Source: Acidobacteriota bacterium
GTDB taxonomy: Bacteria; Acidobacteriota; Terriglobia; Terriglobales; Acidobacteriaceae
DNA length: 64,000 nt
Assembly: GCA_021780315.1 (NCBI GenBank)
Contig: JAJXYY010000042.1
Span: 1-64,000 of the forward strand
Direction of reading: 5' to 3'
Shown piece by piece: positions 1 through 64,000 of the stretch (position 1 is the first letter of the stretch; each line of letters opens with the position of its first letter). The notes under the pieces were generated by a model. It searched no databases, was not told where the DNA came from, and worked only from the letters and a program-made list of their open reading frames with translations. The position numbers were made by a program, and so were the translations under genes.

Positions 1-39
1 ACTCCGAGCCGTCAGTCGGGCATTCTTATGACTGTCCAT
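1..39 (-). CDS. IS481-family transposase, N-terminal fragment (runs off the window)
   Basis: Only the first 13 codons are inside the window. They read MDSHKNARLTARS. The HKNARLT string is typical of the N terminus of IS481-family transposases, just before their helix-turn-helix. The start ATG (37-39 on the minus strand) follows a strong Shine-Dalgarno run AGGAGGAG about 5 bases upstream. The rest of the protein, including any DDE catalytic residues, lies to the left of the window, so intactness cannot be judged. The start codon and the bases around it form one arm of a 14-bp inverted repeat described separately. An integrase-like DNA-binding protein of another family is possible, but the N-terminal signature makes IS481 the best call. 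Confidence 0.7.
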   Translation of the reverse strand, partial: MDSHKNARLTARS

Positions 40-103
40 TCGATCTCCTCCTAAAAGCTTCTTGTTCGCACAATCAGCTTCTATGATCCAGATCGAATGG
101 ACA
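33..103 (-). promoter_or_regulatory. 14-bp inverted repeat enclosing the transposase start codon
   Basis: Bases 33-46 and 90-103 are perfect inverted complements (TGTCCATTCGATCT and AGATCGAATGGACA), separated by 43 bases. In minus-strand RNA the first arm lies in the terminal region of the element. The second arm contains the transposase ATG and the bases just before it; the Shine-Dalgarno run lies at the stem base. A transcript entering from outside would contain both arms and could hide the start codon. A transcript starting between the arms would lack the first arm and be translatable. This matches the known protection of IS10 and IS50 against read-through transcription. The function here is inferred. 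Confidence 0.5.
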
Positions 104-245
104 ACCTATTGAGACATCACAGCTAGTCGGAGCGAACGGAACCGGCGGATGGATAACATGACGCTGCCGCCGCATATGGGAGAGGCAGCAGGAAGTTTTG
201 CTCCGCGTTTGGTTCGGAGAGGTTTTTGTAGTGATCGCAGTGGGT

Positions 246-440
246 CTAGAAGCTGGATATGGACGGTTTGGAGCGGTCTTCGAGTTCGTAAAAGCTGAGC
301 GTTTGTGGGGTGGCGGAATCGGTGGGCTTGAGTTGTTGGCCGGGCCTCGGTATGACCGGGAGGGGCGTAGGCGTGGTGGGGAGCATCACCGGGTGAAGCG
401 GGCGATGCACGCTCGGGATGGCGTAGTCTCTGATTCGCAT
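246..440 (-). CDS. Small hypothetical protein (64 aa)
   Basis: A 64-codon ORF starts with ATG (438-440 on the minus strand) behind a near-ideal ribosome binding site, TAGGAGG, eight bases upstream. The predicted protein is rich in proline (about one residue in six) and has no signal peptide, membrane segment or recognised motif. It follows another small ORF (503-682) and the HNH gene on the same strand, and precedes the insertion sequence. The ribosome binding site is the main evidence. The composition is unusual for a folded protein, so it may be a remnant or a chance ORF. Confidence 0.35.
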   Translation of the reverse strand: MRIRDYAIPSVHRPLHPVMLPTTPTPLPVIPRPGQQLKPTDSATPQTLSFYELEDRSKPSISSF

Positions 441-502
441 GACTTTTCCTCCTAGCAGCTGGTGTGGGCAGCAGCAGCAGTGATCGGAGCAGGTAAAGGC
501 AG

Positions 503-682
503 TTACTTCTGCCGGTTGAGTCTGCGGGATCGTTCGGTGGGGAGGGCTGGATTGGACGACGACAGGACGGCGATGACGATGAGTGGAGGACACTGGGTGC
601 GCGTCCCGTAGCCGGAGCAGTTACCTGCACAGGACTTGGTGGTCGAGGAACAGTACGAGCGGGCAGGTGACGTTGTGAGCAT
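503..682 (-). CDS. Small hypothetical protein (59 aa)
   Basis: A 59-codon ORF starts with ATG (680-682 on the minus strand) preceded closely by GGAGG. It contains four cysteines in its first half (residues 11, 18, 22 and 31), a short hydrophobic stretch around residues 34-40 and a basic C terminus. No family is recognised. It lies 81 bases downstream of the HNH endonuclease and 62 bases upstream of the 64-codon ORF, so the three could share a transcript. Support is limited to the start context, and a chance ORF in GC-rich DNA is not excluded. Confidence 0.25.
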   Translation of the reverse strand: MLTTSPARSYCSSTTKSCAGNCSGYGTRTQCPPLIVIAVLSSSNPALPTERSRRLNRQK

Positions 683-763
683 AGTGCCTCCGACTTTGAT
701 GTTGCCGGAAGACGGGGGGGCGGTAAGTGATGGCGGTCACATGGGATTGTGGTGGACTGGGCG

Positions 764-1249
764 TTAGGCTGGGAGGGAGTGTGCGGCGTTGCGGAGGCGG
801 AGACGCAGCTTTGCTGTGGCTTCGCGGTGGCACGGGAGGCAAAGGGTACGCAAGTTGTCGAGGTCGCATTGGCCTCCACCTTCAGCGACTGGGCGGATAT
901 GGTCTGCATCCCAGAGCGAGCGGCGGCTGGTAATGGACTTCATGCCATAGAGGCTGAGTCCAGCTATACGTGCGGCTCCGCGGGCACGCTTGAGAGCGCT
1001 GTAGATGGCGATAGTATCGGCCTGACAGGCGGCGCAGATGCCGTGATCGCGTGCGAAGACCTGATCGCGGAGGTAGCCGGGGTCGGAGCGAAGCCGCCAC
1101 TGGTGGACACAGTAGTCGGAGCAGAAGGTGCGGCGGCGTTTGGCGAGGATTTCCAGCTCGCACCAACGGCAGAGGACAAGACCATTGACTCCGCGGGGGA
1201 GGGCTTGAGGCTTGGTGCGGCCGCCAGGCAAGGTGCGGGTGGGAAGCAT
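764..1249 (-). CDS. HNH endonuclease family protein
   Basis: The 161-residue protein has a zinc-ribbon-like N-terminal part (C-x2-C at 27-30 and C-x3-C at 43-47) and a C-terminal HNH nuclease core. The core has a C-x2-C at 72-75, the segment DADHIRP at 114-120, a conserved Asn near 132 and CLPCH at 137-141. These give the His-Asn-His metal-binding and catalytic set of the family. Members cut DNA and occur in restriction systems, phage packaging modules and mobile elements. No partner methylase or phage gene is visible. The gene lies between a probable insertion sequence and housekeeping genes, and is followed by two small ORFs on the same strand. The specific substrate is unknown. Confidence 0.8.
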   Translation of the reverse strand: MLPTRTLPGGRTKPQALPRGVNGLVLCRWCELEILAKRRRTFCSDYCVHQWRLRSDPGYLRDQVFARDHGICAACQADTIAIYSALKRARGAARIAGLSLYGMKSITSRRSLWDADHIRPVAEGGGQCDLDNLRTLCLPCHREATAKLRLRLRNAAHSLPA

Positions 1250-1390
1250 GGTTGCTTTAGTTTTACGATGCGGCGAGCGGGCGGACAGAGTGGTGAGATT
1301 GGTTCCGAGGAATCTGCTGGCTGCGGATGGCGGGGCGAGCGGGGCAGGCGGGGCGGTGGATGGTTATGATGGGAGGCTGGGGAGGATTTT

Positions 1391-1966
1391 ATGTCGAAGA
1401 CGCAGTCGGCGATGGTGGAATTGGGGACGGTGGCTCCGGCGTTTGAGCTGGTAGATGTGGTGACTGGCACCGCAGTAGGCCGGGATGACGTGGCGGAAGA
1501 CATGCCGGGGCTGCTGGTGATGTTTGTCTGCGTCCACTGTCCCTATGTGAAGCATGTGGAAGAGGAGTTGGCACGGATTGGACGCGACTACGAGGGGCGG
1601 ATCGGGATGGTTGCGATCAGTTCGAACGATGTGGTGGCTTATCCACAGGACGGTCCAGAGGAGATGAAGCGACAGGCTACGCGGCTGGGGTGGCGCTTCC
1701 CTTACCTGTACGACGAGTCGCAGGAGGTGGCGCGGGCGTATGAGGCGGCATGTACGCCGGACTTTTTCCTTTTTGATGGCGAGATGCAGCTGGTGTACCG
1801 GGGACAACTGGATGACTCCCGGCCACAGCGGCCGAGTGGTGGTGGCAATGACTTTCCGGTGACGGGCAAAGACCTGCGGAAGGCTCTGGATGAAGTGATT
1901 GCGGGCGAACGGCCGGATACAAACCAGAGGACCAGTCTAGGGTGCAATATCAAATGGCGGGAGTGA
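1391..1966 (+). CDS. Thioredoxin-fold redoxin (AhpC/TSA-like)
   Basis: The 191-residue cytoplasmic protein has a thioredoxin fold with the redox motif CVHC at residues 47-50, followed by PYVKH. The cis-proline region ACTPDFFLF and a C-terminal SLGCNIKW segment are typical of a conserved bacterial thioredoxin-like family annotated as redoxin or AhpC/TSA. It probably reduces a disulfide or peroxide, but the substrate is not known. The ATG at 1391 follows GGGAGG with good spacing. It stands alone between the divergent HNH gene and the carbonic anhydrase gene, about 80 bases upstream of the latter, and may be co-transcribed with it. Confidence 0.85.
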   Translation: MSKTQSAMVELGTVAPAFELVDVVTGTAVGRDDVAEDMPGLLVMFVCVHCPYVKHVEEELARIGRDYEGRIGMVAISSNDVVAYPQDGPEEMKRQATRLGWRFPYLYDESQEVARAYEAACTPDFFLFDGEMQLVYRGQLDDSRPQRPSGGGNDFPVTGKDLRKALDEVIAGERPDTNQRTSLGCNIKWRE

Positions 1967-2046
1967 GTTGGAAGGTTTGCGGTTAGTCTGGAACGAGTGC
2001 AGTTTTTGGGTGGGAGACGGTTACGAAACCGAGGGAGTGAGGGTGC

Positions 2047-2685
2047 ATGGCTGACGTTCTAGAGGGGTTGAAGGCGGGGATTCGGAAGTTTCAGCGCGAG
2101 GTCTATCCGGATCATCGCGAGACGTATCTGAAGGCGGCGAGTGAGCCGCAGCGGCCGAGTACGCTGATCGTGACGTGCGCGGACTCGCGGATTGACCCGG
2201 AGTTGATAACGCAGTGTGGTCCGGGCGAGCTGTTTGTGACGCGGAACATTGGGAACATGGTTCCAGCGTATGGCGAGATGCTGGGCGGTGTGAGCGCGGT
2301 GCTGGAGTATGCCGTCTCTGCGTTGAAGGTGAAGCATCTGGTGGTGTGTGGACACACGGACTGTGGGGCGATGACGGCCCTGCTGCATCCGGAACTGGTG
2401 GAGACGATGCCCACGGTGAAGAAGTGGCTGCACAACGCGCATACCGCGCTGAGCGTGGCCGAGGCGTTGCTGGAGAAGAGCGGGGATGAGAGCAGCTTGT
2501 TGCGGGTGGTGACGGAGCAGAATGTTCTGTTGCAGATGCAGCATGTGCGGACACATCCATCGGTAGCCGGAGCCGTGGCTCGTGGGGACCTGACGATCTC
2601 TGGGTGGGTGTATGACATTGGCCATGGCGAAGTACGAATCTGCGAAGAGGGCAAGGCAGCATTTGACTTGGTGTCCGAGCGCTAG
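2047..2685 (+). CDS. can: Beta-class carbonic anhydrase
   Basis: The enzyme interconverts carbon dioxide and bicarbonate in the cytoplasm. The 212-residue length is normal for the beta class. Zinc ligands are visible: Cys44 and Asp46 in CADSRID, and His103 and Cys106 in GHTDCGAM. The RNIGN segment around residue 67 is also typical. The start ATG at 2047 is preceded by GAGGG. A perfect rho-independent terminator follows 45 bases after the stop codon. The assignment is firm for the family; the choice between can and cynT as a name is arbitrary because no cyanase gene is nearby. Confidence 0.95.
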   Translation: MADVLEGLKAGIRKFQREVYPDHRETYLKAASEPQRPSTLIVTCADSRIDPELITQCGPGELFVTRNIGNMVPAYGEMLGGVSAVLEYAVSALKVKHLVVCGHTDCGAMTALLHPELVETMPTVKKWLHNAHTALSVAEALLEKSGDESSLLRVVTEQNVLLQMQHVRTHPSVAGAVARGDLTISGWVYDIGHGEVRICEEGKAAFDLVSER

Positions 2686-2729
2686 TTCACAGGGCTACCC
2701 AGGGCAAGTGGCAGGTCATGCAACGATGA

Positions 2730-2757
2730 AAAAGCCCCGGAACTGTCCGGGGCTTTT
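2730..2757. terminator. Bidirectional rho-independent terminator
   Basis: A perfect 12-bp stem (AAAAGCCCCGGA with TCCGGGGCTTTT) with a four-base loop lies between the carbonic anhydrase gene and the convergent small membrane protein gene. Both strands end the stem in a T run, so it can stop transcription from either side. Confidence 0.9.
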
Positions 2758-2770
2758 GTGTGTCTGGCGG

Positions 2771-3058
2771 TTAGTTGCGCGGGAGGTGGGCGGTGAGAGC
2801 GGGGTTGGCGGTGGCGTCGGATCCGTGTATTTTGACGAGTTTGTTGTAGAGGCCAAGGAGTAGGAAGGGGGCGGCCCACTGTCCGATGAAAAGTGCCATG
2901 TCGGTCTTCCTGGCGGCCTTGAAGCCTACGGATACAGCCATGGATGCGAGAGCAGCGCCGAGGTAGACGCTGGAGGGGACCTGGGCGGTGTATTTTTCGA
3001 TGGCTGCGGTGATCTGGTCTTCCTGGGCTTCGCCGGGAAGGACGCGGTAGTCGGTCAT
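2771..3058 (-). CDS. Small membrane protein of unknown function
   Basis: The 95-residue protein has an acidic N-terminal segment (about residues 1-25) followed by two hydrophobic stretches at about 30-45 and 56-72, probably two membrane passes. The ATG at 3056-3058 (minus strand) is chosen because AAGGAG lies about eight bases upstream; a start further upstream at 3115 lacks this. It is convergent with the carbonic anhydrase gene and shares the bidirectional terminator at its 3' end. I do not recognise the family and no function is assigned. Confidence 0.7.
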   Translation of the reverse strand: MTDYRVLPGEAQEDQITAAIEKYTAQVPSSVYLGAALASMAVSVGFKAARKTDMALFIGQWAAPFLLLGLYNKLVKIHGSDATANPALTAHLPRN

Positions 3059-3203
3059 GATGGAGTCTCCTTGAGTGCTCAGCGGATTGATGGATGGAGC
3101 GGTACTGGGCACCACCTTAGCCGGTGAGATGCAAAAACTCCAGCCCGTGGAGTGGGCGGTGTTGGTGGGGTGAACAAGTAGGGTGGGAGATGGTGAGGAG
3201 GGA

Positions 3204-3974
3204 TCAGGCGGGGTGGATATTGACCTGATTGTCGATGATCTCGCCGTCGCGCATGGTGAGGATGCGGTCTGCGATCTGGGCGGCCTCTGGGTTGTGGGTG
3301 ATCATGAGGACAGTTTGGTTGAGCTCACGGCTGGAGTGTCGGAGCATGTGGAGGACAGCGTCGGAGTTTTTCGTGTCGAGGTTACCGGTGGGCTCGTCGG
3401 CGAGGACGATGGCGGGGCGGTTGATGAGGGCACGAGCGATGGCGACGCGTTGCTGTTCTCCGCCGGAGAGTTCGTTGGGGCGGTGTTCGAGACGACCGGT
3501 GATACCGAGGAGATCGGTGAGGTGGTCAAGCAGGGGACGGTCGAGCACTGGCTTAGAGGCTGCTCCGAGGTGGGCGATATCGTGAGCGATCTCGATATTA
3601 CCCATGGCGGTGAGGGTGGGAAGCAGGTTGAACCGCTGAAAGACGAAGCCGATCTTAGCGCGGCGCATCCGGGTGCGCTCGGCGTCGGTGAGCTTGGCGA
3701 AGTCCACGCCGTCGATCAGGACGGAGCCCGTGGTGGCGTGGGTGAGACCACCGAGGATATGGAAGAGGGTAGATTTGCCGGATCCGGAGGGGCCCACAAT
3801 AGCGACGAACTCCCCAGGCATGACGGAGAAGCTGACGTTACGCAGTGCGGGGACTTCGAGTTTGCCGGAGCGGTAGGTCTTGCCGAGGTTCTGGGCGACA
3901 ATGATGGGGGCGACGGCTGCGCCGGTCTGGTCTGGGTTGGTCTGGCTGGGCAGCGATGCGGTGGTCGGCGTCAT
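3204..3974 (-). CDS. ABC transporter ATP-binding protein (MacB/LolD type)
   Basis: The 256-residue ATPase shows a Walker A motif GPSGSGKST (61-69), Q-loop at Gln113, signature LSGGEQQR (169-176), Walker B IVLADE (189-194) and an H-loop in MITHN. The closest type is the LolD/MacB branch, which powers FtsX-like permeases for lipoprotein release, efflux or cell-wall signalling rather than solute import. A low-complexity N-terminal extension of about 20 residues is unusual. No permease gene is adjacent. A MacB/FtsX-type permease without its own ATPase lies 26 kb away (29589-30686) and is a candidate partner. The next gene upstream is divergent. Confidence 0.93.
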   Translation of the reverse strand: MTPTTASLPSQTNPDQTGAAVAPIIVAQNLGKTYRSGKLEVPALRNVSFSVMPGEFVAIVGPSGSGKSTLFHILGGLTHATTGSVLIDGVDFAKLTDAERTRMRRAKIGFVFQRFNLLPTLTAMGNIEIAHDIAHLGAASKPVLDRPLLDHLTDLLGITGRLEHRPNELSGGEQQRVAIARALINRPAIVLADEPTGNLDTKNSDAVLHMLRHSSRELNQTVLMITHNPEAAQIADRILTMRDGEIIDNQVNIHPA

Positions 3975-4008
3975 GTAGGTTTGAGTTTATCGCGATTGGG
4001 GTGTTGGG

Positions 4009-4617
4009 ATGAGATGGATGGAGCTTTTGCTGGCAGGCATGGCGGGGTGGAGCGCGCTGGGGGCGGTGGGGATGGGGATATCTGCGGTGCGCGGGGAGCG
4101 GGCCAAGGTGGTGCGTGGGGTAGCGTGGCTGGTGGGGGTTTGGGTGGTGTATATGGCGGTTTTACTGGGAGTTTCGCTGGCCCAGCCGCAACGAGTGCTG
4201 GGGCTGGGCCAGGATCAGTGTTTTGGCGATCTCTGCTACGCCGTGATGGGGGTGGACGAGGTGCCGGAGTTTTTTGGGCGAAACCAGATGGGCGACGGCA
4301 CCCGACTGGTGCGGGTGGCGGTGCGGGTGCGGAACCGGGGCAAAGATTCAGCCGAGGCGGAGAAGCTGGTAAAGGCATATCTGCTGGATGGGCAGGGGCG
4401 GAGGTGGGCGGAGGTGCCGGGGCTGACGGGGAATCGGCTGACGCGGCCAGTGGCGGCGGGAGGCGAGATGGTGAGCGAGCCGGTGTTCAAAGTAGCGGGA
4501 GACGCACGGGGGCTGGCGCTAGGTTTAACGCGTGGGCGGTGGCAACCGGGCGTGCTGGTGATTGGGGATTCGGACAGCTGGTGGCACAAGCGGACGGTAG
4601 TGTCGCTGGAGCGTTAG
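4009..4617 (+). CDS. Membrane-anchored protein with a DUF4352-like extracytoplasmic domain
   Basis: The 202-residue protein starts with two hydrophobic segments (about residues 5-25 and 38-58). A soluble part of about 140 residues follows, in which alternating hydrophobic residues suggest a beta-sandwich. The stretch from about residue 90 (GTRLVRVAVRVRNRGKDSAE) resembles DUF4352/TRL-type domains, which often sit outside the membrane. It is divergently arranged with the ABC ATPase gene, 34 bases apart, so the two may share a promoter region. No catalytic motif is seen. The similarity is judged by eye. Confidence 0.65.
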   Translation: MRWMELLLAGMAGWSALGAVGMGISAVRGERAKVVRGVAWLVGVWVVYMAVLLGVSLAQPQRVLGLGQDQCFGDLCYAVMGVDEVPEFFGRNQMGDGTRLVRVAVRVRNRGKDSAEAEKLVKAYLLDGQGRRWAEVPGLTGNRLTRPVAAGGEMVSEPVFKVAGDARGLALGLTRGRWQPGVLVIGDSDSWWHKRTVVSLER

Positions 4618-4649
4618 CTGGCCGGGCTGGAGCCCCGTTGGGGCAAGCG

Positions 4650-6974
4650 TTAGGGGGTGACGGTGAAGGTGGTGTGGAGGTCGGTTGTGGAGGAGTCCGG
4701 GCCTATCCAGAGGTCGAAGGTGGTGGGGTCCTGCACCCAGGTGCGGGTCGGGGTGCTCCAGTAGGTGAGGTCGTCTTTGCCGATGGTGAATTGGACGGTC
4801 TTTTTCTGATGGGGCGCGAGGGTGATGCGCTGGAATCCTCTGAGTTCGCGGACGGGGCGTGAGGTGCTGCCGTATTGCTGGTGCAGGTAGAGCTGAGGGA
4901 CCTGATCGGCGGTGACGTCACCGGTGTTTTCGACGTCTGCTGTGACCTGCAGGGACTGGCCGCGGTGGATGCTGGACTGGCTGATTTTGAGGTTGGAGAA
5001 GGCGAAGGTGGAGTAGCTGAGACCGTATCCGAATGGGTATAGGGGGGTGGACTCTTCGTCCCAGTAGCGTTTGCCCTGGTTCTCGGGGGCCTGGGTAGTG
5101 TTGTGGGCGTAGTTGATGGGGATCTGGCCGACGTTGCGGGGCCAAGAGAGAGGGAGTTTGCCTCCGGGGACGGCGTCTCCCGTGATGAGGTTGGCGATGG
5201 CGGTGCCACCCTGAGTGCCGGGGAACCAGGCTTCGAGAATCGAGGGGACGCGCTGGGAGGCCCAGGTGAGGTTGAGGGGACGTCCGTTCATGAGGACGAG
5301 AAGCACGGGTTTGGCAGTTTTCTGGGCGTTTGCGACGACGGCTTCCATGAGTTGCTGCTGCTGTCCGGGGAGGTCGAGAGATTCGCGTGAGGCTGCTTCT
5401 CCGGCCATGTTCTGGGCTTCGCCGAGGACGAGGATGGTGAGGTCCGCGGAGTTGGCGAGCTCGACGGCTTTGGTTAGCTCTGCCTGGGACTGCTCGATGG
5501 TCCATGGGGTGTCGGGCTTCAGAGCGGTGATCTGGTCGAAAAAGGAGGGGAATTTGCGGGCGAGTTGGGCACCGGGAGCATAGGCGACGTCGACCTGAGG
5601 GCCAAGACGGGTGCGCAGGCCGCTGAGTACAGTGACGGTTTCCGAAAGGTTGAAGACGAAGTCCCAGGGGCCCAGGGTGTCCTGCTGGGAGTCTGCAAGC
5701 GGGCCGATGACGGCGATTTTTCTATAGGCACTGGGTTTGAGTGGAAGTAGTGGGCTACCGCTGGCGAGAGGCTGGTTGCGCAGCAGGACTGCGGTACGCT
5801 CGGCGGCGTGCATGGCGGCAGTACGGTGGGTAGGGTCTGCAAGGGTGATGACGGACTGTGGGACATCGACGTAGGGGTGCTCAAAGAGGCCAAGGCGAAG
5901 CTTCATCTCCAGAATGGGGCTTACCGCAGCGTCGATCTGGGCGGGAGTGAGCTTGCCTGCCTTGAGGGCGGCGGGAAGTCCTGCGGAGAAGGCGGTGTGA
6001 TCGATGGCCATCTCCATGTTGACTCCGGCGTGGAGAGCACGGTATGCGGCATCGTTAGCGTTCTGGGCGAAGCCATGGGTCTGCAGGCTCTTGACGGCGT
6101 CGGCGTCGGAGACGACAAAGCCTTTGAAGCCCCACTCGTTTCGGAGGACATCGGTGAGGAGCCAGTGGTTGCCAGTGGCGGGCACATCATTGAGGTCCAT
6201 GTAGGCCGACATGACGGTTGCTGCACCGGCGTTGACGGCGGCGTGGAATGGTTTCAGATAGATGTTCTGGAGTTGGGTATCGGAGATGTAGGAGGCGTCG
6301 TAATCGCGGCCTCCCTCGGCAGCACCGTATCCGGCGAAGTGCTTGACGGAGGCGAGGATATGGTTGGGAGCGCCGATGTAGTCGCCCTGAAAGCCGCGAA
6401 CCTGAGCGGCGGCAAAGGCAGAGCCGAGGTAGGGGTCTTCGCCTGCACCTTCGACGATGCGTCCCCAACGGGGATCGCGGGCGATATCAACCATGGGACC
6501 GAAGGCCCAGTTGATGCCAACGGAGCTGGCTTCCCTGGCGGCGATGGTCTGGGCACTGGTGGCGAGGGAAGGATCCCAGGAGGCGGCCATGGCAAGGGGC
6601 ACGGGGAAGATGGTGCGGAAGCCATGAATGACGTCAAATCCGAAGAGGAGCGGGATGTGAAGGCGGGAGTTCTCCACGGCGAGATGCTGGAAGCGGTTGA
6701 TCTGGTTGGGATCGGTGACGAAGAGGAGCGAGCCGACGTTGCCTGCCTTGACGCCTGCTTCGATCGACTGCGAGGGGCCAAAGAGGAAGAGTTGATTGAG
6801 CTGTCCGAGCTTCTCCTGCATAGTCATCTGATGGAGGAGGGACTCGACACGCTGGTGGATGGCGGAGTCCGATGATGGTTGGGAGAGTGGGGCTTGTGCA
6901 ACTGCCGGGAGCGAAGGGCTAAGGGCTAAGGCAAAGGGCAGGAAGGTGCGAAGTACAGTACGTGCGGCGACCAT
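4650..6974 (-). CDS. bglX: Secreted beta-glucosidase, glycoside hydrolase family 3
   Basis: The 774-residue enzyme has a signal peptide (residues 1-26, ending AVAQA) and the three-part BglX architecture. The first is a GH3 TIM-barrel with RDPRWGR (166-172), KHF (211-213) and the catalytic nucleophile Asp290 in GFVVSD. The second is the alpha/beta sandwich domain (about 390-620). The third is a C-terminal fibronectin-III-like domain (about 660-770). It should hydrolyse beta-linked glucosides in the periplasm or outside the cell. It is a single-gene unit, convergent with the DUF4352-like gene. The length and domain order match E. coli BglX, but substrate preference (glucan, xylan or other) cannot be read from the sequence. 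Confidence 0.93.
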   Translation of the reverse strand: MVAARTVLRTFLPFALALSPSLPAVAQAPLSQPSSDSAIHQRVESLLHQMTMQEKLGQLNQLFLFGPSQSIEAGVKAGNVGSLLFVTDPNQINRFQHLAVENSRLHIPLLFGFDVIHGFRTIFPVPLAMAASWDPSLATSAQTIAAREASSVGINWAFGPMVDIARDPRWGRIVEGAGEDPYLGSAFAAAQVRGFQGDYIGAPNHILASVKHFAGYGAAEGGRDYDASYISDTQLQNIYLKPFHAAVNAGAATVMSAYMDLNDVPATGNHWLLTDVLRNEWGFKGFVVSDADAVKSLQTHGFAQNANDAAYRALHAGVNMEMAIDHTAFSAGLPAALKAGKLTPAQIDAAVSPILEMKLRLGLFEHPYVDVPQSVITLADPTHRTAAMHAAERTAVLLRNQPLASGSPLLPLKPSAYRKIAVIGPLADSQQDTLGPWDFVFNLSETVTVLSGLRTRLGPQVDVAYAPGAQLARKFPSFFDQITALKPDTPWTIEQSQAELTKAVELANSADLTILVLGEAQNMAGEAASRESLDLPGQQQQLMEAVVANAQKTAKPVLLVLMNGRPLNLTWASQRVPSILEAWFPGTQGGTAIANLITGDAVPGGKLPLSWPRNVGQIPINYAHNTTQAPENQGKRYWDEESTPLYPFGYGLSYSTFAFSNLKISQSSIHRGQSLQVTADVENTGDVTADQVPQLYLHQQYGSTSRPVRELRGFQRITLAPHQKKTVQFTIGKDDLTYWSTPTRTWVQDPTTFDLWIGPDSSTTDLHTTFTVTP

Positions 6975-7047
6975 GAAGAGCTCCCGAGTGACCGGATAAT
7001 GGTAGGGGATTCCGGTGGATTACGCTAACAGGAGTTCGGGGCAGGCT

Positions 7048-7458
7048 TTAGAGGCTGCGCGGAGGCGGTGGTGCGAAGATAGTGTGCCCGGTTGCAGGCC
7101 AAAGCCGACTGGGAAGTCCACGCTCGGTTAGAAGTTGGTAGATGACGCTGACGAGGGCGGCTGGGCCGCGATGGAGGTCGATGGTTGCGTCGATCCCGTT
7201 GCGGGGTCCGAGGTCTTGGAAGTCGAGGCTGACGATCAGGCGGTTGGGGCTGGCGGCGCGGAGGATGGTGATCCAGTGGTGACGCTGGTCTTCGGAGAGA
7301 GTATGGCAGAGCACTACGAGATCTGCGGCGCGATGGAGGTCGGAGTTGGCGAGGGTAGTGGTGGCGGCGATGGACCAGAAATTGAGCAGCACATCGGCCC
7401 GGATGGAGAGTATCTTCCGGTCGTTACCGACTAAGAGGACATGGGCTGGGGCTAGCAT
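7048..7458 (-). CDS. Response-regulator-like protein, receiver fold without obvious phosphorylation site
   Basis: With the start at 7456-7458 the protein has 136 residues. The N terminus (HVLLVGNDRKIL) looks like the first strand and acidic pocket of a CheY fold. The segment DLVVLCHTLSEDQ sits where the phosphorylatable Asp of a receiver domain would be, but the strand ends in Cys-His instead. A LIVSLDF strand follows. I infer a degenerate receiver-like protein, a common type in acidobacteria. A start at 7527 is possible, but its extra residues look non-coding. No clear ribosome binding site is seen for either start. The function is unknown. Confidence 0.5.
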   Translation of the reverse strand: MLAPAHVLLVGNDRKILSIRADVLLNFWSIAATTTLANSDLHRAADLVVLCHTLSEDQRHHWITILRAASPNRLIVSLDFQDLGPRNGIDATIDLHRGPAALVSVIYQLLTERGLPSRLWPATGHTIFAPPPPRSL

Positions 7459-7588
7459 CGTTAGTGAGACGCTAATTGAGTACACGGTGTCAGGGGAAAC
7501 GATTTCCAGGGAGTTTACGGATATCAACAGAGAAGCGATTCTATGTGGTTCTCACAAGAGTGGATGTGTGGACGTGGATTCGCTGCGA

Positions 7589-7954
7589 TCAAGCGGGTGC
7601 ATGGGCTGTCATAAGGAGCGAGTGGAGGGTGACATCTTCGAGGAAGTTGATTTCGATACGTATGGCTACAACCTGACAGAGGTCGGCGGTGCCACGCAGG
7701 TGCTTGCGACAGATGCATAGCTCGGTGAGTCCGAGGTGGCCGGAACGGGTAAGTTCGAGGCCGGAGGCGATGAGGGCGATGTAGAGGTCCTGGACGTCAC
7801 GAAGCTGTATTTCGAGGCGGAACTCGATGGAGGAGGGGGAGATAGTTTTGCGTTCGAGGACCCATCCTCCGCAGTCTGTGAAGGCTGTGGTGAGACCGGG
7901 AAGGATGCCGGAGCGGTCTTCGTAACTAAAACTTTGTAGGTTGAGAGACTGCAT
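7589..7954 (-). CDS. Conserved-looking hypothetical protein
   Basis: The 121-residue protein has no signal peptide or membrane segment. Its middle (about residues 38-72) alternates hydrophobic and charged residues (SSIEFRLEIQLRDVQDLYIALIASGLELTRS), suggesting a compact alpha/beta fold. It lies on the minus strand, 130 bases upstream of the receiver-like protein, and the two may share a promoter. The ATG at 7954 is preceded by GGAAG. Coding character is supported by the strong third-position G/C bias seen in its neighbours. I do not recognise the family. Confidence 0.55.
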   Translation of the reverse strand: MQSLNLQSFSYEDRSGILPGLTTAFTDCGGWVLERKTISPSSIEFRLEIQLRDVQDLYIALIASGLELTRSGHLGLTELCICRKHLRGTADLCQVVAIRIEINFLEDVTLHSLLMTAHAPA

Positions 7955-8128
7955 GGAGTGGTCACTTCCCGGCCGCGGTAGATGGTGTGCTGTTGAGTTG
8001 AGTATCGGAGCAAAGGGGCAGAAGGGTTATGGGCGTGGCGCACGGGAGTCACGTGACGTAAGGCAGGAGCGGGAGACGTGGGTTGGTGGGGAGGAGCGGG
8101 AGTGAGATGCTAGAGGAGGAGGTTGGCC

Positions 8129-8512
8129 ATGGTGGTTGGGATCGGGACGGATCTGATTGAGATCAGGCGGGTGGAGGAGAGCATTGCGCGCTTTGGGGAG
8201 CGATTTCTGGAACGGGTGTTTACGGCGGGAGAGATTGCGTACTGCCAGCGGAAGCGGAAGACGGCAGGCGAGAGCTTTGCGGCACGGTTTGCGGCCAAGG
8301 AAGCGGGTGCCAAGGCGCTTGGGACAGGAATCAGCCGCGGAATCGGTTGGAAAGAGATTGAGGTTCGGCGAGATGCTGGGGAACGCCCGACGCTGCATTG
8401 GAGCGGGCGGGCAGCAGTGCGAGTTGTAGAGATGGGGATAAGAAGGGTCTCTTTGAGCCTGACTCACAGCGAATCTGTCGCGATGGCAATGGTGATTGTC
8501 GAGCGAGATTGA
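8129..8512 (+). CDS. acpS: Holo-[acyl-carrier-protein] synthase
   Basis: AcpS transfers the 4'-phosphopantetheine arm from coenzyme A to the serine of acyl carrier protein, activating it for fatty acid synthesis. The 127-residue length is normal. The metal-binding motif GIGTDLIEI lies at the N terminus and the second conserved motif FAARFAAKEAGAKALGTG is in the middle (about residues 50-67). The ATG at 8129 is chosen because GAGGAGG ends about seven bases before it; a TTG at 8123 would be too close to that site. The gene is not in an operon with pyridoxal or lipid genes here; the MCE gene follows 199 bases downstream. Confidence 0.93.
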   Translation: MVVGIGTDLIEIRRVEESIARFGERFLERVFTAGEIAYCQRKRKTAGESFAARFAAKEAGAKALGTGISRGIGWKEIEVRRDAGERPTLHWSGRAAVRVVEMGIRRVSLSLTHSESVAMAMVIVERD

Positions 8513-8711
8513 GCATGGGGGCAGATGAGATTGAAACCAATAGGCCCGATATGGCATCCACTCTTACTAAAGGGCTTTGAGCGAGATACGATTACAGGCG
8601 AAAGGAACCGTTAGGATATTCTTTGGGTGTTCGCGTAGGACCGTGGCGATCTTGAAGTAGATGGCTAAGGCGCAGGGAGGCAGCCTGCGCAATGAGATTT
8701 CAGGGAGGGCT

Positions 8712-9797
8712 ATGCCTAGCCAGCACGAGGTAAAGTGGTCGCAGTTGAAGGTCGGAGTCATCGTAATGGTTGCGGTTGTGATTTTGACGACGCTCCTATT
8801 TTTGATGACAAGTTCCTCCGGGCTGGGGATTTTCTCCCACAAGCTGACGATCGTGAGCTTTTTCGAGAACTCGGCTGGTCTGAAAGAAGGGGCTGCGGTG
8901 ACTCTGGAAGGAGTGACGATTGGTACGGTGAAGAGCGTGACTGTAGTCCACACTGCAGACCGCAAGCTGACTCCGGTCAAGGTAGTAATGAAGATCAATG
9001 ATAAGTACGCCAGTGATCTTCATCAGGATTCGAAGGCAGGGTTGACGACGGTGGGGGTTCTGGGCGACACCGTCGTGGATCTGAACAGCCAGTTTGCAGT
9101 TGGACCTGCGTTGCGCGATGGGGACGAGCTGCACACGCTGGAGACGCCGAGCCTGACGGATGTGGTGAAAGCAAGTCAGGGGACGATTGAAAGCTTGAAT
9201 GTGATTCTGGCGAAGATGAATGGGATCGTGGATAACATGCAGTCGGGCAAAGGTTCGATTGGAATGATGATCAACAGCCCGGATCTGTACAACAAGGCCA
9301 ACAAGACGGTGGATGAAGTCCATCAACTGACGGTGAACCTGAATAATGGCAAGGGTTCGATTGGCAAGCTGATGACGGACGACACGATGTACAACCGTCT
9401 CAATGATGCTGCGCTCAAGCTGCAGAATATTGCAAATTCTCTGGACAACGGCAAAGGCACGGCCGGGATGCTGTTGAAGGACGACTCGCTCTACAAGAAT
9501 ATGAATTCCACCCTGGAGCATGCGAACTCTCTGCTGGCGGATGCGGATGCGGGCAAAGGCGGTTTGGGGCTGATGCTGAAGGATCCGAAGTTTCGGAAGG
9601 ACCTGAGCGATACGGTGACGGAGATGAATACGCTGGTGTCAGGGGTGAACGCTGGCAAGGGCACCCTGGGTAAGTTGACCCAGGATGACGCAATGTACAC
9701 GAACATGAACAAGCTAATGATGGAAAGCACCAACCTGGTGACTGCGATCCGTACGGACCCGAAAAAGTACCTCGCGATCAAACTGCGAATCTTCTAG
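8712..9797 (+). CDS. MCE/MlaD-family lipid-binding protein with five glycine-lysine repeats
   Basis: From the ATG at 8712 the protein has 361 residues. It has one N-terminal membrane anchor (about residues 14-35), then an MCE domain (about 40-130) of the type that binds phospholipids in MlaD and related transport proteins. The C-terminal 200 residues hold five copies, spaced by 40-45 residues, of a motif like GKGSIGKLM-DD-MY-N-N, predicted helical. MlaD proteins work with MlaE permease and MlaF ATPase, but neither is next to this gene. The ATG at 8712 follows GGGAGGG closely; a start at 8661 would add 17 residues without a clear ribosome binding site. Confidence 0.85.
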   Translation: MPSQHEVKWSQLKVGVIVMVAVVILTTLLFLMTSSSGLGIFSHKLTIVSFFENSAGLKEGAAVTLEGVTIGTVKSVTVVHTADRKLTPVKVVMKINDKYASDLHQDSKAGLTTVGVLGDTVVDLNSQFAVGPALRDGDELHTLETPSLTDVVKASQGTIESLNVILAKMNGIVDNMQSGKGSIGMMINSPDLYNKANKTVDEVHQLTVNLNNGKGSIGKLMTDDTMYNRLNDAALKLQNIANSLDNGKGTAGMLLKDDSLYKNMNSTLEHANSLLADADAGKGGLGLMLKDPKFRKDLSDTVTEMNTLVSGVNAGKGTLGKLTQDDAMYTNMNKLMMESTNLVTAIRTDPKKYLAIKLRIF

Positions 9798-10081
9798 CGG
9801 GTTTGGGATTGAAGTGGACGGGTTCCGGCTTCGGCAGGGGCACGTTCGTTTTTAATACTACGGATGAGCCGAGGGCGAACTTTTGCGGCTGACTTTGGGG
9901 CTAAAAGAAAGAATGACGAAACTTTGTGGTGGGACACATCGTCCGCAGTGATACAGCAGAATCCAGTTCCCGTTTGCGCGTCGAGAGCGTAGTGTGAAGT
10001 CGACTTTGGGAGACTCTGATTTCGGGGAGTCTACCGATTGTTAATGTCGCAACATTTAACCAATCCATGTGAAGGAAATCC

Positions 10082-12169
10082 ATGAATCTTAAGTCACCGT
10101 CCCTTGCTTGTTTGCTACTCCTGTCCGGCGGATTGTGCTTTGGCCAGTCGCTCATGACAATGACCGATAATGGGAGTGCCCCGACGTCCGAACCGAAGAA
10201 GCCGGTCATCTTCGATCTCTCTGCCATCGACAAGACGGTTGATCCTTGCACTGATTTTTACAAGTACGCGTGCGGAAACTGGGTGAAGAACAACCCAATT
10301 CCCAGTGACCAGGTGCGGTGGGGGCGCTTCAACGAACTGGCGGAGCGCAATAACTATTTGTTGTATGCGGATCTGAAGGCTGCGGCAGATGCGCCGAAGA
10401 GTGCCTTGCAGAAGAAGTATGGCGATTACTTTGCGGCATGTATGAATGTGGATCTGGCTGACAAGCTGGGTGCAGCCCCTCTGAAGCTGCAGATGGCTGC
10501 GATTGCAGGATTGAACGACAAGAAGCAGCTGGCTGCGCTGGTGAGCGAGTTGCACAACTTCTATGCTGTACCGGTCTTTTATTTTCTGGGGGTGCAGCAG
10601 GACCAGAAGGACTCCAGCCAACAGATTGCGACGACGATGCAGGGTGGGCTGACCTTGCCGGACCGGGACTACTACCTGACGGACGATGCGCGCAGCCAGA
10701 AGATTCGCGAGCAGTATGTGGAGCATGTGACGAAGATGTTTATGCTGCTGGGCGACTCGGCAGAGAAGGCCGCTGCGGAAGCGAAGGATGTGATGTCGGT
10801 GGAGACGGCGCTGGCGAAGGGTTCCACGAGCCGGGTGGAGCTGCGGAATCCAGCCAACCGGTACCACATGATGACGATTGCGGAGTTGCAGGCGCTGAGC
10901 CCGGACTACAACTGGACGACCTACCTGACGAGCATCAAGATGAATGAGCTGAAGTCGCTGAATGTTGCGACGCCGGCCTTCTTTAAGACGATGAATGAAC
11001 AGATTGACGGGCAGAGTCTGGATGCACTCAAGAGCTACCTGCGGTGGCAAGCGTTGCGTACAGCAGCACCGGCGTTGTCGAAGCCATTTGTCGATGAGAA
11101 CTTCAACTTTTTCCAGGCGACGCTGCAGGGGCAGAAGGAACAGACTCCGCGCTGGAAGCGGTGCACCCGCGCCACAGATGCGGCCCTGGGCGAGGCAGTG
11201 GGTCAGGACTGGGTGAAGCAGAACTTCCCGCCTGACGCGAAGGCGAACATGGAGAAGCTAGTTGCGGCTTTGGAGAAGGCACTGGGAGAGGATATCCAGA
11301 GCCTGCCGTGGATGAGCGAGCCTACCAAGGTCGAGGCGGAGGCGAAGCTGAATACGATTCGTCAGAAGATCGGCTATCCGGAGAACTGGCGCGATTACAG
11401 CAAGTTGACGGTGAAGCGCGACGATTTCCTGGGAAATACGGAGCGCAACTTCGAGTTTGAGCGGCAGCGCAATCTGGCAAAGCTGGGCAAGCCGGTCGAC
11501 GAAAAGGAGTGGGGGATGACGCCACCGACGGTGAATGCGTACTACAACCCACCGCAGAACGACATCAACTTCCCTGCCGGGATTCTGCAGCCACCGTTCT
11601 TCGATAACAGCATGGATCCTGCGGTGAACTTTGGCGGTATCGGCGTGGTGATTGGCCACGAGATGACGCACGGGTTTGACGATCAGGGGTCGAAGTATGA
11701 CCTGCACGGAAACGTGCGGACGTGGTTTACTGCAGACGATTTGAAGAAGTTCAACGAGCGGACCGACTGCGTCGCGAATGAGTATTCGGGGTTCCAGGTG
11801 GCCGAGGGGCAGAATTTGAATGGCAAGTTGACGCTGGGTGAGAACACGGCGGACAACGGGGGCATTCGGATTGCTTATCAGGCGCTGCTGGAGACGATTG
11901 CCAAGCAGGGTGCGGCTGCAGAGCCGGGATACAGCAACGGAGAGCGCGACGGATATACCCCGGAGCAGCGGTTCTTTATCTCGTTTGGCCAGGTGTGGTG
12001 TCAGAATGCCACGGAGCAGAGTGCTCGAGTGCTGGCGAAGACTGATCCGCACAGCTCTGGCGAGTGGCGGGTGAAGGGAACGGTCCAGAACTTCGACGCG
12101 TTTGGCAAGGCGTTTGGCTGCAAGGTTGGCCAACCGATGATGCCGACGAATAGTTGCCGTGTCTGGTAA
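10082..12169 (+). CDS. Secreted M13-family zinc metallopeptidase (PepO/neprilysin type)
   Basis: The 695-residue protein begins with a signal peptide (about residues 1-21, ending CFGQS). It has the two-domain M13 layout: a large N-terminal helical domain and a C-terminal catalytic domain. The zinc site HEMTH is at residues 526-530 and the third ligand Glu587 is in ENTADNGG, which also supplies the supporting Asp591. A C-terminal CRVW ending is typical of M13 peptidases. The enzyme should cut oligopeptides outside the cytoplasm. The ATG has the ribosome binding site AAGGA upstream. It is a single-gene unit ended by a terminator 55 bases after the stop. Confidence 0.95.
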   Translation: MNLKSPSLACLLLLSGGLCFGQSLMTMTDNGSAPTSEPKKPVIFDLSAIDKTVDPCTDFYKYACGNWVKNNPIPSDQVRWGRFNELAERNNYLLYADLKAAADAPKSALQKKYGDYFAACMNVDLADKLGAAPLKLQMAAIAGLNDKKQLAALVSELHNFYAVPVFYFLGVQQDQKDSSQQIATTMQGGLTLPDRDYYLTDDARSQKIREQYVEHVTKMFMLLGDSAEKAAAEAKDVMSVETALAKGSTSRVELRNPANRYHMMTIAELQALSPDYNWTTYLTSIKMNELKSLNVATPAFFKTMNEQIDGQSLDALKSYLRWQALRTAAPALSKPFVDENFNFFQATLQGQKEQTPRWKRCTRATDAALGEAVGQDWVKQNFPPDAKANMEKLVAALEKALGEDIQSLPWMSEPTKVEAEAKLNTIRQKIGYPENWRDYSKLTVKRDDFLGNTERNFEFERQRNLAKLGKPVDEKEWGMTPPTVNAYYNPPQNDINFPAGILQPPFFDNSMDPAVNFGGIGVVIGHEMTHGFDDQGSKYDLHGNVRTWFTADDLKKFNERTDCVANEYSGFQVAEGQNLNGKLTLGENTADNGGIRIAYQALLETIAKQGAAAEPGYSNGERDGYTPEQRFFISFGQVWCQNATEQSARVLAKTDPHSSGEWRVKGTVQNFDAFGKAFGCKVGQPMMPTNSCRVW

Positions 12170-12223
12170 CGCGGTTACAGCCACGGGCGGGTTGAAAAAA
12201 ATCTGCTGATGGAAGAAGAAGAG

Positions 12224-12252
12224 GGGTCCAGGTGGTTACCTGGGCCCTTTTT
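12224..12252 (+). terminator. Rho-independent terminator of the M13 peptidase gene
   Basis: A 10-bp stem (GGGTCCAGGT with ACCTGGGCCC, one G-T pair) with a four-base loop is followed by five T residues. Confidence 0.85.
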
Positions 12253-12440
12253 ATGACATGAAGGATGTTTTCGGGGGAGAGTAACCGTACTGGTGTGACG
12301 AACTAAGTCAGGATGAGATGGCTCTAAAGTGGCACAAACTCGCGTCACCTTCTACAATTGGCGAAGGAACCGTACCCCACAGAATTGCTCGCAGCCAATG
12401 GCCGATAAAGGTCAATCGCTGGCGAGGATGAAGGAAGCGC

Positions 12441-13679
12441 ATGAAGTTCAGCAGGATTGGCCGGATGTTGTTGGCCTTGGTAGTGTCCTTAGGATTAGGT
12501 CTTGGATTGACGTCGTGTGCTGTCGGCACCATCGCGTACATGTGGGTGCTTGGAACGCAGTACAACCAGATTGCCGGATTCAAGGTTGACGATTACACGG
12601 GAAACCTAACGCCGACCGTCAACTCGCCTTATTCTTCGGGCGGGACGAACCCAGTGTCTATCGTGGTTCGTACTGGCGGGCGCTATGTTTACGTCGTGAA
12701 CGAGGGGACTGCAACGACAGGCGGCAACATTGCGCAGTTCACCGTGGGCGGAGATGGCGTGCTGACTTTCCAGCAGTCGTTCACGAGCCAAGGTTCGACC
12801 CCTATCTGGGCCGCGACGGATACTACGGGAAATTTCCTTTATGTTCTGGACCAGCTTTCTCCTGATGGCGTGAACGGCGATATCACTGTTTTCCAGATCG
12901 ACTCAAACACTGGCCGTCTGTCACTGGTGACGAACACGCAGGTGAAGAATGCGAACGGTACCTACCTGAGCTACTTCCCTGTTGGACCGAAGCCGATCAT
13001 GATGCGCGCCTCGGGCTCTTGCCTGTTCACGTTGGACGCAGGTGACAACACGGTATTCCCGTACCAGCAGAACACGGGCACTGGTCAGTTGACGCTGACG
13101 ACGAACTCCACGATAACCACGGGTTCGAACACGGATGGCGGTCCACGCAAGTTGACGTCGATCAATGCGAGCGGAAGCTATGTGTACCTGACCGATGCCG
13201 CAGCGACGACGACGAGCACCGGTGGTCAAATTCTGCCATACACGGTGGGCACCAACTGCGCGCTGAATTCGTTGGCAGGTGGAGCGATCAACAATCTGCC
13301 GTTGACCTCGAATCCTTCGTTCTCGTTCACGGATAGCCGTTCGAAGTTCTTGTATGTTCTGAACCAGACCTCGACGAACTCGCAGAATCCGAATAGTTCC
13401 ATCTCGGCGTTCACGATTGATCCGGGCAACGGAAAGCTACAGCCAGTAGGCGGATCGACGAACACCAACAATCCGTACGCGGTTGGATCGGGTCCGGTTT
13501 GCATGGTGGAAGATCCTACGAACCAATACCTGTATACCTCCAACCACGCGGATGGCACTGTGACGGGCAAGCTGATCAATATAGCGACGGGCGAGTTGTC
13601 TGATCTGGCTCGCGGATCCAGTTTTCCCGCAGTTGGACTGTCGACGTGTCTTGCGATCAGTGGAAATACCAGCAACTAG
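12441..13679 (+). CDS. Beta-propeller (lactonase-like) lipoprotein 1
   Basis: This 412-residue protein has a lipoprotein signal peptide (residues 1-26) with lipobox LTSC. The mature part is made of seven-bladed-propeller repeats of the 6-phosphogluconolactonase/YVTN type; repeated elements such as RYVYVVNEGT, NFLYVLDQ and KFLYVLNQ mark the blades. It is predicted to be anchored in a membrane facing outward. The fold alone does not show enzymatic activity. It is the first of three homologous genes in a row. The ATG is preceded by AAGGA. It lacks the GPGGV-FPINADNSLG blade shared by the other two and is the most divergent of the set. Confidence 0.85.
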   Translation: MKFSRIGRMLLALVVSLGLGLGLTSCAVGTIAYMWVLGTQYNQIAGFKVDDYTGNLTPTVNSPYSSGGTNPVSIVVRTGGRYVYVVNEGTATTGGNIAQFTVGGDGVLTFQQSFTSQGSTPIWAATDTTGNFLYVLDQLSPDGVNGDITVFQIDSNTGRLSLVTNTQVKNANGTYLSYFPVGPKPIMMRASGSCLFTLDAGDNTVFPYQQNTGTGQLTLTTNSTITTGSNTDGGPRKLTSINASGSYVYLTDAAATTTSTGGQILPYTVGTNCALNSLAGGAINNLPLTSNPSFSFTDSRSKFLYVLNQTSTNSQNPNSSISAFTIDPGNGKLQPVGGSTNTNNPYAVGSGPVCMVEDPTNQYLYTSNHADGTVTGKLINIATGELSDLARGSSFPAVGLSTCLAISGNTSN

Positions 13680-13795
13680 GCGCGAGCCTGTTGCTGAGTC
13701 GCTGTCGTTGGACTTGTTGGATAGGTAGTGAATTTGCTGGAAGACTGTGAATGAAACAGTGGGCGGAAACGAATTGCCCCGGAGTAAAGAAGTGC

Positions 13796-15016
13796 ATGAC
13801 GTTGAATAGGATGGGCCGCGGAGCACTGGCCTCGATATTGTCTCTCGCGATGGGTTTTGGCATGACGGCGTGTACGCACGACTACACCGTATCGTACGTG
13901 TACATGACGACAGCCAAGGCCAACCCTGGGTTGATCAATGCATATGAGGTCGACTACCAGACGGGAACGCTGCAACAGACGCCGGACTCGCCCATCCCTT
14001 CGGGGGGGAGAAATCCGATCACACTGGTGGCGACACCGAATAACAAGTTTCTGTATGTCGTACACCATGACGATTCCAGTGTGGTTGAATTTGCCATTGG
14101 TACGGACGGCAAGTTGTACCCGCAGACGACGTATGACCTGGGCAAGGGAACGAGTTCGGCAACGCTTCCGAGCTATCCCACTGCTGCAGCAATCGATCCT
14201 GATGGCAAGTTTCTGTACGTGACGTTTACGTATCAGGGCGGCTATACCACGGCGCTGCAAGGACCCGGTGGCGTGGCGGTATTTCCGATCAATGCGGACA
14301 ACTCGCTGGGCGCGCCGAGTATTGTGAATGTTGGACGCAATCCGGTTGGGATAGTGGCGAGCAGCCCGAATCACTTTGTCTACGTCATCGAGCAGGATGC
14401 TGCTACGTCCGCGAATCTTTTGGGCTTCAGCGCCGATGCGACGACTGGAATGCTGACACCTTTGCCTGGAGTGACGATCAATGCAGGCAATGTGCCGTCG
14501 ACGGGATTTGCATCCGGTCTATCACCGAGCGCGATTGTGGAAGACGCGAACGGGCAGCATTTGTATGTGACCGACTCGACTGCGAATCAAGTTGTGGGTT
14601 ATGCAGTTGCAACGAACGGAGTCCCGAGCGTGCTGGCGAATGGCGCTGTGACGACGGATACGATGCCGGTGGGGCTGACGATCGACTATACGGGCAAGTT
14701 CCTCTACGTGGTGAACTACCTGGGTGGTTCGATCGACGGATTCACCTTTGGTGCGAACGGGGAGCCGATTCCCTCTGGCGTAGCTCAGCGCACACAGGCG
14801 GGAACTGGCCCGACGTGCGTAACGACGAATTCGCATGTCAGCAATCCGACGACGGCCCAGGGAATTTACTTGTTTGTATCGAATTCACTGAGCAATTCCG
14901 TTACGGGGGAGCAGATCAACCCGACCACCGGAGCATTGAAGGAGATTATCAACAATCCTTTCAGCTCGGCCACGTTGCCGACCTGCCTGGTGAGCGTAGC
15001 GGCATTCCCTCACTAG
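13796..15016 (+). CDS. Beta-propeller (lactonase-like) lipoprotein 2
   Basis: With the start at 13796 the protein has 406 residues, a signal peptide and a lipobox MTAC. Propeller repeats include KFLYVVHHDDSSVVEF, KFLYVTFTYQ and HLYVTDSTAN. It is closely related to the next gene: both share TAAAIDP-GKFLYVT, FPINADNSLG and NHFVYV at matching positions. An in-frame ATG at 13751 would add 15 polar residues before the signal peptide and is less likely. The gap to the previous gene is 116 bases and no terminator is seen between them, so the three genes may be one transcript. The ligand or substrate is unknown. Confidence 0.83.
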   Translation: MTLNRMGRGALASILSLAMGFGMTACTHDYTVSYVYMTTAKANPGLINAYEVDYQTGTLQQTPDSPIPSGGRNPITLVATPNNKFLYVVHHDDSSVVEFAIGTDGKLYPQTTYDLGKGTSSATLPSYPTAAAIDPDGKFLYVTFTYQGGYTTALQGPGGVAVFPINADNSLGAPSIVNVGRNPVGIVASSPNHFVYVIEQDAATSANLLGFSADATTGMLTPLPGVTINAGNVPSTGFASGLSPSAIVEDANGQHLYVTDSTANQVVGYAVATNGVPSVLANGAVTTDTMPVGLTIDYTGKFLYVVNYLGGSIDGFTFGANGEPIPSGVAQRTQAGTGPTCVTTNSHVSNPTTAQGIYLFVSNSLSNSVTGEQINPTTGALKEIINNPFSSATLPTCLVSVAAFPH

Positions 15017-15102
15017 TGCCACAGCAACAGGCACAGGTAGCTGAGTTAGTTTAGACAGATTTTGAGCGGGTGGCGAAAGCTCCCGAGATGAAGGAAATGT
15101 TT

Positions 15103-16308
15103 ATGAATTTCAGAATGATCGGCTTGAAAACAATAGGCTCGGTGTTGTGCCTGGGGACGATGCTGGGACTGACGTCCTGCAGCATTCTGGACTACACGAT
15201 TGCGTACGTGTACGTGACATCCTCGAAGGATCATCCGGGTGGAGTTAACGCCTATGCGGCGGACTACTTGACCGGAACTCTGGTACAGGTGAAAGGTTCA
15301 CCATTCGCGGCGGGCAACAATCCGGTAACGCTGGCAGCAGCTCCGAATGGTCAGTTTATTTACGTTGTGAACCACGATGACTCGACAGTTCAAGAGTTTG
15401 CGGTGAATGATGGTGGTGTTCTGACCTCGAAGAATACCTATCCGACGACTGGTACATTCCCAACTGCGGCTGCGATCGATCCTGCGGGCAAGTTTCTGTA
15501 TGTGACGTACACCTATCAAACGGGCTATTCGGCGACGACTCCCGGACCTGGCGGGGTTACGATCTTCCCGATCAATGCGGACAACTCATTGGGAACAGCG
15601 ACGAATGTAAACGTGGGGAACAATCCGATTTCGGTGGTTGCGAGTAATTTCAACCATTTTGTTTACGTTCTGGATCAGGAACCGACGCCGAATGCGGCCA
15701 TTCTTGGCTTTGCCCAAGACCCGACCAGCGGTGCTCTGACGCCTGTCCCAGGAACGGTTATTTCAACGGTTGCAGGCAAGACTGTGGCTACCGGCTTCAG
15801 CGCGGGTACGGTTCCAAGCGCGATGGTTGAAGAGCCTACGGCACGGTTTCTGTACGTGACGGATGAAGCGACCAACCAGATGTACGGTAAGGTTGCGTTG
15901 TCGAGCGGCGCACTGCAGTCGATGGTGAATGGGCCTTTTTCTACTGGTCAGTTTCCGGTTGGGATCTCTGTGGATCCTCGCGGCAGGTATCTGTACACGG
16001 TGAATTACAACGCTGCAACGGTGAGTGCCTATGCTATCGATACGGCTACGGGCAATCCGACTGGGTCAGTAGGGTCCGCGTCGGCTCCCGTTCGCACAGG
16101 GCCAACGTGCCTTACTATCGAAGCGGCATTGGGTATTTATGCTTATGTAACGAACAATCTGGATGGCACGGTTTCGGGTCTGCAACTTGATCCGCACAAT
16201 GGTGGCTTGACGGATATTCAGAACACGCCCTTCCCTGCTGCCGGTTTCCCCACATGTGCCGTCACGGTTCCGAACGGCGCTCATGCGTCGCAGATCGTAC
16301 AACCATAA
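15103..16308 (+). CDS. Beta-propeller (lactonase-like) lipoprotein 3
   Basis: The 401-residue protein starts at the ATG at 15103 behind AAGGAAA. It has a signal peptide with lipobox LTSC. The mature N-terminal string SILDYTIAYVYVTSSKDHPGG parallels the HDYTVSYVYMTTAKANPG of copy 2. Seven propeller blades follow, with the elements QFIYVVNHDDSTVQEF, KFLYVTYTYQ and RFLYVTDEATNQMYG. Copies 2 and 3 look like the most recent duplication. A perfect palindromic terminator follows the stop codon by 19 bases and closes the array. An extracytoplasmic role in binding or hydrolysis is plausible but not shown. Confidence 0.83.
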   Translation: MNFRMIGLKTIGSVLCLGTMLGLTSCSILDYTIAYVYVTSSKDHPGGVNAYAADYLTGTLVQVKGSPFAAGNNPVTLAAAPNGQFIYVVNHDDSTVQEFAVNDGGVLTSKNTYPTTGTFPTAAAIDPAGKFLYVTYTYQTGYSATTPGPGGVTIFPINADNSLGTATNVNVGNNPISVVASNFNHFVYVLDQEPTPNAAILGFAQDPTSGALTPVPGTVISTVAGKTVATGFSAGTVPSAMVEEPTARFLYVTDEATNQMYGKVALSSGALQSMVNGPFSTGQFPVGISVDPRGRYLYTVNYNAATVSAYAIDTATGNPTGSVGSASAPVRTGPTCLTIEAALGIYAYVTNNLDGTVSGLQLDPHNGGLTDIQNTPFPAAGFPTCAVTVPNGAHASQIVQP

Positions 16309-16327
16309 CTGCACTGGTATTTTTCCG

Positions 16328-16354
16328 AAAAGCCCCGCTTAAGCGGGGCTTTTT
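16328..16354 (+). terminator. Rho-independent terminator closing the propeller array
   Basis: A perfect palindrome (AAAAGCCCCGCTT and its complement, 13-bp arms meeting at TTAA) followed by a T run lies directly after the third propeller gene. Confidence 0.9.
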
Positions 16355-16685
16355 ATTGCCGGCAGGTAGCCCAGGGCAGATGGAGTGAGGTGATGACACC
16401 ATGGGCTACGAGTTGCTGCATGAGCTACAGGATAGAGCGGTTGTGGGCGGAGGGGGTGTTCGGCAAATCTCCCGTTGCTGTACGTTATGCAGGGCTGATT
16501 TTGGGCAGCGGTGCGGTAATGGACTCTGGACTACCTATTCCATACCCAGACAACCTGCGTAGAGAATTGGATGGAGGTAATCGGCTTCACGCTAGGACCA
16601 GCCGTCTGATCGGCTCAGCGTGAGCGTAAACGAGCGCAACACGACCGCAGGGAGACATGTTTGCCTGTGTTGATCAAACCATGGA
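16355..16685. other. 331-base gap without a recognised gene
   Basis: The stretch lies between the propeller terminator and the convergent acyltransferase gene. A short plus-strand ORF at 16390-16623 has no ribosome binding site and no recognisable product. I see no RNA gene or clear repeat. Confidence 0.6.
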
Positions 16686-17897
16686 TTATTGCGGCTGGAT
16701 GGGGAGTTTGACGGGTTTGGGCTTGTGGCTAAAACGACTGAGGATGGCGATGCGCGCGGGGTTCTCCACGAAGCGATAGGCGAGATACGCGAGGACCAGC
16801 AGAGCCGCGTAGGAGAGCCAGGGATCGAGCCAGGTGAGGTGGAGGCGATCGGGAACATGGTAGGTGTGGAGCAGAATGTAGACATTGAAGTGAAGCAGGT
16901 ACAGGGCGAAGGTTGCTTCGCCAAGCAGAACCAACGGGCGGATGGAGAAGAGGGTGGAGATGGGATTGGGGCCAGCAAGACCTAGTATAAGCAGGCTGAA
17001 GAGCGGAACAAGCAGTCCACCATGCAGGAAGAGGTATGGCGTGTGGTTGACGAGTCCGGTGTAGAAGAAGAGGCCGAGCAAAGCAAGGGCAATGGCCGCT
17101 ACAAAGAAGCGCTGGCGCGGAGTGAATGGAAGCAGCGGATGAAGCTTCGCGAGGGAGACGCCGACGAGAAAGGTGCAGACGTAGGGCGGCGGGGTGTACT
17201 TGAGGAAGCGGAGGAGGTAGGTAGAGGTGTAACGGTCAGCTGGGGTGGCCAGATGATCGGGATTGAAGATGGTGTAGAGGAGGTGGGGAACAAGTCCGAA
17301 GATCCAGAGGGTAAAGATGAGGGCGATGAGGCGGACTGGGGTGTTGAGCCAGTGGGCTCTGGTGGCCCAGGCATAGAGGAGGAAGGGGAAAGCAAGGTAG
17401 AACATAACCTCGCAGGAGAGAGTCCAGGCGACGGTGTTGCCGAAGGTAGCAAGGGTGGGACTCCAGCCCTGAAGCAGGAAGGGAGTGAGGATAACCCCCC
17501 GCCAGAACTCAGCGTGGGAGCGGGAGGCCCACTCGTCCTGGAGCATGTGGATGGAGATCACGAGGACGAGGATGTAGATGGGATACAGGCGCGAGAAGCG
17601 GGCCAGCCAGAAGTCGCGCTTGCTGAGAGTGATAGCGCGATCAGCGTAGTTGTAGGTGAGGATAAATCCGGAGATAAGGAAGAAGAAGCCAACGAAGACG
17701 TAGGCGTTATCAATGATGGGGTAGAGAAGCCCTAGATGGGGGGGCGTGAAGTGAAAGAGAATGATGAAGATAGCCAGCAGCGTGCGAATGCCGGTCAGAG
17801 CCGGGAGAGCCGGCTTGCGGACGAGCGTGGAAGCCGAGGACGACAGATCGGCGGGAGAGCGGAGTTCTACCGGCGTGATGAGGGTTGGGGGTGTCAC
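16686..17897 (-). CDS. Acyltransferase family 3 (OafA/YrhL-like) membrane protein
   Basis: The 403-residue protein is polytopic, with about ten hydrophobic segments. The N-terminal part contains LPALTGIRTLLAIFIILFHF, the first helix and the conserved His-containing end typical of acyltransferase-3 proteins, which move acyl groups (often acetyl) onto exported sugars. The RxxR-like segment LARFSRLYPIY (about residues 120-130) is the second family hallmark. The C terminus is basic. It stands alone, convergent with the propeller genes and upstream of nothing on its strand. The acceptor glycan is unknown. A second acyltransferase-3 gene lies in the polysaccharide region at 32364-33515. Confidence 0.9.
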   Translation of the reverse strand: MTPPTLITPVELRSPADLSSSASTLVRKPALPALTGIRTLLAIFIILFHFTPPHLGLLYPIIDNAYVFVGFFFLISGFILTYNYADRAITLSKRDFWLARFSRLYPIYILVLVISIHMLQDEWASRSHAEFWRGVILTPFLLQGWSPTLATFGNTVAWTLSCEVMFYLAFPFLLYAWATRAHWLNTPVRLIALIFTLWIFGLVPHLLYTIFNPDHLATPADRYTSTYLLRFLKYTPPPYVCTFLVGVSLAKLHPLLPFTPRQRFFVAAIALALLGLFFYTGLVNHTPYLFLHGGLLVPLFSLLILGLAGPNPISTLFSIRPLVLLGEATFALYLLHFNVYILLHTYHVPDRLHLTWLDPWLSYAALLVLAYLAYRFVENPARIAILSRFSHKPKPVKLPIQPQ

Positions 17898-18017
17898 TCG
17901 GGTTTGATCCTAGCTATTGGATGCGAGCGGGTTGCTAATGTATCTAACGCGATTTGGAGACATTTGACGCGTAGTTGTGGCGAGGACTGATTTGAGTTGG
18001 TGGCGAGGTGAGTGTTC

Positions 18018-18722
18018 TCAGGCGGTGACGAGGGAGCCAAGCTGCTCACCGTTACAGACCCTGACGATGTTTCCGCGCTCGCGCATACTGAAGACCATCA
18101 TAGGCATGTTGTTGTCTTTGCATAGAGATACGGCGGTCTGATCCATGACGCGGAGGTTGAGGCGGAGGATATCCGAGTAGGTGATTTTGTCGAGTTTGGT
18201 GGCGGTGGGATCGGTTTTTGGATCGGCGGTGTAGACCCCATCGACGGAGGTTGCCTTGAGGAGGATGTCGGCTTTGATCTCCATGGCGCGGAGGCTGGCG
18301 GCAGTGTCGGTGGAAAAGAAGGGGTTTCCGGTGCCTGCGGCGAAGATGACGATGCGTCCCTTTTCCAGATGACGCATGGCGCGGCGACGGATGTAAGGCT
18401 CGGTGACCTGGTGCATCGCGATGGCGGACATGACGCGGCAGAAGAGGCCACGCTTCTCGATGGCGTCCTGCAGGGCGATGGAGTTGATGACCGTGGAGAG
18501 CATGCCCATGTGGTCGGCGGCGACACGATCCATATCGATGGCTTGCTGGGCGACACCGCGGAAGAAGTTTCCGCCGCCTACGACGATACCAATTTCGCAG
18601 CCGAGCGCGTGGACGGAGGCGATTTCTTCGGCGATTTGGTGGATAAAGACAGCGTCAATACCGAAGCCTTTGCCGGCGGCAAGGGCTTCACCCGAGATCT
18701 TGAGGAGGACTCTTTTGTACAT
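18018..18722 (-). CDS. pyrH: Uridylate (UMP) kinase
   Basis: PyrH phosphorylates UMP to UDP in pyrimidine nucleotide synthesis. The 234-residue protein starts [14 protein letters not shown], the usual PyrH N terminus, so the ATG at 18722 is preferred over the upstream in-frame ATG at 18803. The GGGNFFRG segment and the nucleotide-binding stretch [14 protein letters not shown] are diagnostic of the amino-acid-kinase fold of bacterial UMP kinases. In many bacteria the order is rpsB-tsf-pyrH-frr. Here pyrH is 2.6 kb downstream of tsf on the same strand, with three unrelated genes between, and frr does not follow. Allosteric control by GTP and UTP is known for the family. Confidence 0.96.
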
Positions 18723-19107
18723 GTCAGGATTAAGTATCGCATGGGTTGAATACTGGGCAGAGTAGGCGGCTGAATGCAATTTCATTTCGATTTGAGACGT
18801 CACTCATCTGCACTTGCAGTGTTGAATAGGCGGATAAGCAGGGTGGGGTGGGCGCGAGAAGCCGATGAGCTGGACTCCCCCCCTCCCCCCCCCATTATTG
18901 CGCAAAGTCTTCGAATCATGGTGGTTAGGTCTGGACTTGATTGTGCGATACGGTGGCATGGGGTGGTTCAGGGGGGTGCCTGGCCTGCTGAGCGGCGAGG
19001 AAGACGCGGCAGGTGAGGCTTGACTGGGAGGTATTCTGTCAAGCGTTGGGGTGAGGCTGAGGAGTGCGGGGCTGCACTCCCCTGCCGCAAAGGCGTTTGG
19101 CCGTTGG
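18723..19107. other. 385-base gap with a C-tract, an interspersed repeat and inverted repeats
   Basis: The gap between pyrH and the NAD(P)-binding gene contains a run of 16 C with one T (18878-18894) and copy A of an interspersed repeat. It also has two short inverted repeats: GCTTGAC/GTCAAGC at 19018-19044 and GGAGTGC/GCACTCC at 19061-19080. No gene is seen. The promoter of pyrH should lie at its left end. Confidence 0.6.
18872..18955 (+). repeat. Interspersed intergenic repeat, copy A
   Basis: The sequence has a C-rich tract followed by CAAAGTCTTCGAATCATG, then GGTTAGGTCTGGACTTGA and GATACGG. Copy B at 40060-40137 has the same order and orientation, with C-rich tract, CAAAGTCTTCGAATGATG, GGTTAGGTCCGGACTTGA and ATACGG. 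Over the core of about 50 bases the two differ at only a few positions. Both copies are intergenic. Confidence 0.75.
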
Positions 19108-19752
19108 TTAGTAGCCGATGGTGAAGCGCTGGCGCTGGAACTGGGGACGCTCCAGTTCGTCGACGAGGGCGATGGCGTAGTCTTCCATCGAGATGCGGCT
19201 GTTGTGCTGGTCGTCGGCGATGAGGTCGTCTTTGCCGAGGCGGAATTTTCCGGTGCGTTGGCCGGGCTCAAAGAATGCAGCGGGGCTGAAGCTGGTCCAG
19301 TTGATGTCGGACTGTTTGATGAGTTCGAGAGCGTCGGCGTGGGCGGTGGCGATGGGGAGCCACTCGGGCGGGAGATGACCGCTGGCGAGGAGGGTGACTC
19401 CGGGAGCAACGAAGAGGCTGGCGGCGCCACCGACGTAGACGAAGCGGGTGGATTTGGCGGATTGGCCGATGGCATCGATGAAGTGCTGGGTGACGGGGAT
19501 GATTTGGCGAACGCCTTCGGGGGTGAGGGGTGGGGCGTAGGCGCTGACTACGGCGTCGAAGGGAGTACCTGCTATGGCCAAGGAGATGGCAGCGGCAGAG
19601 TCAGTAGTTCCCTGCTTGATGGTGAGGTTGGGCTGAGGGGCGAGTTTGGCGGGGTCGCGGACGATGGCGGTGACGTGGTGGCCGCGGGAGAGGAGTTCGG
19701 TGAGGATGCGGCTGCCGGACTTTCCGGTGGCTCCGTAGAGGGCGATGTTCAT
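19108..19752 (-). CDS. NAD(P)-binding oxidoreductase (NmrA/YwnB-like)
   Basis: The 214-residue protein is a single-domain Rossmann protein with the nucleotide motif GATGKSGSRI at residues 8-17 and the strand FVYVGGAASL in the middle. It resembles the short atypical NAD(P)H-binding reductases typified by B. subtilis YwnB. Its substrate is unknown; quinones or electrophiles are reported for relatives. It is divergent from an Rrf2-family regulator gene with a 165-base spacer. This mirrors the ywnA-ywnB pairing and suggests that the regulator controls it. The ATG at 19750-19752 begins directly with the conserved first strand (MNIALYGATG). Confidence 0.85.
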   Translation of the reverse strand: MNIALYGATGKSGSRILTELLSRGHHVTAIVRDPAKLAPQPNLTIKQGTTDSAAAISLAIAGTPFDAVVSAYAPPLTPEGVRQIIPVTQHFIDAIGQSAKSTRFVYVGGAASLFVAPGVTLLASGHLPPEWLPIATAHADALELIKQSDINWTSFSPAAFFEPGQRTGKFRLGKDDLIADDQHNSRISMEDYAIALVDELERPQFQRQRFTIGY

Positions 19753-19917
19753 TGGGCTGCTCCGAATGGTTTGAATTTGTACTGATTGTCTGACTACGAG
19801 ATAGTAGATGCGGGTTGGACACTTAGCGTCACAAAAAAAGTTACAGTTTTCGACGATGTTGATCGCAGGAGCCTTCTGCGACTCGTGGGTGTGGCTGGGA
19901 CTCTGTAAGCTACTGAT
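19753..19917. promoter_or_regulatory. Divergent promoter region between the reductase and Rrf2 genes
   Basis: The 165-base spacer must hold both promoters and probably the regulator's operator. A short dyad CTAC-N6-GTAG lies at 19794-19807 within an AT-richer stretch. It is a candidate operator half-site pair, but it is too short to be convincing alone. Confidence 0.4.
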
Positions 19918-20340
19918 ATGAACTCGCGCTTCTCACTTGCGATCCATGTCCTGTGCCTGTTGGCGATGCAGCCGGAGGAGCGGATGACATCAGGGTTTCT
20001 GGCTATGAGTATTGGGACGAATCCGGTGGTGATACGGCGGTTGATGGCGAAGCTTCGCGAGGCGGAGTTGGTGACGAGCAAGGGCGCAGCAGGAGGTGGG
20101 TGGATGCTGGCACGGCCGGCAGCGAAGATTTCGCTAACCAGCGTGCGAAGTGCGCTAGAAGATGAAGTAGCGATGCGGATGCACAAGGAGCAACCACATC
20201 CGGCCTGTCCGGTGGGCCAGGGGGTTCATCAGGCGCTGAGCTTGGTGTATGGGCAGGTGGATACGGCAATTGATCGGGCGCTGGCGCAGGTGTCAGTGGC
20301 GGATGTGCTGGCGGATGCGTTGGCGAAGGTGGCAAAATAG
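19918..20340 (+). CDS. Rrf2-family transcriptional regulator (YwnA-like)
   Basis: The 140-residue protein has an N-terminal winged helix-turn-helix (about residues 3-65: SRFSLAIHVLCLLA, then TNPVVIRRLMAKLREAELV and the wing GAAGGGWMLA). This is the Rrf2 arrangement without the three-Cys iron-sulfur cluster of IscR or NsrR. A single Cys in HPACPVGQ near residue 99 could act as a redox or electrophile sensor, as in YwnA-type repressors; that is an inference. It is divergent from the NAD(P)-binding oxidoreductase gene, its likely target. Confidence 0.88.
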   Translation: MNSRFSLAIHVLCLLAMQPEERMTSGFLAMSIGTNPVVIRRLMAKLREAELVTSKGAAGGGWMLARPAAKISLTSVRSALEDEVAMRMHKEQPHPACPVGQGVHQALSLVYGQVDTAIDRALAQVSVADVLADALAKVAK

Positions 20341-20404
20341 CAATCCCGACCCTACGACAGACCTAGTCCCGCTTGTGCCGTGCTCCTTGGGCTACAGATA
20401 CCAT

Positions 20405-21226
20405 TCATTCAGATCTGAATTCCTTCTGCTTAGGGTTGAGAATGTCTAATGCGAAGCGGCTGAGAGCTGCACGCTGCTCTGGACCCATGTGTGCATCTAG
20501 AAGGCTGATTTTTGAAATTGAATTCTGGGATTTACGTAAAAACGCATTAAAGAGGCAATACATGACCTGACAGGCGATTACATATACAAATTTACAATCA
20601 CTCTCAAATTCGGGCGAAGCGATAGTGATCCCTAGACGTGGCCAACGGTTGGCATGCACAAGATTCCTCATGTGCTGAAGTAAACGAAGCATTTCAATGC
20701 CGGGTTTGACCTTGAACTCCTCAAGCTTCGCACTTAGTTTTGCTTCCGAGTCCTTTGGGAATAGATTTCTTGATACTGTCGGGAAGTCTTGCACAGCAGC
20801 ACTAAATAAATCAGATGCAATGACATCCGATGGCACCCAGCTGAGTTGTTCCGCCAATTGAATATATTTCTCGAAGGTAGTATTCAAGATTTTTTCCTTA
20901 TATTTATCTCCTTCTTTTTCTTTGATGCTTTTGTAGATTGTTGTTTGCTCTACTTGCTGTTCAGAGAAAAGGCAGAGCGTTGCTAGCAGACCCTCGATTG
21001 CGGAAGCCAACATTAGACAAGCAGAAAAGTACGCATTTGATTGACGGCACCTGTCCGATTCAAACGCGTAGAAGGTTATTACTAGATAAAGCTCTATTCC
21101 CTCGACACCCATAGCAGCTTCGTAAAGTTGCACAGTGAGTTCAGGAGTCAACTGAACGCCGATGAAGTCACCTATTTGCTTGCGGAGCGCTTCAGCGTCC
21201 CTTGCGATTGCGTCTTGATCGAACAT
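20405..21226 (-). CDS. Unknown alpha-helical protein, AT-richer than neighbours
   Basis: The 273-residue protein is predicted to be mostly helical and soluble. A hydrophobic helix near residues 85-110 (FSACLMLASAIEGLLATLCLF) and a segment MRNLVHANRWPR near residue 200 are the most distinct parts. The R-N-x-x-H spacing recalls HEPN ribonuclease motifs but is one residue shorter than the usual R-x4-6-H, so I do not assign that function. Base composition and codon use are visibly poorer in G and C than in the flanking ribosomal genes, suggesting acquisition by transfer. It sits between tsf and pyrH, right after the tsf terminator. Confidence 0.75.
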   Translation of the reverse strand: MFDQDAIARDAEALRKQIGDFIGVQLTPELTVQLYEAAMGVEGIELYLVITFYAFESDRCRQSNAYFSACLMLASAIEGLLATLCLFSEQQVEQTTIYKSIKEKEGDKYKEKILNTTFEKYIQLAEQLSWVPSDVIASDLFSAAVQDFPTVSRNLFPKDSEAKLSAKLEEFKVKPGIEMLRLLQHMRNLVHANRWPRLGITIASPEFESDCKFVYVIACQVMYCLFNAFLRKSQNSISKISLLDAHMGPEQRAALSRFALDILNPKQKEFRSE

Positions 21227-21247
21227 CGTGTGCCTCTCAGCTTCTTA

Positions 21248-21284
21248 AAGAAAGAGCCCAGGCTACCCGCCCGGGCTCTTTCTT
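21248..21284 (-). terminator. Terminator of the rpsB-tsf unit
   Basis: A perfect 12-bp stem (AAGAAAGAGCCC with GGGCTCTTTCTT) with a 13-base loop lies downstream of tsf and directly upstream of the next minus-strand gene. On the minus strand it is followed by TTAAG rather than a long T run, but the stem itself ends in a T-rich arm. Confidence 0.7.
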
Positions 21285-21301
21285 GTTCTCGAATAGAATG
21301 T

Positions 21302-21329
21302 GTAGGGCACGGCCTAAGCCGTGCCCTAC
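21302..21329. repeat. Perfect 12-bp palindromic element
   Basis: GTAGGGCACGGC and GCCGTGCCCTAC flank the four bases CTAA, giving a perfect hairpin just after tsf. A related hairpin with the core GGCACGGC-TGAT-GCCGTACC occurs at 23825-23844. It has no T run and is more like a small dispersed palindromic repeat than a terminator. Confidence 0.6.
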
Positions 21330-21354
21330 GTCTACGGCTGATTACGAATCAGGT

Positions 21355-22017
21355 TTATGCTTCTTCGGTTGCGGCTATCTGGGCAGTGGTGGCTACGGTC
21401 CAGTCGGGGGCGCCTACCTTGAAGCGGGCGAAGCGGCGGACGCTGATGTTTTCGCCGAGTTTGCCGACCTTGGAGGCGATGATCTGGGCGATGGTCTGGG
21501 TCTGGTCCTTGATGAAGGGCTGCTCGAGGAGGCAGAACTCTTCGTAGAACTTGCCGAGCTTGCCTTCGAGCATCTTCTCGATGATGGCGGCGGGCTTGCC
21601 GGTGGCGGCGGCCTGGGCGCGGTAGATCTCCTTCTCGCGGTCGAGGTCGGCGGCGGTGACTTCGTCCTTACCGATGTAGCGGGGATCGGTAGCGGCGATG
21701 TGCATGGCGATGTCTTTGAGGAGTTCCTGGAAGTCGGGCGTGAGGGCGACGAAGTCGGACTCGCAGTTGAGTTCGAGGAGGACGCCGATCTTTCCGCCGG
21801 CGTGGATGTAGGTTCCGACGGAGCCCTCGTTGGTGGAGCGGGAGGCTTTCTTGGCTGCGGAGGCCATGCCACGCTTGCGGAGGACGACGAAGGCGCCTTC
21901 CATGTCGCCCTTGGATTCCTGCAGGGCCTTGAGACAGTCGCCCATGGGGGCACCGGACTTATCGCGGAGTTCTTTAACGAGCTTGGCGTCGATCTTTACT
22001 GGCGTTTCGGTAGACAT
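21355..22017 (-). CDS. tsf: Translation elongation factor Ts
   Basis: EF-Ts exchanges GDP for GTP on EF-Tu. The 220-residue protein has the N-terminal UBA-like domain (LVKELRDKSGAPMGDCLKAL, about residues 10-30) with the TDVP-like exchange region. The core segment LLELNCESDFVA (about 80-91) and the short second dimerisation domain typical of compact bacterial EF-Ts follow. The ATG at 22017 has AAGGA at good spacing; an ATG six bases upstream has none. It lies 174 bases downstream of rpsB in the usual order and is followed by a terminator. Confidence 0.97.
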   Translation of the reverse strand: MSTETPVKIDAKLVKELRDKSGAPMGDCLKALQESKGDMEGAFVVLRKRGMASAAKKASRSTNEGSVGTYIHAGGKIGVLLELNCESDFVALTPDFQELLKDIAMHIAATDPRYIGKDEVTAADLDREKEIYRAQAAATGKPAAIIEKMLEGKLGKFYEEFCLLEQPFIKDQTQTIAQIIASKVGKLGENISVRRFARFKVGAPDWTVATTAQIAATEEA

Positions 22018-22090
22018 AATCATCCTTAGGAGCAAAGTTGCAGAAGGCGTAGGTTGCAGGAGGCGGAGGGGAGGCTACCGCCGATGAACG

Positions 22091-22118
22091 CGTGGCGCGA
22101 GCAGAAGCCCGCGCCACG
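22091..22118. repeat. Inverted repeat in the rpsB-tsf spacer
   Basis: CGTGGCGCG and CGCGCCACG form a perfect 9-bp stem with a 10-base loop between rpsB and tsf. It could attenuate or protect the mRNA between the two genes. No T run follows. Confidence 0.45.
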
Positions 22119-22191
22119 TACAGAATATGAGTGCGAGGTTACGGTACGGCGAATGAAGCTCCGGACCGGACAGGCTGCAGTGGCGACCGAA

Positions 22192-23136
<945 letters not shown>

Positions 23137-23305
23137 TGTAGCTCCTTGGTGAAGGCAGCCGGGAGTGGACGCCGGTGCCTGGATTGATCCCGCGTACGGG
23201 AGATTTGACTCCTGACCTCCGATGAGCCGGCTTCGGAGGGTGATGCGAAGCAGCGAATCATTATCGCGGCTGAAGTGCGGGGGTGATAGCTGTCTGCCTG
23301 CTCTG

Positions 23306-23345
23306 TGTCAGGCTGGGGTGGGGTGAATTCCAGCCCAGCCTGACA
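23306..23345 (-). terminator. Possible terminator or leader hairpin between rpsI and rpsB
   Basis: TGTCAGGCTGGG and CCCAGCCTGACA form a perfect 12-bp stem with a 16-base loop, starting 24 bases after the rpsI stop. There is no T run on the minus strand, so it may end the rplM-rpsI transcript weakly, or it may be part of the rpsB leader RNA. Confidence 0.45.
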
Positions 23346-23368
23346 GGAGAGCAAACAGAAGCCTCTGC

Positions 23369-23764
23369 TTAGCGCTTGGAGAACTGGAAGCGAGCGCGAG
23401 CACCCTTCTGACCGTACTTTTTACGCTCTTTACCTCGCGAATCGCGGGTAACGAGGCCCTGAGCCTTGAGTGCTTTACGCAGCTCGGGGTTGAACTCCAT
23501 GAGAGCGCGGGCGATGCCGAGCTTGACCGCATCGGCCTGCCCCATGACGCCGCCGCCCTTGACGGTGGTGAACACGTCGAAGGTTTCGCCGATATCGGAG
23601 ATGCCGAGGGACCGCTTGGCGGCTGCGCGCTGCTGTGCGGTGACGAAGTAGACGTCACACTCTTTTTTGTTGACGGTGAACTTACCGCTGCCGGGACGGA
23701 GGAAGACGCGGGCGATGGAGGACTTGCGCCGGCCGGTTCCGTAGAATTGAACTAGATCTGCCAT
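23369..23764 (-). CDS. rpsI: 30S ribosomal protein S9
   Basis: The 131-residue protein has the S9 hallmarks: [19 protein letters not shown] at the N terminus, the GGG-GQA-A-K-GIARAL segment in the middle ([22 protein letters not shown]) and the C-terminal tail [13 protein letters not shown], which reaches the ribosomal P site. It follows rplM by 88 bases on the same strand, the standard rplM-rpsI pair. The start ATG at 23764 follows AAGGAG. Confidence 0.98.
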
Positions 23765-23788
23765 GGTGCTCCTTGAACTATGACCCTT

Positions 23789-23844
23789 GGGGCTGATGCC
23801 CCAGCGAAGGTTTTGAACTCGTTCGGCACGGCTGATGCCGTACC
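23789..23844. repeat. Two short hairpins with TGAT loops in the rplM-rpsI spacer
   Basis: GGGGC-TGAT-GCCCC at 23789-23802 and GGCACGGC-TGAT-GCCGTACC (one mismatch) at 23825-23844 fill most of the 88-base spacer. The second resembles the palindrome at 21302-21329. They may be copies of a small palindromic repeat. Confidence 0.45.
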
Positions 23845-23852
23845 CCTAAAAG

Positions 23853-24314
23853 CTAGACGGCCTTGGGGGCGTTGGATGCGTGGAACTCCAACGGCACGGG
23901 CTGCTGGGCGAGGTGGGGGTGCTGGTTCCCCTTGTAGACCTTAAGCTTGGTGGCCATCTGGCGTCCGAGCTTGGACTTGGGGAGCATACCCTTGACGGCC
24001 TGCTCGACGATAGCTTCCGGGCGACGGGCGAGCAGCTTGATGAAGGACTCTTCGCGGAGACCACCGGGGAAGCCGGTGTAACGGCGATAGAGCTTGCTGT
24101 CGGCCTTGAGTCCCGTGAGTACGATCTTTTCGGCGTTGATGATGACGACGTGATCGCCCATGTCGATGTAGGGGGTATAGAGGGGGTTGAGCTTGCCGGC
24201 GAGGACCGATGCAGCGGTGGTGGCGAGACGTCCGAGGGTCTTGCCGGTGGCGTCTACAACGAACCACTTGCGCTTGATATCTTTGCCGCTCGGGATGGTG
24301 GTGCTGTTGTTCAT
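23853..24314 (-). CDS. rplM: 50S ribosomal protein L13
   Basis: The 153-residue protein matches L13: [19 protein letters not shown] at the N terminus, [25 protein letters not shown] in the centre, then [12 protein letters not shown] and [11 protein letters not shown] 15-residue N-terminal extension ([11 protein letters not shown]) precedes the core. It is the first gene of the minus-strand ribosomal protein unit rplM-rpsI-(rpsB-tsf). Its promoter and any autoregulatory leader should lie in the 528-base gap upstream. The start at 24314 follows GGGAG. Confidence 0.97.
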
Positions 24315-24842
24315 GAGGGTTACTCCCTGGTTCTGCCGTCTTCAGTGTTCGGCGTGTGGCATGAAGAAAAGTGGAACGATTTTTACTGCATACTGCGGGT
24401 GTTGCTACTGCCAGCTGCGAAGACCTGATACTTACTGCTCGCTGCGACGTAACGACAAGCCTTTGCGGGCTGGCTGCGCTACGTGACGATGAAACGGGCC
24501 GACTGGCTGCGAGAACGAGAAGTGGACCTCTCGAACACGGACAAGCCAAGCTGCTTGTAGTGCGCACAGAACCTTGTTTGGGGCCTGAGGAGTGGGTGCT
24601 TCTGGGGTGCGACGGTACGGTGCAGCCCCGGATTACGACGTGCTACGGCTCCCACGACGTCTCACTTGGCTGATGTCATCCGTGTTGGTTAAGCGCACGA
24701 ATGTACAGACGCGAGACTGCGCGAGTCTTCAGGATAGACTAACTGCTAGACAGGGTCAACCATCACGGTCGAATTACGCCCGATCTCTGTGATTAGCCAA
24801 GGTGCAAACGCGCTACAAGAATCGGAATCAAGGAGTAGACGG
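24315..24842. other. 528-base gap without a recognised gene
   Basis: The gap separates the divergent rplM gene and the GT-C-like gene. Short ORFs here lack ribosome binding sites and recognisable products. It must contain the rplM promoter and leader. No tRNA cloverleaf or clear terminator was seen. Confidence 0.6.
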
Positions 24843-26429
24843 ATGGGTATGACGGGCCGGACGAGCCGAGTGGCGTTACTGGGAAGTACTACGGGGAGAT
24901 GGCTTGGGGGCGCAGTGTCCGCGCTGGTGGTGCTCTACGCCTATGTTCTGGTGGTGATGCCCGACAAGCTTTTTGCAGACGACAGTTATTTTTACTTTCA
25001 GGTGGCATGGAATTTCGCGCGGGGCAAAGGCAGTACTTTCAATAACATAATGCCTACCAATGGTTATCATCCGGTATGGCTGCTGGTGTGTTCCGTGGTG
25101 TTTCGGGTTTTTTCGGCTAAAGTCAGGGCGATCCATGCGATTGGAGGCTTGATCGCAACAATTCAGGTAACGACACTGTGGGTTGTTCGGCGCATCGTGG
25201 TGTTAGTCGGAGGAGATCTTTGGCCTATTGCATTTCTGCTCCTTCTGCCATTTTGCTTCCTGTCGCAACTGGGGACTGAAGGGCCGTTGAGTGGTCTGCT
25301 TCTAAGTCTCGTCATGCTTTTGGGATATGAGTTGGGGAACGGGCCCGAATCCCATTTGTCATGGTGGACCAGCGCACGATTCCATACAGTCGCTGCGATC
25401 GCAGTATTGACCCGGCTAGACAATATCTTCATCGTGGGCTGCGTGTGGATAGCACTTTGGTGGACACTGGGTGTTAAGGGGCGGCGACTCCAGATGTTTG
25501 CGTCATCCATATACCTGGCCTTCTGGGGGGTCTATCTGACGTCCAACTGGCTGTATTTTGGTACTTTCCAGCCCATTAGCGGCCTTTTGAAGAGCAATAG
25601 CCGTTCTGACCATACCTTTGGCTCCAATCTGCCGCATACGGCGTTGATCGCCCTTACGGTGATTTTGATTGGAATGGCGATCATGGCATGGAAGAGCCGT
25701 GACGCATTTTTCTTTGCGATTGAGGCGCCCTTTGCTTTAGGGGTATTCCTGCATGCGGCATACATCACCTTACGTATGTCGAATGAAACACGGTGGAGTT
25801 GGTATTACACGAGTTGGATACTGTTAGCCAGCATATTGCTCGCACGGGTTGGGGCAATCGTGGTGACGAGACGATCGCGTCTGGCAGGCCTGATGTGTGG
25901 ATTATGTGTGCTGGTAATGGCAGGACTGTGGGTCAAATTAAGTTACAGAAAGTTCTATTTAGGCCAAAGTCCTGTACCTCCTGTCTCGTTTAACCAAGAG
26001 GTGTACATAAAAGCTGGGATCCGACGGGCGTTTGCCTATGACCAGCCCGGGATGCTGGCTTACTATTCAAACGTACAAATTGTTCCGCTGGATGGACTGA
26101 TGGGTAATTTGGCATTTCAGCATGATCTGGCAGTCAAAGGCTTGAAGGCTGTCATGAAGGAAGAGCGGATCGATGGTTTCATCGGTCCTCCTATGCCAAT
26201 GAGTGACTCTGAACAGAACTCGATGTGCGAGGCGTTATATTTATCGACCGAGCAATTTCTATGTATGAAAGACGATTCGGGAGCATGGCAGATCACAGGA
26301 GTAGATATCTACGCTCGTGTTCCCAGTCGATTTGCGGGGACTCTGGCACTCAGCTCGACAAACATCATATGGAATGAAAGAGGCCTGGTGGCAGTATGGA
26401 GGGTAGATCCTTCGTTGGCAAACCGATAA
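24843..26429 (+). CDS. Polytopic GT-C-like membrane protein
   Basis: The 528-residue protein has about ten hydrophobic helices. The first periplasmic loop has the acidic pair in LFADDSYFYFQVAWNFARGKG and a later PTNGYHPVW. This arrangement is common in GT-C glycosyltransferases that use polyprenyl-phosphate sugars. The C-terminal 130 residues are soluble (about 395-528). The ATG at 24843 follows AAGGAG with ideal spacing, so the longer ORF from 24789 is not used. The next gene overlaps its end by 34 bases. Its place beside a minus-strand surface-polysaccharide region fits a sugar-transfer role, but the donor and acceptor are unknown. Confidence 0.75.
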   Translation: MGMTGRTSRVALLGSTTGRWLGGAVSALVVLYAYVLVVMPDKLFADDSYFYFQVAWNFARGKGSTFNNIMPTNGYHPVWLLVCSVVFRVFSAKVRAIHAIGGLIATIQVTTLWVVRRIVVLVGGDLWPIAFLLLLPFCFLSQLGTEGPLSGLLLSLVMLLGYELGNGPESHLSWWTSARFHTVAAIAVLTRLDNIFIVGCVWIALWWTLGVKGRRLQMFASSIYLAFWGVYLTSNWLYFGTFQPISGLLKSNSRSDHTFGSNLPHTALIALTVILIGMAIMAWKSRDAFFFAIEAPFALGVFLHAAYITLRMSNETRWSWYYTSWILLASILLARVGAIVVTRRSRLAGLMCGLCVLVMAGLWVKLSYRKFYLGQSPVPPVSFNQEVYIKAGIRRAFAYDQPGMLAYYSNVQIVPLDGLMGNLAFQHDLAVKGLKAVMKEERIDGFIGPPMPMSDSEQNSMCEALYLSTEQFLCMKDDSGAWQITGVDIYARVPSRFAGTLALSSTNIIWNERGLVAVWRVDPSLANR

Positions 26430-27358
26430 AGCGGAGACTTTGGGCAGTCGGCATCATGCTTGCTAGTGCTTTGTCCCAAAGTTCGCACGATGTGTTTGCT
26501 CAAGCACCACGGGACTCGAGGACAGACGTTGTCAAGAACGACACGGGTGCGCTTTTGCTGAAGAAGGTGGAAGCGACGGCGACCGAGGGCGAGGCTCGGA
26601 GGGATGAGGTGCTGGAGTCGGCGGCCAAGCTGGTGGGGAAGGCGCTGTTTCTGCGCGGATTCTATCTGGCGAATGACTTGCGGTTTGATGCCGGGGGGAG
26701 ATTGGTGGGTTCGGCGAAGGTGGGGGACTGGACACTGGCGGCGGTGGAGGTGCGTACGGTGACGCGACGCGGGCCGGAGGAGATCGAGTTGGACGGGGTG
26801 CGTGCGGCGATTCGGTACAACGTGGAGCAGGGCCAGTTTGAGCGGCATCCGCTGAAGGACGAGGCGATGCGGATTGTGATGGCTGATGGCGGGAGCCTGA
26901 AGGGGTTTGAGGCGGAGGAGGAGACGGTGTTTGCGGTAGGGATCGATCCGGGGCTGCAAGGGGCGATGCCGGAGTACTGGCAGCACTACTTTCGACCGGG
27001 GATGACGTGGCCGGAGGATGGGTTGACCGGGGTGACGGTGTATCCGATGCTGGGGCTGCCTAATCAACAGAAGGATGTGACGCCGCCGACTCTGGCGCAC
27101 AAGGCCGATACTCGGCCGACGGGTTATGCGGAGCGGGAGCGTGTGCATGGACCGCTGCAACTGCGAATGCTGGTGGATGTCGAGGGTGTTCCACAACGGA
27201 TCGCGGTACAGACGCCGCTGGGATATGGGCTGGACGAGCGTGCGGTGGAGTCGGTGGTGAAGTGGCGATTTGTGCCAGGGATGCGAGCGGGCAAACCGGT
27301 AGTGACCGAGGTAATTGTGGGGATCGACTTCGAGTATGCGGCGATGCCTCGGTTCTAG
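26396..27358 (+). CDS. TonB C-terminal-domain protein, secreted
   Basis: The 320-residue protein has an N-terminal signal or anchor (about residues 12-36, ending VFAQA). A middle region of unknown fold (about 40-250) follows. The C-terminal segment has the TonB-box-binding domain pattern (LRMLVDVEGVPQRIAV, then LDERAVESVVKWRFVPGMRAGKPV, about 258-310). Such proteins are often called energy transducer TonB, but this one has no proline-rich linker. It may be a stand-alone periplasmic TonB_C protein, common in acidobacteria. It overlaps the upstream gene by 34 bases, suggesting translational coupling. A later in-frame ATG at 26456 is a possible alternative start. Confidence 0.75.
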   Translation: MEGRSFVGKPIKRRLWAVGIMLASALSQSSHDVFAQAPRDSRTDVVKNDTGALLLKKVEATATEGEARRDEVLESAAKLVGKALFLRGFYLANDLRFDAGGRLVGSAKVGDWTLAAVEVRTVTRRGPEEIELDGVRAAIRYNVEQGQFERHPLKDEAMRIVMADGGSLKGFEAEEETVFAVGIDPGLQGAMPEYWQHYFRPGMTWPEDGLTGVTVYPMLGLPNQQKDVTPPTLAHKADTRPTGYAERERVHGPLQLRMLVDVEGVPQRIAVQTPLGYGLDERAVESVVKWRFVPGMRAGKPVVTEVIVGIDFEYAAMPRF

Positions 27359-27375
27359 GGCGGGCGAGGAATGGG

Positions 27376-27567
27376 TTAGAGCAGATGGAGCTTTTCGAGG
27401 AGGCTTCGGGAGGAACGGCGGCAGAAGAGCATGGTTACCGAAGTAGGTGCGTTGGCGCGTGCGCGACGCCCGGCGAAGATAAATCCGACGGCTCCGGTGA
27501 CGATGTAGAAGATCGAGGCGGGTTCTGCGGCCAGGGTGAGGAGAGATGTTGCACAGAGCGTAGTCAT
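27376..27567 (-). CDS. Small protein with a PEP-CTERM-like segment
   Basis: The 63-residue ORF has AEPAS at residues 14-18, a hydrophobic helix to about residue 32 and then GRRARA. This is the order of a PEP-CTERM sorting signal: Pro-Glu-Pro-like motif, membrane helix, basic cluster. Two points differ from typical substrates. The motif reads AEP rather than PEP, and about 25 residues follow the basic cluster. The ATG (27565-27567) is preceded by AAGAGG. It is downstream of the polysaccharide genes on the same strand. PEP-CTERM proteins are processed by exosortases, usually coded near exopolysaccharide genes; no exosortase is seen here. Confidence 0.5.
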   Translation of the reverse strand: MTTLCATSLLTLAAEPASIFYIVTGAVGFIFAGRRARANAPTSVTMLFCRRSSRSLLEKLHLL

Positions 27568-27719
27568 AAGACCTCTTTCGGCTGCCTTGAGGTTATCGAT
27601 GAGTAATCTCTTCTGCTGTAGCACGAAAGTGGTAGAGGTTTGGCGGTTGGGTGCTGTGGTGTGGATCGCAAACGGCGGGGGGGACCCGCTGTGGGTGGTT
27701 CTTCCGTTGGACTTGCGGA

Positions 27720-29423
27720 TTAGTGCTCGAGCTGGGTTTGGCTGGGCTGCTGGCCGAGGCTGGTCTGGAGTAGTTGCGGGATGGGGCGGTGGTGGTGGGG
27801 ACGGCGCGGGACGGGGGTAGTGGGTGGGTCGAGGCGGTAGAGGATGAGCAGGTTGCGTTCGGGGTCGTCCATGGCGGGAAATGCGGCGACACGCTGTAGG
27901 TGGTAGAGCGGGGCGAGTGCATCCATTTTGTCGTCGTCGACCTGGTTCCAGGCGACGTACCAGCCGGGGTGGTAGGCCTGGATGCGATCCGTCAGTTCCA
28001 TTGTGCCGAAGTCGTCGCAGATGGAAGGCAGGCCGGTCATGAGGGAGAGGTTGGAGCCGGAGATGGAGAGGACCAGCGGGCTGTGGGCGGGGTTCTGGCG
28101 GCGGTCGGCGTCGATGACCGCGCGGATCTGGGATGCGGCGTTGGCGAAGGTGTACTCGGGGTAGCGGACGTAGAGGAGGGTCTGGCGAGCACCGAGGAGG
28201 ACGGTGGCGAGGAGCGCGGCGAGGAGTGCGGCGGCAGCGAGGGGGTGGGGGAGGCGAGGTTGGGTGGGGGAGGCGGCGGAACGGGTGGGGGTCCAGAAGC
28301 TCTCGAAGACGAGCGGGATGAGCAGGGTGAGGGGGATGGCGACAACGAGATAGTAACGAGGCTGCAAGTTGTCGTGATAGGCGAGGAAGGCGGTGTAACC
28401 AGCGGCCCAGAAGAGGAGCGCGGCGATGAGGGGATTGGTGCGGTAGCGGCGGAGATCGATGAGAACCAGAGCGACGGCAAGGAGCGCGAGGGAGTAGAGG
28501 AGATGACCGATCCAGAGACCATCTGCGACGGTGTCGGAGAAGATGGCGAGGGCGGTAGCGGGGGTGAAGCCGGTGTAGGCGTTGGCACTGAAGAGATAAC
28601 GGTAGTCGGAGAGGAAGTGAGGACGGACTATCAGGAGGAAGTAGGCGATCCAGGAAAGGATTGCGATGGATACGGTTGGGACGGCGAGACGGAGGAAAGG
28701 ACGCAGGCGGTATCCGGCACGGGCCCAGAGCAGCCATACAACGGCTGGCAGGAGGAAGATGGCGGTGGTCTTGGTGAGGACCATGAGGGTGAGGAGGAGA
28801 CCGAGCAAGGCAGGAAGCAAGGGGTAGGGCATGTGGCGCAGGCGCTGTCTGCGTGGCTCAGCTCCCTGCTCTGCCGGGTGCAGGTAGCTGGCAGTGAGGA
28901 GAGCCAGGAGGGTAAGGAGGATAAGGAGGGGCTCCAGAATGGCCATGCGGGTGAAGGCGTAGCAGAAGGGGCTGACGGCGAGCAGCAATACGGCGAGGGC
29001 GGGAGCGAGGGTGTGGCGGGAGGCCCCGGAGAGTCGCTGCCAGCGGGTAAGAAGCGCGTAGGCGGCCAGCAGGATGAGAGCGAAGATGGCGACGGCCAGG
29101 GCGCGTGCGGCGAGGGCACTGACTCCAGTGAAGTGGAAGACGATGGATTCGAGCAGGGGCCAGACGGGCAGTGCGGCTGCGGGATTGAAGTCTCCGGGAA
29201 CGTTCCAGTGTCCGCGCTGGAAGTGGCGGATGGCGGCGTCGCCGTACCAGCCTTCGTCGGTGTATTTGGACCAGTCCATCCAGGGGGAGTGGTTGGGGAA
29301 GTCGGCGTTGAGATGGAGGGCGTGAAGAGCGAGGAAGATGGCGGAGAGCAGAAGCAGGAGGCCGCGCAGGACATGCACGGCGGTGCGGCGAGATACCCGA
29401 ATTGGAGAAGTATTTGTCATCAC
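27720..29423 (-). CDS. GT39-family (ArnT/PMT-like) glycosyltransferase
   Basis: The 567-residue membrane protein has about 11-12 hydrophobic helices. The first large loop contains TDEGWYGDAAIRHF (about residues 55-68). This Asp-Glu motif is the hallmark of GT-C enzymes of family 39, which move a sugar from a polyprenyl phosphate to a protein, lipid A or another glycan. A second loop motif AILEPLL follows. A C-terminal soluble region (about 430-567) ends in a proline- and histidine-rich tail. It lies 165 bases downstream of the permease gene and is probably the last large gene of the minus-strand surface cluster. Confidence 0.85.
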   Translation of the reverse strand: MMTNTSPIRVSRRTAVHVLRGLLLLLSAIFLALHALHLNADFPNHSPWMDWSKYTDEGWYGDAAIRHFQRGHWNVPGDFNPAAALPVWPLLESIVFHFTGVSALAARALAVAIFALILLAAYALLTRWQRLSGASRHTLAPALAVLLLAVSPFCYAFTRMAILEPLLILLTLLALLTASYLHPAEQGAEPRRQRLRHMPYPLLPALLGLLLTLMVLTKTTAIFLLPAVVWLLWARAGYRLRPFLRLAVPTVSIAILSWIAYFLLIVRPHFLSDYRYLFSANAYTGFTPATALAIFSDTVADGLWIGHLLYSLALLAVALVLIDLRRYRTNPLIAALLFWAAGYTAFLAYHDNLQPRYYLVVAIPLTLLIPLVFESFWTPTRSAASPTQPRLPHPLAAAALLAALLATVLLGARQTLLYVRYPEYTFANAASQIRAVIDADRRQNPAHSPLVLSISGSNLSLMTGLPSICDDFGTMELTDRIQAYHPGWYVAWNQVDDDKMDALAPLYHLQRVAAFPAMDDPERNLLILYRLDPPTTPVPRRPHHHRPIPQLLQTSLGQQPSQTQLEH

Positions 29424-29588
29424 TCCAGGTGAGCAAAATGAGCAGGAGGTGTAGTTATGGCTGTTGTTTTAGGGTAGTACAGATGGGAATGGCGCACCAG
29501 CGGTGAGTGGAGGCGGGCTTGGGAGCGGCACGGACTGGCGGAGCGACGCGGCGGCGTGATGCGAGTGTGGCCGCTCCGGGGCAGGATT

Positions 29589-30686
29589 CTACTCGTAGGA
29601 GAGAGCCTCGATGGGGTCTTTGCGGGCGGCTTTGAGGGCTGGGTAGAGGGCTCCGAGCAGTGCTCCGGCGAAGGCGATGAGGACGGCGTTGGCGACCCAA
29701 TTGGGGGTGACGGCGAACTCGACGGTGGGAGCCGTCTTGTGGAGTATGGCGCGCAGGAGGTAGGTGATGACGATGCCGGTCGCGATGCCGGTGAAGGCGA
29801 GGAGACCTGTTTCGCGCAGGACGATGCCAACGATGTAGAGGCGAGAGGCTCCGAGTGATTTGAGGATACCGATCTCACGGGTTCGCTCCATGACGGCGGT
29901 GTACATGGACTGGAAGATGACGATGAAGCCGATGATGACGGCGATGCCGATGACGATACGGAGACCGATGTTGAAGGCGGGCAGTTTGTTGGGGGTGAGG
30001 GTGGAGAGGAACTCGTCGAGCGTCTGGATGTCGTACTCCTGCATGCCGGGGGTGGCGAGGATCTCCTTGCGGACGAGGTCTTGATTTTTGAGGTCGTCGG
30101 TTTTGAGGTAGAAGACGCTGGCCTTACCGGGGGTACCGCCGATCTCGTTCATGGTTTCAATGGGGATGAACTTGCGCCCGCCCTTACCGTTTTCGACGAT
30201 GCCGCAGATGTGGAAGGGGTGGTGGAGGACTTCCATGGTGTCACCGACTTTGAAGCCTTTGGCGGCCTGAAAGTCATCGATGATGAGATCGTCGGGGCCG
30301 GTGAAGGGGCCGCCGGAGAGGAAGACGAAGGGCTTGAGGTCGTTGTAGCTTTTGAAGTCGATTCCGTAGATATTTTCGAGGCTTTTCCCGGCAGTAAGCT
30401 GGATGTTGACGGGAGCGGCGACGACGACGTGGGGCAAGGTGCGGAGGACGTCGGCGACCTTGGTGGAGGCAGCGGCACCGGACATGCCGATGAGATTGGA
30501 GGCGGTGCCGGGGTGGGTGATCATGTCCATACCGATGCCGGAGGTGCGGGTGCGCTGGCCATTGAGCATGCCCAACATGATGGCGGCGATGGAGAGGATC
30601 ATGATGACCTCGATCGCAACGGCGAAGACGCTGATGATGGAACGGAGAGGACGATGGACGAGATTGCCGACGACGAGCTTATTCAT
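29589..30686 (-). CDS. ABC transporter permease, MacB/FtsX type
   Basis: The 365-residue protein has the MacB permease layout: one N-terminal membrane helix (about residues 15-40), a periplasmic domain of about 200 residues (MacB_PCD-like) and three C-terminal FtsX-type helices (about 240-350). The sequence AVMERTREIGILKSLGAS before the second cytoplasmic loop is typical. No ATPase gene is adjacent. The only such ATPase in the window is at 3204-3974. It lies 47 bases downstream of a GT-C-like gene in the surface-polysaccharide region, so a role in export of a surface molecule or in envelope remodelling is plausible. Confidence 0.9.
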   Translation of the reverse strand: MNKLVVGNLVHRPLRSIISVFAVAIEVIMILSIAAIMLGMLNGQRTRTSGIGMDMITHPGTASNLIGMSGAAASTKVADVLRTLPHVVVAAPVNIQLTAGKSLENIYGIDFKSYNDLKPFVFLSGGPFTGPDDLIIDDFQAAKGFKVGDTMEVLHHPFHICGIVENGKGGRKFIPIETMNEIGGTPGKASVFYLKTDDLKNQDLVRKEILATPGMQEYDIQTLDEFLSTLTPNKLPAFNIGLRIVIGIAVIIGFIVIFQSMYTAVMERTREIGILKSLGASRLYIVGIVLRETGLLAFTGIATGIVITYLLRAILHKTAPTVEFAVTPNWVANAVLIAFAGALLGALYPALKAARKDPIEALSYE

Positions 30687-30733
30687 GCTGTTACCAGTGT
30701 ATGGGAGAGACGAAGTGAGGGCTATGCGGAGGG

Positions 30734-32317
30734 CTAGGAGGGGTAAGGCAGTATGGAGATGGAAGGGTCGATGGGATAGGGGGCGGCACCGGTGATGGCG
30801 TGGCAGAGGCGGTCGGCTGTGGCGGGTGGAAGCAGGAGGTAGTGGCTATCCGGCTGGCGAAGGTTGGTGAATTCGAACTGGCTGCAGACCTGCCATCCGG
30901 CGAGGGACAAGTGCTTGCTCATGAGGTAGATCTGGCTTTGGTTTCCGAAGATGAAGTCGGGGTTGCGGCGAGCACATGCTTCGGCGCGGGCTGCGGTGGA
31001 GAGGCGAGCCGGGGCGCGTCCGTTGACGAGACCGGCGAGATCACAGATCTGGGCTTGTGAGAAGTAGCCGATATAGCCAACGTCGAAGGCTACTCCGAGC
31101 ATTCCGTGGAGCACCTCAAGATGCTCGCTTTCAAAGTGGGCTAGGGTACTGGAGCGCAGGGTGAGGACGCGGTACATGAGCCTGGCTTCGAGAGGCTGGG
31201 CGATGAGGAAGATGGTCAGGGTGGCGTAGACGAGGAGTTTGTCTGCGGGTTTGGGGAACTGCGCGGATGCAGTTGGCTGTGGAGATGCCCCTGAAGCGCG
31301 GTGGGGCGGTGTGGCGAGTTCGAGGATGTTCCAGAGGATGGAGAAGAAGTAGGTCCAGACGAGGTAGCGTGCGCCTTGAATCTCCTGACCACGGCTCATG
31401 GCGAGGACGATGGTGATGGGAAAGACCGAGTTGGCGACGAGGACCGGCAGGGAAAGCCTGCCGGCCCTCTGCACGAGAGCCAGCGTGACGAGCCAAACGA
31501 CGAGGAGACCGATGCCAAAGGAGAGTGCTCCGACGAGGACCTGTGGAGTGGAGCTGAGGACCGATCTCCAGGAGCCGATGCCGTGGGATTTGGCGAGGGC
31601 GGTGTCCGGGAGCAGGACGTGCATATTGAACAGGATGACGGCGAGGGCGAGGAGGCTGCCGACGAGCAGGTGGCTGGATTCCAGCAGGGAGCGGAGATTA
31701 GTGGGATGGGATTCGCGGTCGCTCTGGGCGCGTTTGAGAACGAGGATGATCGTGGCGAGTGCGCAGGGCAGGAGGAACTCGGTGCGGAGGAGAACCGCGG
31801 AGAGGCCAAGGGCGACGAAGGCGAGGTACTCGCCCGGGGAGGTGGTGGTGCGAGATGACTGGCGAAAGGTGAGCCAGACGATGAGCGCGACGATACAGAT
31901 GGCGAGGCCGGTCTCCATGCCGTCGTCGAGCCAACGCACGGTACCGGGGGATGCGACAAAGCAGAGGAAGACGAGGCCGAGCAAGCGGGCGATGGGCGAA
32001 CGTTGGATGGCGTTGCGGGTAAAGAGGAAGGCGAGGCCAGCGAACAGGCTCAAGTGGGCCAGGCTAGAGACGGCGCGGGGGAGATTGGGAGAGGTAAAGA
32101 CGCTGCGCAGCAGGGCCAGGAGTGCGACGTAGAGCAGGCTGGAGGCTCCATAGCTGGGAGTGATGCCATCGTAGGTGATGTGATGGGTGAGGTACAGATT
32201 GTCGGCGAAGCGGAGATGAATGAGCGCGTCATCCTGAATGGCGGGCCAGGAGAGTACGATCCATGCGACGAGCCAGAGCAGGAGGAGAGGTAGAACGATT
32301 CGGTAAGATTTGCTCAT
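30734..32317 (-). CDS. Polytopic GT-C-like membrane protein
   Basis: The 527-residue protein has about 11 hydrophobic helices. Its first loop contains AIQDDALIHLRFADNL, an acidic pair like that in the GT-C-like protein at 24843-26429, followed by GITPSYGASSLLYV. The C-terminal 120 residues are mostly soluble. I infer a polyprenyl-phosphate-dependent sugar transferase related to actinobacterial arabinofuranosyltransferases in fold only. The ATG at 32317 is chosen because it directly precedes the first helix; an ATG at 32401 would overlap the previous gene by 38 bases. It is fourth in the tightly packed minus-strand cluster. Confidence 0.72.
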   Translation of the reverse strand: MSKSYRIVLPLLLLWLVAWIVLSWPAIQDDALIHLRFADNLYLTHHITYDGITPSYGASSLLYVALLALLRSVFTSPNLPRAVSSLAHLSLFAGLAFLFTRNAIQRSPIARLLGLVFLCFVASPGTVRWLDDGMETGLAICIVALIVWLTFRQSSRTTTSPGEYLAFVALGLSAVLLRTEFLLPCALATIILVLKRAQSDRESHPTNLRSLLESSHLLVGSLLALAVILFNMHVLLPDTALAKSHGIGSWRSVLSSTPQVLVGALSFGIGLLVVWLVTLALVQRAGRLSLPVLVANSVFPITIVLAMSRGQEIQGARYLVWTYFFSILWNILELATPPHRASGASPQPTASAQFPKPADKLLVYATLTIFLIAQPLEARLMYRVLTLRSSTLAHFESEHLEVLHGMLGVAFDVGYIGYFSQAQICDLAGLVNGRAPARLSTAARAEACARRNPDFIFGNQSQIYLMSKHLSLAGWQVCSQFEFTNLRQPDSHYLLLPPATADRLCHAITGAAPYPIDPSISILPYPS

Positions 32318-32363
32318 GTACGAGGATGGTCCTTGGCCGGATGGTATCGCATAGAGGTATTCC

Positions 32364-33515
32364 CTAAGCTGTGACTTTATATCTTTGATGCAAATGAACA
32401 CGGATTTTGTTCTTGAGCTGGTCGAAGACGCCTGCCAGCCAGATGCTGAGGCCGACGATAACAGCGAAGATAGTCCACTTCTGCGCAGAACTCGCGTGGT
32501 CGTAAGGGATGACTGCGGCGGCGAGCACCAGCAGAGGAAAGTGAATGAGATAGAGGGTAAAGGTGCCGTCCGCTATGTAGCGAACCCGGGTGATGATGGT
32601 TTTACTTTGGATCTGAGGAAGGTGGCTGACCAGAAGGAGCAACGAGAGCATGATCAAGGCGGCGGGCAAACCAACGAGGTAGAAGTTTTCGGTAGCTCGC
32701 CGGAGCCCCAGAGTGTGGACTGGCCGTGCGTATCCGAAGAAGGTAAGGTCGCCGAGGATTGGGAGCCGCTGTTGCCAGGCAAAGTGGGCGGCAAAGTGGA
32801 TGCTGTGGATCGCACGACAGGAGAGATAGGTTGAGAGCAGACTGAGGGCAGCAAAGACGACGAGGGCAAAGCGCGAGGTTCGGAGTCGCTGGTAGACGTC
32901 GTAGCATAGGCAGCCGAGAAGCCAGAGTGGCATGAGGTAGAGGATGGGTGCGCCTACCATGACGGCTAGAGCGAGTGCGAAGAGCCACTTGCTTTTGCCT
33001 CCCAAAAAGAGGATGCCGTAGAAAATGTAGTACATGCACTCGTAGCTGAGCGACCAGAAGGGAGAGTTTGAAAGCAGAGGCAGATCGACGCCCCAGAACT
33101 GCGAGGTAAAGGTAAGGTTGGCGAAGACCTTGAACAGCGGATGCTGAAGGGAGATGCCCCAGTTGTGAAGATAGAACGATCGGTTTGCGGCAAGCGAGAT
33201 GAGATCGCACACCACAGTTAGGAGAATCGCGGGGATGACCACGGAGTAGATACGGGATAAGCGGTCGATGGCATATTCGCCAGAGGTGTTAACCCGAGTA
33301 GTGGTGACGTAGCGGATGACGAAACCGGAGAGCACAAAGAAGATCGAGACAGCGCCAAAGGCCCAAGGGGTCCGGTCGATCCAGCCCACGGAGAACATGT
33401 GCTGCGTCAGGTGTCCGTAGGTGACGACGATGGCTGCACCGAATCGAATGAGATCGAGCAGGAGCGATGCGTTGCTGGGAATCTGCTTGAACATCCGCGG
33501 CTGCATGTGGCTCAT
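32364..33515 (-). CDS. Acyltransferase family 3 membrane protein
   Basis: The 383-residue protein has about ten membrane helices. It shows the acyltransferase-3 features: LLLDLIRFGAAIVVTYGHL at the N terminus with the conserved His, FFVLSGFVIRYVT, and the motif DRLSRIYSV (about residues 84-92) in the first cytoplasmic loop. Family members O-acetylate or otherwise acylate polysaccharides and lipid-linked sugars. It lies 40 bases downstream of the polymerase-like gene and 46 bases upstream of a GT-C-like gene, so it probably modifies the glycan made by this cluster. Confidence 0.88.
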   Translation of the reverse strand: MSHMQPRMFKQIPSNASLLLDLIRFGAAIVVTYGHLTQHMFSVGWIDRTPWAFGAVSIFFVLSGFVIRYVTTTRVNTSGEYAIDRLSRIYSVVIPAILLTVVCDLISLAANRSFYLHNWGISLQHPLFKVFANLTFTSQFWGVDLPLLSNSPFWSLSYECMYYIFYGILFLGGKSKWLFALALAVMVGAPILYLMPLWLLGCLCYDVYQRLRTSRFALVVFAALSLLSTYLSCRAIHSIHFAAHFAWQQRLPILGDLTFFGYARPVHTLGLRRATENFYLVGLPAALIMLSLLLLVSHLPQIQSKTIITRVRYIADGTFTLYLIHFPLLVLAAAVIPYDHASSAQKWTIFAVIVGLSIWLAGVFDQLKNKIRVHLHQRYKVTA

Positions 33516-33555
33516 GGCTTTCTAATCTCGTTGTCGTTGTTGCGGTGGGAAGGCC

Positions 33556-35085
33556 TTAGGATGAAACGGAGGTGCCGGCTGTAGCGGTCGGCAGGGTTTT
33601 GCCGAGACCGGCCGCAGTGCGCAGGCGACGAGTGATGGTGGTTGGCTCAGGACCTGCGACGAGCGTGCCGATGATGGGCAAGAGGTAGGCAGCAGCGAGG
33701 GCGGCGATGATAATGCTCCATGCACCGAACCACATGGTGTAGATTGCACCATCCAGCATTCCCTCCGGGGCGATGTGAGCAAAGAGGGCGACGACGAGAA
33801 GGCCCCAGGGAGATTTTTGGGCGTTTCCGCAGAGGGCGTCGAAGATGGTGAAGAGCAAGATCCAGATGAGTGGGGCAACGACGAGGACTCCAGTCCACTT
33901 TGCCCAGTGGAAGGCTTCCGCGGTTGGAGTGAAGGAGATACCGGTGGTGGTGTCGTCGTCCGAGAGGATGCCACCGATCTCACGTGCGAACGCATTGCCT
34001 GCGCCCTCGGTGGGCTTGTCGGGCCAGAGGAAGTGTGGAACCCAGTTGGCGAAGTCCATGTAGATGCCCTGAAGGCCGAAGACAGAGCCTTGATCGGTGA
34101 TGTTGATGAGGGCGTCGTCGGCAGCGATCATGGTAAGCCGGTCCATGAAACCCTGAGGATGGTTGTAGTAACCACCAGTTCTTTCTTCCGGGTTTTCGGC
34201 TTGACTGCGTACATACTCCCGGCGCATGGAGCCAAGGTCTCCCAGGAGGGAGACTGAAAGCTCGATACGGTCGATAAATGAGGCGTTTTCCGATTGTAGG
34301 TTTCTTCCGATTTGGGAGTAAGGGACGAGATACATCACCAGGAAGACAGCAGCCAGGATCAGGTAGACGACTTGCGACTTAGTGAGCCTGTAGCGCAGTG
34401 CAGACGCCGCCACGAGCCAGCACAAGAACGGATAAAAGATGCCTTCTTTGGAGAAGCCAACGAAGCCAAAAAAGAGATTGATACCCATGGCAGTCGCCAA
34501 GAGGCCATTGATGCTGCGAGTTCCTCCGCTTTTCTTGATGACGTAGGTTGTACCGAGAATTACAGCCAACGGCAGGAAGCGATTGACCTGCATGACTGCA
34601 CTGAGAATCGATCCGCTGCCATGAGGGATAAGGGTGGCGGTGACAACGAGCGAAGTACCGAGAAAGAGGCTACCGATGGTGGCATTTCTCATGTCCTTGT
34701 CTTTGACGACATTTTCGAGTAAGGCACGTTTGCCAACGAGTTTTCGACTGACAAATACAGCGAACAACATAGCGGTGATGCCGCCGGTGAAGACTTGCGC
34801 GGTCAGTATGGGAACAACTAGGTTCGACTCGCCGGGTTCACCAAGAAATGCCTTCCAGACGATGCCGAAGATAAAACCGAGTACGGCATAGAAGAAAACA
34901 TAGCTACCGGATGGCCGGGTGAAGCCTCCGGCCAGGTTGAAAGCGATGGTAGCTATGACGATGAAGAGGAAGCAGTAGATGCTGAAGGTGAAGCCGGTGC
35001 CCTGGAGTTGCTGGAGCGCTACGAGGATGGCCGCGGCGCCGGTTGCGAGCGGAAGTGGAATGCGTTCTGGGAAGGGCAATCGCAC
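33556..35085 (-). CDS. O-antigen-polymerase-like membrane protein
   Basis: The 509-residue protein has about 11-12 hydrophobic helices. A large hydrophilic loop of about 100 residues (about 275-385) contains ERTGGYYNHPQGFMDRLTMI and VPHFLWPDKP. This is the layout of Wzy-type polymerases, in which a big periplasmic loop joins lipid-linked repeat units. I do not see the full signature of one known family, so the call rests on topology and on neighbours. It is the second gene of the minus-strand cluster, 52 bases after a GT39-like gene and 40 bases before an acyltransferase. Confidence 0.65.
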   Translation of the reverse strand: MRLPFPERIPLPLATGAAAILVALQQLQGTGFTFSIYCFLFIVIATIAFNLAGGFTRPSGSYVFFYAVLGFIFGIVWKAFLGEPGESNLVVPILTAQVFTGGITAMLFAVFVSRKLVGKRALLENVVKDKDMRNATIGSLFLGTSLVVTATLIPHGSGSILSAVMQVNRFLPLAVILGTTYVIKKSGGTRSINGLLATAMGINLFFGFVGFSKEGIFYPFLCWLVAASALRYRLTKSQVVYLILAAVFLVMYLVPYSQIGRNLQSENASFIDRIELSVSLLGDLGSMRREYVRSQAENPEERTGGYYNHPQGFMDRLTMIAADDALINITDQGSVFGLQGIYMDFANWVPHFLWPDKPTEGAGNAFAREIGGILSDDDTTTGISFTPTAEAFHWAKWTGVLVVAPLIWILLFTIFDALCGNAQKSPWGLLVVALFAHIAPEGMLDGAIYTMWFGAWSIIIAALAAAYLLPIIGTLVAGPEPTTITRRLRTAAGLGKTLPTATAGTSVSS

Positions 35086-35137
35086 GTAGAGACGAGTCTA
35101 CCAAATGGGTCTGGCGCCGATGGCTGGGTGGAGGTGG

Positions 35138-36829
35138 TCAGCGAGGAGGGAGAGAGTGCATGTTTCCAAAGCAGTCTGCCCTGATACAGGCGGTGGCGGA
35201 GGTGTCGCAGTAGAAGGCTGGATGGCCGGATGACAGGCTACCGTTGCAGGTTCGCTCGAGCAAGACGAAGTCTTGATATTGCACGGTGACGACGTAATGC
35301 TGAGCGATATAGTCCGATAGTTGCGGGAACTGGGTGGAGGTGCCGGGGCCGGTGACGCGGGGCCAATCTTCGTTCATATAGAGGATGAAGCGTGGATTGG
35401 AAACATTGAGTGCGTCGATGAAGCGCTGACGCAGGCGGATGATTTCTGGGTTATTTACATCGTGATAGAAGTGGTAGTCGTACAGGAATGGCGTGGCGAT
35501 CTGTGCGTGGGCGAGGAGCATGGCGTGGATGGAGCCCTCGGTCCAATCGAGCGGTTGAATGGTGTCTCCGGCGCGCATGCGCTGCTTGAGCAAGGTAGCG
35601 ATGCGATCAACATCGCCATGCTTGGGCGCCGAGACGGTGGCACCGAAGAAGTCGCGGCGATTTTCTGTTTTGGGAAGAATGACGGTAAAAACAGCAAATG
35701 CAAAGAGGATAAGGGAGAGCCAGCGCCATGAAGCGAACTTCGGATCAGCGAGAGGCAACAGGGAGAAGGAGGCGAGTACGACCAGAAAGAACTGGAATGG
35801 CATCCAGTGATAGGCCCAGAACTGTCCGGAGAGCGTTGGATAAATGATGAAGGCGACTGCTAATCCAAGCAGCATCCAAAGCAGGGCGCGCTGCTCGGCA
35901 GCGTGTCTGGTTCTTTGCCAAGCAAGATAGACACCGAGGGTGGCCATGGGCAGCCAGAACCAGAGATGTCCCAGGATGAGGATATGGAGGAAGTCGTATC
36001 GAAATCGTTCCAGTCCCCGGATGTGCCGATGGACGCCGGAGAGTTGAATGTGGAGTGGCAGGTATTGGGTAACGAGTTCCCAAAAGATGGGCCACGCGCC
36101 GATGCGTCTGAGGATGGCAATGGTGATGACTATTGGGAGTAGTGCGGTTGCGGCTATGGTGGCGAGGACTGGTATGGCCGAGGCAAGCCAAGTGGGCTGG
36201 GTGGAACTGGAGGAGACGTTGCGATGGTGGCTCCAGATGATGTAGGCCGAGATGGGCAGGAGGCCGATGGCGAGATGCGGCTTGATAAGCATGCCAAAGC
36301 CGATGAGCAGGCCGATGGTGGCGTAGATGCGGTAGTGATGGGTTGCAGCGGAGCGAGTGGCCAGAGCTGCGGCGATGACGATCAGGATCAGGCCGAGATA
36401 GTCGCGCTGCAACGTCATGGAGGGGCCGAGGCGGAGGTAGCTGAGAACGAACAGCAACCAGGCGGCGATCGCGATAGATTGGCCGAAGGAGCGCAGGAGT
36501 TTCCATGTGGCCAGACCGAGTACGGCGATGGAGGCTACGTCTACAAGTTGAAAGGGTCGGTCTCCCCAGCCGAAGAGCTTGCCGATGGCCATGTGGAAGA
36601 GGAAGGTGCCCGGCATGCTGGTTTCGAAGATGTCTCGATAGGGGATGGCGCCCCGCTCGACCATGAGCCAGGCGGCGTAGTGAAGCAGCGGAGTGTCGTG
36701 CTCCATGCGCCAGCGGAGGCTGTGGACGACCTCGAAGACTGTAGCGAGACTAAGCAGGATCAAGACAACGGCGAGGAGAAGATTGGAGGAGAAGCTGCGG
36801 CGGACAAGGACTTTGTTGGTCGGAAGCAC
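35138..36829 (-). CDS. GT39-like polytopic membrane protein
   Basis: The protein has about ten helices and the first loop EHDTPLLHYAAWLMVERGAIPYRDIFETSMPG, in which His-Asp and Arg-Asp pairs occupy the usual GT-C acidic-motif region. A GTG start at 36829 gives 563 residues with a short cytoplasmic N terminus. An in-frame ATG at 36943 would give 601, but a consensus -10 box (TATACT on the minus strand, 36884-36889) lies between the two starts, which favours the shorter form. The C terminus is soluble. It is the first gene of the surface cluster. Its sugar and acceptor are unknown. Confidence 0.7.
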   Translation of the reverse strand: MLPTNKVLVRRSFSSNLLLAVVLILLSLATVFEVVHSLRWRMEHDTPLLHYAAWLMVERGAIPYRDIFETSMPGTFLFHMAIGKLFGWGDRPFQLVDVASIAVLGLATWKLLRSFGQSIAIAAWLLFVLSYLRLGPSMTLQRDYLGLILIVIAAALATRSAATHHYRIYATIGLLIGFGMLIKPHLAIGLLPISAYIIWSHHRNVSSSSTQPTWLASAIPVLATIAATALLPIVITIAILRRIGAWPIFWELVTQYLPLHIQLSGVHRHIRGLERFRYDFLHILILGHLWFWLPMATLGVYLAWQRTRHAAEQRALLWMLLGLAVAFIIYPTLSGQFWAYHWMPFQFFLVVLASFSLLPLADPKFASWRWLSLILFAFAVFTVILPKTENRRDFFGATVSAPKHGDVDRIATLLKQRMRAGDTIQPLDWTEGSIHAMLLAHAQIATPFLYDYHFYHDVNNPEIIRLRQRFIDALNVSNPRFILYMNEDWPRVTGPGTSTQFPQLSDYIAQHYVVTVQYQDFVLLERTCNGSLSSGHPAFYCDTSATACIRADCFGNMHSLPPR

Positions 36830-37177
36830 GGCAACGGGCCTTTGGCTGGAGTTGAATTTGGTCGCAGCAAAACTCTGATCCTCAGTATAGCCATGCGCGA
36901 TGCAGTGACCGTGAATGCGGGGACTTGGCGGGGTGCGATACAACTGGAGGTGATGGTGTTGTTATCACGGCGGTTAGCGGCGCGAAATTGACATAGCGAC
37001 GGAGGCCAACGAGTACCCCTCTCGACAATTATCGAGGCGGGTAACGGGTGAAAACTGTGGTGATGGCGGAGAGGTAAGGCTTTGACTTGAGTGGGAGGGC
37101 GGTCTAATCTTTGTGCAGCCGGGAGGCTTGGCCGGGAGTAAAAAGGCTGTGTCTGCTGCGTGAGCTGAGCGGAGCGC

Positions 37178-37648
37178 ATGGAACGATTCTGCGATGAGTT
37201 GCGGTGGGAGCGGGAGCAGCGTCAGATCTCGATTGAGTCGATCTGTGCGGTGACGAAGGTATCGCTGCGACATGTGGAGGCGCTGGAGTCCGGGGCGTAC
37301 CACGAACTGCCGGGGGGGGTGTTTCGCAAAGGGATTCTGCGGAGCTATCTGGAGGTGCTTGGACTGGATGAGGCGGAGTGGGTGGCTCGGTTCGAAGAGA
37401 GTTTGCGGCAGACGGGCCAGGGGACGCAGGAAGATGCAAACTGGGTGGAGTTTGCTGAAAATGTGCGCCGGGCGCGCGTCGGAGCACAGCAGCCTACGGG
37501 AATGCGCTGGCTGGGGGTGCTGGGGATGTTGGCGCTGGTGATGCTGTTTGGGTGGGTGGTGTGGACGTTCGTGGTTCATCCGCGGCTGGATGCGACAGGG
37601 CATGCTAGTTGGCAGGGTGGACGGGCGGCGGTGGACGGGCGGCGGTAG
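37178..37648 (+). CDS. RodZ-like helix-turn-helix membrane protein
   Basis: The 156-residue protein has an N-terminal helix-turn-helix of the HTH_25/RodZ type (about residues 4-70: RWEREQRQISIESICAVTKVS, HVEALESGAYHELPGGVFRKGILRSYLEVL). One membrane helix (about 114-133) and a short basic outer tail follow. Full RodZ proteins have a larger periplasmic domain; here only about 22 residues follow the helix. RodZ links MreB to the envelope, but short relatives may be regulators. It is divergent from the surface cluster and precedes metK. A near-palindrome CTCGACAATTATCGAG at 37021-37036 lies upstream and could be an operator. Confidence 0.78.
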   Translation: MERFCDELRWEREQRQISIESICAVTKVSLRHVEALESGAYHELPGGVFRKGILRSYLEVLGLDEAEWVARFEESLRQTGQGTQEDANWVEFAENVRRARVGAQQPTGMRWLGVLGMLALVMLFGWVVWTFVVHPRLDATGHASWQGGRAAVDGRR

Positions 37649-37757
37649 CAACGGTAGTTGCTGGATGTGATGTTATTGCTGGGGCCGGTTGTGGCTTACC
37701 CGTTCCATGCTGAATATCGCCGTTGCGTGTTGCAGGGACACCGGTGGCTGCGTGACT

Positions 37758-37787
37758 TTGCCCCCTGATGGTGCAGGCGGGTAAAAT
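37758..37787 (+). promoter_or_regulatory. Candidate metK promoter
   Basis: TTGCCC (37758-37763) and TAAAAT (37782-37787) are separated by 18 bases, 60 bases before the metK start. The -10 is close to consensus and the -35 is partial. No known SAM riboswitch fold was recognised in the leader. Confidence 0.35.
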
Positions 37788-37846
37788 AGAAGGGTTGCAA
37801 GCTGCATTGGCTAAGTGTCTATGCAGGGACTTATAGAGGAGCTGTT

Positions 37847-39019
37847 TTGGCAAAGCGCGACCGATTTCTGTTTACCAGTGAGTCAGTAACCGAAGGGCAT
37901 CCGGACAAGATTGCGGATCAGATTTCCGACGCGATTCTGGATGCGTGCCTGGAGCAGGACCCTTTTAGCCGTGTGGCGTGCGAGACGTTGACGTGCACGG
38001 GAATGGTTTTGATTGCGGGCGAGATCACGACGAAGGCCTATGTGGACTTCCAGAGCGTGGTTCGGGGTACTGTGGCTGCGATTGGCTACGACAATGCGCT
38101 GTATGGCTTCGATTCGAACACGTGCGCAGTGATCTCGACGATCAACAAGCAGTCGGGCGATATTGCGATGGGCGTGGATACGGGCGGAGCGGGCGACCAG
38201 GGGATGATGTTCGGGTATGCGACGAACGAGACTCCGGAGCTGATGCCGACGCCGATTTCGTTTGCCCACCGGCTGGCGCAGCGGCTGAGCGAGGTGCGCA
38301 AGACGGGTTTGATGTCGTATCTGCGGCCGGATGGCAAGAGCCAGGTCACGGTGGAGTATGACTCGAACAACAAGCCCGTGCGGGTAGATGCAGTCGTGAT
38401 CTCAACGCAGCACGCGGAGACGGTTGGGAACGAAGAGTTGCGCGCGGATATTCTGAAGCACGTGATTCAACATGTGATTCCGGCGACGCTGCTGGATCAG
38501 GACACCAAGTACCACATCAATCCGACGGGTCGTTTTGTGGTGGGTGGACCGATGGGCGATACGGGCCTGACGGGGCGGAAGATTATTGTGGACACGTATG
38601 GCGGCATGGGTCGTCATGGTGGCGGCGCGTTCAGCGGCAAGGATGCGACGAAGGTAGATCGCTCGGCTGCGTACATGGCGCGGTATGTGGCAAAGAACAT
38701 CGTTGCTGCTGGACTGGCGGACCGTTGCGAGGTGCAGTTGGCCTATGCGATTGGCGTGGCTGAGCCGGTGAGTGTACTGGTCGAGACGTTTGGTACGGGC
38801 AAGGTAGACGAGGGCAAGCTGGAAGAACTGGTGCGGAAGAACTTCTCGCTGACGCCGAAGGGCATTATCGAGAGTCTCGACCTGCGCAAACCGATCTTCA
38901 AGGCGACGGCAGCCTACGGTCACTTTGGCCGAAAGGGTGAGGGCTTTACCTGGGAGGCGACCGATAAGGCCGCGACCCTGGCGGAGCAGGCTGGCGTGAA
39001 GGAACTGACCGCGCAGTAG
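37847..39019 (+). CDS. metK: S-adenosylmethionine synthetase
   Basis: MetK joins methionine and ATP to make S-adenosylmethionine. The 390-residue protein has all signature segments: [24 protein letters not shown] (about residues 8-31), [12 protein letters not shown] and the P-loop-like [19 protein letters not shown]. Translation starts at a TTG (37847), preceded by GAGGAG at six bases. No ATG or GTG start upstream fits the family N terminus ([13 protein letters not shown]). The rare start could lower expression. ahcY, whose product recycles the SAM by-product, is 5.8 kb downstream on the same strand but separately transcribed. Confidence 0.97.
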
Positions 39020-39050
39020 ATTCAAGCAACATCAGACGGTGGTTGGAGTG

Positions 39051-39076
39051 AGGGCGGGCCTGATGGCTCGCCCTTT
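39051..39076 (+). terminator. Rho-independent terminator after metK
   Basis: AGGGCGGGCC and GGCTCGCCCT (one G-T pair) form a 10-bp stem with the loop TGAT, followed by a short T run, 31 bases after the metK stop. Confidence 0.7.
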
Positions 39077-39168
39077 CTGCTGGACGTTGAAGGCGGTCGG
39101 GGTACACTCACGGCTTAGGAACTTTTCGCATTGCAGCAAGAAGACCTTAGACAAGGCCGGGGATAGTT

Positions 39169-40059
39169 ATGCTGATACGTTCCGAGTTTGATATTCAGTT
39201 TGAGTTGCCACAGGCGCTGCCGATGGTGGCGCTACTGCGGCTGTATCCATCGCTGGATCCGCTGGTGCGTGCACCGGAGGAGTTGCGGATAGAGCAGTTG
39301 GATGCAGATGAGCCGACGGTGATTGAGACGGTGGAGTATGTGGATGGGTTTGGGAACCGGTGCAGCCGGTTTGTGGCTCCGCAGGGTGCGATACGGGTGA
39401 GTGGGTGCAGCCTGGTGGAGAACGACGAGTTGCCGGATGTGATCTGCACGGAGGCGACGCAACATGCGGTGGAGGAGTTGCCGCCGGAGACGCTGCAGTT
39501 TTTGCTGAGCAGCCGATATTGTCAGGTGGACCAGATGTCGCAGGTGGCAGGGGATATGTTTGGGCATACGACGCCGGGGTGGGCGCGGGCGGTGTGGATT
39601 CGGGACTGGGTACATAACCATGTGCGGTTCGACTATGCGACGGCGCGGCCTACGAAGACGGCGCTGGATGTGTTTACGGAGCGGGTGGGGGTTTGCCGGG
39701 ACTATCAGCATCTGGCGGTGACGATGACGCGGGCGATGAATATTCCGGCGCGGTATGTGACGGGATATCTGGGTGACATTCGCCGACCGTATAGCGGGGC
39801 GGGTGACTTTAGCGCGTGGTACGAGGTGTTTCTCAGCGGGCGGTGGTGGACGATGGATGCGCGGCACAACACGCCGCAGTATGGACGGGTACTGATGGCA
39901 GTGGGCCGGGATGCGACGGACGTGGCGATCACAACCAGCTTTGGGGTGGCGAATGTGACGAATTTCTATGTAGCGAGCTACGAGGTGGATGAGCGGGGCG
40001 AGACGGTTCCGCTGGTGGGGGGCGGGGTGCGGGACAAGCGGTGGGTGCGACCGGTTTAG
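39169..40059 (+). CDS. Transglutaminase-like protein
   Basis: The 296-residue cytoplasmic protein has an N-terminal beta domain (Transglut_N-like, residues 1-100) and a transglutaminase/protease core. The nucleophile Cys176 is in VGVCRDYQHLAVTM and the Asp is in TMDARHN (Asp230). The residue that is His in canonical cores (HAW-EV) is Ser215 here (DFSAWYEVFL). This matches a bacterial subfamily that I recall carrying Ser or Ala there. The substrate is unknown. It is a single gene preceded by the metK terminator, and is followed by copy B of the interspersed repeat, which begins at its stop codon. Confidence 0.85.
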   Translation: MLIRSEFDIQFELPQALPMVALLRLYPSLDPLVRAPEELRIEQLDADEPTVIETVEYVDGFGNRCSRFVAPQGAIRVSGCSLVENDELPDVICTEATQHAVEELPPETLQFLLSSRYCQVDQMSQVAGDMFGHTTPGWARAVWIRDWVHNHVRFDYATARPTKTALDVFTERVGVCRDYQHLAVTMTRAMNIPARYVTGYLGDIRRPYSGAGDFSAWYEVFLSGRWWTMDARHNTPQYGRVLMAVGRDATDVAITTSFGVANVTNFYVASYEVDERGETVPLVGGGVRDKRWVRPV

Positions 40060-40137
40060 GGGTACCCCACCCCCGTCAAAAGTGGTCAAAGTCTTCGAAT
40101 GATGAGGGTTAGGTCCGGACTTGATGATGCATACGGG
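40060..40137 (+). repeat. Interspersed intergenic repeat, copy B
   Basis: A GGTACCCCACCCCC tract is followed by the core CAAAGTCTTCGAATGATG, then GGTTAGGTCCGGACTTGA and ATACGG. It matches copy A (18872-18955) in order and orientation. It lies in the 146-base gap between the transglutaminase-like gene and the convergent molybdopterin oxidoreductase gene. Confidence 0.75.
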
Positions 40138-40205
40138 GCCTGGGGATGGCGGAGAGTGGTTGGGACAGGGCTGGTTTGTCAAGGGGACGGCGGGGAGAGG
40201 TCGGC

Positions 40206-40964
40206 TTAGATACCTGCGTACCAGGCGTAGCCGAACTCGGGTTCCGCGGATCCGAGGCCTTTGCCGAAGCCTTTGAGAGAGTCGGTGACGGTGAGGCGAG
40301 TGATGTACTTGACACTTTTGTATCCCAGTTGACGGGACACGCGCATGCGGAGCGGGCCGCCGAAGGCGACGGGGAGATCGCCGTCGTTCATTCCCCAGGT
40401 GAGGAGGGTCTGGGGGTGGAGGGCGTCGGCCATGTCGATGCTGTCCCACCATTCCTTATCGGCGGAGAAGTAGACGACGTAACGCGCCTGCGGGTGCAGG
40501 CCGACGGCGTGGAGGACATCAATCAGGGGGGTTCCGATCCACTGGGCGATGTAGGACCAACCTTCTTCGCATGCGACCTCGGTGATCTGGCTGCGCATGG
40601 GGAGGCTCTTGAGGTCGGAGAGGGCAAGCGAGGTGGGGCGGGCTACCATGCCGTCGATTGTGAGCGGCCAGTTTCCGTGGTTATGGGCGGGAAGGCTTTG
40701 GAGGAGGTCTTTGGGTGACACAGCCGGATTGGCGAAGGGCTCCTTCGAGATCATGCTGGGGGGGAACTCGCGGGCGAGGGAGTGGCGCGTGAGGAGTCGC
40801 TGGGCGGCGTAGGTGAGGGTTTCTCCCGGGCCGTAGAGGCCACGGTGATCGGGCGGGATGAGTCCGTAACGCTGGGCGAGGAGGTCGGCAGTGGCGAGTC
40901 CGGCGAGGCCTGCGGTGGCGGCGAGGCCAGTGGTCATGAGTTTGCGGCGGGAGATCGGCTTCAC
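40206..40964 (-). CDS. Molybdopterin-dependent oxidoreductase (MsrP/YedY-like), Tat-exported
   Basis: The 252-residue protein starts at a GTG (40964) behind AGGAGGA. Residues 1-30 form a twin-arginine signal (PISRRKLMTTGLAATAG), so the folded cofactor-bound enzyme is exported. The sulfite-oxidase-fold core has the molybdenum-ligating Cys132 in EVACEEGW and the conserved FGGPLRMRVSRQLGYKSVKYI near residues 205-225. Relatives such as MsrP repair oxidised methionine in the periplasm, or oxidise sulfite. The GTG start overlaps the stop of the cytochrome b gene (GTGA), so the two are translationally coupled and the cytochrome is the likely electron partner. Confidence 0.88.
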   Translation of the reverse strand: MKPISRRKLMTTGLAATAGLAGLATADLLAQRYGLIPPDHRGLYGPGETLTYAAQRLLTRHSLAREFPPSMISKEPFANPAVSPKDLLQSLPAHNHGNWPLTIDGMVARPTSLALSDLKSLPMRSQITEVACEEGWSYIAQWIGTPLIDVLHAVGLHPQARYVVYFSADKEWWDSIDMADALHPQTLLTWGMNDGDLPVAFGGPLRMRVSRQLGYKSVKYITRLTVTDSLKGFGKGLGSAEPEFGYAWYAGI

Positions 40965-41698
40965 GGGCGTTCCTCCTGAGTGGCGGTGCGACCGGTGATC
41001 ATACCCTGCATACGACTCTTGAAGCCTGCGAGAGCGACCATCGTTACATGGACGACGAGGAAGAGCAGTAGCGCTCCGGAGACGAAGAAGTGGATGGTTC
41101 GGGCGGATTGCCTGCCGCCGAGTGCGGTAACGGCAAGGGGAAATGCCGAGGTAAAGGCGGGAGACATGGCGAGACCGGTCCAGATGATGAGAGGAAAGAG
41201 GACGAAGATGACGGAGAGATACGCCGTTCTCTGGACGACGTTGTAGGAGTGGGCTTCGGATGGGTTCTGGGGTGTGCGATGGAGGTAGCGGGCGATGACG
41301 GCCCAGTATGCGCGCCAGGATCTCTCGGCGGGAGCGGGCAGCAGGCGATGACGAAGATGACCGTTCCAGAGACTGGAGAGGACGTAGATGAGACCCGTGA
41401 TGACCACGACCCAGGCAAACTGAAAGTGGAGGTAGCGACTCCAGCCGTTTTGATCGGGCATCAGGAAGCTGTAGGCAGTGGGGACGGATGATCTGGAGGC
41501 GGGGATGGGCAGGGTAAAGAGTGGATGCGTCATGACGTTGCCGACCTCGCCCCAATAGAAGCGGGGGTGAGAGACGACGATCTCCGCGCCGCTGAGGAGC
41601 AGGGCAAAGAATGAGGTCACCGTGATCCAGTGCGTGGTGCGGACGAGCAGGGAGTGACGGGGATTAGCCGCATTCCGAGATGGGCCGGGGGCTGACAC
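40961..41698 (-). CDS. Cytochrome b561-type membrane protein, partner of the Mo enzyme
   Basis: The protein has four or more membrane helices with histidines spaced for heme b: RTTHWITVTSFFALLLSG, YLHFQFAWVVVITGLIYV, and near the end RTIHFFVSGALLLFLVVHVTMV. This is the prokaryotic cytochrome b561/YedZ-like layout that passes electrons from quinol to a periplasmic enzyme. A GTG start at 41698 gives 245 residues; an ATG at 41797 would add 33 residues of proline-rich sequence that lies in the intergenic region and looks non-coding. Its stop codon overlaps the GTG start of the Mo enzyme gene. Confidence 0.8.
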   Translation of the reverse strand: MSAPGPSRNAANPRHSLLVRTTHWITVTSFFALLLSGAEIVVSHPRFYWGEVGNVMTHPLFTLPIPASRSSVPTAYSFLMPDQNGWSRYLHFQFAWVVVITGLIYVLSSLWNGHLRHRLLPAPAERSWRAYWAVIARYLHRTPQNPSEAHSYNVVQRTAYLSVIFVLFPLIIWTGLAMSPAFTSAFPLAVTALGGRQSARTIHFFVSGALLLFLVVHVTMVALAGFKSRMQGMITGRTATQEERP

Positions 41699-41839
41699 AG
41701 GCGAAGGATAGCATACGAAGGCCAATGGCAACGGTCTCGATCGAGCAGTAATTGGGCGTGGTAGCGGGAGTGGAGGGTGCGGAGTTTGGGTGAACATTGC
41801 GGAGTGTGGCGTTGGGCGGGAAGTAAGACGATACTGGGT

Positions 41840-43090
41840 ATGGCGATTCATTCTGTACAAACCTCTACGAATGCGGCAATCCTGACTATGAGTTCCAGCA
41901 AGGCTACGATGCGACCTTCTAAATCGGCAGTTCCCTCTTACTTTCCGGGCAAGCAGTGGCAGCAGGTGCTGGAGCGGGATGCGCGTGCGGATGGTCAGTT
42001 TTTCTATGCGGTGAAGTCGACGAAGGTTTATTGCAAGCCGAGTTGTGCGAGCCGTCGGCCTGCACGGAAGAATGTGACGTTCTTTCCGACGGCGGCGTTG
42101 GCGGAGGCAGCGGGTTACCGGCCATGTCTGCGGTGTGAGCCGGACCGGACGGTGGCAAAGGCTGATCCGCAGGCGGGTGCGATTGCGGCGGTGACGGAGT
42201 ACATGAAGGAGCACGCAGATACGGGAGAGCGGACGAGGTTGGCGGATGTGGCGAAGGCTACAGGGGTGGGTCGGCTGACGATTCTGCGGGGGTTCAAGCG
42301 GGTGCTGGGGGTGAGCCCGGGGGAGTATGCGAAGGCGGCTCGGCTGGAGCGGTTCAAGGCGGGGGTGCGTCCAGTGAAGAAGAAGGTTGCGGCGCCGGTT
42401 GCTTCGGCTACGGCGGCTGATGCGGTTGGGGCTGGGGCGGTAAGCTCTGCGCCCAAGAAGAAGATTACGGATGCGATCTATGAGGCGGGGTTTGGGTCGA
42501 GCAGCCGGTTGTATGAGAAGAGCGGGGCGGCGCTGGGGATGACACCGCGGGTGATGCGGGAGGGTGGCGCGGGGCAGCGGATTCGGTATACGACGGCGAC
42601 TACTCCGCTGGGCCGGATGCTGGTGGCGGCGACGACGGTGGGGGTGTGCGCGATTACGTTTGGACGGGACGAGAAGGAGTTGCTGGCGGATCTGCGGGAG
42701 CGATTCGACAAGGCGGAGTTGGTACCGGCGAAGGGTCCTATGTCCGACCCGGGGGGGTGGCTGGCGAGTGCAGTGACGTTTGTGGTGAGTCAGTTGGGGG
42801 AGCATCCGGCGGCAGCGACGTTTCCGCTGGATGTGCGGGCGACGGCGTTTCAGCAGCGGGTGTGGAAGGCGCTGCAGGAGATTCCGAGGGGCGAGACGCG
42901 GAGCTATTCGGAGTTGGCGCTGGCGTTGGGGCGGCCTACGGCTTCGCGAGCGGTGGCGAGTGCGTGCGGTGCGAATCCAGTGGCGGTGGCGGTGCCGTGT
43001 CATCGCGTGGTAGGCAAGGATGGGGCGCTGACGGGGTATCGTTGGGGGGTGGAGCGGAAACGGAAATTGCTGGAGGCGGAGAAGCGATGA
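41840..43090 (+). CDS. ada: Ada-type bifunctional methyltransferase and regulator
   Basis: The protein repairs alkylated DNA and activates repair genes. From the ATG at 41840 it has 416 residues. Order: the N-terminal zinc and methyl-phosphotriester domain with Cys65, Cys69, Cys96 and Cys99 (VYCKPSC and CLRC); an AraC-type helix-turn-helix (about 110-245); and the C-terminal O6-methylguanine methyltransferase domain with the active-site PCHRV and the preceding SRAVASACG. The AraC part carries a Lys- and Ala-rich insert of about 30 residues between its two helix-turn-helix units. ATGs at 41888 and 41909 are alternative starts. The next gene overlaps its stop by four bases. Confidence 0.92.
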   Translation: MAIHSVQTSTNAAILTMSSSKATMRPSKSAVPSYFPGKQWQQVLERDARADGQFFYAVKSTKVYCKPSCASRRPARKNVTFFPTAALAEAAGYRPCLRCEPDRTVAKADPQAGAIAAVTEYMKEHADTGERTRLADVAKATGVGRLTILRGFKRVLGVSPGEYAKAARLERFKAGVRPVKKKVAAPVASATAADAVGAGAVSSAPKKKITDAIYEAGFGSSSRLYEKSGAALGMTPRVMREGGAGQRIRYTTATTPLGRMLVAATTVGVCAITFGRDEKELLADLRERFDKAELVPAKGPMSDPGGWLASAVTFVVSQLGEHPAAATFPLDVRATAFQQRVWKALQEIPRGETRSYSELALALGRPTASRAVASACGANPVAVAVPCHRVVGKDGALTGYRWGVERKRKLLEAEKR

Positions 43091-43365
43091 GCGGAGGAAG
43101 CACGAAGGTGATGCCGACGGCATTCAAGTGGTGGATGATCGGGTGTACGTGTGTGCTGGTGCTTTCGCTGGTGCTGCTGGTAGGAAATGTAGTGGCAGCG
43201 TTTGCGTATTTTTCCGCGAAGACGAGTCCGTTGTGGGTGACGGTGTTGGGCGTAGTGGCGGTGCTGGGGATTGCGGCGGGATTTGGCGGTCTGTTTCTGC
43301 TGCTGGTGATGGTGGCGGTGCGGGCGTGGCGGGAAGAGCGTCAGCGGGTGGCGGACGAGGTATGA
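43087..43365 (+). CDS. Small two-helix membrane protein
   Basis: The 92-residue protein begins at an ATG overlapping the ada stop codon (ATGA), so it is translationally coupled to ada. It has two hydrophobic segments (about residues 18-38 and 48-76), a basic region RAWREERQR and an acidic end. No family is recognised. The MFS transporter gene follows 10 bases downstream, so ada, this gene and the transporter gene form one tight unit. Confidence 0.7.
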   Translation: MSGGSTKVMPTAFKWWMIGCTCVLVLSLVLLVGNVVAAFAYFSAKTSPLWVTVLGVVAVLGIAAGFGGLFLLLVMVAVRAWREERQRVADEV

Positions 43366-43375
43366 CGAGGCCGGC

Positions 43376-44713
43376 ATGACGGAGCAGGTGGGGTTGGGTG
43401 CGCCGGGTATCGATGGGCGGGCGGTGTACCGGCGGATTAGCTGGCGACTGATTCCGTATCTTTTTCTGCTGTATATCGTGGCGTATCTGGACCGGGTGAA
43501 TGTGGGGTTTGCCGCGATGGATATGAAGCGGCAGTTGCAGTTCAGCGACACGGTGTATGGGACAGGCGCGGGGATATTTTTTCTGGGGTATGCGCTGTTC
43601 GATCTGCCGAGCAGCCTGATGGTGCGGGTGGTGGGGACGCGGGTGTGGATGGCGCGGATCATGGTGACGTGGGGGCTGATTGCGGCGGGGATGGTGCTGG
43701 TGCGGTCGCCGCTGTCGTTCTACGTGATGCGATTTTTGCTGGGGGTAGGAGAGGCGGGATTTGTTCCGGGGATGTTGTTGTATCTGACGTTCTGGTATCC
43801 GTCGCATGAGCGGGCCAAGGCGGTGGCGAAGTTTATGACGGCGACATCGCTGGCGGGGGTGGTGGGTGGGCCGCTTTCGAGTGCGCTGCTGAAACTGGAT
43901 GGGGTGGGAGGACTGGCGGGTTGGCAGTGGCTGTTTTTGGCGGAGGGTTTGCCGACGGCGGTGCTGGGAGTCTCGGTATTGTTTGTGCTGAAGGATGGAC
44001 CGCAGCAGGCGCGATGGCTGAAGCCGGAGGAGAAGGTGTGGCTGGAGGGCGAGCTAGAGCGGGATCGCAGGCGGTACGGGGCAGTGGAGCATGACTCGCT
44101 GCTGGATGCGTTCCGACTGCCGTCGGTGTGGGTGCTGGCGGCGGTGTATGTGGTACTGCAGATTGGGGTGTACATCGTGAATCTGTGGATGCCGATGATG
44201 TTGAGTAGGCTGGCGGGAGGCGGGGATGGAGATGCGAGTCTGATTGCGCGGTACTCCACGGTGCCGTACCTGCTGGCGGCGGTGGCGACGGTATTGGTGG
44301 GGTGGAGTTCGGATAGATGGAATGAACGCCGCGGACATATTGCGGGGTGCATGCTGGTGGCGGCGGCGGGATTTGCGTGGGCGGCGGTGGCGCAGAGTGT
44401 GGGGGTAGCGCTGGTGGCTTTTTGCGTGGCGGCGATGGGGTTGTGGAGTATGACGGGGCCTTTTTGGGCGTTGGCGACACGGATGCTTGAAGGCGCGGCG
44501 GCAGCGGGCGGGGTGGCGATGATTACGATGCTGGGTGGCGTGGGAGGCTTCTTTGGGCCATATATGACGGGGCGCTTGCGGGATGCGACGCACAGCTTTG
44601 CGGGCGGGCTGTATGGGATGAGCGGGCTGGCGGTGGCGGGGGCGGTGCTGGCCATGGCGAGTGGGTATCGGCGCCGTGCGGCGATGACCTGTGCCAACCG
44701 TGCTGCGAGCTGA
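43376..44713 (+). CDS. Major facilitator superfamily transporter (ACS-like)
   Basis: The 445-residue protein has about 12 helices. YLDRVNVGFAAMDMKRQLQ at the end of helix 1 and the loop-2 region with LMVRVVGTRVWMARIMV match the anion:cation symporter group of MFS carriers, whose known members move organic acids such as tartrate, phthalate or glucarate. The substrate here is unknown. It is the third gene of the ada unit, 10 bases after the small membrane protein gene. The ATG at 43376 follows GAGG. Confidence 0.9.
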   Translation: MTEQVGLGAPGIDGRAVYRRISWRLIPYLFLLYIVAYLDRVNVGFAAMDMKRQLQFSDTVYGTGAGIFFLGYALFDLPSSLMVRVVGTRVWMARIMVTWGLIAAGMVLVRSPLSFYVMRFLLGVGEAGFVPGMLLYLTFWYPSHERAKAVAKFMTATSLAGVVGGPLSSALLKLDGVGGLAGWQWLFLAEGLPTAVLGVSVLFVLKDGPQQARWLKPEEKVWLEGELERDRRRYGAVEHDSLLDAFRLPSVWVLAAVYVVLQIGVYIVNLWMPMMLSRLAGGGDGDASLIARYSTVPYLLAAVATVLVGWSSDRWNERRGHIAGCMLVAAAGFAWAAVAQSVGVALVAFCVAAMGLWSMTGPFWALATRMLEGAAAAGGVAMITMLGGVGGFFGPYMTGRLRDATHSFAGGLYGMSGLAVAGAVLAMASGYRRRAAMTCANRAAS

Positions 44714-44862
44714 GGTTGCGGCCAGGTATTTGGGTGGGTTTGCGGGGTATCAAAAGCGGGCCATACGGTTGAAGTTGGATGGGGATTGCGTCGCGGTGGG
44801 CGCGCCCAGACTGATATTCTGAATGGGCTAGAAACGATCTGGAATAGATAAGAGGTGAAGGA

Positions 44863-46320
44863 ATGACGACAGCGACATTGGATACGGCAACAGTGAGTGG
44901 CGTGGCGGCGGAGTATAAGGTTGCCGATATCGGGCTGGCGGAGTTTGGGCGGAAAGAGATTGATATCGCCGAGCAGGAGATGCCGGGTCTGATGGCGATT
45001 CGGCACAAGTATGCCGCGGGCAAGCCGCTGGAAGGCGTTCGTGTGACGGGATCGCTGCATATGACGATCCAGACGGCGGTGCTGATTGAGACGATGGTGG
45101 CGCTGGGTGCGAATGTGCGCTGGGCAAGCTGCAACATCTTCTCGACACAGGACCATGCGGCGGCTGCGATTGCGGCGGCTGGCGTGCCGGTGTTTGCGTG
45201 GAAGGGGGAGACGCTGGAGGAGTTCTGGTGGTGCACGAACCAGTCGCTGAACTTTCCGGACGGCAAGGGTGGGTTGCTGGGGCCGCAGATGGTGATCGAC
45301 GATGGCGGCGATGTGACGTTGCTGATCCACAAGGGTGTGGAGATGGAGCGCGGCGACAACTGGGTGAATTCGCCTTCGGGATCGCAGGAAGAAGATGTGA
45401 TCAAGGCGCTACTGAAGAAGGTTCATGCGGAGCATCCGACGCGCTGGCAGGATGTGGCGAAGGAGTGGCGTGGGGTTTCGGAAGAGACGACGACGGGCGT
45501 TCACCGGTTGTACAAGATGATGGAGAAGGGCACGCTGCTGGTTCCGGCGATCAACGTGAACGACTCGGTGACGAAGAGCAAGTTCGACAATCTGTATGGC
45601 TGCCGTGAGTCGCTGGTGGATGGCATCAAGCGTGCGACGGATGTGATGATTGCGGGCAAGGTTGCGGTGGTTTGCGGGTTTGGCGATGTGGGCAAGGGTT
45701 CGGCTGCGAGCCTGCGCGGGTTGGGTGCGCGAGTGATTGTGACGGAGATCGATCCGATCAATGCGCTGCAAGCTGCGATTGAAGGCTACGAAGTGACGAC
45801 GCTGGAAGAGACGCTGGGCCGCGGTGATATCTATGTGACCTGCACGGGGAACGTGGACATCATCACGGTGGAGCACATGAAGCTGATGAAGGATCAGGCG
45901 ATTGTGTGCAATATCGGCCACTTCGACAACGAGATCCAGATGGAGAAGCTGAATGCTCTGGCTGGAGTGACGAAGCTGAACATTAAGCCGCAAGTAGACA
46001 AGTACACGTTCGAGACGGGCAACAGCATCTTTGTGCTGGCGGAAGGGCGGCTGGTGAACCTGGGTTGCGCGACGGGGCATCCGAGCTTTGTGATGTCGGC
46101 TAGCTTTGCGAACCAGACACTGGCGCAGTTGGATCTGTGGGCGAACCGGGACAAGTACAAGGTAGGCATCTACATTCTGCCGAAGAAGCTGGATGAAGAA
46201 GTGGCACGGCTGCACCTGGGGAAGATTGGCGTGAAGCTGACGACCCTGACGGAGAAGCAGGCGAATTACCTGAGCGTCTCGGTGGACGGGCCGTACAAGG
46301 CCGATCACTACCGCTACTAG
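44863..46320 (+). CDS. ahcY: Adenosylhomocysteinase
   Basis: AhcY splits S-adenosylhomocysteine into adenosine and homocysteine, removing the inhibitor left by methylation reactions. The 485-residue protein has the active-site segment [24 protein letters not shown] and the NAD motif [14 protein letters not shown] (about residues 265-278). TCTGNVDII lies downstream, and the family C-terminal ending KADHYRY is present. The ATG follows GAGGTGAAGG. A 12-bp palindrome TGGGCGCGCCCA (44797-44808) lies in the upstream gap, about 55 bases before the start. It is ended by its own terminator and is probably a single-gene unit. Confidence 0.97.
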
Positions 46321-46354
46321 GACTGGCTATCAAGACTGGAAACAGAGATGGTAG

Positions 46355-46394
46355 AACGGGCCGCGGGGAGAGAATCCCGGCGGCCCGTTTTTGT
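46355..46394 (+). terminator. Rho-independent terminator after ahcY
   Basis: AACGGGCCGC and GCGGCCCGTT form a 10-bp stem, extended by GGGA/TCCC inside. A T run follows at 46388-46392, before the convergent gene at 46411-46770. Confidence 0.85.
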
Positions 46395-46410
46395 TGCAGG
46401 GAGGGCGGTG

Positions 46411-46770
46411 CTACTGCTTTTTGTTGTTGTGCTTATCGCGGTAGATGCGCTTGGATTCCTGGTTCTGCTGCTGACGGATGGTCTTGCGATCCTGAGCGGT
46501 GAGGTGGCCGTTATCCTGGGCGCGCATGCCCTTGATTTCCTTGTTGATTCCAGCTTCCTGATGCTCGAGGTGCGAGGTTTCACCGGGGGTAAGTTGACCG
46601 CTCTTGACGCCCTGAGCGATACGGTCCTGCTGGTTCTCTTTGCGCTGTGCGATGGTGGCGGGCTTGGTTGAGGCTGCAGGCGGAGTGGTGGGCGCGGTTG
46701 TGGCCTGCGCGAGGAGAGCGGCGGGGGTGAGGGTCAGGGCTGCTGCGAGAGTGAGAGATTTGAGGGTCAT
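46411..46770 (-). CDS. Small secreted hydrophilic protein
   Basis: The 119-residue protein has a signal peptide (residues 1-21, ending LLAQA). A Thr/Pro/Ala-rich stretch follows (about 22-38), then a very hydrophilic, probably helical region to the end with QRKENQQDRIAQGVKSGQLTPGE and the related QDRKTIRQQQNQESKRIYRDKHNNKKQ. It has the look of a small periplasmic acidobacterial protein family of unknown function. The ATG follows AAGGAG. It is convergent with ahcY. An AT-rich stretch upstream (46850-46920) could hold its promoter. Confidence 0.8.
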   Translation of the reverse strand: MTLKSLTLAAALTLTPAALLAQATTAPTTPPAASTKPATIAQRKENQQDRIAQGVKSGQLTPGETSHLEHQEAGINKEIKGMRAQDNGHLTAQDRKTIRQQQNQESKRIYRDKHNNKKQ

Positions 46771-47000
46771 GTGGTTCTCCTTGAAAGATCGTCGAGCAGT
46801 GGAGAAGTGTTGTCTCTACTGCTTGCGTTGGAGTAGACCCAAAGGTTAGCAAGGTGTTGCGGTTTATTTTTGGAGTATATTTTTCGCTTAAGACGCGACT
46901 TTTCCTGATTTTTCGGGTGCTTTTGGGGCAATTGGAAGTGGGGTGCAACTTTAGTTGCAGCTGCGCTGGAGATCAATTGAGGGACGAGGTTAGCTGGAGA

Positions 47001-47110
47001 GACTAGCTAGTGGCGGTGGGGGAGTCGTAGTCGTCTGCGGTGATGACCGCGCCTGGGGCCGGGACTAGCTGGTGGCGGTGGGTGAATCATAGTCGTCTGC
47101 GGTGATGACC
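47001..47110 (-). repeat. Tandem copy of the 3' end of the DUF4397 gene
   Basis: Bases 47001-47048 and 47063-47110 are 48-base copies with four differences, offset by 62 bases. The right copy codes for the last 14 residues and stop of the DUF4397 gene. The left copy, beyond the stop, would code for the same 14 residues and stop; all four differences are synonymous in that frame. Confidence 0.85.
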
Positions 47111-47826
47111 TGCAGGCCGGGGGTGGTGATGAGTTGCTGATCGATGAGGATGATGGTGCGGGCTGCGCCGCCGGAGTAGGTGGTCTGGGCTCCGCTATAG
47201 GTGGCCACGGTGGTGGTGGTGGGGACGGTTCCGGTAGGCACCATGACGATGGTGTAGGTGCCGGTGGGGATGTTGATGTAGCCGGTGTTGGTGGGGAAGG
47301 TGAGATTGGTGACGATGGGGGTCACGCCGGTGAGTTTTTGTCCGGCAGGGACGGCGTAGATATCGACGGCAGAGATGCGTGTGGCCTGATCGACGAAACG
47401 CAGGGAGATCTGTCCGGAGGGAGCGGGTTGGCTTTGATCTTTGAGGATGACTTCGTCGAGGCTGGCGGCGGAGTTTCCGATGAGTGCGGTGTACTGGCCG
47501 GAGGCGGCGAAGGTGGCGGTGGCCGTGGAGAGGACCTGGGTGGTGCCGGCGGATTTGGCGGAGATGGTGTACGTGCCGGGGTTGATGGGGACGTAGGAGG
47601 TGATGGTGCCGAAGCCGAGGTTGTAGGCGAGGACGGCTGTGCCTTCGTACATGTCGAGGCCGGGTGCGTCAGGGGAGGCATCGATGATGCGGACCTGAGA
47701 GCGGCTGGGGGTACTGACGATGCCTTGGCATCCTGTGAGCGCGGCGAGGAGTCCTACGGTAGGAAGGGCGATGGCGAGACGGATGGCGCGCCCTGCGGTG
47801 AGGCGGTGTTGGCGAGAGATCGGCAT
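47065..47826 (-). CDS. DUF4397-domain lipoprotein
   Basis: From the ATG at 47826 the protein has 253 residues. It has a lipoprotein signal peptide with lipobox LTGC (about residues 30-33). Two beta-sandwich units of the DUF4397 type follow, beginning VRIIDASPDAPGLDMYEG and ISLRFVDQATRISAVDIYAVP. The domain is common in surface proteins of soil bacteria; its function is unknown. An ATG at 47850 would add eight residues. Neither start has a strong ribosome binding site. The gene end is duplicated just downstream. Confidence 0.85.
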   Translation of the reverse strand: MPISRQHRLTAGRAIRLAIALPTVGLLAALTGCQGIVSTPSRSQVRIIDASPDAPGLDMYEGTAVLAYNLGFGTITSYVPINPGTYTISAKSAGTTQVLSTATATFAASGQYTALIGNSAASLDEVILKDQSQPAPSGQISLRFVDQATRISAVDIYAVPAGQKLTGVTPIVTNLTFPTNTGYINIPTGTYTIVMVPTGTVPTTTTVATYSGAQTTYSGGAARTIILIDQQLITTPGLQVITADDYDSPTATS

Positions 47827-48444
47827 ACGTCGCGTCTTAGAATGAAGCATCGATATGTTTCACTCTAAACGATTTTGCCGCGGTAGGCGACGACGGAGTG
47901 GAGGGGAGGTAACGAGGACGATGCGGATGGGAGGCGCAGGGGCGTTGGTGGTGGGATGGACGATGAGTATGGCAGCCTGCTTGCTCGCGGGAGTTGCCCA
48001 GACGCCGAGTGCAGTGGATTCTGATGGCTACGGGCGGCTGTGGGTGGGCTGTTCTGCTCGATGGGGCGGATTATGTTGATTGAATTGACCGTGGTTCTGG
48101 CGAGTAGTGCTTTTTGCTTGATTGAACAAGTTGCGAGACCAGACGCAGCAAATAGGTCAACATAAACTTTCCTACAATTTACATTTTCTATGGCGCCTCG
48201 ATGTGCTACCGTGATTCTGCTGAACGTTAGCTCGAACCTGACAACAAGTTTCAGTTCCCAGCAAGGGCTACTTGATAAGTAAAGACGCTCTGCCGAAAAT
48301 TTACTGTTGAACTCACCTCGACTTGAAGTAACACAACGCTGATTTATTTTCTTCCAGATAACACGAGTCTACTTATCTCGATTTGGAGGCAGCGTTACGT
48401 TTTCTAAATACTCAATTAGTGGTGGCGGTCGGCTCTGTGCAGCA
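47827..48444. other. 618-base gap, AT-richer in its right half
   Basis: A plus-strand ORF at 47855-48079 has no good start context and no recognised product. From about 48080 onward the sequence becomes clearly richer in A and T than the rest of the window. That change marks the left edge of an island that runs to about 49570. No RNA gene or mobile element was recognised. Confidence 0.55.
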
Positions 48445-48843
48445 TTGGCTGCTCTTGCAATACTCACTTCCTGTATAAACCTTCAGGCTCAAATTTCATT
48501 TACTACCAGCATTGTTATTGGTGATGGAACACTGAGTTGGGCGGCCACGCCATTCACTGGTAGGTGCGGCTATCAAGGTCAGACTAACTATGTAGAGTGG
48601 GTATACAGTGGTTTTACATATCTCTCGAATAGTGTTGTTTATATCCTTAGCGGATCCCCAATATATTACAGTTCACCTGGCGGAGCATGTCCGCCCAGCG
48701 GCGGGCAACCATCTATGCTTCAGCCAGGGGGGAGAGTTCCTGTGAACGGTGAAAGCATTTACTCAGTCGATTTCTATCCGTCGTCAGGTGGCCATGGAAG
48801 CGGCAGCCTGGTCCAGACCGGCTATATTTCGGATCCGCAGTAA
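48445..48843 (+). CDS. Small secreted hypothetical protein lacking an ATG or GTG start
   Basis: The ORF codes for a hydrophobic leader (AALAILTSCINLQA) followed by about 110 polar residues rich in Gly, Ser and Tyr, with three Cys. The reading frame is open from 48343, but no ATG or GTG is available in it before the mature part; the only usual start is the TTG at 48445. Either the TTG is used, or the 5' end has been lost by mutation. Base composition is AT-richer than the window average. The next gene starts 121 bases downstream on the same strand. No family is recognised. Confidence 0.45.
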   Translation: MAALAILTSCINLQAQISFTTSIVIGDGTLSWAATPFTGRCGYQGQTNYVEWVYSGFTYLSNSVVYILSGSPIYYSSPGGACPPSGGQPSMLQPGGRVPVNGESIYSVDFYPSSGGHGSGSLVQTGYISDPQ

Positions 48844-48964
48844 AAAAACAACTTCAATCTTACACTCTCCTCCCGGCAACGAGAATTCGCAAGGTTATGC
48901 AACAACGAATACTAATTGCCAACATCAATCCGATTTACTTATAGGTTTGAATTGAAGGAATAAC

Positions 48965-49489
48965 GTGAAAATATTGCTGATTGCAGTTGTAGTAACAGCT
49001 TCCGCAGTTGCTCAGGACAAGCCTCTCGCTTTGCCCTCGGCTTGTGGTCCAAAGCATGTGAGCTTTGATGTGAAGCTGGCAGATGCCCCGCAGAGTGTTA
49101 CTCAACCTGATCCGGTCAAAGCAACGGTCTTCTTTATTGAAGATAACGGGCCGATGGGTAACCACCAACAATACACAATCAAGATTGGGCTAGACGGAGC
49201 ATGGGTGGGAGCTTATCAGCATAATGCTTATTTTGCGGTATCAGTCGAACCCGGAGAACATCATATCTGTGCAAAGGTACAGTCCCGATTTTTAGCTGGG
49301 CATAATTTAGCGTTGCTTCATTTTGAAGCAGTAGCGGGTAAGGTCTATTTTTTTCGGACACAATTTCTGGCCGGACTAACTACGATGTACCCGAGCGCAC
49401 CGTTTCTCGAACTGAACCGACTTGACAGCGATCAGGCAAACTACTTGATTTCAACTTTCCCTCGCAGCGTATCGCAGCCTAAGCAATGA
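48965..49489 (+). CDS. Secreted protein resembling DUF2846
   Basis: The 174-residue protein starts at a GTG behind AAGGAAT. It has a signal peptide (residues 1-17, ending AVAQD). The mature part has the beta-rich pattern seen in DUF2846-type proteins: KATVFFIEDN, then KIGLDGAWVGAYQHNAYFAVSVEPGEHHICA, then LALLHFEAVAGKVYFFRT. The function is unknown. It is in the AT-richer island and may share a transcript with the gene at 48445. It is convergent with the GH29 gene. Confidence 0.75.
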   Translation: MKILLIAVVVTASAVAQDKPLALPSACGPKHVSFDVKLADAPQSVTQPDPVKATVFFIEDNGPMGNHQQYTIKIGLDGAWVGAYQHNAYFAVSVEPGEHHICAKVQSRFLAGHNLALLHFEAVAGKVYFFRTQFLAGLTTMYPSAPFLELNRLDSDQANYLISTFPRSVSQPKQ

Positions 49490-49583
49490 GGTAGGTTTGC
49501 TGTGTATTTTCTCCAAGTGACGACTCGTCTGTAATAGGAGCACAGCATCTGGAATGTAAGAACTATTATTGTGTGGGTTTCTG

Positions 49584-51182
49584 TTAGATGGCTCCGAGGG
49601 GGTGGGTGCCTTCGATGCGGAGGGTGTAGGGCATGGGGGAGGGGTTGGGGTTGGGTGGGAGAGTGACGAGGAGTGCTTCGGGGGTTTGGCGGAAGCTGAG
49701 GGGGGTGGGGGTGGGGGCGAGGAGGGTGACGCGTTCGACCTTGGCGAGGGGGGTGGCGAGGGAGCGGATGGCGGCTTCGGCGGTGGGGTATTTGTAGCCG
49801 AAGGCATAGAGGTTGCCGTTGGCGGTGGTGAAGCGGAAGTCGGCGGTGGTGAGGGCGAGGTGTGGGGGGTGCTGGATGTGTGGGCCCTCGACGGCGGTGG
49901 AGCCACCTTTCCAGTCGCCGGGGGCTTCGGCGGGGATGGAGGGTCCTTCGCCCATGTGGGTGAAGGGGCGGGAGCCGTAGATGGCTTCTCCGTTGATGCG
50001 GAGCCAGTCGCCGATGGCGAGGAGGATGTTCTGCTGGGTCTGGGGGATGGTGCCGTCGCCCATGGGAGAGATGTTGAGGAGGAGGTTACCGCCCTGACTG
50101 GCGAGTTCGACGAGTTCGCGGACGATGGATTCGGCAGGGCGGTAGGACATGGGTTGGGGGGATTCGGTGTAGCCCCAGGTGCTGCCGATGGCGTCGTCGC
50201 ACTGCCATCCTGCTGCGGGGTAGATCCATTTGGGAGCGCGCTGCTGTTTTTCGAAGTCCTGGACGGAGGCGAAGAGGTAGGCGAGATCCTTGGTGGCGAG
50301 GGTGGCTTCCCTGCCCCACTGGCGGGCGCGGTTGTAGTAATAGGCGGCGGCGCGGAGTTTGACGTGGTCGTACTCACGGACGTTGACGCCGTTGTCGAAG
50401 TAGATCATCTGGGGCTGGTATTTATCGACGAGTTCCTGGACGCGGGCGAGCCAGTCGTTCTGGAAGGCCGGGGAGGCGTTGTGGTTGTTGAATTCGCCGG
50501 GGATGGGCGGGCCGTAGAAGCCGGCGTAGCGGGGGTGGGACTGGTCGTTGCGCAGGCCGGAGGCGGGGTAGGCGAAGGAGTCGTGCTCCATACGGTGGGA
50601 GGAGAGGCCGAAGATGAGATTTTGCTTGCGGACGGCGGTGGCGAGTTCTCCGGTGAGGTCTCGCCTGGGGCCCATTTTCCCGGCGCACCAGGGGGTGAGG
50701 TCAGAGTTCCACATGGCGAAGCCGTCGTGGTGCTCGGCGACGGGGATGACGTACTTTGCGCCGGATTTGGCGAAGAGCTGAGCCCATTCGTCGGGGCGGT
50801 AGTTCTGTGCTTTGAAGAGCGGGATGAAGTCTTTGTAGCCGAACTGGTCGGGGGCTCCGTAGTGCTGGGTGTGCCAGGGTACGTCGGAGGTGTACATGTG
50901 GCGCTCGTACCACTCGTTGAGGCGGGCAGGGATGGAGTAGAGGCCCCAGTGGATGAAGATGCCGAACTTAGCCTGATTGAACCAGGCGGGAGTGCGGTAG
51001 TTGTCGCGGAGGGACTCCCAGGTGGGCTGGAAGGGGCCGGAGAGGTCGGGTTTGGGGATGGCGTAGGCGTCGGGGGCGCCGGCGGGAGCGCCGGTCTGGG
51101 CGGAGAGGGGTTCTGCGCGGAAGGAAGGAGGCAGGAGGGCGGCCGCGGTGAGTTGAGCGAGGAGGGTGCGGCGGGTGAGCAT
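49584..51182 (-). CDS. Secreted alpha-L-fucosidase, glycoside hydrolase family 29
   Basis: The 532-residue enzyme has an N-terminal export signal with an RR pair (MLTRRTLLAQLTAAALL), possibly Tat. The GH29 barrel has KFGIFIHWGLYS (72-83), AEHHDGFAMWNS (149-160) and the nucleophile Asp263 in MIYFDNG. NLLLNISPMGDG (about residue 373) is also diagnostic. A C-terminal beta-sandwich follows (about 440-532). It should release L-fucose from plant or microbial glycans outside the cytoplasm. It stands alone, but the neighbouring GH35 gene at 51792-53405 on the same strand suggests a shared role in breaking down plant side chains. Confidence 0.92.
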   Translation of the reverse strand: MLTRRTLLAQLTAAALLPPSFRAEPLSAQTGAPAGAPDAYAIPKPDLSGPFQPTWESLRDNYRTPAWFNQAKFGIFIHWGLYSIPARLNEWYERHMYTSDVPWHTQHYGAPDQFGYKDFIPLFKAQNYRPDEWAQLFAKSGAKYVIPVAEHHDGFAMWNSDLTPWCAGKMGPRRDLTGELATAVRKQNLIFGLSSHRMEHDSFAYPASGLRNDQSHPRYAGFYGPPIPGEFNNHNASPAFQNDWLARVQELVDKYQPQMIYFDNGVNVREYDHVKLRAAAYYYNRARQWGREATLATKDLAYLFASVQDFEKQQRAPKWIYPAAGWQCDDAIGSTWGYTESPQPMSYRPAESIVRELVELASQGGNLLLNISPMGDGTIPQTQQNILLAIGDWLRINGEAIYGSRPFTHMGEGPSIPAEAPGDWKGGSTAVEGPHIQHPPHLALTTADFRFTTANGNLYAFGYKYPTAEAAIRSLATPLAKVERVTLLAPTPTPLSFRQTPEALLVTLPPNPNPSPMPYTLRIEGTHPLGAI

Positions 51183-51331
51183 GGGGGCAAGGGTACGCCA
51201 AGGGGAGAAACTATTTCAAGGGTGAAATTTTATTTCTGAATGCGATGACGGGGCAGATTGCGAGCAGCCAGCCCACCGGTGCGCGGAGCAGAGGTGGGCC
51301 GGACGGCGCATGGGGGCGCAGTGGAGGTGGA

Positions 51332-51664
51332 TTATTTTTTGGGTTTGCTGGCGATGATCTGGTCTTTGATCTTGTTGTAGGTGGCGGCGGGGAGGATGCC
51401 GCGGGAGAGGAGCTGGTTTTTGGCGGTGTAGGGACGGCCAGCGATGATGCGTGCGGAGTAGGCGTCGCCGATGCCGGAGAAGGCTTTGAGCTGGTCGGCG
51501 GTGGCGGTGTTGATGTCGAGGAGGCTGGTGCTGGCAGGTGCGGTGGCAGCAGGCTTGGTGGTGGCTGGTTTGGTGGTCTTGGCGGCCTGTGCCGGTGCCA
51601 TGAGGGTGGTGGAGACGAGGAACGCGGCGGCGAGGGCGATGCGGGAGCGGAAGAGCTTGAGCAT
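51332..51664 (-). CDS. Secreted helix-hairpin-helix (ComEA-like) protein
   Basis: The 110-residue protein has a signal peptide (residues 1-27, ending AQAA) and an Ala/Thr/Lys/Pro-rich linker (about 28-45). One helix-hairpin-helix domain follows: LLDINTATADQLKAFSGIGDAYSARIIAGRPY (about 47-79). This is the order of ComEA-type DNA-binding proteins and of many small periplasmic HHH proteins. ComEA pulls DNA into the periplasm in transformation, but no competence genes are near. The ATG at 51664 has AGGAG upstream at slightly long spacing. Confidence 0.85.
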   Translation of the reverse strand: MLKLFRSRIALAAAFLVSTTLMAPAQAAKTTKPATTKPAATAPASTSLLDINTATADQLKAFSGIGDAYSARIIAGRPYTAKNQLLSRGILPAATYNKIKDQIIASKPKK

Positions 51665-51791
51665 GGTGAGGTGACTCCTGAGGGAGATTTGGAGGTGCGT
51701 CGCAAGGTTAGTTGAGGCGTTGGGGTTGGTCAAAACAATTCTCTGGCGAGATGAGTGGTAGCTTGCGGCGGTTCATTGGCCTGAGCGTGAG

Positions 51792-53405
51792 CTATTGGAA
51801 CTGGTAGACGGCCACCTTTTCGGTGTGGAGCTCTCCCTGGTCGACACGCCAGTAGTTGCCCTGATCGCTTTCGTCACCGTTGAGGCGGCGGCCGGGGAGC
51901 CACTTCCCTGCCACGAATTTGCCCTCGTCGATGGAGGCTATGCCGACGTGAGCGGTGGCTGGGTAGCGGAGTGTGAAGGAGACATGGAAGCCCTTGCCGG
52001 CGCCGAGGAAGTGATCTGGGCCGTCGGCCATGATGATGCCGAAGCCTTTTTCGGTGTGGTTGCCGAAGAGCTCGTCGAGGCTGACGTGGAGGACGTAACC
52101 GTTGAAGGTGAACTCGACGGAGGGGTGAGATTTATCGAGGACGAAGCCGTGGATATCGCCGGCGGCCTGATGCTGGAGGAGGAGTGGGGTGAGCGTGGTG
52201 AGGAGCGCGTAGCTGTCTCCGAGTTCGGTGGAGGCACCAGTGGCGGAGTCGATGGCGAAGGGCGAGAAGCCGATGGCGGCGTGCTCACCGAGAGCGTAGA
52301 AGACGTTGGCTGCGCCTGCTGCTCCGCCGTTGGTTTCGGGGAGGAAGAGGGGGTTTCCGTTGCGGTGGTATTGCGTGGTCCAACTGGCCAAGTCGGGGGA
52401 GTAGAGGTCGGGAGCGAAGATGTCGATGGCGGAGCCGGCTGCTTTCCAGACGTCGATGACGCGGGGCTCCGGGCCGCCACTGGGGAAGACGCCGGGGATA
52501 GCACTGGGACCTGCGAGCCAGGTGTTGACGTACATGGGGAGGTTGTAGGCGGCTTTGCCCTGTGCGGTGACGGTCTGGATGAAGCGGGCGTAGTTCCATG
52601 CCATGAAGATTTCGTCTGCGCGAGAGGTATCGCCGAAGACCTGAGCCCAGGTGCCGGAGGTTTTACGGCCATTCTGAAACCAGAGGGCGCGGAGGTCGGG
52701 GTCGAGAGATTCGACGTGGGACTGGAGGTACTGGAGCAGATCCGCGGGGACAGCGGAGGCGAAGGCGCGGTTGGCTTCGGGGGAGTGATCGCGGGTGTCG
52801 CCGAGGACGCCTACTTCGTTTTCTACCTGCATCAAAAGGACGGTGTGGTCTTGAGCATCAACCTGACGGAGGTGCTGCATGACGGCGGCGAAGGCGCGGG
52901 CGTCGGCGTCGCGGGTGGCAGGGGCCAAGGTGCTGAGGATGCCGATCGGGTTGCCGTTGACGATGACGCGCGGAAAGCGCTTGGAGTCCTGCTTGACCCA
53001 GACGGGCGGGTAGCTGGACATACCGTTTTTCCAGGAGGCTAGCCAGAGGAAGACGATGTGCATGTGCTGCTGGCGGGCCTGGGCGAGGAGGCCGTCGATT
53101 AGGGTGAAGTCGAAGTGGCCTTCGGTGGGTTCAACGAGCTCCCAGGAGATGGGGGTGAGAACGGTATTGAGGGACATGGCAGCGAGGCGAGCCCATTGCG
53201 GCTGCATGTATTCGAGGCTGGACGAGCTGGAGTTGTAGAGCTCGCCGGAGAGCATGAGGAAGGGCTGGCCATCGACGATGAGTTGGGTGGTGACGCCACG
53301 TTTTTCCAGATGGGGGAAGCTGGGTTGCTGCGCGGCGAGTTGGCTGGCGGGGAGGAGGGCGGAGAAGAGCAGAAGGATTGGCAACGCGGCGATTGGGGTT
53401 CTCAT
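51792..53405 (-). CDS. Secreted beta-galactosidase-like enzyme, GH35/DUF5597 type
   Basis: The 537-residue protein starts at the ATG at 53405 with a signal peptide (residues 1-25). The TIM barrel has the GH35 features FLMLSGELYNSS (about 49-60), WELVEPTEGHFDF (88-100) and the acid/base in QVENEVG (Glu197). The probable nucleophile is in PETNGG near residue 365. The C-terminal part (about 390-537) matches the DUF5597 beta domain. Substrate is likely beta-galactosides of plant polymers. The in-frame ORF extends upstream to 53552, but that part overlaps the his leader region on the other strand and is not coding. Confidence 0.88.
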   Translation of the reverse strand: MRTPIAALPILLLFSALLPASQLAAQQPSFPHLEKRGVTTQLIVDGQPFLMLSGELYNSSSSSLEYMQPQWARLAAMSLNTVLTPISWELVEPTEGHFDFTLIDGLLAQARQQHMHIVFLWLASWKNGMSSYPPVWVKQDSKRFPRVIVNGNPIGILSTLAPATRDADARAFAAVMQHLRQVDAQDHTVLLMQVENEVGVLGDTRDHSPEANRAFASAVPADLLQYLQSHVESLDPDLRALWFQNGRKTSGTWAQVFGDTSRADEIFMAWNYARFIQTVTAQGKAAYNLPMYVNTWLAGPSAIPGVFPSGGPEPRVIDVWKAAGSAIDIFAPDLYSPDLASWTTQYHRNGNPLFLPETNGGAAGAANVFYALGEHAAIGFSPFAIDSATGASTELGDSYALLTTLTPLLLQHQAAGDIHGFVLDKSHPSVEFTFNGYVLHVSLDELFGNHTEKGFGIIMADGPDHFLGAGKGFHVSFTLRYPATAHVGIASIDEGKFVAGKWLPGRRLNGDESDQGNYWRVDQGELHTEKVAVYQFQ

Positions 53406-53464
53406 GGCGGCTGCAAATCTACCATACTGAAGCCGGGCGATATGGGGTGGAGGGCGGAGAATAA

Positions 53465-53493
53465 TTGACAAGCTGAGGCCGTGCGGGTAATTT
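53465..53493 (+). promoter_or_regulatory. his operon promoter
   Basis: A perfect -35 hexamer TTGACA (53465-53470) is followed after 17 bases by TAATTT (53488-53493). The transcript should start around 53499-53501, at or just before the ATG of the leader peptide. It is the closest match to a sigma-70-type promoter seen in the window. Confidence 0.75.
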
Positions 53494-53501
53494 TGAGTGT
53501 A

Positions 53502-53588
53502 ATGAACGTTCGTTCGCAGCATCACGGGCACCATCACCATCACCATGCGCATAGCGTGTTGGCGGCTGTGTCCGGTGTGACGAAGTAA
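53502..53588 (+). CDS. hisL: Histidine operon leader peptide (28 aa, nine His codons)
   Basis: The ORF of 28 codons has His at positions 7, 8, 10-15 and 17, including six in a row, using both CAT and CAC. It lies directly upstream of the operon hisIGDCBHFA and is followed by a rho-independent terminator. This is the layout of transcription attenuation leaders such as E. coli hisL. Scarcity of charged His-tRNA would stall the ribosome on these codons. No Shine-Dalgarno sequence is present. The predicted transcription start is only 0-3 bases before the ATG, so the peptide may be translated from a leaderless end. Eleven codons follow the last His. Confidence 0.85.
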   Translation: MNVRSQHHGHHHHHHAHSVLAAVSGVTK

Positions 53589-53610
53589 CGAACGTACACC
53601 AAGGATTGAA

Positions 53611-53648
53611 AAGGCCCGCTAACGCGCACATCGCGAGCGGGCCTTTTT
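53611..53648 (+). terminator. his attenuator terminator
   Basis: AAGGCCCGCT (53611-53620) pairs with AGCGGGCCTT (53636-53645), and CGCG/CGCG pairs inside. Five T residues follow at 53644-53648. The competing antiterminator is GCGTGTTGGCGG (53554-53565) pairing with CCGCTAACGCGC (53616-53627): 12 pairs with two G-U, which would take up the left arm of the terminator. A third hairpin GGTGT-GACG/CGT-ACACC (53574-53600) spans the leader stop codon. hisI starts 49 bases after the T run. Confidence 0.85.
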
Positions 53649-53697
53649 GCTGCGCGATGGCGAGTTGCCGGAACCTAACGCTGGACAGGAGAGAGAA

Positions 53698-54048
53698 ATG
53701 GACGCTGTGAAGATTGACTTTGCCAAGATGGATGGCCTGGTCCCGGGAATTGTGCAGGATGCGAAGACGGGCGAGATGCTGATGCTGGGTTTTTTGAACG
53801 AAGTGAGCTATGCGAAGACGCTGGAGACGGGCTTTGTGACGTTCTGGAGCCGGACGCGAAGCAAGCTGTGGATGAAGGGCGAGACCAGCGGCAACCGTCT
53901 GCGAGTGATTGAAGCTTCGACCGATTGCGATAACGATGCGCTGCTGTTCAAGGTCGAGGTGGAAGGCGATGGACTGGTGTGCCACGAGGGTACGGTGAGC
54001 TGCTTTACAAAATCTATTTCAGTTACAAATAACGAGGGGAGCAAGTAA
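53698..54048 (+). CDS. hisI: Phosphoribosyl-AMP cyclohydrolase
   Basis: HisI opens the purine ring of phosphoribosyl-AMP, the third step of histidine synthesis. The 116-residue protein has the family motifs [20 protein letters not shown] and [15 protein letters not shown], then [11 protein letters not shown], which supply the metal-binding Asp and Cys residues. There is no HisE domain, so the pyrophosphohydrolase must come from elsewhere in the genome. The ATG at 53698 follows AGGAGAG. It is the first gene after the attenuator; its TAA overlaps the ATG of hisG by one base. Confidence 0.95.
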
Positions 54049-54932
54049 TGGCGGAAGCGAAGCAGAAGTTGAAGCTGGGAATTCCCAAGGGCAGCCTGCA
54101 GGATGCGACGATTGCGCTGTTTGAACGCGCGGGCTGGAAGATCTATGCAAGCGGCCGGAGCTACTTTCCTTCGATCGACGATACGGAGATTGAGTGCATG
54201 CTGGTACGGGCGCAGGAGATGGCCCGGTATGTGGAGCATGGTGCGCTGGATGCGGGCCTGACGGGCAATGACTGGGTGCTGGAGAACCAGACAGATGTGG
54301 AGTACGTGACGAGCCTGACGTATTCCAAGGTGAGCCGGCAGAAGGTGCGTTGGGTGCTGTGCGTACCTGAGGATTCGCCGTTCCAGAAGCCGGAAGACCT
54401 GGCGGGGAAGACGATTGCAACGGAGTTGGTGGAGTTTACGAAGCGCTACTTTGCGGAGAAGAATATTCCGGTGAAGGTGGAGTTCAGCTGGGGCGCTACG
54501 GAAGTAAAGCCGCCGACGCTGGCAGATGCGATTGTTGAGGTGACAGAGACGGGATCGAGTCTGCGGGCTAACCGTTTGCGGATTATCGAGACACTGATGG
54601 AGAGCGAGACACAGTTGATCGCAAACAAAACTTCGTTTGCGGACACGTGGAAGCGCGAGAAGATTGAGAATATTGCGCTGATGCTGAATGCAGCGATCGC
54701 GGCACAGGGCAAGGTGGGGCTCTTGCTGAATGTGCCGAAGACGCAGTTCGATGCAGTGGTTGCAGTGTTGCCTGCGCTGAATTCGCCGACGGTTTCGCAG
54801 TTGAGCGATGCTGGGTGGCTGGCACTGAACACGATTCTGGATGAGCGCGATGTGCGCGATGTGATTCCAAAGCTGAAGGCTGCGGGCGCGACGGGGATTG
54901 TGGAGTATCCGTTGAGCAAGGTAGTTTTGTAG
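54048..54932 (+). CDS. hisG: ATP phosphoribosyltransferase, long form
   Basis: HisG joins ATP and PRPP, the first and controlled step of histidine synthesis. The 294-residue length and the C-terminal domain (about residues 222-294, [15 protein letters not shown] and [10 protein letters not shown]) show the long, self-sufficient type with its own histidine-binding regulatory domain, so no HisZ is needed. The N-terminal [28 protein letters not shown] and the PRPP-binding [16 protein letters not shown] segments are clear. Feedback inhibition by histidine is expected. Its ATG overlaps the hisI stop (TAATG). Confidence 0.97.
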
Positions 54933-54954
54933 TTTGTAACCAATTGAGGTCGCA

Positions 54955-56217
54955 ATGAAGCTGGTACGTACGTTTGGTCGAGGAGCGAAGGCAGCTACGG
55001 CGTTGATTCGGACGCTGGAGCAACGAGGCGCCTTGAATACGGCGCGAGTCGAGGCAGTGGTGCGGGAGATCTTGTCCGAAGTGCGGCAGGGTGGGGATGC
55101 CGCGCTGCGCCGCTATGCGGGAGAGTACGACTCGCTTGGCGCGGGGCAGGAACTGTTGGTCTCGCAGGAGGAGATGAAGGCTGCGTGGGAGACCACTGAT
55201 CCGAAGCTGCAGGAGGCGATGCGGGTGGCGCAGGCTAACATTCGCGGATTTGCAGAGGCACAGAAGCCGCAGGAGTGGATGATGTCTCCTGCGGAGGGAG
55301 TGAAGACGGGCCAGATTGTGAGGCCGCTGGGGAGCGTGGGCTGCTATGTGCCGGGCGGGCGGTATCCGCTGCCTTCGACGCTGCTGATGACGGTGACTCC
55401 GGCGCAGGTGGCGGGAGTGGAGCGGATTGTGGTGTGCTCGCCAAAGCCAGTGAAGGAGACGATGGCAGCGGCTTGGCTGGCGGGGGTAACGGAGTTTTAC
55501 CGGGTGGGCGGGGCGCAGGCGATTGCGGCGATGGCGTATGGAACGGAGTCGCTGGGACGGGTAGATAAGATTGTGGGACCGGGAAATCTGTTTGTGACGG
55601 CGGCTAAGCTGCTGGTTTCGGCGGAGTGCGGGATCGATATGCCAGCGGGACCCACGGAGATTGGCGTGACGAGTGAGACCGGAGATGCGGCTGGAATTGC
55701 GGCGGATCTGGTGGCGCAGGCCGAGCATGATCCGGAAGCGCTGGCGGTGCTGATTACCAGCCGCGAGGCGTTGGCCGAGGCTGTTGCAGCCGAGGTGAAG
55801 GAGCAGTCGAAGACGAATACACTGGCGAAGAAGTCGTTGTCGGCGCAGGGCTGTATTTTTGTAACCGAAACTGTTGCAGAAGCGCAGGCACTGACGAACC
55901 GGCTGGCGCTTGAGCACCTGACGGTGGATTCGGCGGCGGATTTGAAGTGGGTGAAGAATGCGGGCAGTGTGTTTGTTGGCGCTTATTCGCCGCAGTCGAT
56001 GGGGGATTATGTGTCGGGTCCGAACCACGTGCTGCCTACTGGACGGAACGGCCGGATGCGTGCGGGGCTGAGCGTGATGGATTTCGTGAAGGTGATAACG
56101 GTGCAGCAGTATACGCGCAAGGGACTGAAGGAGTTGGGACCTTACGCTGTGGCACTGGCAGAGGCAGAGGGGCTGACCGGCCACGCGGAGAGCGTGCGGC
56201 AGAGGATGAAGCGTTAG
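54955..56217 (+). CDS. hisD: Histidinol dehydrogenase
   Basis: HisD oxidises L-histidinol to L-histidine in two NAD-dependent steps, the last of the pathway. The 420-residue protein has GSVGCYVPGGRYPLPSTLLMT (about residues 125-145), GPGNLFVTAAK, DMPAGPTEIGV and the catalytic/metal site AEHDPEA. PSGNHVLPT-like sequence (VSGPNHVLPTG) and HAESVRQRMKR complete the family pattern. It follows hisG by 22 bases. No unusual features. Confidence 0.97.
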   Translation: MKLVRTFGRGAKAATALIRTLEQRGALNTARVEAVVREILSEVRQGGDAALRRYAGEYDSLGAGQELLVSQEEMKAAWETTDPKLQEAMRVAQANIRGFAEAQKPQEWMMSPAEGVKTGQIVRPLGSVGCYVPGGRYPLPSTLLMTVTPAQVAGVERIVVCSPKPVKETMAAAWLAGVTEFYRVGGAQAIAAMAYGTESLGRVDKIVGPGNLFVTAAKLLVSAECGIDMPAGPTEIGVTSETGDAAGIAADLVAQAEHDPEALAVLITSREALAEAVAAEVKEQSKTNTLAKKSLSAQGCIFVTETVAEAQALTNRLALEHLTVDSAADLKWVKNAGSVFVGAYSPQSMGDYVSGPNHVLPTGRNGRMRAGLSVMDFVKVITVQQYTRKGLKELGPYAVALAEAEGLTGHAESVRQRMKR

Positions 56218-56228
56218 AACGTGAGGAC

Positions 56229-57359
56229 ATGATGGCATTTGCTACCGATGTGGTTACACAAACAAGAACGGTACAGCCGCGGCGTGCGGTGCTGGCTATG
56301 CCGGAGTACCATCCTCCTCTGGCGGAGCGCAAGGCGTTGCGGCTGGACTTCAACGAGAACACACTGGCACCGAGTCCGCGGGTGATGGAACGGCTGCAGG
56401 CGATTACGGCTGAAGGGCTGACGAAGTATCCGGAGCGGGAGCCGGTCGAGCGGATTGTTGCCGAACACTTTGGCTTGCAAGGCGAGCAGGTGCTGCTGAC
56501 CAATGGGGTAGATGAGGCGATTCACCTGATGTGCACTACGTTTTTGGATGAAGGCGATGAGGCGTTGATTACGACGCCTACGTTTTTCATGTATGACGTG
56601 AATGTGCAACTGATGGTTCCGCAGGGGCTGCGGAAGGTGCAGGCGGATGCTTCGCTGGAGTTTCCGTTTGAGCGATTTATGGCGGCGATTACGGAGAAGA
56701 CGAAGTTGATCATGGTGGCTTCGCCGAATAATCCTACTGGTACGGTGGTGCGGCGGGAGCATCTGCTGGCGATTGCGCAGGCGGCTCCGCATGCGGTGCT
56801 GATGGTGGATGAGGCGTACTACCATTTTGACGGGGCGACGACGATAGGCGATCTGAATTCGGTTCCGAATTTGATTGTGGCGCGGACGTTCTCGAAGGCG
56901 TATGGACTGGCGAATCTACGGATTGGGATGCTGGCCGGGAACGCAGAGCTGCTGAAGTATGTGCGGAAGACCTGCTCACCGTACAACGTGAATGGAGTGG
57001 CGCTGGATTGCCTGCAGGCGGCGATAGAAGATGAGGCTTACCTGGCGTGGTATGTGGACCAGGTGCGGGTGGGTCGAGAGCGAATGATGGCTGGACTGCG
57101 GGAGTTGGGGGTTCCGTTCTGGACGAGCCATGCGAATTTTGTACTGATGAATATTGGGCCGAAGCATGCTGCGTTGGTGCAGGCGATGCGAGGGCATGGC
57201 GTGTTGCTGCGTGACCGGTCGGCTGATCCGGGGTGCGATGGTTGCGTGCGGATCACGATTGGCGTGGAAGAGCATGTGACGGCTGGCTTAGTGGCGTTGC
57301 AGAGTTGTTTAGAAGAGATTGGCTGGGAGAAGCAGCAAGTTAGCGGGTTAGCGGGTTAG
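56229..57359 (+). CDS. hisC: Histidinol-phosphate aminotransferase
   Basis: HisC transfers an amino group from glutamate to imidazole-acetol phosphate. It is a 376-residue fold-type I PLP enzyme. LDFNENTLAPSP is at the N terminus, SPNNPTGT (about residue 170) and DEAYYHF in the middle, the PLP-binding lysine is in RTFSKAYGLANLRIG, and the phosphate-binding arginine is in VRITIG. The ATG at 56229 is immediately followed by a second ATG; GAGGAC lies just before. The last codons and the stop lie in a tract of an 8-base repeat (TTAGCGGG) that runs beyond the gene. Confidence 0.95.
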   Translation: MMAFATDVVTQTRTVQPRRAVLAMPEYHPPLAERKALRLDFNENTLAPSPRVMERLQAITAEGLTKYPEREPVERIVAEHFGLQGEQVLLTNGVDEAIHLMCTTFLDEGDEALITTPTFFMYDVNVQLMVPQGLRKVQADASLEFPFERFMAAITEKTKLIMVASPNNPTGTVVRREHLLAIAQAAPHAVLMVDEAYYHFDGATTIGDLNSVPNLIVARTFSKAYGLANLRIGMLAGNAELLKYVRKTCSPYNVNGVALDCLQAAIEDEAYLAWYVDQVRVGRERMMAGLRELGVPFWTSHANFVLMNIGPKHAALVQAMRGHGVLLRDRSADPGCDGCVRITIGVEEHVTAGLVALQSCLEEIGWEKQQVSGLAG

Positions 57360-57369
57360 CGGGTTAGCG
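57340..57369 (+). repeat. 8-base tandem repeat across the hisC stop codon
   Basis: TTAGCGGG is repeated three times and followed by TTAGCG. The unit length is not a multiple of three, so gain or loss of a unit changes the C-terminal residues of HisC and the distance to hisB. A new in-frame TAG is always near because the unit contains TTAG. Confidence 0.85.
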
Positions 57370-57385
57370 AAAGGAGTTTTGAGGA

Positions 57386-57994
57386 ATGGCGAAGAGTTTG
57401 GGCAAGGTTCGGACGGGTACGATCAAGCGGAGTACTACGGAGACGCAGATTGCGTTGAAGCTGGTGATCGATGGGCAGGGCGTTTACAAGGTGTCGACGG
57501 GGATTCGGTTCTTCGATCACATGCTGGAGTTGTTTACGCGGCATGGTGGATTTGACCTGACGCTGACGTGTACGGGCGATCTGGATGTGGACCAGCACCA
57601 TACGGTGGAGGATGTCGGGATTGCGCTGGGCGAGGCTTTCAACAAGGCGCTGGGCGATAAGAAGGGCATCATGCGCGCTGGGTACTTTGTGATGGCGATG
57701 GATGAGACGCTGGCGGTGGCTGCGGTGGATTTGAGCGGGCGCGTTGCTTATGTTGTCGACGATAAGGTGAAGGTGCGGCTGGTGGGGGATTTCCAGAGTG
57801 AGTTGCTGGCGGATTTCTTCGATGGGTTTGCTCGCGGCGCGAAGGCGAATGTGCATGTGAAGACGATGTATGGGCGGAGTAATCATCACAAGATCGAGGC
57901 GATTTTCAAGGCGTTTGCGCGAGCGCTGCGTGGGGCTTGCAGCCGGGATGAACGGATGCGGGAGATGCTGCCAAGTACGAAGGGGTTGCTGTGA
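57386..57994 (+). CDS. hisB: Imidazoleglycerol-phosphate dehydratase
   Basis: HisB removes water from imidazoleglycerol phosphate. The 202-residue protein is the monofunctional dehydratase, without the phosphatase domain found in E. coli HisB. Its metal-binding motifs are [17 protein letters not shown] (with [10 protein letters not shown]-like [14 protein letters not shown]) and the second copy [17 protein letters not shown]-like [18 protein letters not shown] separate histidinol-phosphatase gene must exist elsewhere. The ATG follows GAGGA. It overlaps hisH by four bases (GTGA). Confidence 0.97.
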
Positions 57995-58599
57995 TTGCAG
58001 TGATTGATTACAAGGCGGGAAATCTGACCAGCGTGGTGAAGGCGCTGAAGTATGTGGGCGCGGAGACGTTGGTGACGCAGGACCCAGAGGTGGTGCTCCG
58101 GGCCGCGAAGGTGGTGCTGCCGGGGGTGGGACACTTTCAGGCTACGCAGTTGCTGTCGGAGTTGGGGATTACGGCGGCGGTGCGAGAGAGTGTGGCGAAG
58201 GGCGCGTGGTTTCTGGGGATTTGCGTGGGGATGCAGTGGTTGTTTGAGGGCTCGACGGAGGCTCCGGGGGTGGTGGGGCTGGGGCATTTTGAAGGGATGT
58301 GTGAGCGGTTCCCTGCTGTGTTTGAGGGTGCAGAGTTGAAGTCGCCGCATGTGGGTTGGAACTCACTGGAACGGGTGCGTGAGGATTCGCGTTTGCTGCG
58401 GGGTGTTGCGGAGGGTGGGTTTGTGTATTACACACACTCTTGGCGGGCTCCGGTGGTACAAGCAACTGCTTCGGTTACAGAATACGGTGGTGCGTTTACG
58501 GGCGTGGTGGAGCGAGAGAATGTGATGGGGGTGCAGTTTCATCCGGAGAAGTCGAGCGCGGTGGGATTGCGGATGTTGCAGAATTTTGTGGAGTTGTGA
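57991..58599 (+). CDS. hisH: Imidazole glycerol phosphate synthase, glutaminase subunit
   Basis: HisH releases ammonia from glutamine and passes it to HisF. The 202-residue class I amidotransferase has the nucleophile Cys in [14 protein letters not shown] (about residue 78) and the catalytic His-Pro-Glu in [10 protein letters not shown] near residue 182. The first strand is VIDYKAGNL. It starts at a GTG that overlaps the hisB stop, so the two are translationally coupled. hisF follows after an 81-base gap. Confidence 0.96.
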
Positions 58600-58680
58600 A
58601 TAGAGTGGACGGCCTACGAGAGCAGAGTAGATCGTCGGCTGTGAGAGGGTTGGCAATTTTGATGGAGATGGGGTGTTAGC

Positions 58681-59451
58681 GTGCTGACGAAGAGGATTAT
58701 CGCTTGTCTGGATGTGCGGGATGGGCGGGTGGTGAAGGGCGTGCAGTTTGTCGATATCGTGGATGCGGGCGATCCGGCGGAGTTGGCGCATCGTCATGCG
58801 GCGGCGGGTGCGGATGAGATTGTGCTGCTGGATATTACGGCGACGCACGAGGGACGGGGGACGCTGATCGATACGGTGCAACGGACGGCGGCGACGCTGT
58901 TTGTGCCGTTTACGGTGGGCGGTGGGATCAGGAGTGCGGAGGATGCGGCGGCGGTGTTCGACGCGGGTGCGGACAAGGTGAGTATCAATTCGAGTGCGAT
59001 TGCGCGGCCGGAGCTGATTGGGGAGATTGGCGGGAGCTTTGGGGCGCAGGCGGTGATTGTGGCGATTGATGCGCGGCGGGGCGTGCTGGGAGTAGAGGAC
59101 GCCGAGGTGTACGTCAGCGGCGGTCGCAAGGCTACTGGGCTGCGGGTGGTGGATTGGGCCATCGAGGCGGAACAGCGGGGGGCGGGAGAGATTCTGCTGA
59201 CGAGTATGAATACGGATGGGATGCGGAACGGGTTTGATTGCGAGTTAACGGCGATGGTGTCGAGTGCGGTACAGATACCGGTGATTGCGAGCGGCGGGGC
59301 GGGTACGGCGGCGCACTTTGCGGAGGTGTTTGGACGCGGCAAGGCAGATGCAGCGCTGGCAGCGAGTATTTTTCACTTTGGGGTTACGGATTCACGGGAG
59401 TTGAAGGCGGAGTTGCGGCGGGCGGGGGTTAGTGTTCGTCTGCCGTGTTGA
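58681..59451 (+). CDS. hisF: Imidazole glycerol phosphate synthase, cyclase subunit
   Basis: HisF makes imidazole glycerol phosphate and AICAR from PRFAR and ammonia. The 256-residue TIM barrel has the catalytic Asp in [18 protein letters not shown] (Asp11) and a second in VAIDARRG (near 130), with the phosphate-binding loops [11 protein letters not shown] and [11 protein letters not shown]. It starts at a GTG at 58681. It is separated from hisH by 81 bases and from hisA by 101 bases, longer gaps than elsewhere in the operon. Confidence 0.96.
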
Positions 59452-59497
59452 AGGGGGAGTTTGTGTGGGGACGGAGCAACGGCAACGACAGAAGCAG

Positions 59498-59518
59498 ATC
59501 CTCCGCTTCGCGAAGGAT
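59498..59518. repeat. Short inverted repeat in the hisF-hisA spacer
   Basis: ATCCTCCG and CGAAGGAT (one mismatch) surround CTTCG. The motif GATCCTCCGCTTCGCGAAGGATGACA resembles small palindromic repeats seen in acidobacterial intergenic DNA. Confidence 0.4.
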
Positions 59519-59552
59519 GACAACTAAAAATTTTAGATAAGGGGAGTGTTCG

Positions 59553-60257
59553 ATGTTGATACCTTCGATTGATTTGATGGGTGGGCGGATTGTGCAGTTG
59601 GTGCAGGGCGAGAAGTTGAAGCTGGCGTTTGATGATTTCGAGTATTGGATTGAGCGGTTCAGCAAGTATCCGGTGGTGCAGTTGATCGATCTGGATGCGG
59701 CGATGCGGCAGGGGGATAATCGTGCGCTGATCGAGATGATCTGCAAGCGTCTTCCTTGCCAGGTGGGTGGGGGGTTGAAGACGGCGGAGGATGGGCGGGC
59801 GCTGCTGGACGCGGGAGCGAAGCGGGTGATCTATGGGTCGAGCCTGTTTGGTGCACCGGTGGAGGGCGAAGGGCCGCGGCGGCATAAGGTGATTCGGCTG
59901 GAGTTTGCGGAGGCGCTGAAGAAGACGCTGGGTGAGGATGCGCTGGTGTTTAGCGTAGATACGAAGGGCGGGCGTGTAGCGGTGAAGGGGTGGAAGGACT
60001 CGGTTGATTTGACGCCGGAAGAAGCCGTGACGTGGCTGGAGGATTGCTGCGCTGCGTTTCTGTATACGCATGTGGATACGGAGGGGACGATGACGGGTTT
60101 TCCGCTGGATGTGGCGGCGATTCTGCGGGCTTGTACGGCGAAGCAGTTGATTGTGGCGGGGGGAATCAAGGAGCGCGCGGAGGTGGATGCTCTGGATGCG
60201 ATGGGGGTGGATGCGGTGGCGGGGATGGCGGTTTATTCGGGGGCGATGGAGGCGTAA
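59553..60257 (+). CDS. hisA: Phosphoribosylformimino-AICAR-phosphate isomerase
   Basis: HisA carries out the Amadori rearrangement from ProFAR to PRFAR. The 234-residue TIM barrel begins MLIPSIDLMGGRIVQLVQGE, with catalytic Asp7. The second Asp is in LVFSVDTKGGRVAVKGW (near residue 132). VGGGLKTAED and IVAGGI form the phosphate-binding sites. It lacks the typical SGGI-S-D loop wording but keeps the key residues, so it is a divergent form. It is last in the his operon. No clear terminator follows before the convergent VWA gene. Confidence 0.9.
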   Translation: MLIPSIDLMGGRIVQLVQGEKLKLAFDDFEYWIERFSKYPVVQLIDLDAAMRQGDNRALIEMICKRLPCQVGGGLKTAEDGRALLDAGAKRVIYGSSLFGAPVEGEGPRRHKVIRLEFAEALKKTLGEDALVFSVDTKGGRVAVKGWKDSVDLTPEEAVTWLEDCCAAFLYTHVDTEGTMTGFPLDVAAILRACTAKQLIVAGGIKERAEVDALDAMGVDAVAGMAVYSGAMEA

Positions 60258-60347
60258 GGCGGTCGCGCTTTGCGCGATGCCCACCTTCGCGACGATGGAA
60301 CTGTCGCGCAGATGGGGCATCCGGATTGGTGACAGAGTTGTATGGGT

Positions 60348-61376
60348 TTAGTTGTTGTCGGGGCTGTCGGCGGTGGCGTAGTAGCCTTTGCGGGCCTGGA
60401 CTTTTTGTCCGGGCTGGCAGGTGATGTTGAGGGTGCGGAAGGTGCCGTCGGCTTTGAGGTTGGTGGGGGTGTAGCTGGCGATGTATTGGGTACGGAGTTC
60501 GTCCTGGATCTGGGCGAAGGCCTCTTCGAGACGTTTGCCGTTGTTGCCTACGTTGATGACGCGGCCGCCGGTCTCTTTGGCGAGGCGCTCCATGTCTCCG
60601 TCGCCGGTGTAGCCCATGCCGAACCCGCCATAGAAGCCTCGGTCTGCGATGAGGATGACGTAGACGATGGCGTTGGCTTTCTGGGCGGCTTCGATGGAGG
60701 ATTTGAGGGTTTCCTGGGAACCCTGGTCGCCGCCGTCGGTGAGGAGGACGAGGATTTTGCGGCCGGCTTCCTGGCGGAGTTTGTCGTGTGCGGCGAGGTA
60801 GACGGCGTCGTAGAGGAGGGTTCCGCGGGCGGTGCCGTGGCCGGTGACGGAGCCGGTGCCAGCGCCGGTGTTGATCTGGGCGCGGTCGATGGCGCGTTTG
60901 ATTTCGCGGGGGCTGTTGGTGTAGTCGGAGAGGAGGTCGACGTTGATATCGAAGGAGATAAGGAAGGCTTCATCCTTGGGGGTGAGGACGTCCTTGAGGA
61001 ATTCGGCGCCAGACTGTTGCTCGAGGGGGAGGACGTTCTGCTGGGAGCCGGAGGTATCGAGGAGGATGCCGATGGTGAGGGGGAGGTTTTTCTCCTGGGT
61101 GAAGTTTTTGGTTTTCTGGAGTTCCTTATCCTCGTAGATGCTGCAGTCGTCCTTGTGGAGGTTGGTGATGTAGCCGTTCTTGTCGCGGACGGAGAAGTAG
61201 ACGTTGACGAGGTTGACGTTGACTTTGAGGGTCTGGACGTCGTCGGACTCTACGGGTTGGGCTGGGGCGTCGCTGGGTGGGGGGGGGCCGCCGGGGGATG
61301 GGGCCTCCTGCGCATGGAGGGTGGCGGAGGCGAGGCCGAGGCAGAGGGCAGCAGAGGCAAGACGAAGTAAGCGCAT
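60348..61376 (-). CDS. VWFA-related secreted protein 1 (acidobacterial type)
   Basis: The 342-residue protein has a signal peptide (residues 1-22, ending LHAQE). A Pro-rich linker follows (about 26-42), then an N-terminal beta module (VNVNLVNVYFSVRDKNGYITNLHKDD) and a von Willebrand A domain. The metal-ion site is intact: DTSGS at 107-111 and TDGGDQGS around 209-216. The segment LRTQYIASYTP before the C terminus is typical of the acidobacterial VWFA-related family. The ligand is unknown. It is convergent with hisA and divergent from a homologous gene at 61573. Confidence 0.9.
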   Translation of the reverse strand: MRLLRLASAALCLGLASATLHAQEAPSPGGPPPPSDAPAQPVESDDVQTLKVNVNLVNVYFSVRDKNGYITNLHKDDCSIYEDKELQKTKNFTQEKNLPLTIGILLDTSGSQQNVLPLEQQSGAEFLKDVLTPKDEAFLISFDINVDLLSDYTNSPREIKRAIDRAQINTGAGTGSVTGHGTARGTLLYDAVYLAAHDKLRQEAGRKILVLLTDGGDQGSQETLKSSIEAAQKANAIVYVILIADRGFYGGFGMGYTGDGDMERLAKETGGRVINVGNNGKRLEEAFAQIQDELRTQYIASYTPTNLKADGTFRTLNITCQPGQKVQARKGYYATADSPDNN

Positions 61377-61572
61377 ACCGTATTAGACGATGGATATGGG
61401 GTGCTGGTCAGCGGAAGTTGGAGAGATTTGCAGGGCACAACGCCGGGGGGTGGGTGTGCGTCCAAGAGAGGGCAAGCAGCTGGCGGGATGACGCTGGGGA
61501 GGAAGCACTGGTAGTCTGATAACTGGTATAGATTTTAGGTATTTGCTGGCTGAATAAGATGGGGGTCGTAGC

Positions 61573-62949
61573 GTGGTAAGGCATAGCGTATTGGCAGGAG
61601 CGATGGCGTTTCTGGTGTTTGGGCAGGCACCGCAGCAACAGGCGTTGCCGGATGGACCGAAGAGTCAGCAGACGATACCGGACGCACCGAAGCCGCAGGC
61701 GGCTTTGCCGGGCGTAGCGGCGGTGGCACCGGGTGAAGGCACGACTGTGGACTCCAACGGCGACGCGAAGCCTGCGGACGATGAGCAGCAGGTCGCGCCG
61801 GCGACGAACCTGAAGGACGCGGCAGCGGCGGAACAACATGCGGATGATGGTCCTGCGCCGGAGGTTCCGGCGGGTGGGGATGCGGCCAAGGTGTTTACGC
61901 TGGCGCGGGTGCAGGTGAACTTTGTGGAAGTGCCGTTCACGGTGAAGGACTCGAAGGGGCAGTTGGTCCCGGGGCTGACGTGGCGGGATGTTCGGGTGTA
62001 TGAGAACGGGTACCGGCAGCAGATGCGTTTGTTCACGGTTGATCCGTTTCCGCTGTCGGTGGCGCTGGTGATTGACCAGAGCCTGCCGTTCGACACGATG
62101 ACAAAGGTGAACAATGCGCTGAATGCGCTGCAGGGCGCGTTCTCTCCATATGACGAGGTTGCGGTGTTTACGTACAACAACGGACCGAAGATGCAGACGG
62201 ACTTTACGGCGGCGCAGAGTGCGCGGCTGGGAGCGATTCTGGAGCGGTCGAAGACGCCGGGGCGTGAGGCGGCGATGGACTATACGAGCGGGCCGCTGTC
62301 GCAGAACATCAACATCAATAACGGCGCACTGAGCCATATTGATCCGAATACGAATTCGACGCATGGGACGAGCCTGAGCAATACGCTGAATGTGCCGCGC
62401 GAGATGCATACGCTGAACGACGCGATCTTTGAGGCGGCGAAGGCGACGACGAAGACGGGTTCTGGACGGCGACGGATTGTGTATGTGATCAGCGACGGCA
62501 AGGAGTACGGCAGCACGACCAAGTACAAGGACGTGGTGAAGTACCTGCAGACGAACCAGATTGCGGTGTGGTCGACGCTGGTGGGCGATTCTTCAGTGAT
62601 GGGGCTGGGCTTTCTGGACCGGATCCACTTGCCGTTGACGATGCGGGACAACATTTTACCGCTATATGCTTCTGCGACGGGCGGGCAGACGGATGCGGAG
62701 TTCCGGACGAAGGGGATCACGAACAGCTTTGCACGGATCACGGAAGAGGTACGCACGCAGTACACGGTGGGCTACTACACGCATGAGCCGTTTATCGATG
62801 GTAAGTACCGGACGCTGGAGGTTCGGGTACTGCGACCGAATCTGACGGTAGTGGCGAAGAAGGGCTACTATCCGACAGCAGCGGCTGCGGCTACGCCATC
62901 ACGGCCGGTGACGACGCCAGCGCCAGCGACGACGGCACCAAAGCAGTAG
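61573..62949 (+). CDS. VWFA-related secreted protein 2 with altered metal site
   Basis: The 458-residue protein starts at a GTG (61573). It has an N-terminal hydrophobic segment (about residues 5-18) and an 80-residue Ala/Pro-rich linker. The same module follows as in protein 1 (VQVNFVEVPFTVKDSKGQLVPGLTWRDVRVYENG), with a VWA domain and EEVRTQYTVGYYTHEP near the end. The metal-ion site reads DQSLP at 168-172 instead of D-x-S-x-S, so its third ligand is missing. A Thr/Pro/Ala-rich tail of about 30 residues ends the protein. It is divergent from protein 1, 196 bases apart. Confidence 0.87.
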   Translation: MVRHSVLAGAMAFLVFGQAPQQQALPDGPKSQQTIPDAPKPQAALPGVAAVAPGEGTTVDSNGDAKPADDEQQVAPATNLKDAAAAEQHADDGPAPEVPAGGDAAKVFTLARVQVNFVEVPFTVKDSKGQLVPGLTWRDVRVYENGYRQQMRLFTVDPFPLSVALVIDQSLPFDTMTKVNNALNALQGAFSPYDEVAVFTYNNGPKMQTDFTAAQSARLGAILERSKTPGREAAMDYTSGPLSQNININNGALSHIDPNTNSTHGTSLSNTLNVPREMHTLNDAIFEAAKATTKTGSGRRRIVYVISDGKEYGSTTKYKDVVKYLQTNQIAVWSTLVGDSSVMGLGFLDRIHLPLTMRDNILPLYASATGGQTDAEFRTKGITNSFARITEEVRTQYTVGYYTHEPFIDGKYRTLEVRVLRPNLTVVAKKGYYPTAAAAATPSRPVTTPAPATTAPKQ

Positions 62950-62966
62950 CGGCAACGGGAGCGAGC

Positions 62967-63000
62967 GGCAGGGCCTGCTGCGGGTAGTAGCAGGCCTGCC
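62967..63000 (+). terminator. Possible terminator hairpin after VWFA-related protein 2
   Basis: GGCAGGGCCTGCT and AGCAGGCCTGCC form a 12-bp stem with one bulged G and a nine-base loop, 18 bases after the stop. No T run follows, so termination is uncertain. Confidence 0.4.
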
Positions 63001-63022
63001 CTGGGGAAATCTGGATAGGACG

Positions 63023-63916
63023 ATGATGAGTTGGCTGCTGCAGGGAAATGCGCTGCTGGCGCTGGGGTCGGCGGTGCTGTGGGGCGGCGGCGATTTTTCT
63101 GGCGGGATGGGCGTAAAGCACGCTGGTGGGTCGTTGGGGGCGGCGCTGCGGGTAGTGCTTTTGAGCCATGCCATGAGCTTTGTGGTGCTGCTGACGATTG
63201 CAGGCGTGCGCGGCGATGCGTTTCCGCATGGTGCGGCGCTGGCGTGGGGGATTCTCGCAGGGGTGGCGGGTGGGACGTCGCTGACATGTTTCTACATTGC
63301 GTTGTCGCGGGGAGCGATGGGGGCTTCGGCGGCTATGAGCGGGCTGCTGGCGGCGGCGATTCCGGCGGCGGTCTCGGTGTATGCGGAGGGCTGGCCGGGG
63401 ACGATACGGATGGTGGGGTTTGCGCTGGCGGGGGTCGCGATCTGGATGATTGCGGCGGGCCCCAATGCGGAGGCGCAGAAGGCCGAGGCGGGGACGGTGT
63501 GGCTGGCACTGGTGGCGGGGGTAGGGTTCGGGATTTATTTTCTGGCGTTGAAGTATGCGGGGAGCGCGGGTGTGGTGTGGCCGATGGCGACGGCACGAAT
63601 GGGCAGCCTGAGTGTGTGTTCGCTGCTGTTGCTGGGGGTGACTCGCCTGGCGAAAAAGCCGGAGGTGACGGCGGCCACGATGACGCGGGCGGCGGTGTTG
63701 TGGTGCGCGTCGACGGCGGCGATGGACACGTCGGGGAACCTGCTGTTTCTGGCGGCGACGCGGGCGGGGCGGCTGGATGTAGCGGCGGTGCTGGCATCGC
63801 TGTATCCAGCGACGACGATTCTACTGGCGGCGTGGACACTACATGAACGGCCTACGCGGCGGCAGGGTTTGGGGATGTTAGTGGCGGGGGCTGCGGTGGT
63901 GATGATTACGCTGTAG
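63023..63916 (+). CDS. EamA/DMT-family membrane transporter
   Basis: The 297-residue protein has about ten hydrophobic helices arranged as two five-helix EamA repeats: the first begins LLALGSAVLWGGGDFSGG and the second begins LALVAGVGFGIYFLALKYAG. This is the drug/metabolite transporter fold, used for export of amino acids, nucleotides or drugs; the substrate is unknown. The C-terminal repeat ends with ASLYPATTILLAAWTLHERPTRRQ, the family hallmark. It follows the VWA gene and is convergent with the partial gene at the right edge. Confidence 0.9.
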   Translation: MMSWLLQGNALLALGSAVLWGGGDFSGGMGVKHAGGSLGAALRVVLLSHAMSFVVLLTIAGVRGDAFPHGAALAWGILAGVAGGTSLTCFYIALSRGAMGASAAMSGLLAAAIPAAVSVYAEGWPGTIRMVGFALAGVAIWMIAAGPNAEAQKAEAGTVWLALVAGVGFGIYFLALKYAGSAGVVWPMATARMGSLSVCSLLLLGVTRLAKKPEVTAATMTRAAVLWCASTAAMDTSGNLLFLAATRAGRLDVAAVLASLYPATTILLAAWTLHERPTRRQGLGMLVAGAAVVMITL

Positions 63917-63924
63917 GCGCGGGG

Positions 63925-64000
63925 CTAGAGCTTGATGGTGCTGGCGTCGAGGGTGGGGGTGGGATAGGTGAGTTTGAGACCTTCGAGGACGTCGACGAGG
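63925..64000 (-). CDS. 3' end of a gene, possibly polyphosphate kinase 2 family
   Basis: The minus-strand frame open at the right edge codes for 24 residues before a TAG (63925-63927), including LVDVLEGLKLTYPTPTLD. The pattern of a leucine-rich helix followed by L-x-YP resembles the C terminus of PPK2-type polyphosphate kinases, but the fragment is too short for a firm call. Confidence 0.3.
   Translation of the reverse strand, partial: LVDVLEGLKLTYPTPTLDASTIKL

Follow-up and report, generated by a model that had tools for sequence, protein, structure and literature searches.

A candidate histidine-dependent transcription attenuator, probably with a leaderless leader peptide, precedes the his operon throughout a family of Acidobacteriota

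Introduction

Attenuation of amino acid operons by translation of a short leader peptide is a known mechanism, and two enterobacterial systems are among those closest to the locus described here. The his leader hisL works via a terminator and an antiterminator and has a six-segment design. In the Escherichia coli trp attenuator the regulatory codons lie in arm 1, arms 2 and 3 form the antiterminator (2:3) and arms 3 and 4 form the terminator (3:4).

The occurrence of such systems across bacterial phyla has been surveyed by comparative means. Passages of Naville and Gautheret (2010) state that leader-peptide systems had, to their knowledge, been shown only in Proteobacteria and Actinobacteria, mention two hisS paralogs of bacilli that are preceded by a His leader, and describe predicted attenuators in phyla such as Acidobacteria as including almost none with associated functions (PMC2965389). 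A 2005 paper detected no conserved RNA structure ahead of the histidine operons of Actinobacteria (PMC1262725), and parts of a 2022 paper predict His-leader attenuators in the Bacillus cereus group, Peptostreptococcaceae and Erysipelotrichales, all Firmicutes (PMC9413887). Some leader peptides of this kind are leaderless: sections of the respective papers place the start of the Sinorhizobium meliloti trpL RNA at its ATG (PMC7298713) and the ilvBNC start site of Corynebacterium glutamicum one nucleotide from the ilvL start, the latter within an antiantiterminator / antiterminator / terminator model (PMC11857589), and a review cites, in one of its passages, leaderless cysteine ORFs in mycobacteria (PMC9031893). 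For Acidobacteria, we found no earlier report of a his attenuator in the literature searched, most subscription journals lying outside that scope.

Here we describe an element found in a window of 64,000 nucleotides (the whole stretch of DNA analysed, from a soil acidobacterium), where an earlier reading of the letters only (below, the sequence-only reading) had proposed a histidine-dependent attenuator. The parts and their comparison among relatives make it likely, with a probability that we put at roughly 0.88, that the his operon is regulated by ribosome-mediated transcription attenuation. The novelty lies in the probable presence of this known mechanism throughout an Acidobacteriota family, and we consider as firmest new points its family-wide conservation with covariation, the failure of the Rfam model RF00514, and the predicted leaderless start.

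Results

The organism and its his operon

The best named relatives of the window's hisG belong to Acidobacteriaceae bacterium clean1821 (99%), Granulicella and Edaphobacter, in agreement with the acidobacterium presumed at the outset. The operon opens with hisI, whose ATG at 53698 lies 49 bases after a T run, and Pfam families follow in the order PRA-CH, HisG, histidinol dehydrogenase, class I/II aminotransferase, IGPD, GATase and His_biosynth twice; we take the names hisC, hisH, hisF and hisA from gene order and family knowledge (Table 1). HisE (PRA-PH, PF01503) was not found in the own genome and was present in 14 of 14 control genomes. Weak partial HisE matches in 10 of 60 family genomes (22.5-32.5 bits, profile positions about 20-82 of 86) sit in open frames of at least 280 residues and are possibly MazG-like proteins; another enzyme may serve the HisE step in the family's histidine pathway. 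The intergenic region that holds the his promoter also serves a divergent gene on the minus strand (51792-53405), which gives DUF5597 and beta-galactosidase-like (GH35/GH42) matches.

Table 1. Features of the his leader region and operon (window coordinates)
Feature	Positions	Strand	Basis or remark
-35 element TTGACA of his promoter	53465-53470	+	sequence; TTGAC in 129/133 distinct leaders vs 3.6% of shuffles
-10 element TAATTT	53488-53493	+	NANNNT 15-19 nt after TTGACN in 127/133
Predicted transcription start	near 53500 (about 53498-53502)	+	inference
Leader peptide ORF, 28 codons, nine His	53502-53588	+	predicted leaderless; counterpart ORFs in relatives
Regulatory His codons 7, 8, 10-15, 17	53520-53552	+	translation
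Arm 1	53520-53548	+	putative pairing with 53554-53579 (1:2 hairpin, anti-antiterminator); moderate support
Arm 2, antiterminator 5' arm	53554-53565	+	12 pairs with arm 3; covariation
GGATT element	53603-53607	+	between leader stop and terminator; GGAT in 70/133 leaders
Arm 3, antiterminator 3' arm	53616-53627	+	overlaps left terminator arm; covariation
Intrinsic terminator	53609-53648	+	arms 53609-53620 / 53636-53647, 12/12 pairs; T run 53644-53648
hisI (PRA-CH), first operon gene	53698-54048	+	Pfam PF01502; own Shine-Dalgarno
hisG, hisD, hisC, hisB (IGPD only), hisH, hisF, hisA	54048-60257	+	Pfam

Parts of the element

The leader ORF, which extends from an ATG at 53502-53504 to a TAA at 53586-53588, encodes MNVRSQHHGHHHHHHAHSVLAAVSGVTK, and six of its nine His codons are consecutive (codons 10-15). 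Upstream of it the two promoter hexamers are 17 nt apart, and downstream a 12-bp terminator (-27.2 kcal/mol), with outer arms separated by 15 nt, is followed by five Ts. The antiterminator helix, 53554-53565 with 53616-53627, has 12 pairs, two of them G-U, and excludes the terminator because bases 53616-53620 are common to both. The sequence-only reading had named the promoter, the 28-codon ORF with nine His, the terminator with its T run and hisI 49 bases on, all of which can be read directly in the sequence; its 12-pair alternative helix, said to consume the left terminator arm, likewise holds, with the five bases just given being shared. The parts that it listed thus stand, and those that it left out are arm 1 and the missing room for a 5' untranslated region.

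The region 53490-53655 folds with z = -3.69. Over both strands of the whole window 2,236 start codons open ORFs of 10-45 amino acids; at least four His within ten residues occur in four ORFs, three of which have exactly 4 and the leader ORF 8. Elsewhere, a short ORF at 12064 (plus strand) has three Trp in ten residues and a hairpin with a T run 94 nt on, a combination that is probably due to chance.

A simple promoter scan and a terminator scan made no call at the element. TAATTT matches TATAAT at only 3/6 positions and the terminator scan admitted loops of 3-8; we read the two misses as consequences of the weak -10 match and of the 15-nt gap between the terminator arms. Two candidate parts were rejected. 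An in-frame start at 53481 would fall between the promoter hexamers. An inverted repeat, 53503-53514 / 53587-53598, is 92% complementary and as a further helix would hide the leader start; across relatives the own partner binds about as well as a swapped one (-15.25 vs -15.06, own better in 49%), for which reason we left the repeat out of the list of parts.

Conservation across the family

The first set of 110 loci consisted of 30 obtained by searching 120 family genomes for hisI (the own genome and 29 others) and 80 via a hisG scan; hisI was matched in 85 of the 120 genomes, fifteen further matched genomes staying outside the locus set. hisI is present in 101 of the 110 loci and absent in 9, and L057 has no upstream DNA. 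A second set added forty family loci, 39 of them readable. A His-containing leader precedes hisI in every readable locus of both sets (100/100 and 39/39, together 139/139). In the first 100 loci the most His-rich upstream short ORF, picked by script, has at least four His, the weakest being L064 and L110 with 4, and a count of 11 in L083 stems from an over-long start; all 39 leaders of the second set contain 5 to 10 His.

By script, a hairpin with a T run lies upstream of hisI in 99/100 loci of the first set, and a hairpin of -12 kcal/mol or lower before at least four Ts in 37/39 of the second. In the exception of the first set, L029, a terminator hairpin is visible by eye, and in L030, where the script's terminator call is spurious, the same element is nonetheless visible. 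Attenuation might act through translation of hisI (start sequestration) or through Rho instead of intrinsic termination, and the short T runs of some loci, such as L118 and L120, which failed the four-T test, would suit such a mechanism; the hairpin-then-T-run order in 99/100 and 37/39 script calls and the position of the window's hairpin, which ends 49 nt before hisI and leaves the hisI Shine-Dalgarno outside, make it very improbable. Intrinsic termination within the attenuator is the reading that we follow below.

The arm analysis covered 138 of 141 loci (L026, L057 and L121 were dropped), with 133 distinct leaders; three of its loci, L102, L106 and L110, come from outside the family (Acidiferrales and Terriglobia by title). 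The contigs of L061, L077 and L083 are titled Verrucomicrobia or Rhodanobacteraceae, carry a hisG 84-85% identical to the window's and have the same leader; they are probably mislabelled or mixed assemblies. The motif GGAT(T) is kept in 70/133 leaders, mostly about 10-12 nt before the terminator, vs a shuffled mean of 6.6 (maximum 15). Its position does not fit a Shine-Dalgarno of hisI, and our guess is a pause site. The sequence-only reading had named the leaders of close relatives as one test of its case; in these leaders the His-codon ORF, the terminator and a covarying alternative helix are all retained.

The promoter and a predicted leaderless start

TTGAC, a spacing of 15-19 nt, NANNNT and then an in-frame ATG or GTG 6-16 nt on are found in 127/133 distinct leaders, vs 0.5% of shuffled upstream DNA. 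The hexamers are mostly 17-18 nt apart, and the gap from the -10 element to the start codon is 8-10 nt in 92/127 leaders (8 in the window). In 129 leaders anchored on TTGAC, the key -10 positions (T, A, T) reach 0.72, 1.06 and 0.94 bits, vs 0.08-0.24 per spacer position. At promoters of the sigma-70 type the first transcribed base usually lies about 7 nt downstream of the -10 element, which would leave a 5' untranslated region of 0-5 nt in most leaders. Strong anti-Shine-Dalgarno energies (-5 or lower) occur at 13/133 leader starts vs 102/131 hisI starts of the same loci; the identity of the start codon is no evidence here, because the ORF picker favoured ATG. Taken from these sequence patterns, the leader ORF is probably leaderless.

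The same attenuator could instead have a conventional 5' untranslated region, with TTGAC / NANNNT unused or with a promoter further upstream. The transcription start is a predicted one, the -10 match is weak, 13/133 leaders have a strong Shine-Dalgarno-like stretch, and among 20 non-family leaders TTGAC is found at -37 to -45 from the start in 11 and is lacking in that place in 9, all of which would agree with this arrangement. What speaks against it is that 127/133 leaders, vs 0.5% of shuffles, have both hexamers within a tight range of distances to the start, around a spacer that is unconserved, and we regard it as unlikely, though deserving more weight than the translation or Rho mechanism; the leaderless start is the arrangement that we prefer.

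Pairing and covariation of the antiterminator and terminator

For the family-wide comparison, arm 2 was placed by sequence alone, and the terminator's CCCGC served to locate arm 3. The arm 2 : arm 3 duplex has a mean energy of -22.3 kcal/mol in 96 leaders, vs -15.4 (sd 3.3) with a shuffled arm 2 region, and 93 distinct arm pairs form 951 standard pairs, vs 913.5 (sd 5.1, maximum 937) in 10,000 permutations. Covariation was scored in A1, a MAFFT alignment of 80 leaders that were chosen for distinct arms and good anchors and hence are favourable; the shuffles overstate significance because the relatives are not independent. The sequence-only reading had proposed to look for covariation in both helices, and in A1 both have it: the antiterminator shows 37 double-changed cells vs 15.8 shuffled and the terminator 38 vs 17.6, values that 0/500 shuffles reach in either case. 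Likewise out of reach of 500 shuffles are the fraction of antiterminator cells that pair (88.2% vs 84.8%) and its covariation score (0.225 vs 0.179). The remaining two of the five measures are weak for 2:3, with 7 double-change pairs vs 4.9 (16/500 shuffles reach it) and 19 further pair types vs 17.5 (90/500).

Pairing falls to 19.5-55.5% when the antiterminator partner is slid by 1-3 columns. Of the 12 pairs, the outermost two are kept in 67.5% of cells and the inner ten in 92.2%. Bases 53621-53622, which bulge in the window's terminator but pair in the antiterminator, are among those that covary, and the pair of 53622 appears in relatives as U-A, C-G and G-C. In L003, L059, L060 and L074 an extra base in arm 3 leaves 6/12 positions paired in register, and a bulged helix remains.

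Relative to the leader stop, the script-placed arm 2 lies in another frame in 12/138 loci, and in L022 the peptide differs with the RNA arm 2 kept; retention of the arm despite the change of frame points to selection on RNA. These observations bear on the possibility that the ORF encodes a functional His-rich microprotein, for instance a metal-binding one, with the hairpin as an ordinary terminator or boundary. Six consecutive His do resemble metal-binding tags and a tail, SVLAAVSG, is common to part of the family, yet that tail varies between subgroups and stands in another frame in the 12 loci just mentioned with the RNA arm retained, covariation links arm 2 to arm 3, and at E <= 0.01 the element lies only before hisI in the 34 matched family genomes (see below). 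We give the microprotein hardly any credence and return to the attenuator.

A putative arm 1 and the modelled order of switching

In the window, 53502-53583 folds at -27.2 kcal/mol, the inner hairpin of 1:2 alone at -11.2. Arms 1 and 2 of the same leader fold better together than arms swapped between relatives (-22.2 vs -19.8), the own arms being superior in 105/133 comparisons with a foreign arm 2 and in 93/133 with a foreign arm 1; permutation of synonymous codons gives a mean z of -0.50 for 1:2, with 70% of values below zero. These comparisons of sequences lend moderate support to a pairing of arm 1 with arm 2, which would complete a trp-like 1:2 / 2:3 / 3:4 design.

The effect of a ribosome was modelled by masking its footprint at each codon and folding the RNA up to arm 3, at equilibrium, with no kinetics and no steric term. 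Over 133 leaders the mean probability of the antiterminator, P(2:3), is 0.70 with the ribosomal A site on the first His, 0.75 at a middle His and 0.54 at the last His of the tract, then 0.08 two codons past the tract and at most 0.01 from four codons past; it is 0.42 with no ribosome and 0.44 at the stop codon. For the window leader it is 0.80-0.90 at codons 7-14, 0.12 at codon 15, zero at codons 16-27, 0.65 at codon 28 and 0.87 at the stop, and on RNA with no ribosome P(2:3) is 0.00, with 1:2 at 0.83. In this model stalling would free arm 2, and a ribosome over arm 2 or, in the window leader, empty RNA would block it. Termination by default would accordingly be clear for the window leader but not for the 133-leader set.

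The masking folds at the first and middle His codons (mean P(2:3) 0.70-0.75) side with the sequence-only reading, in which a stalled ribosome leaves the antiterminator arm free, and its doubt over what a ribosome does at the stop codon is justified, arm 2 being free there in the equilibrium fold. The distance from arm 2 to the stop is 20 nt in 62/138 loci and at most 16 nt in 41/138; at the latter distance part of arm 2 would lie under a ribosome at the stop. Where the ribosome at the stop leaves arm 2 free, fed-state termination would have to rest on timing or on refolding after release.

Reach within the phylum

An Rfam scan of the whole window gave no family at gathering score, RF00514 His_leader and T-box included. 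Thr_leader (25.9 bits, cut-off 55) and Trp_leader (17.6 bits, cut-off 41) stayed below threshold and were rejected, a similar layout and ACC/CAC repeats not amounting to membership. With stricter filters, RF00514 (cut-off 49 bits) scored over its cut-off in 0/149 phylum genomes, with one weak match of 36 bits; the E. coli control genome scores above it.

A model of the element, R1, was built from A1 with the terminator helix, some of the searched genomes being also in the training alignment. In the own genome R1 finds one good copy and two weak extra matches, one of them the other strand of the terminator. At E <= 0.01, with stricter filters, it matches 53/297 phylum genomes, among them 34/36 sampled family genomes. 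Each of the 34 has a single match, which lies directly before hisI and on the same strand; in the two family genomes that it missed, a hisI match is likewise absent. The E. coli his leader scores 28.7 bits with R1, which shared His codons and the terminator may explain, so that R1 scores near 30 do not show common descent. Three loci with R1 matches outside the family were examined, other such matches scoring 26-28 bits. L194 and L195 were rejected, since they contain no His-leader and none of their products matches the his proteins of the window. In the third, L196 (family f65, a distant member of the phylum), positions 700-960, a His-leader, MTVIRHHHHHGNKLQDLMLLR, and a terminator precede hisG and a hisC-like gene; such leaders can thus precede a different first gene.

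Among 40 picked non-family loci, 19 have a His-rich leader near hisI, and for 17 of these the script also called a terminator; the 19 belong to ten families (f2, f14, f23, f27, f32, f42, f44, f56, f60 and f72), to which f65 adds an eleventh. Note that f2 is of the same class, the others being labelled only as of the same phylum, and that the f27 leader comes from a genome with 8% contamination, the other f27 locus being without a leader. The search covered the surroundings of hisI, so the 21 loci without a leader are not evidence of absence and may have one before another first gene. Upstream of hisG in the ten loci L101-L110, a His-leader is seen in L102, L106 and L110 only; none was found there in five loci labelled Chlorobiaceae or in L101 and L103. 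A strict script could score the antiterminator in 6/20 non-family leaders, 2/6 beating shuffles at p <= 0.05, which leaves the antiterminator a candidate feature in the further families.

Discussion

We propose that the RNA would begin with the leader AUG or only a few bases away from it and that a ribosome would load on the 5' end with no need of a Shine-Dalgarno. Under a shortage of charged tRNA-His, this ribosome would stall on the His codons and cover arm 1, and the free arm 2 would capture the emerging arm 3, so that no terminator forms and the operon is transcribed. With ample histidine, the ribosome would be over arm 2 or would have finished, arm 3 would be left to arm 4, and transcription would end near 53648 with an RNA of about 149 nt. 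On an RNA with no ribosome, 1:2 would form in the window leader and termination would be the default. The computed support for this scheme consists of the parts, their conservation, their position and the covariation of 2:3 and 3:4. Predicted elements of it are the start site, translation, stalling, the response to histidine and the order of events at the stop codon.

On a wider scale, the element might represent an old, phylum-wide class of Acidobacteriota his attenuator, separate from hisL and leaderless, in which loading at the 5' end sets the coupling between ribosome and polymerase and which, with the leaderless trpL and ilvL, would make this a recurrent design; we hold this view tentatively, at somewhat less than even odds. 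The Rfam His_leader model misses the Acidobacteriaceae lineage. If the leaderless start is true, it can be asked how the polymerase and a ribosome loading at the 5' end are kept in step, and whether this is commonly solved by leaderless leaders.

Compared with enterobacterial hisL (RF00514), the common features are a His-codon leader peptide before the his operon, as judged on the E. coli hisL sequence, and a terminator with an antiterminator, as given in the relevant passages of the 2022 paper (PMC9413887). The two differ in that the window element goes unrecognised by RF00514, its first gene is hisI and not hisG, and its design would comprise three helices instead of six segments; upstream of E. 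coli hisL, none of the six best promoter-like pairs ends 3-16 nt before the start. With the E. coli trp attenuator, the element would share regulatory codons in arm 1, a 2:3 antiterminator and a 3:4 terminator. It differs in having His codons, not Trp, and a stop 20 nt after arm 2, so that, unlike in trp, arm 2 need not be covered when a ribosome is at the stop. The trpL of S. meliloti and the ilvL of C. glutamicum would have in common with it a leaderless leader peptide, their start sites being known and the one here predicted; they concern other amino acids and other phyla.

The sequence-only reading had expected an extension of His-leader attenuation from Proteobacteria to an acidobacterium; Acidobacteriota do appear as new ground, but this is not the first step beyond Proteobacteria, Firmicutes having been predicted already in parts of the 2022 paper (PMC9413887). 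The Firmicutes His-leaders treated in those parts were similarly predicted outside Proteobacteria and are similarly missed by RF00514. They occur in small, scattered groups and contain runs of three to five His codons; the element described here is family-wide, most of its leaders having at least five His.
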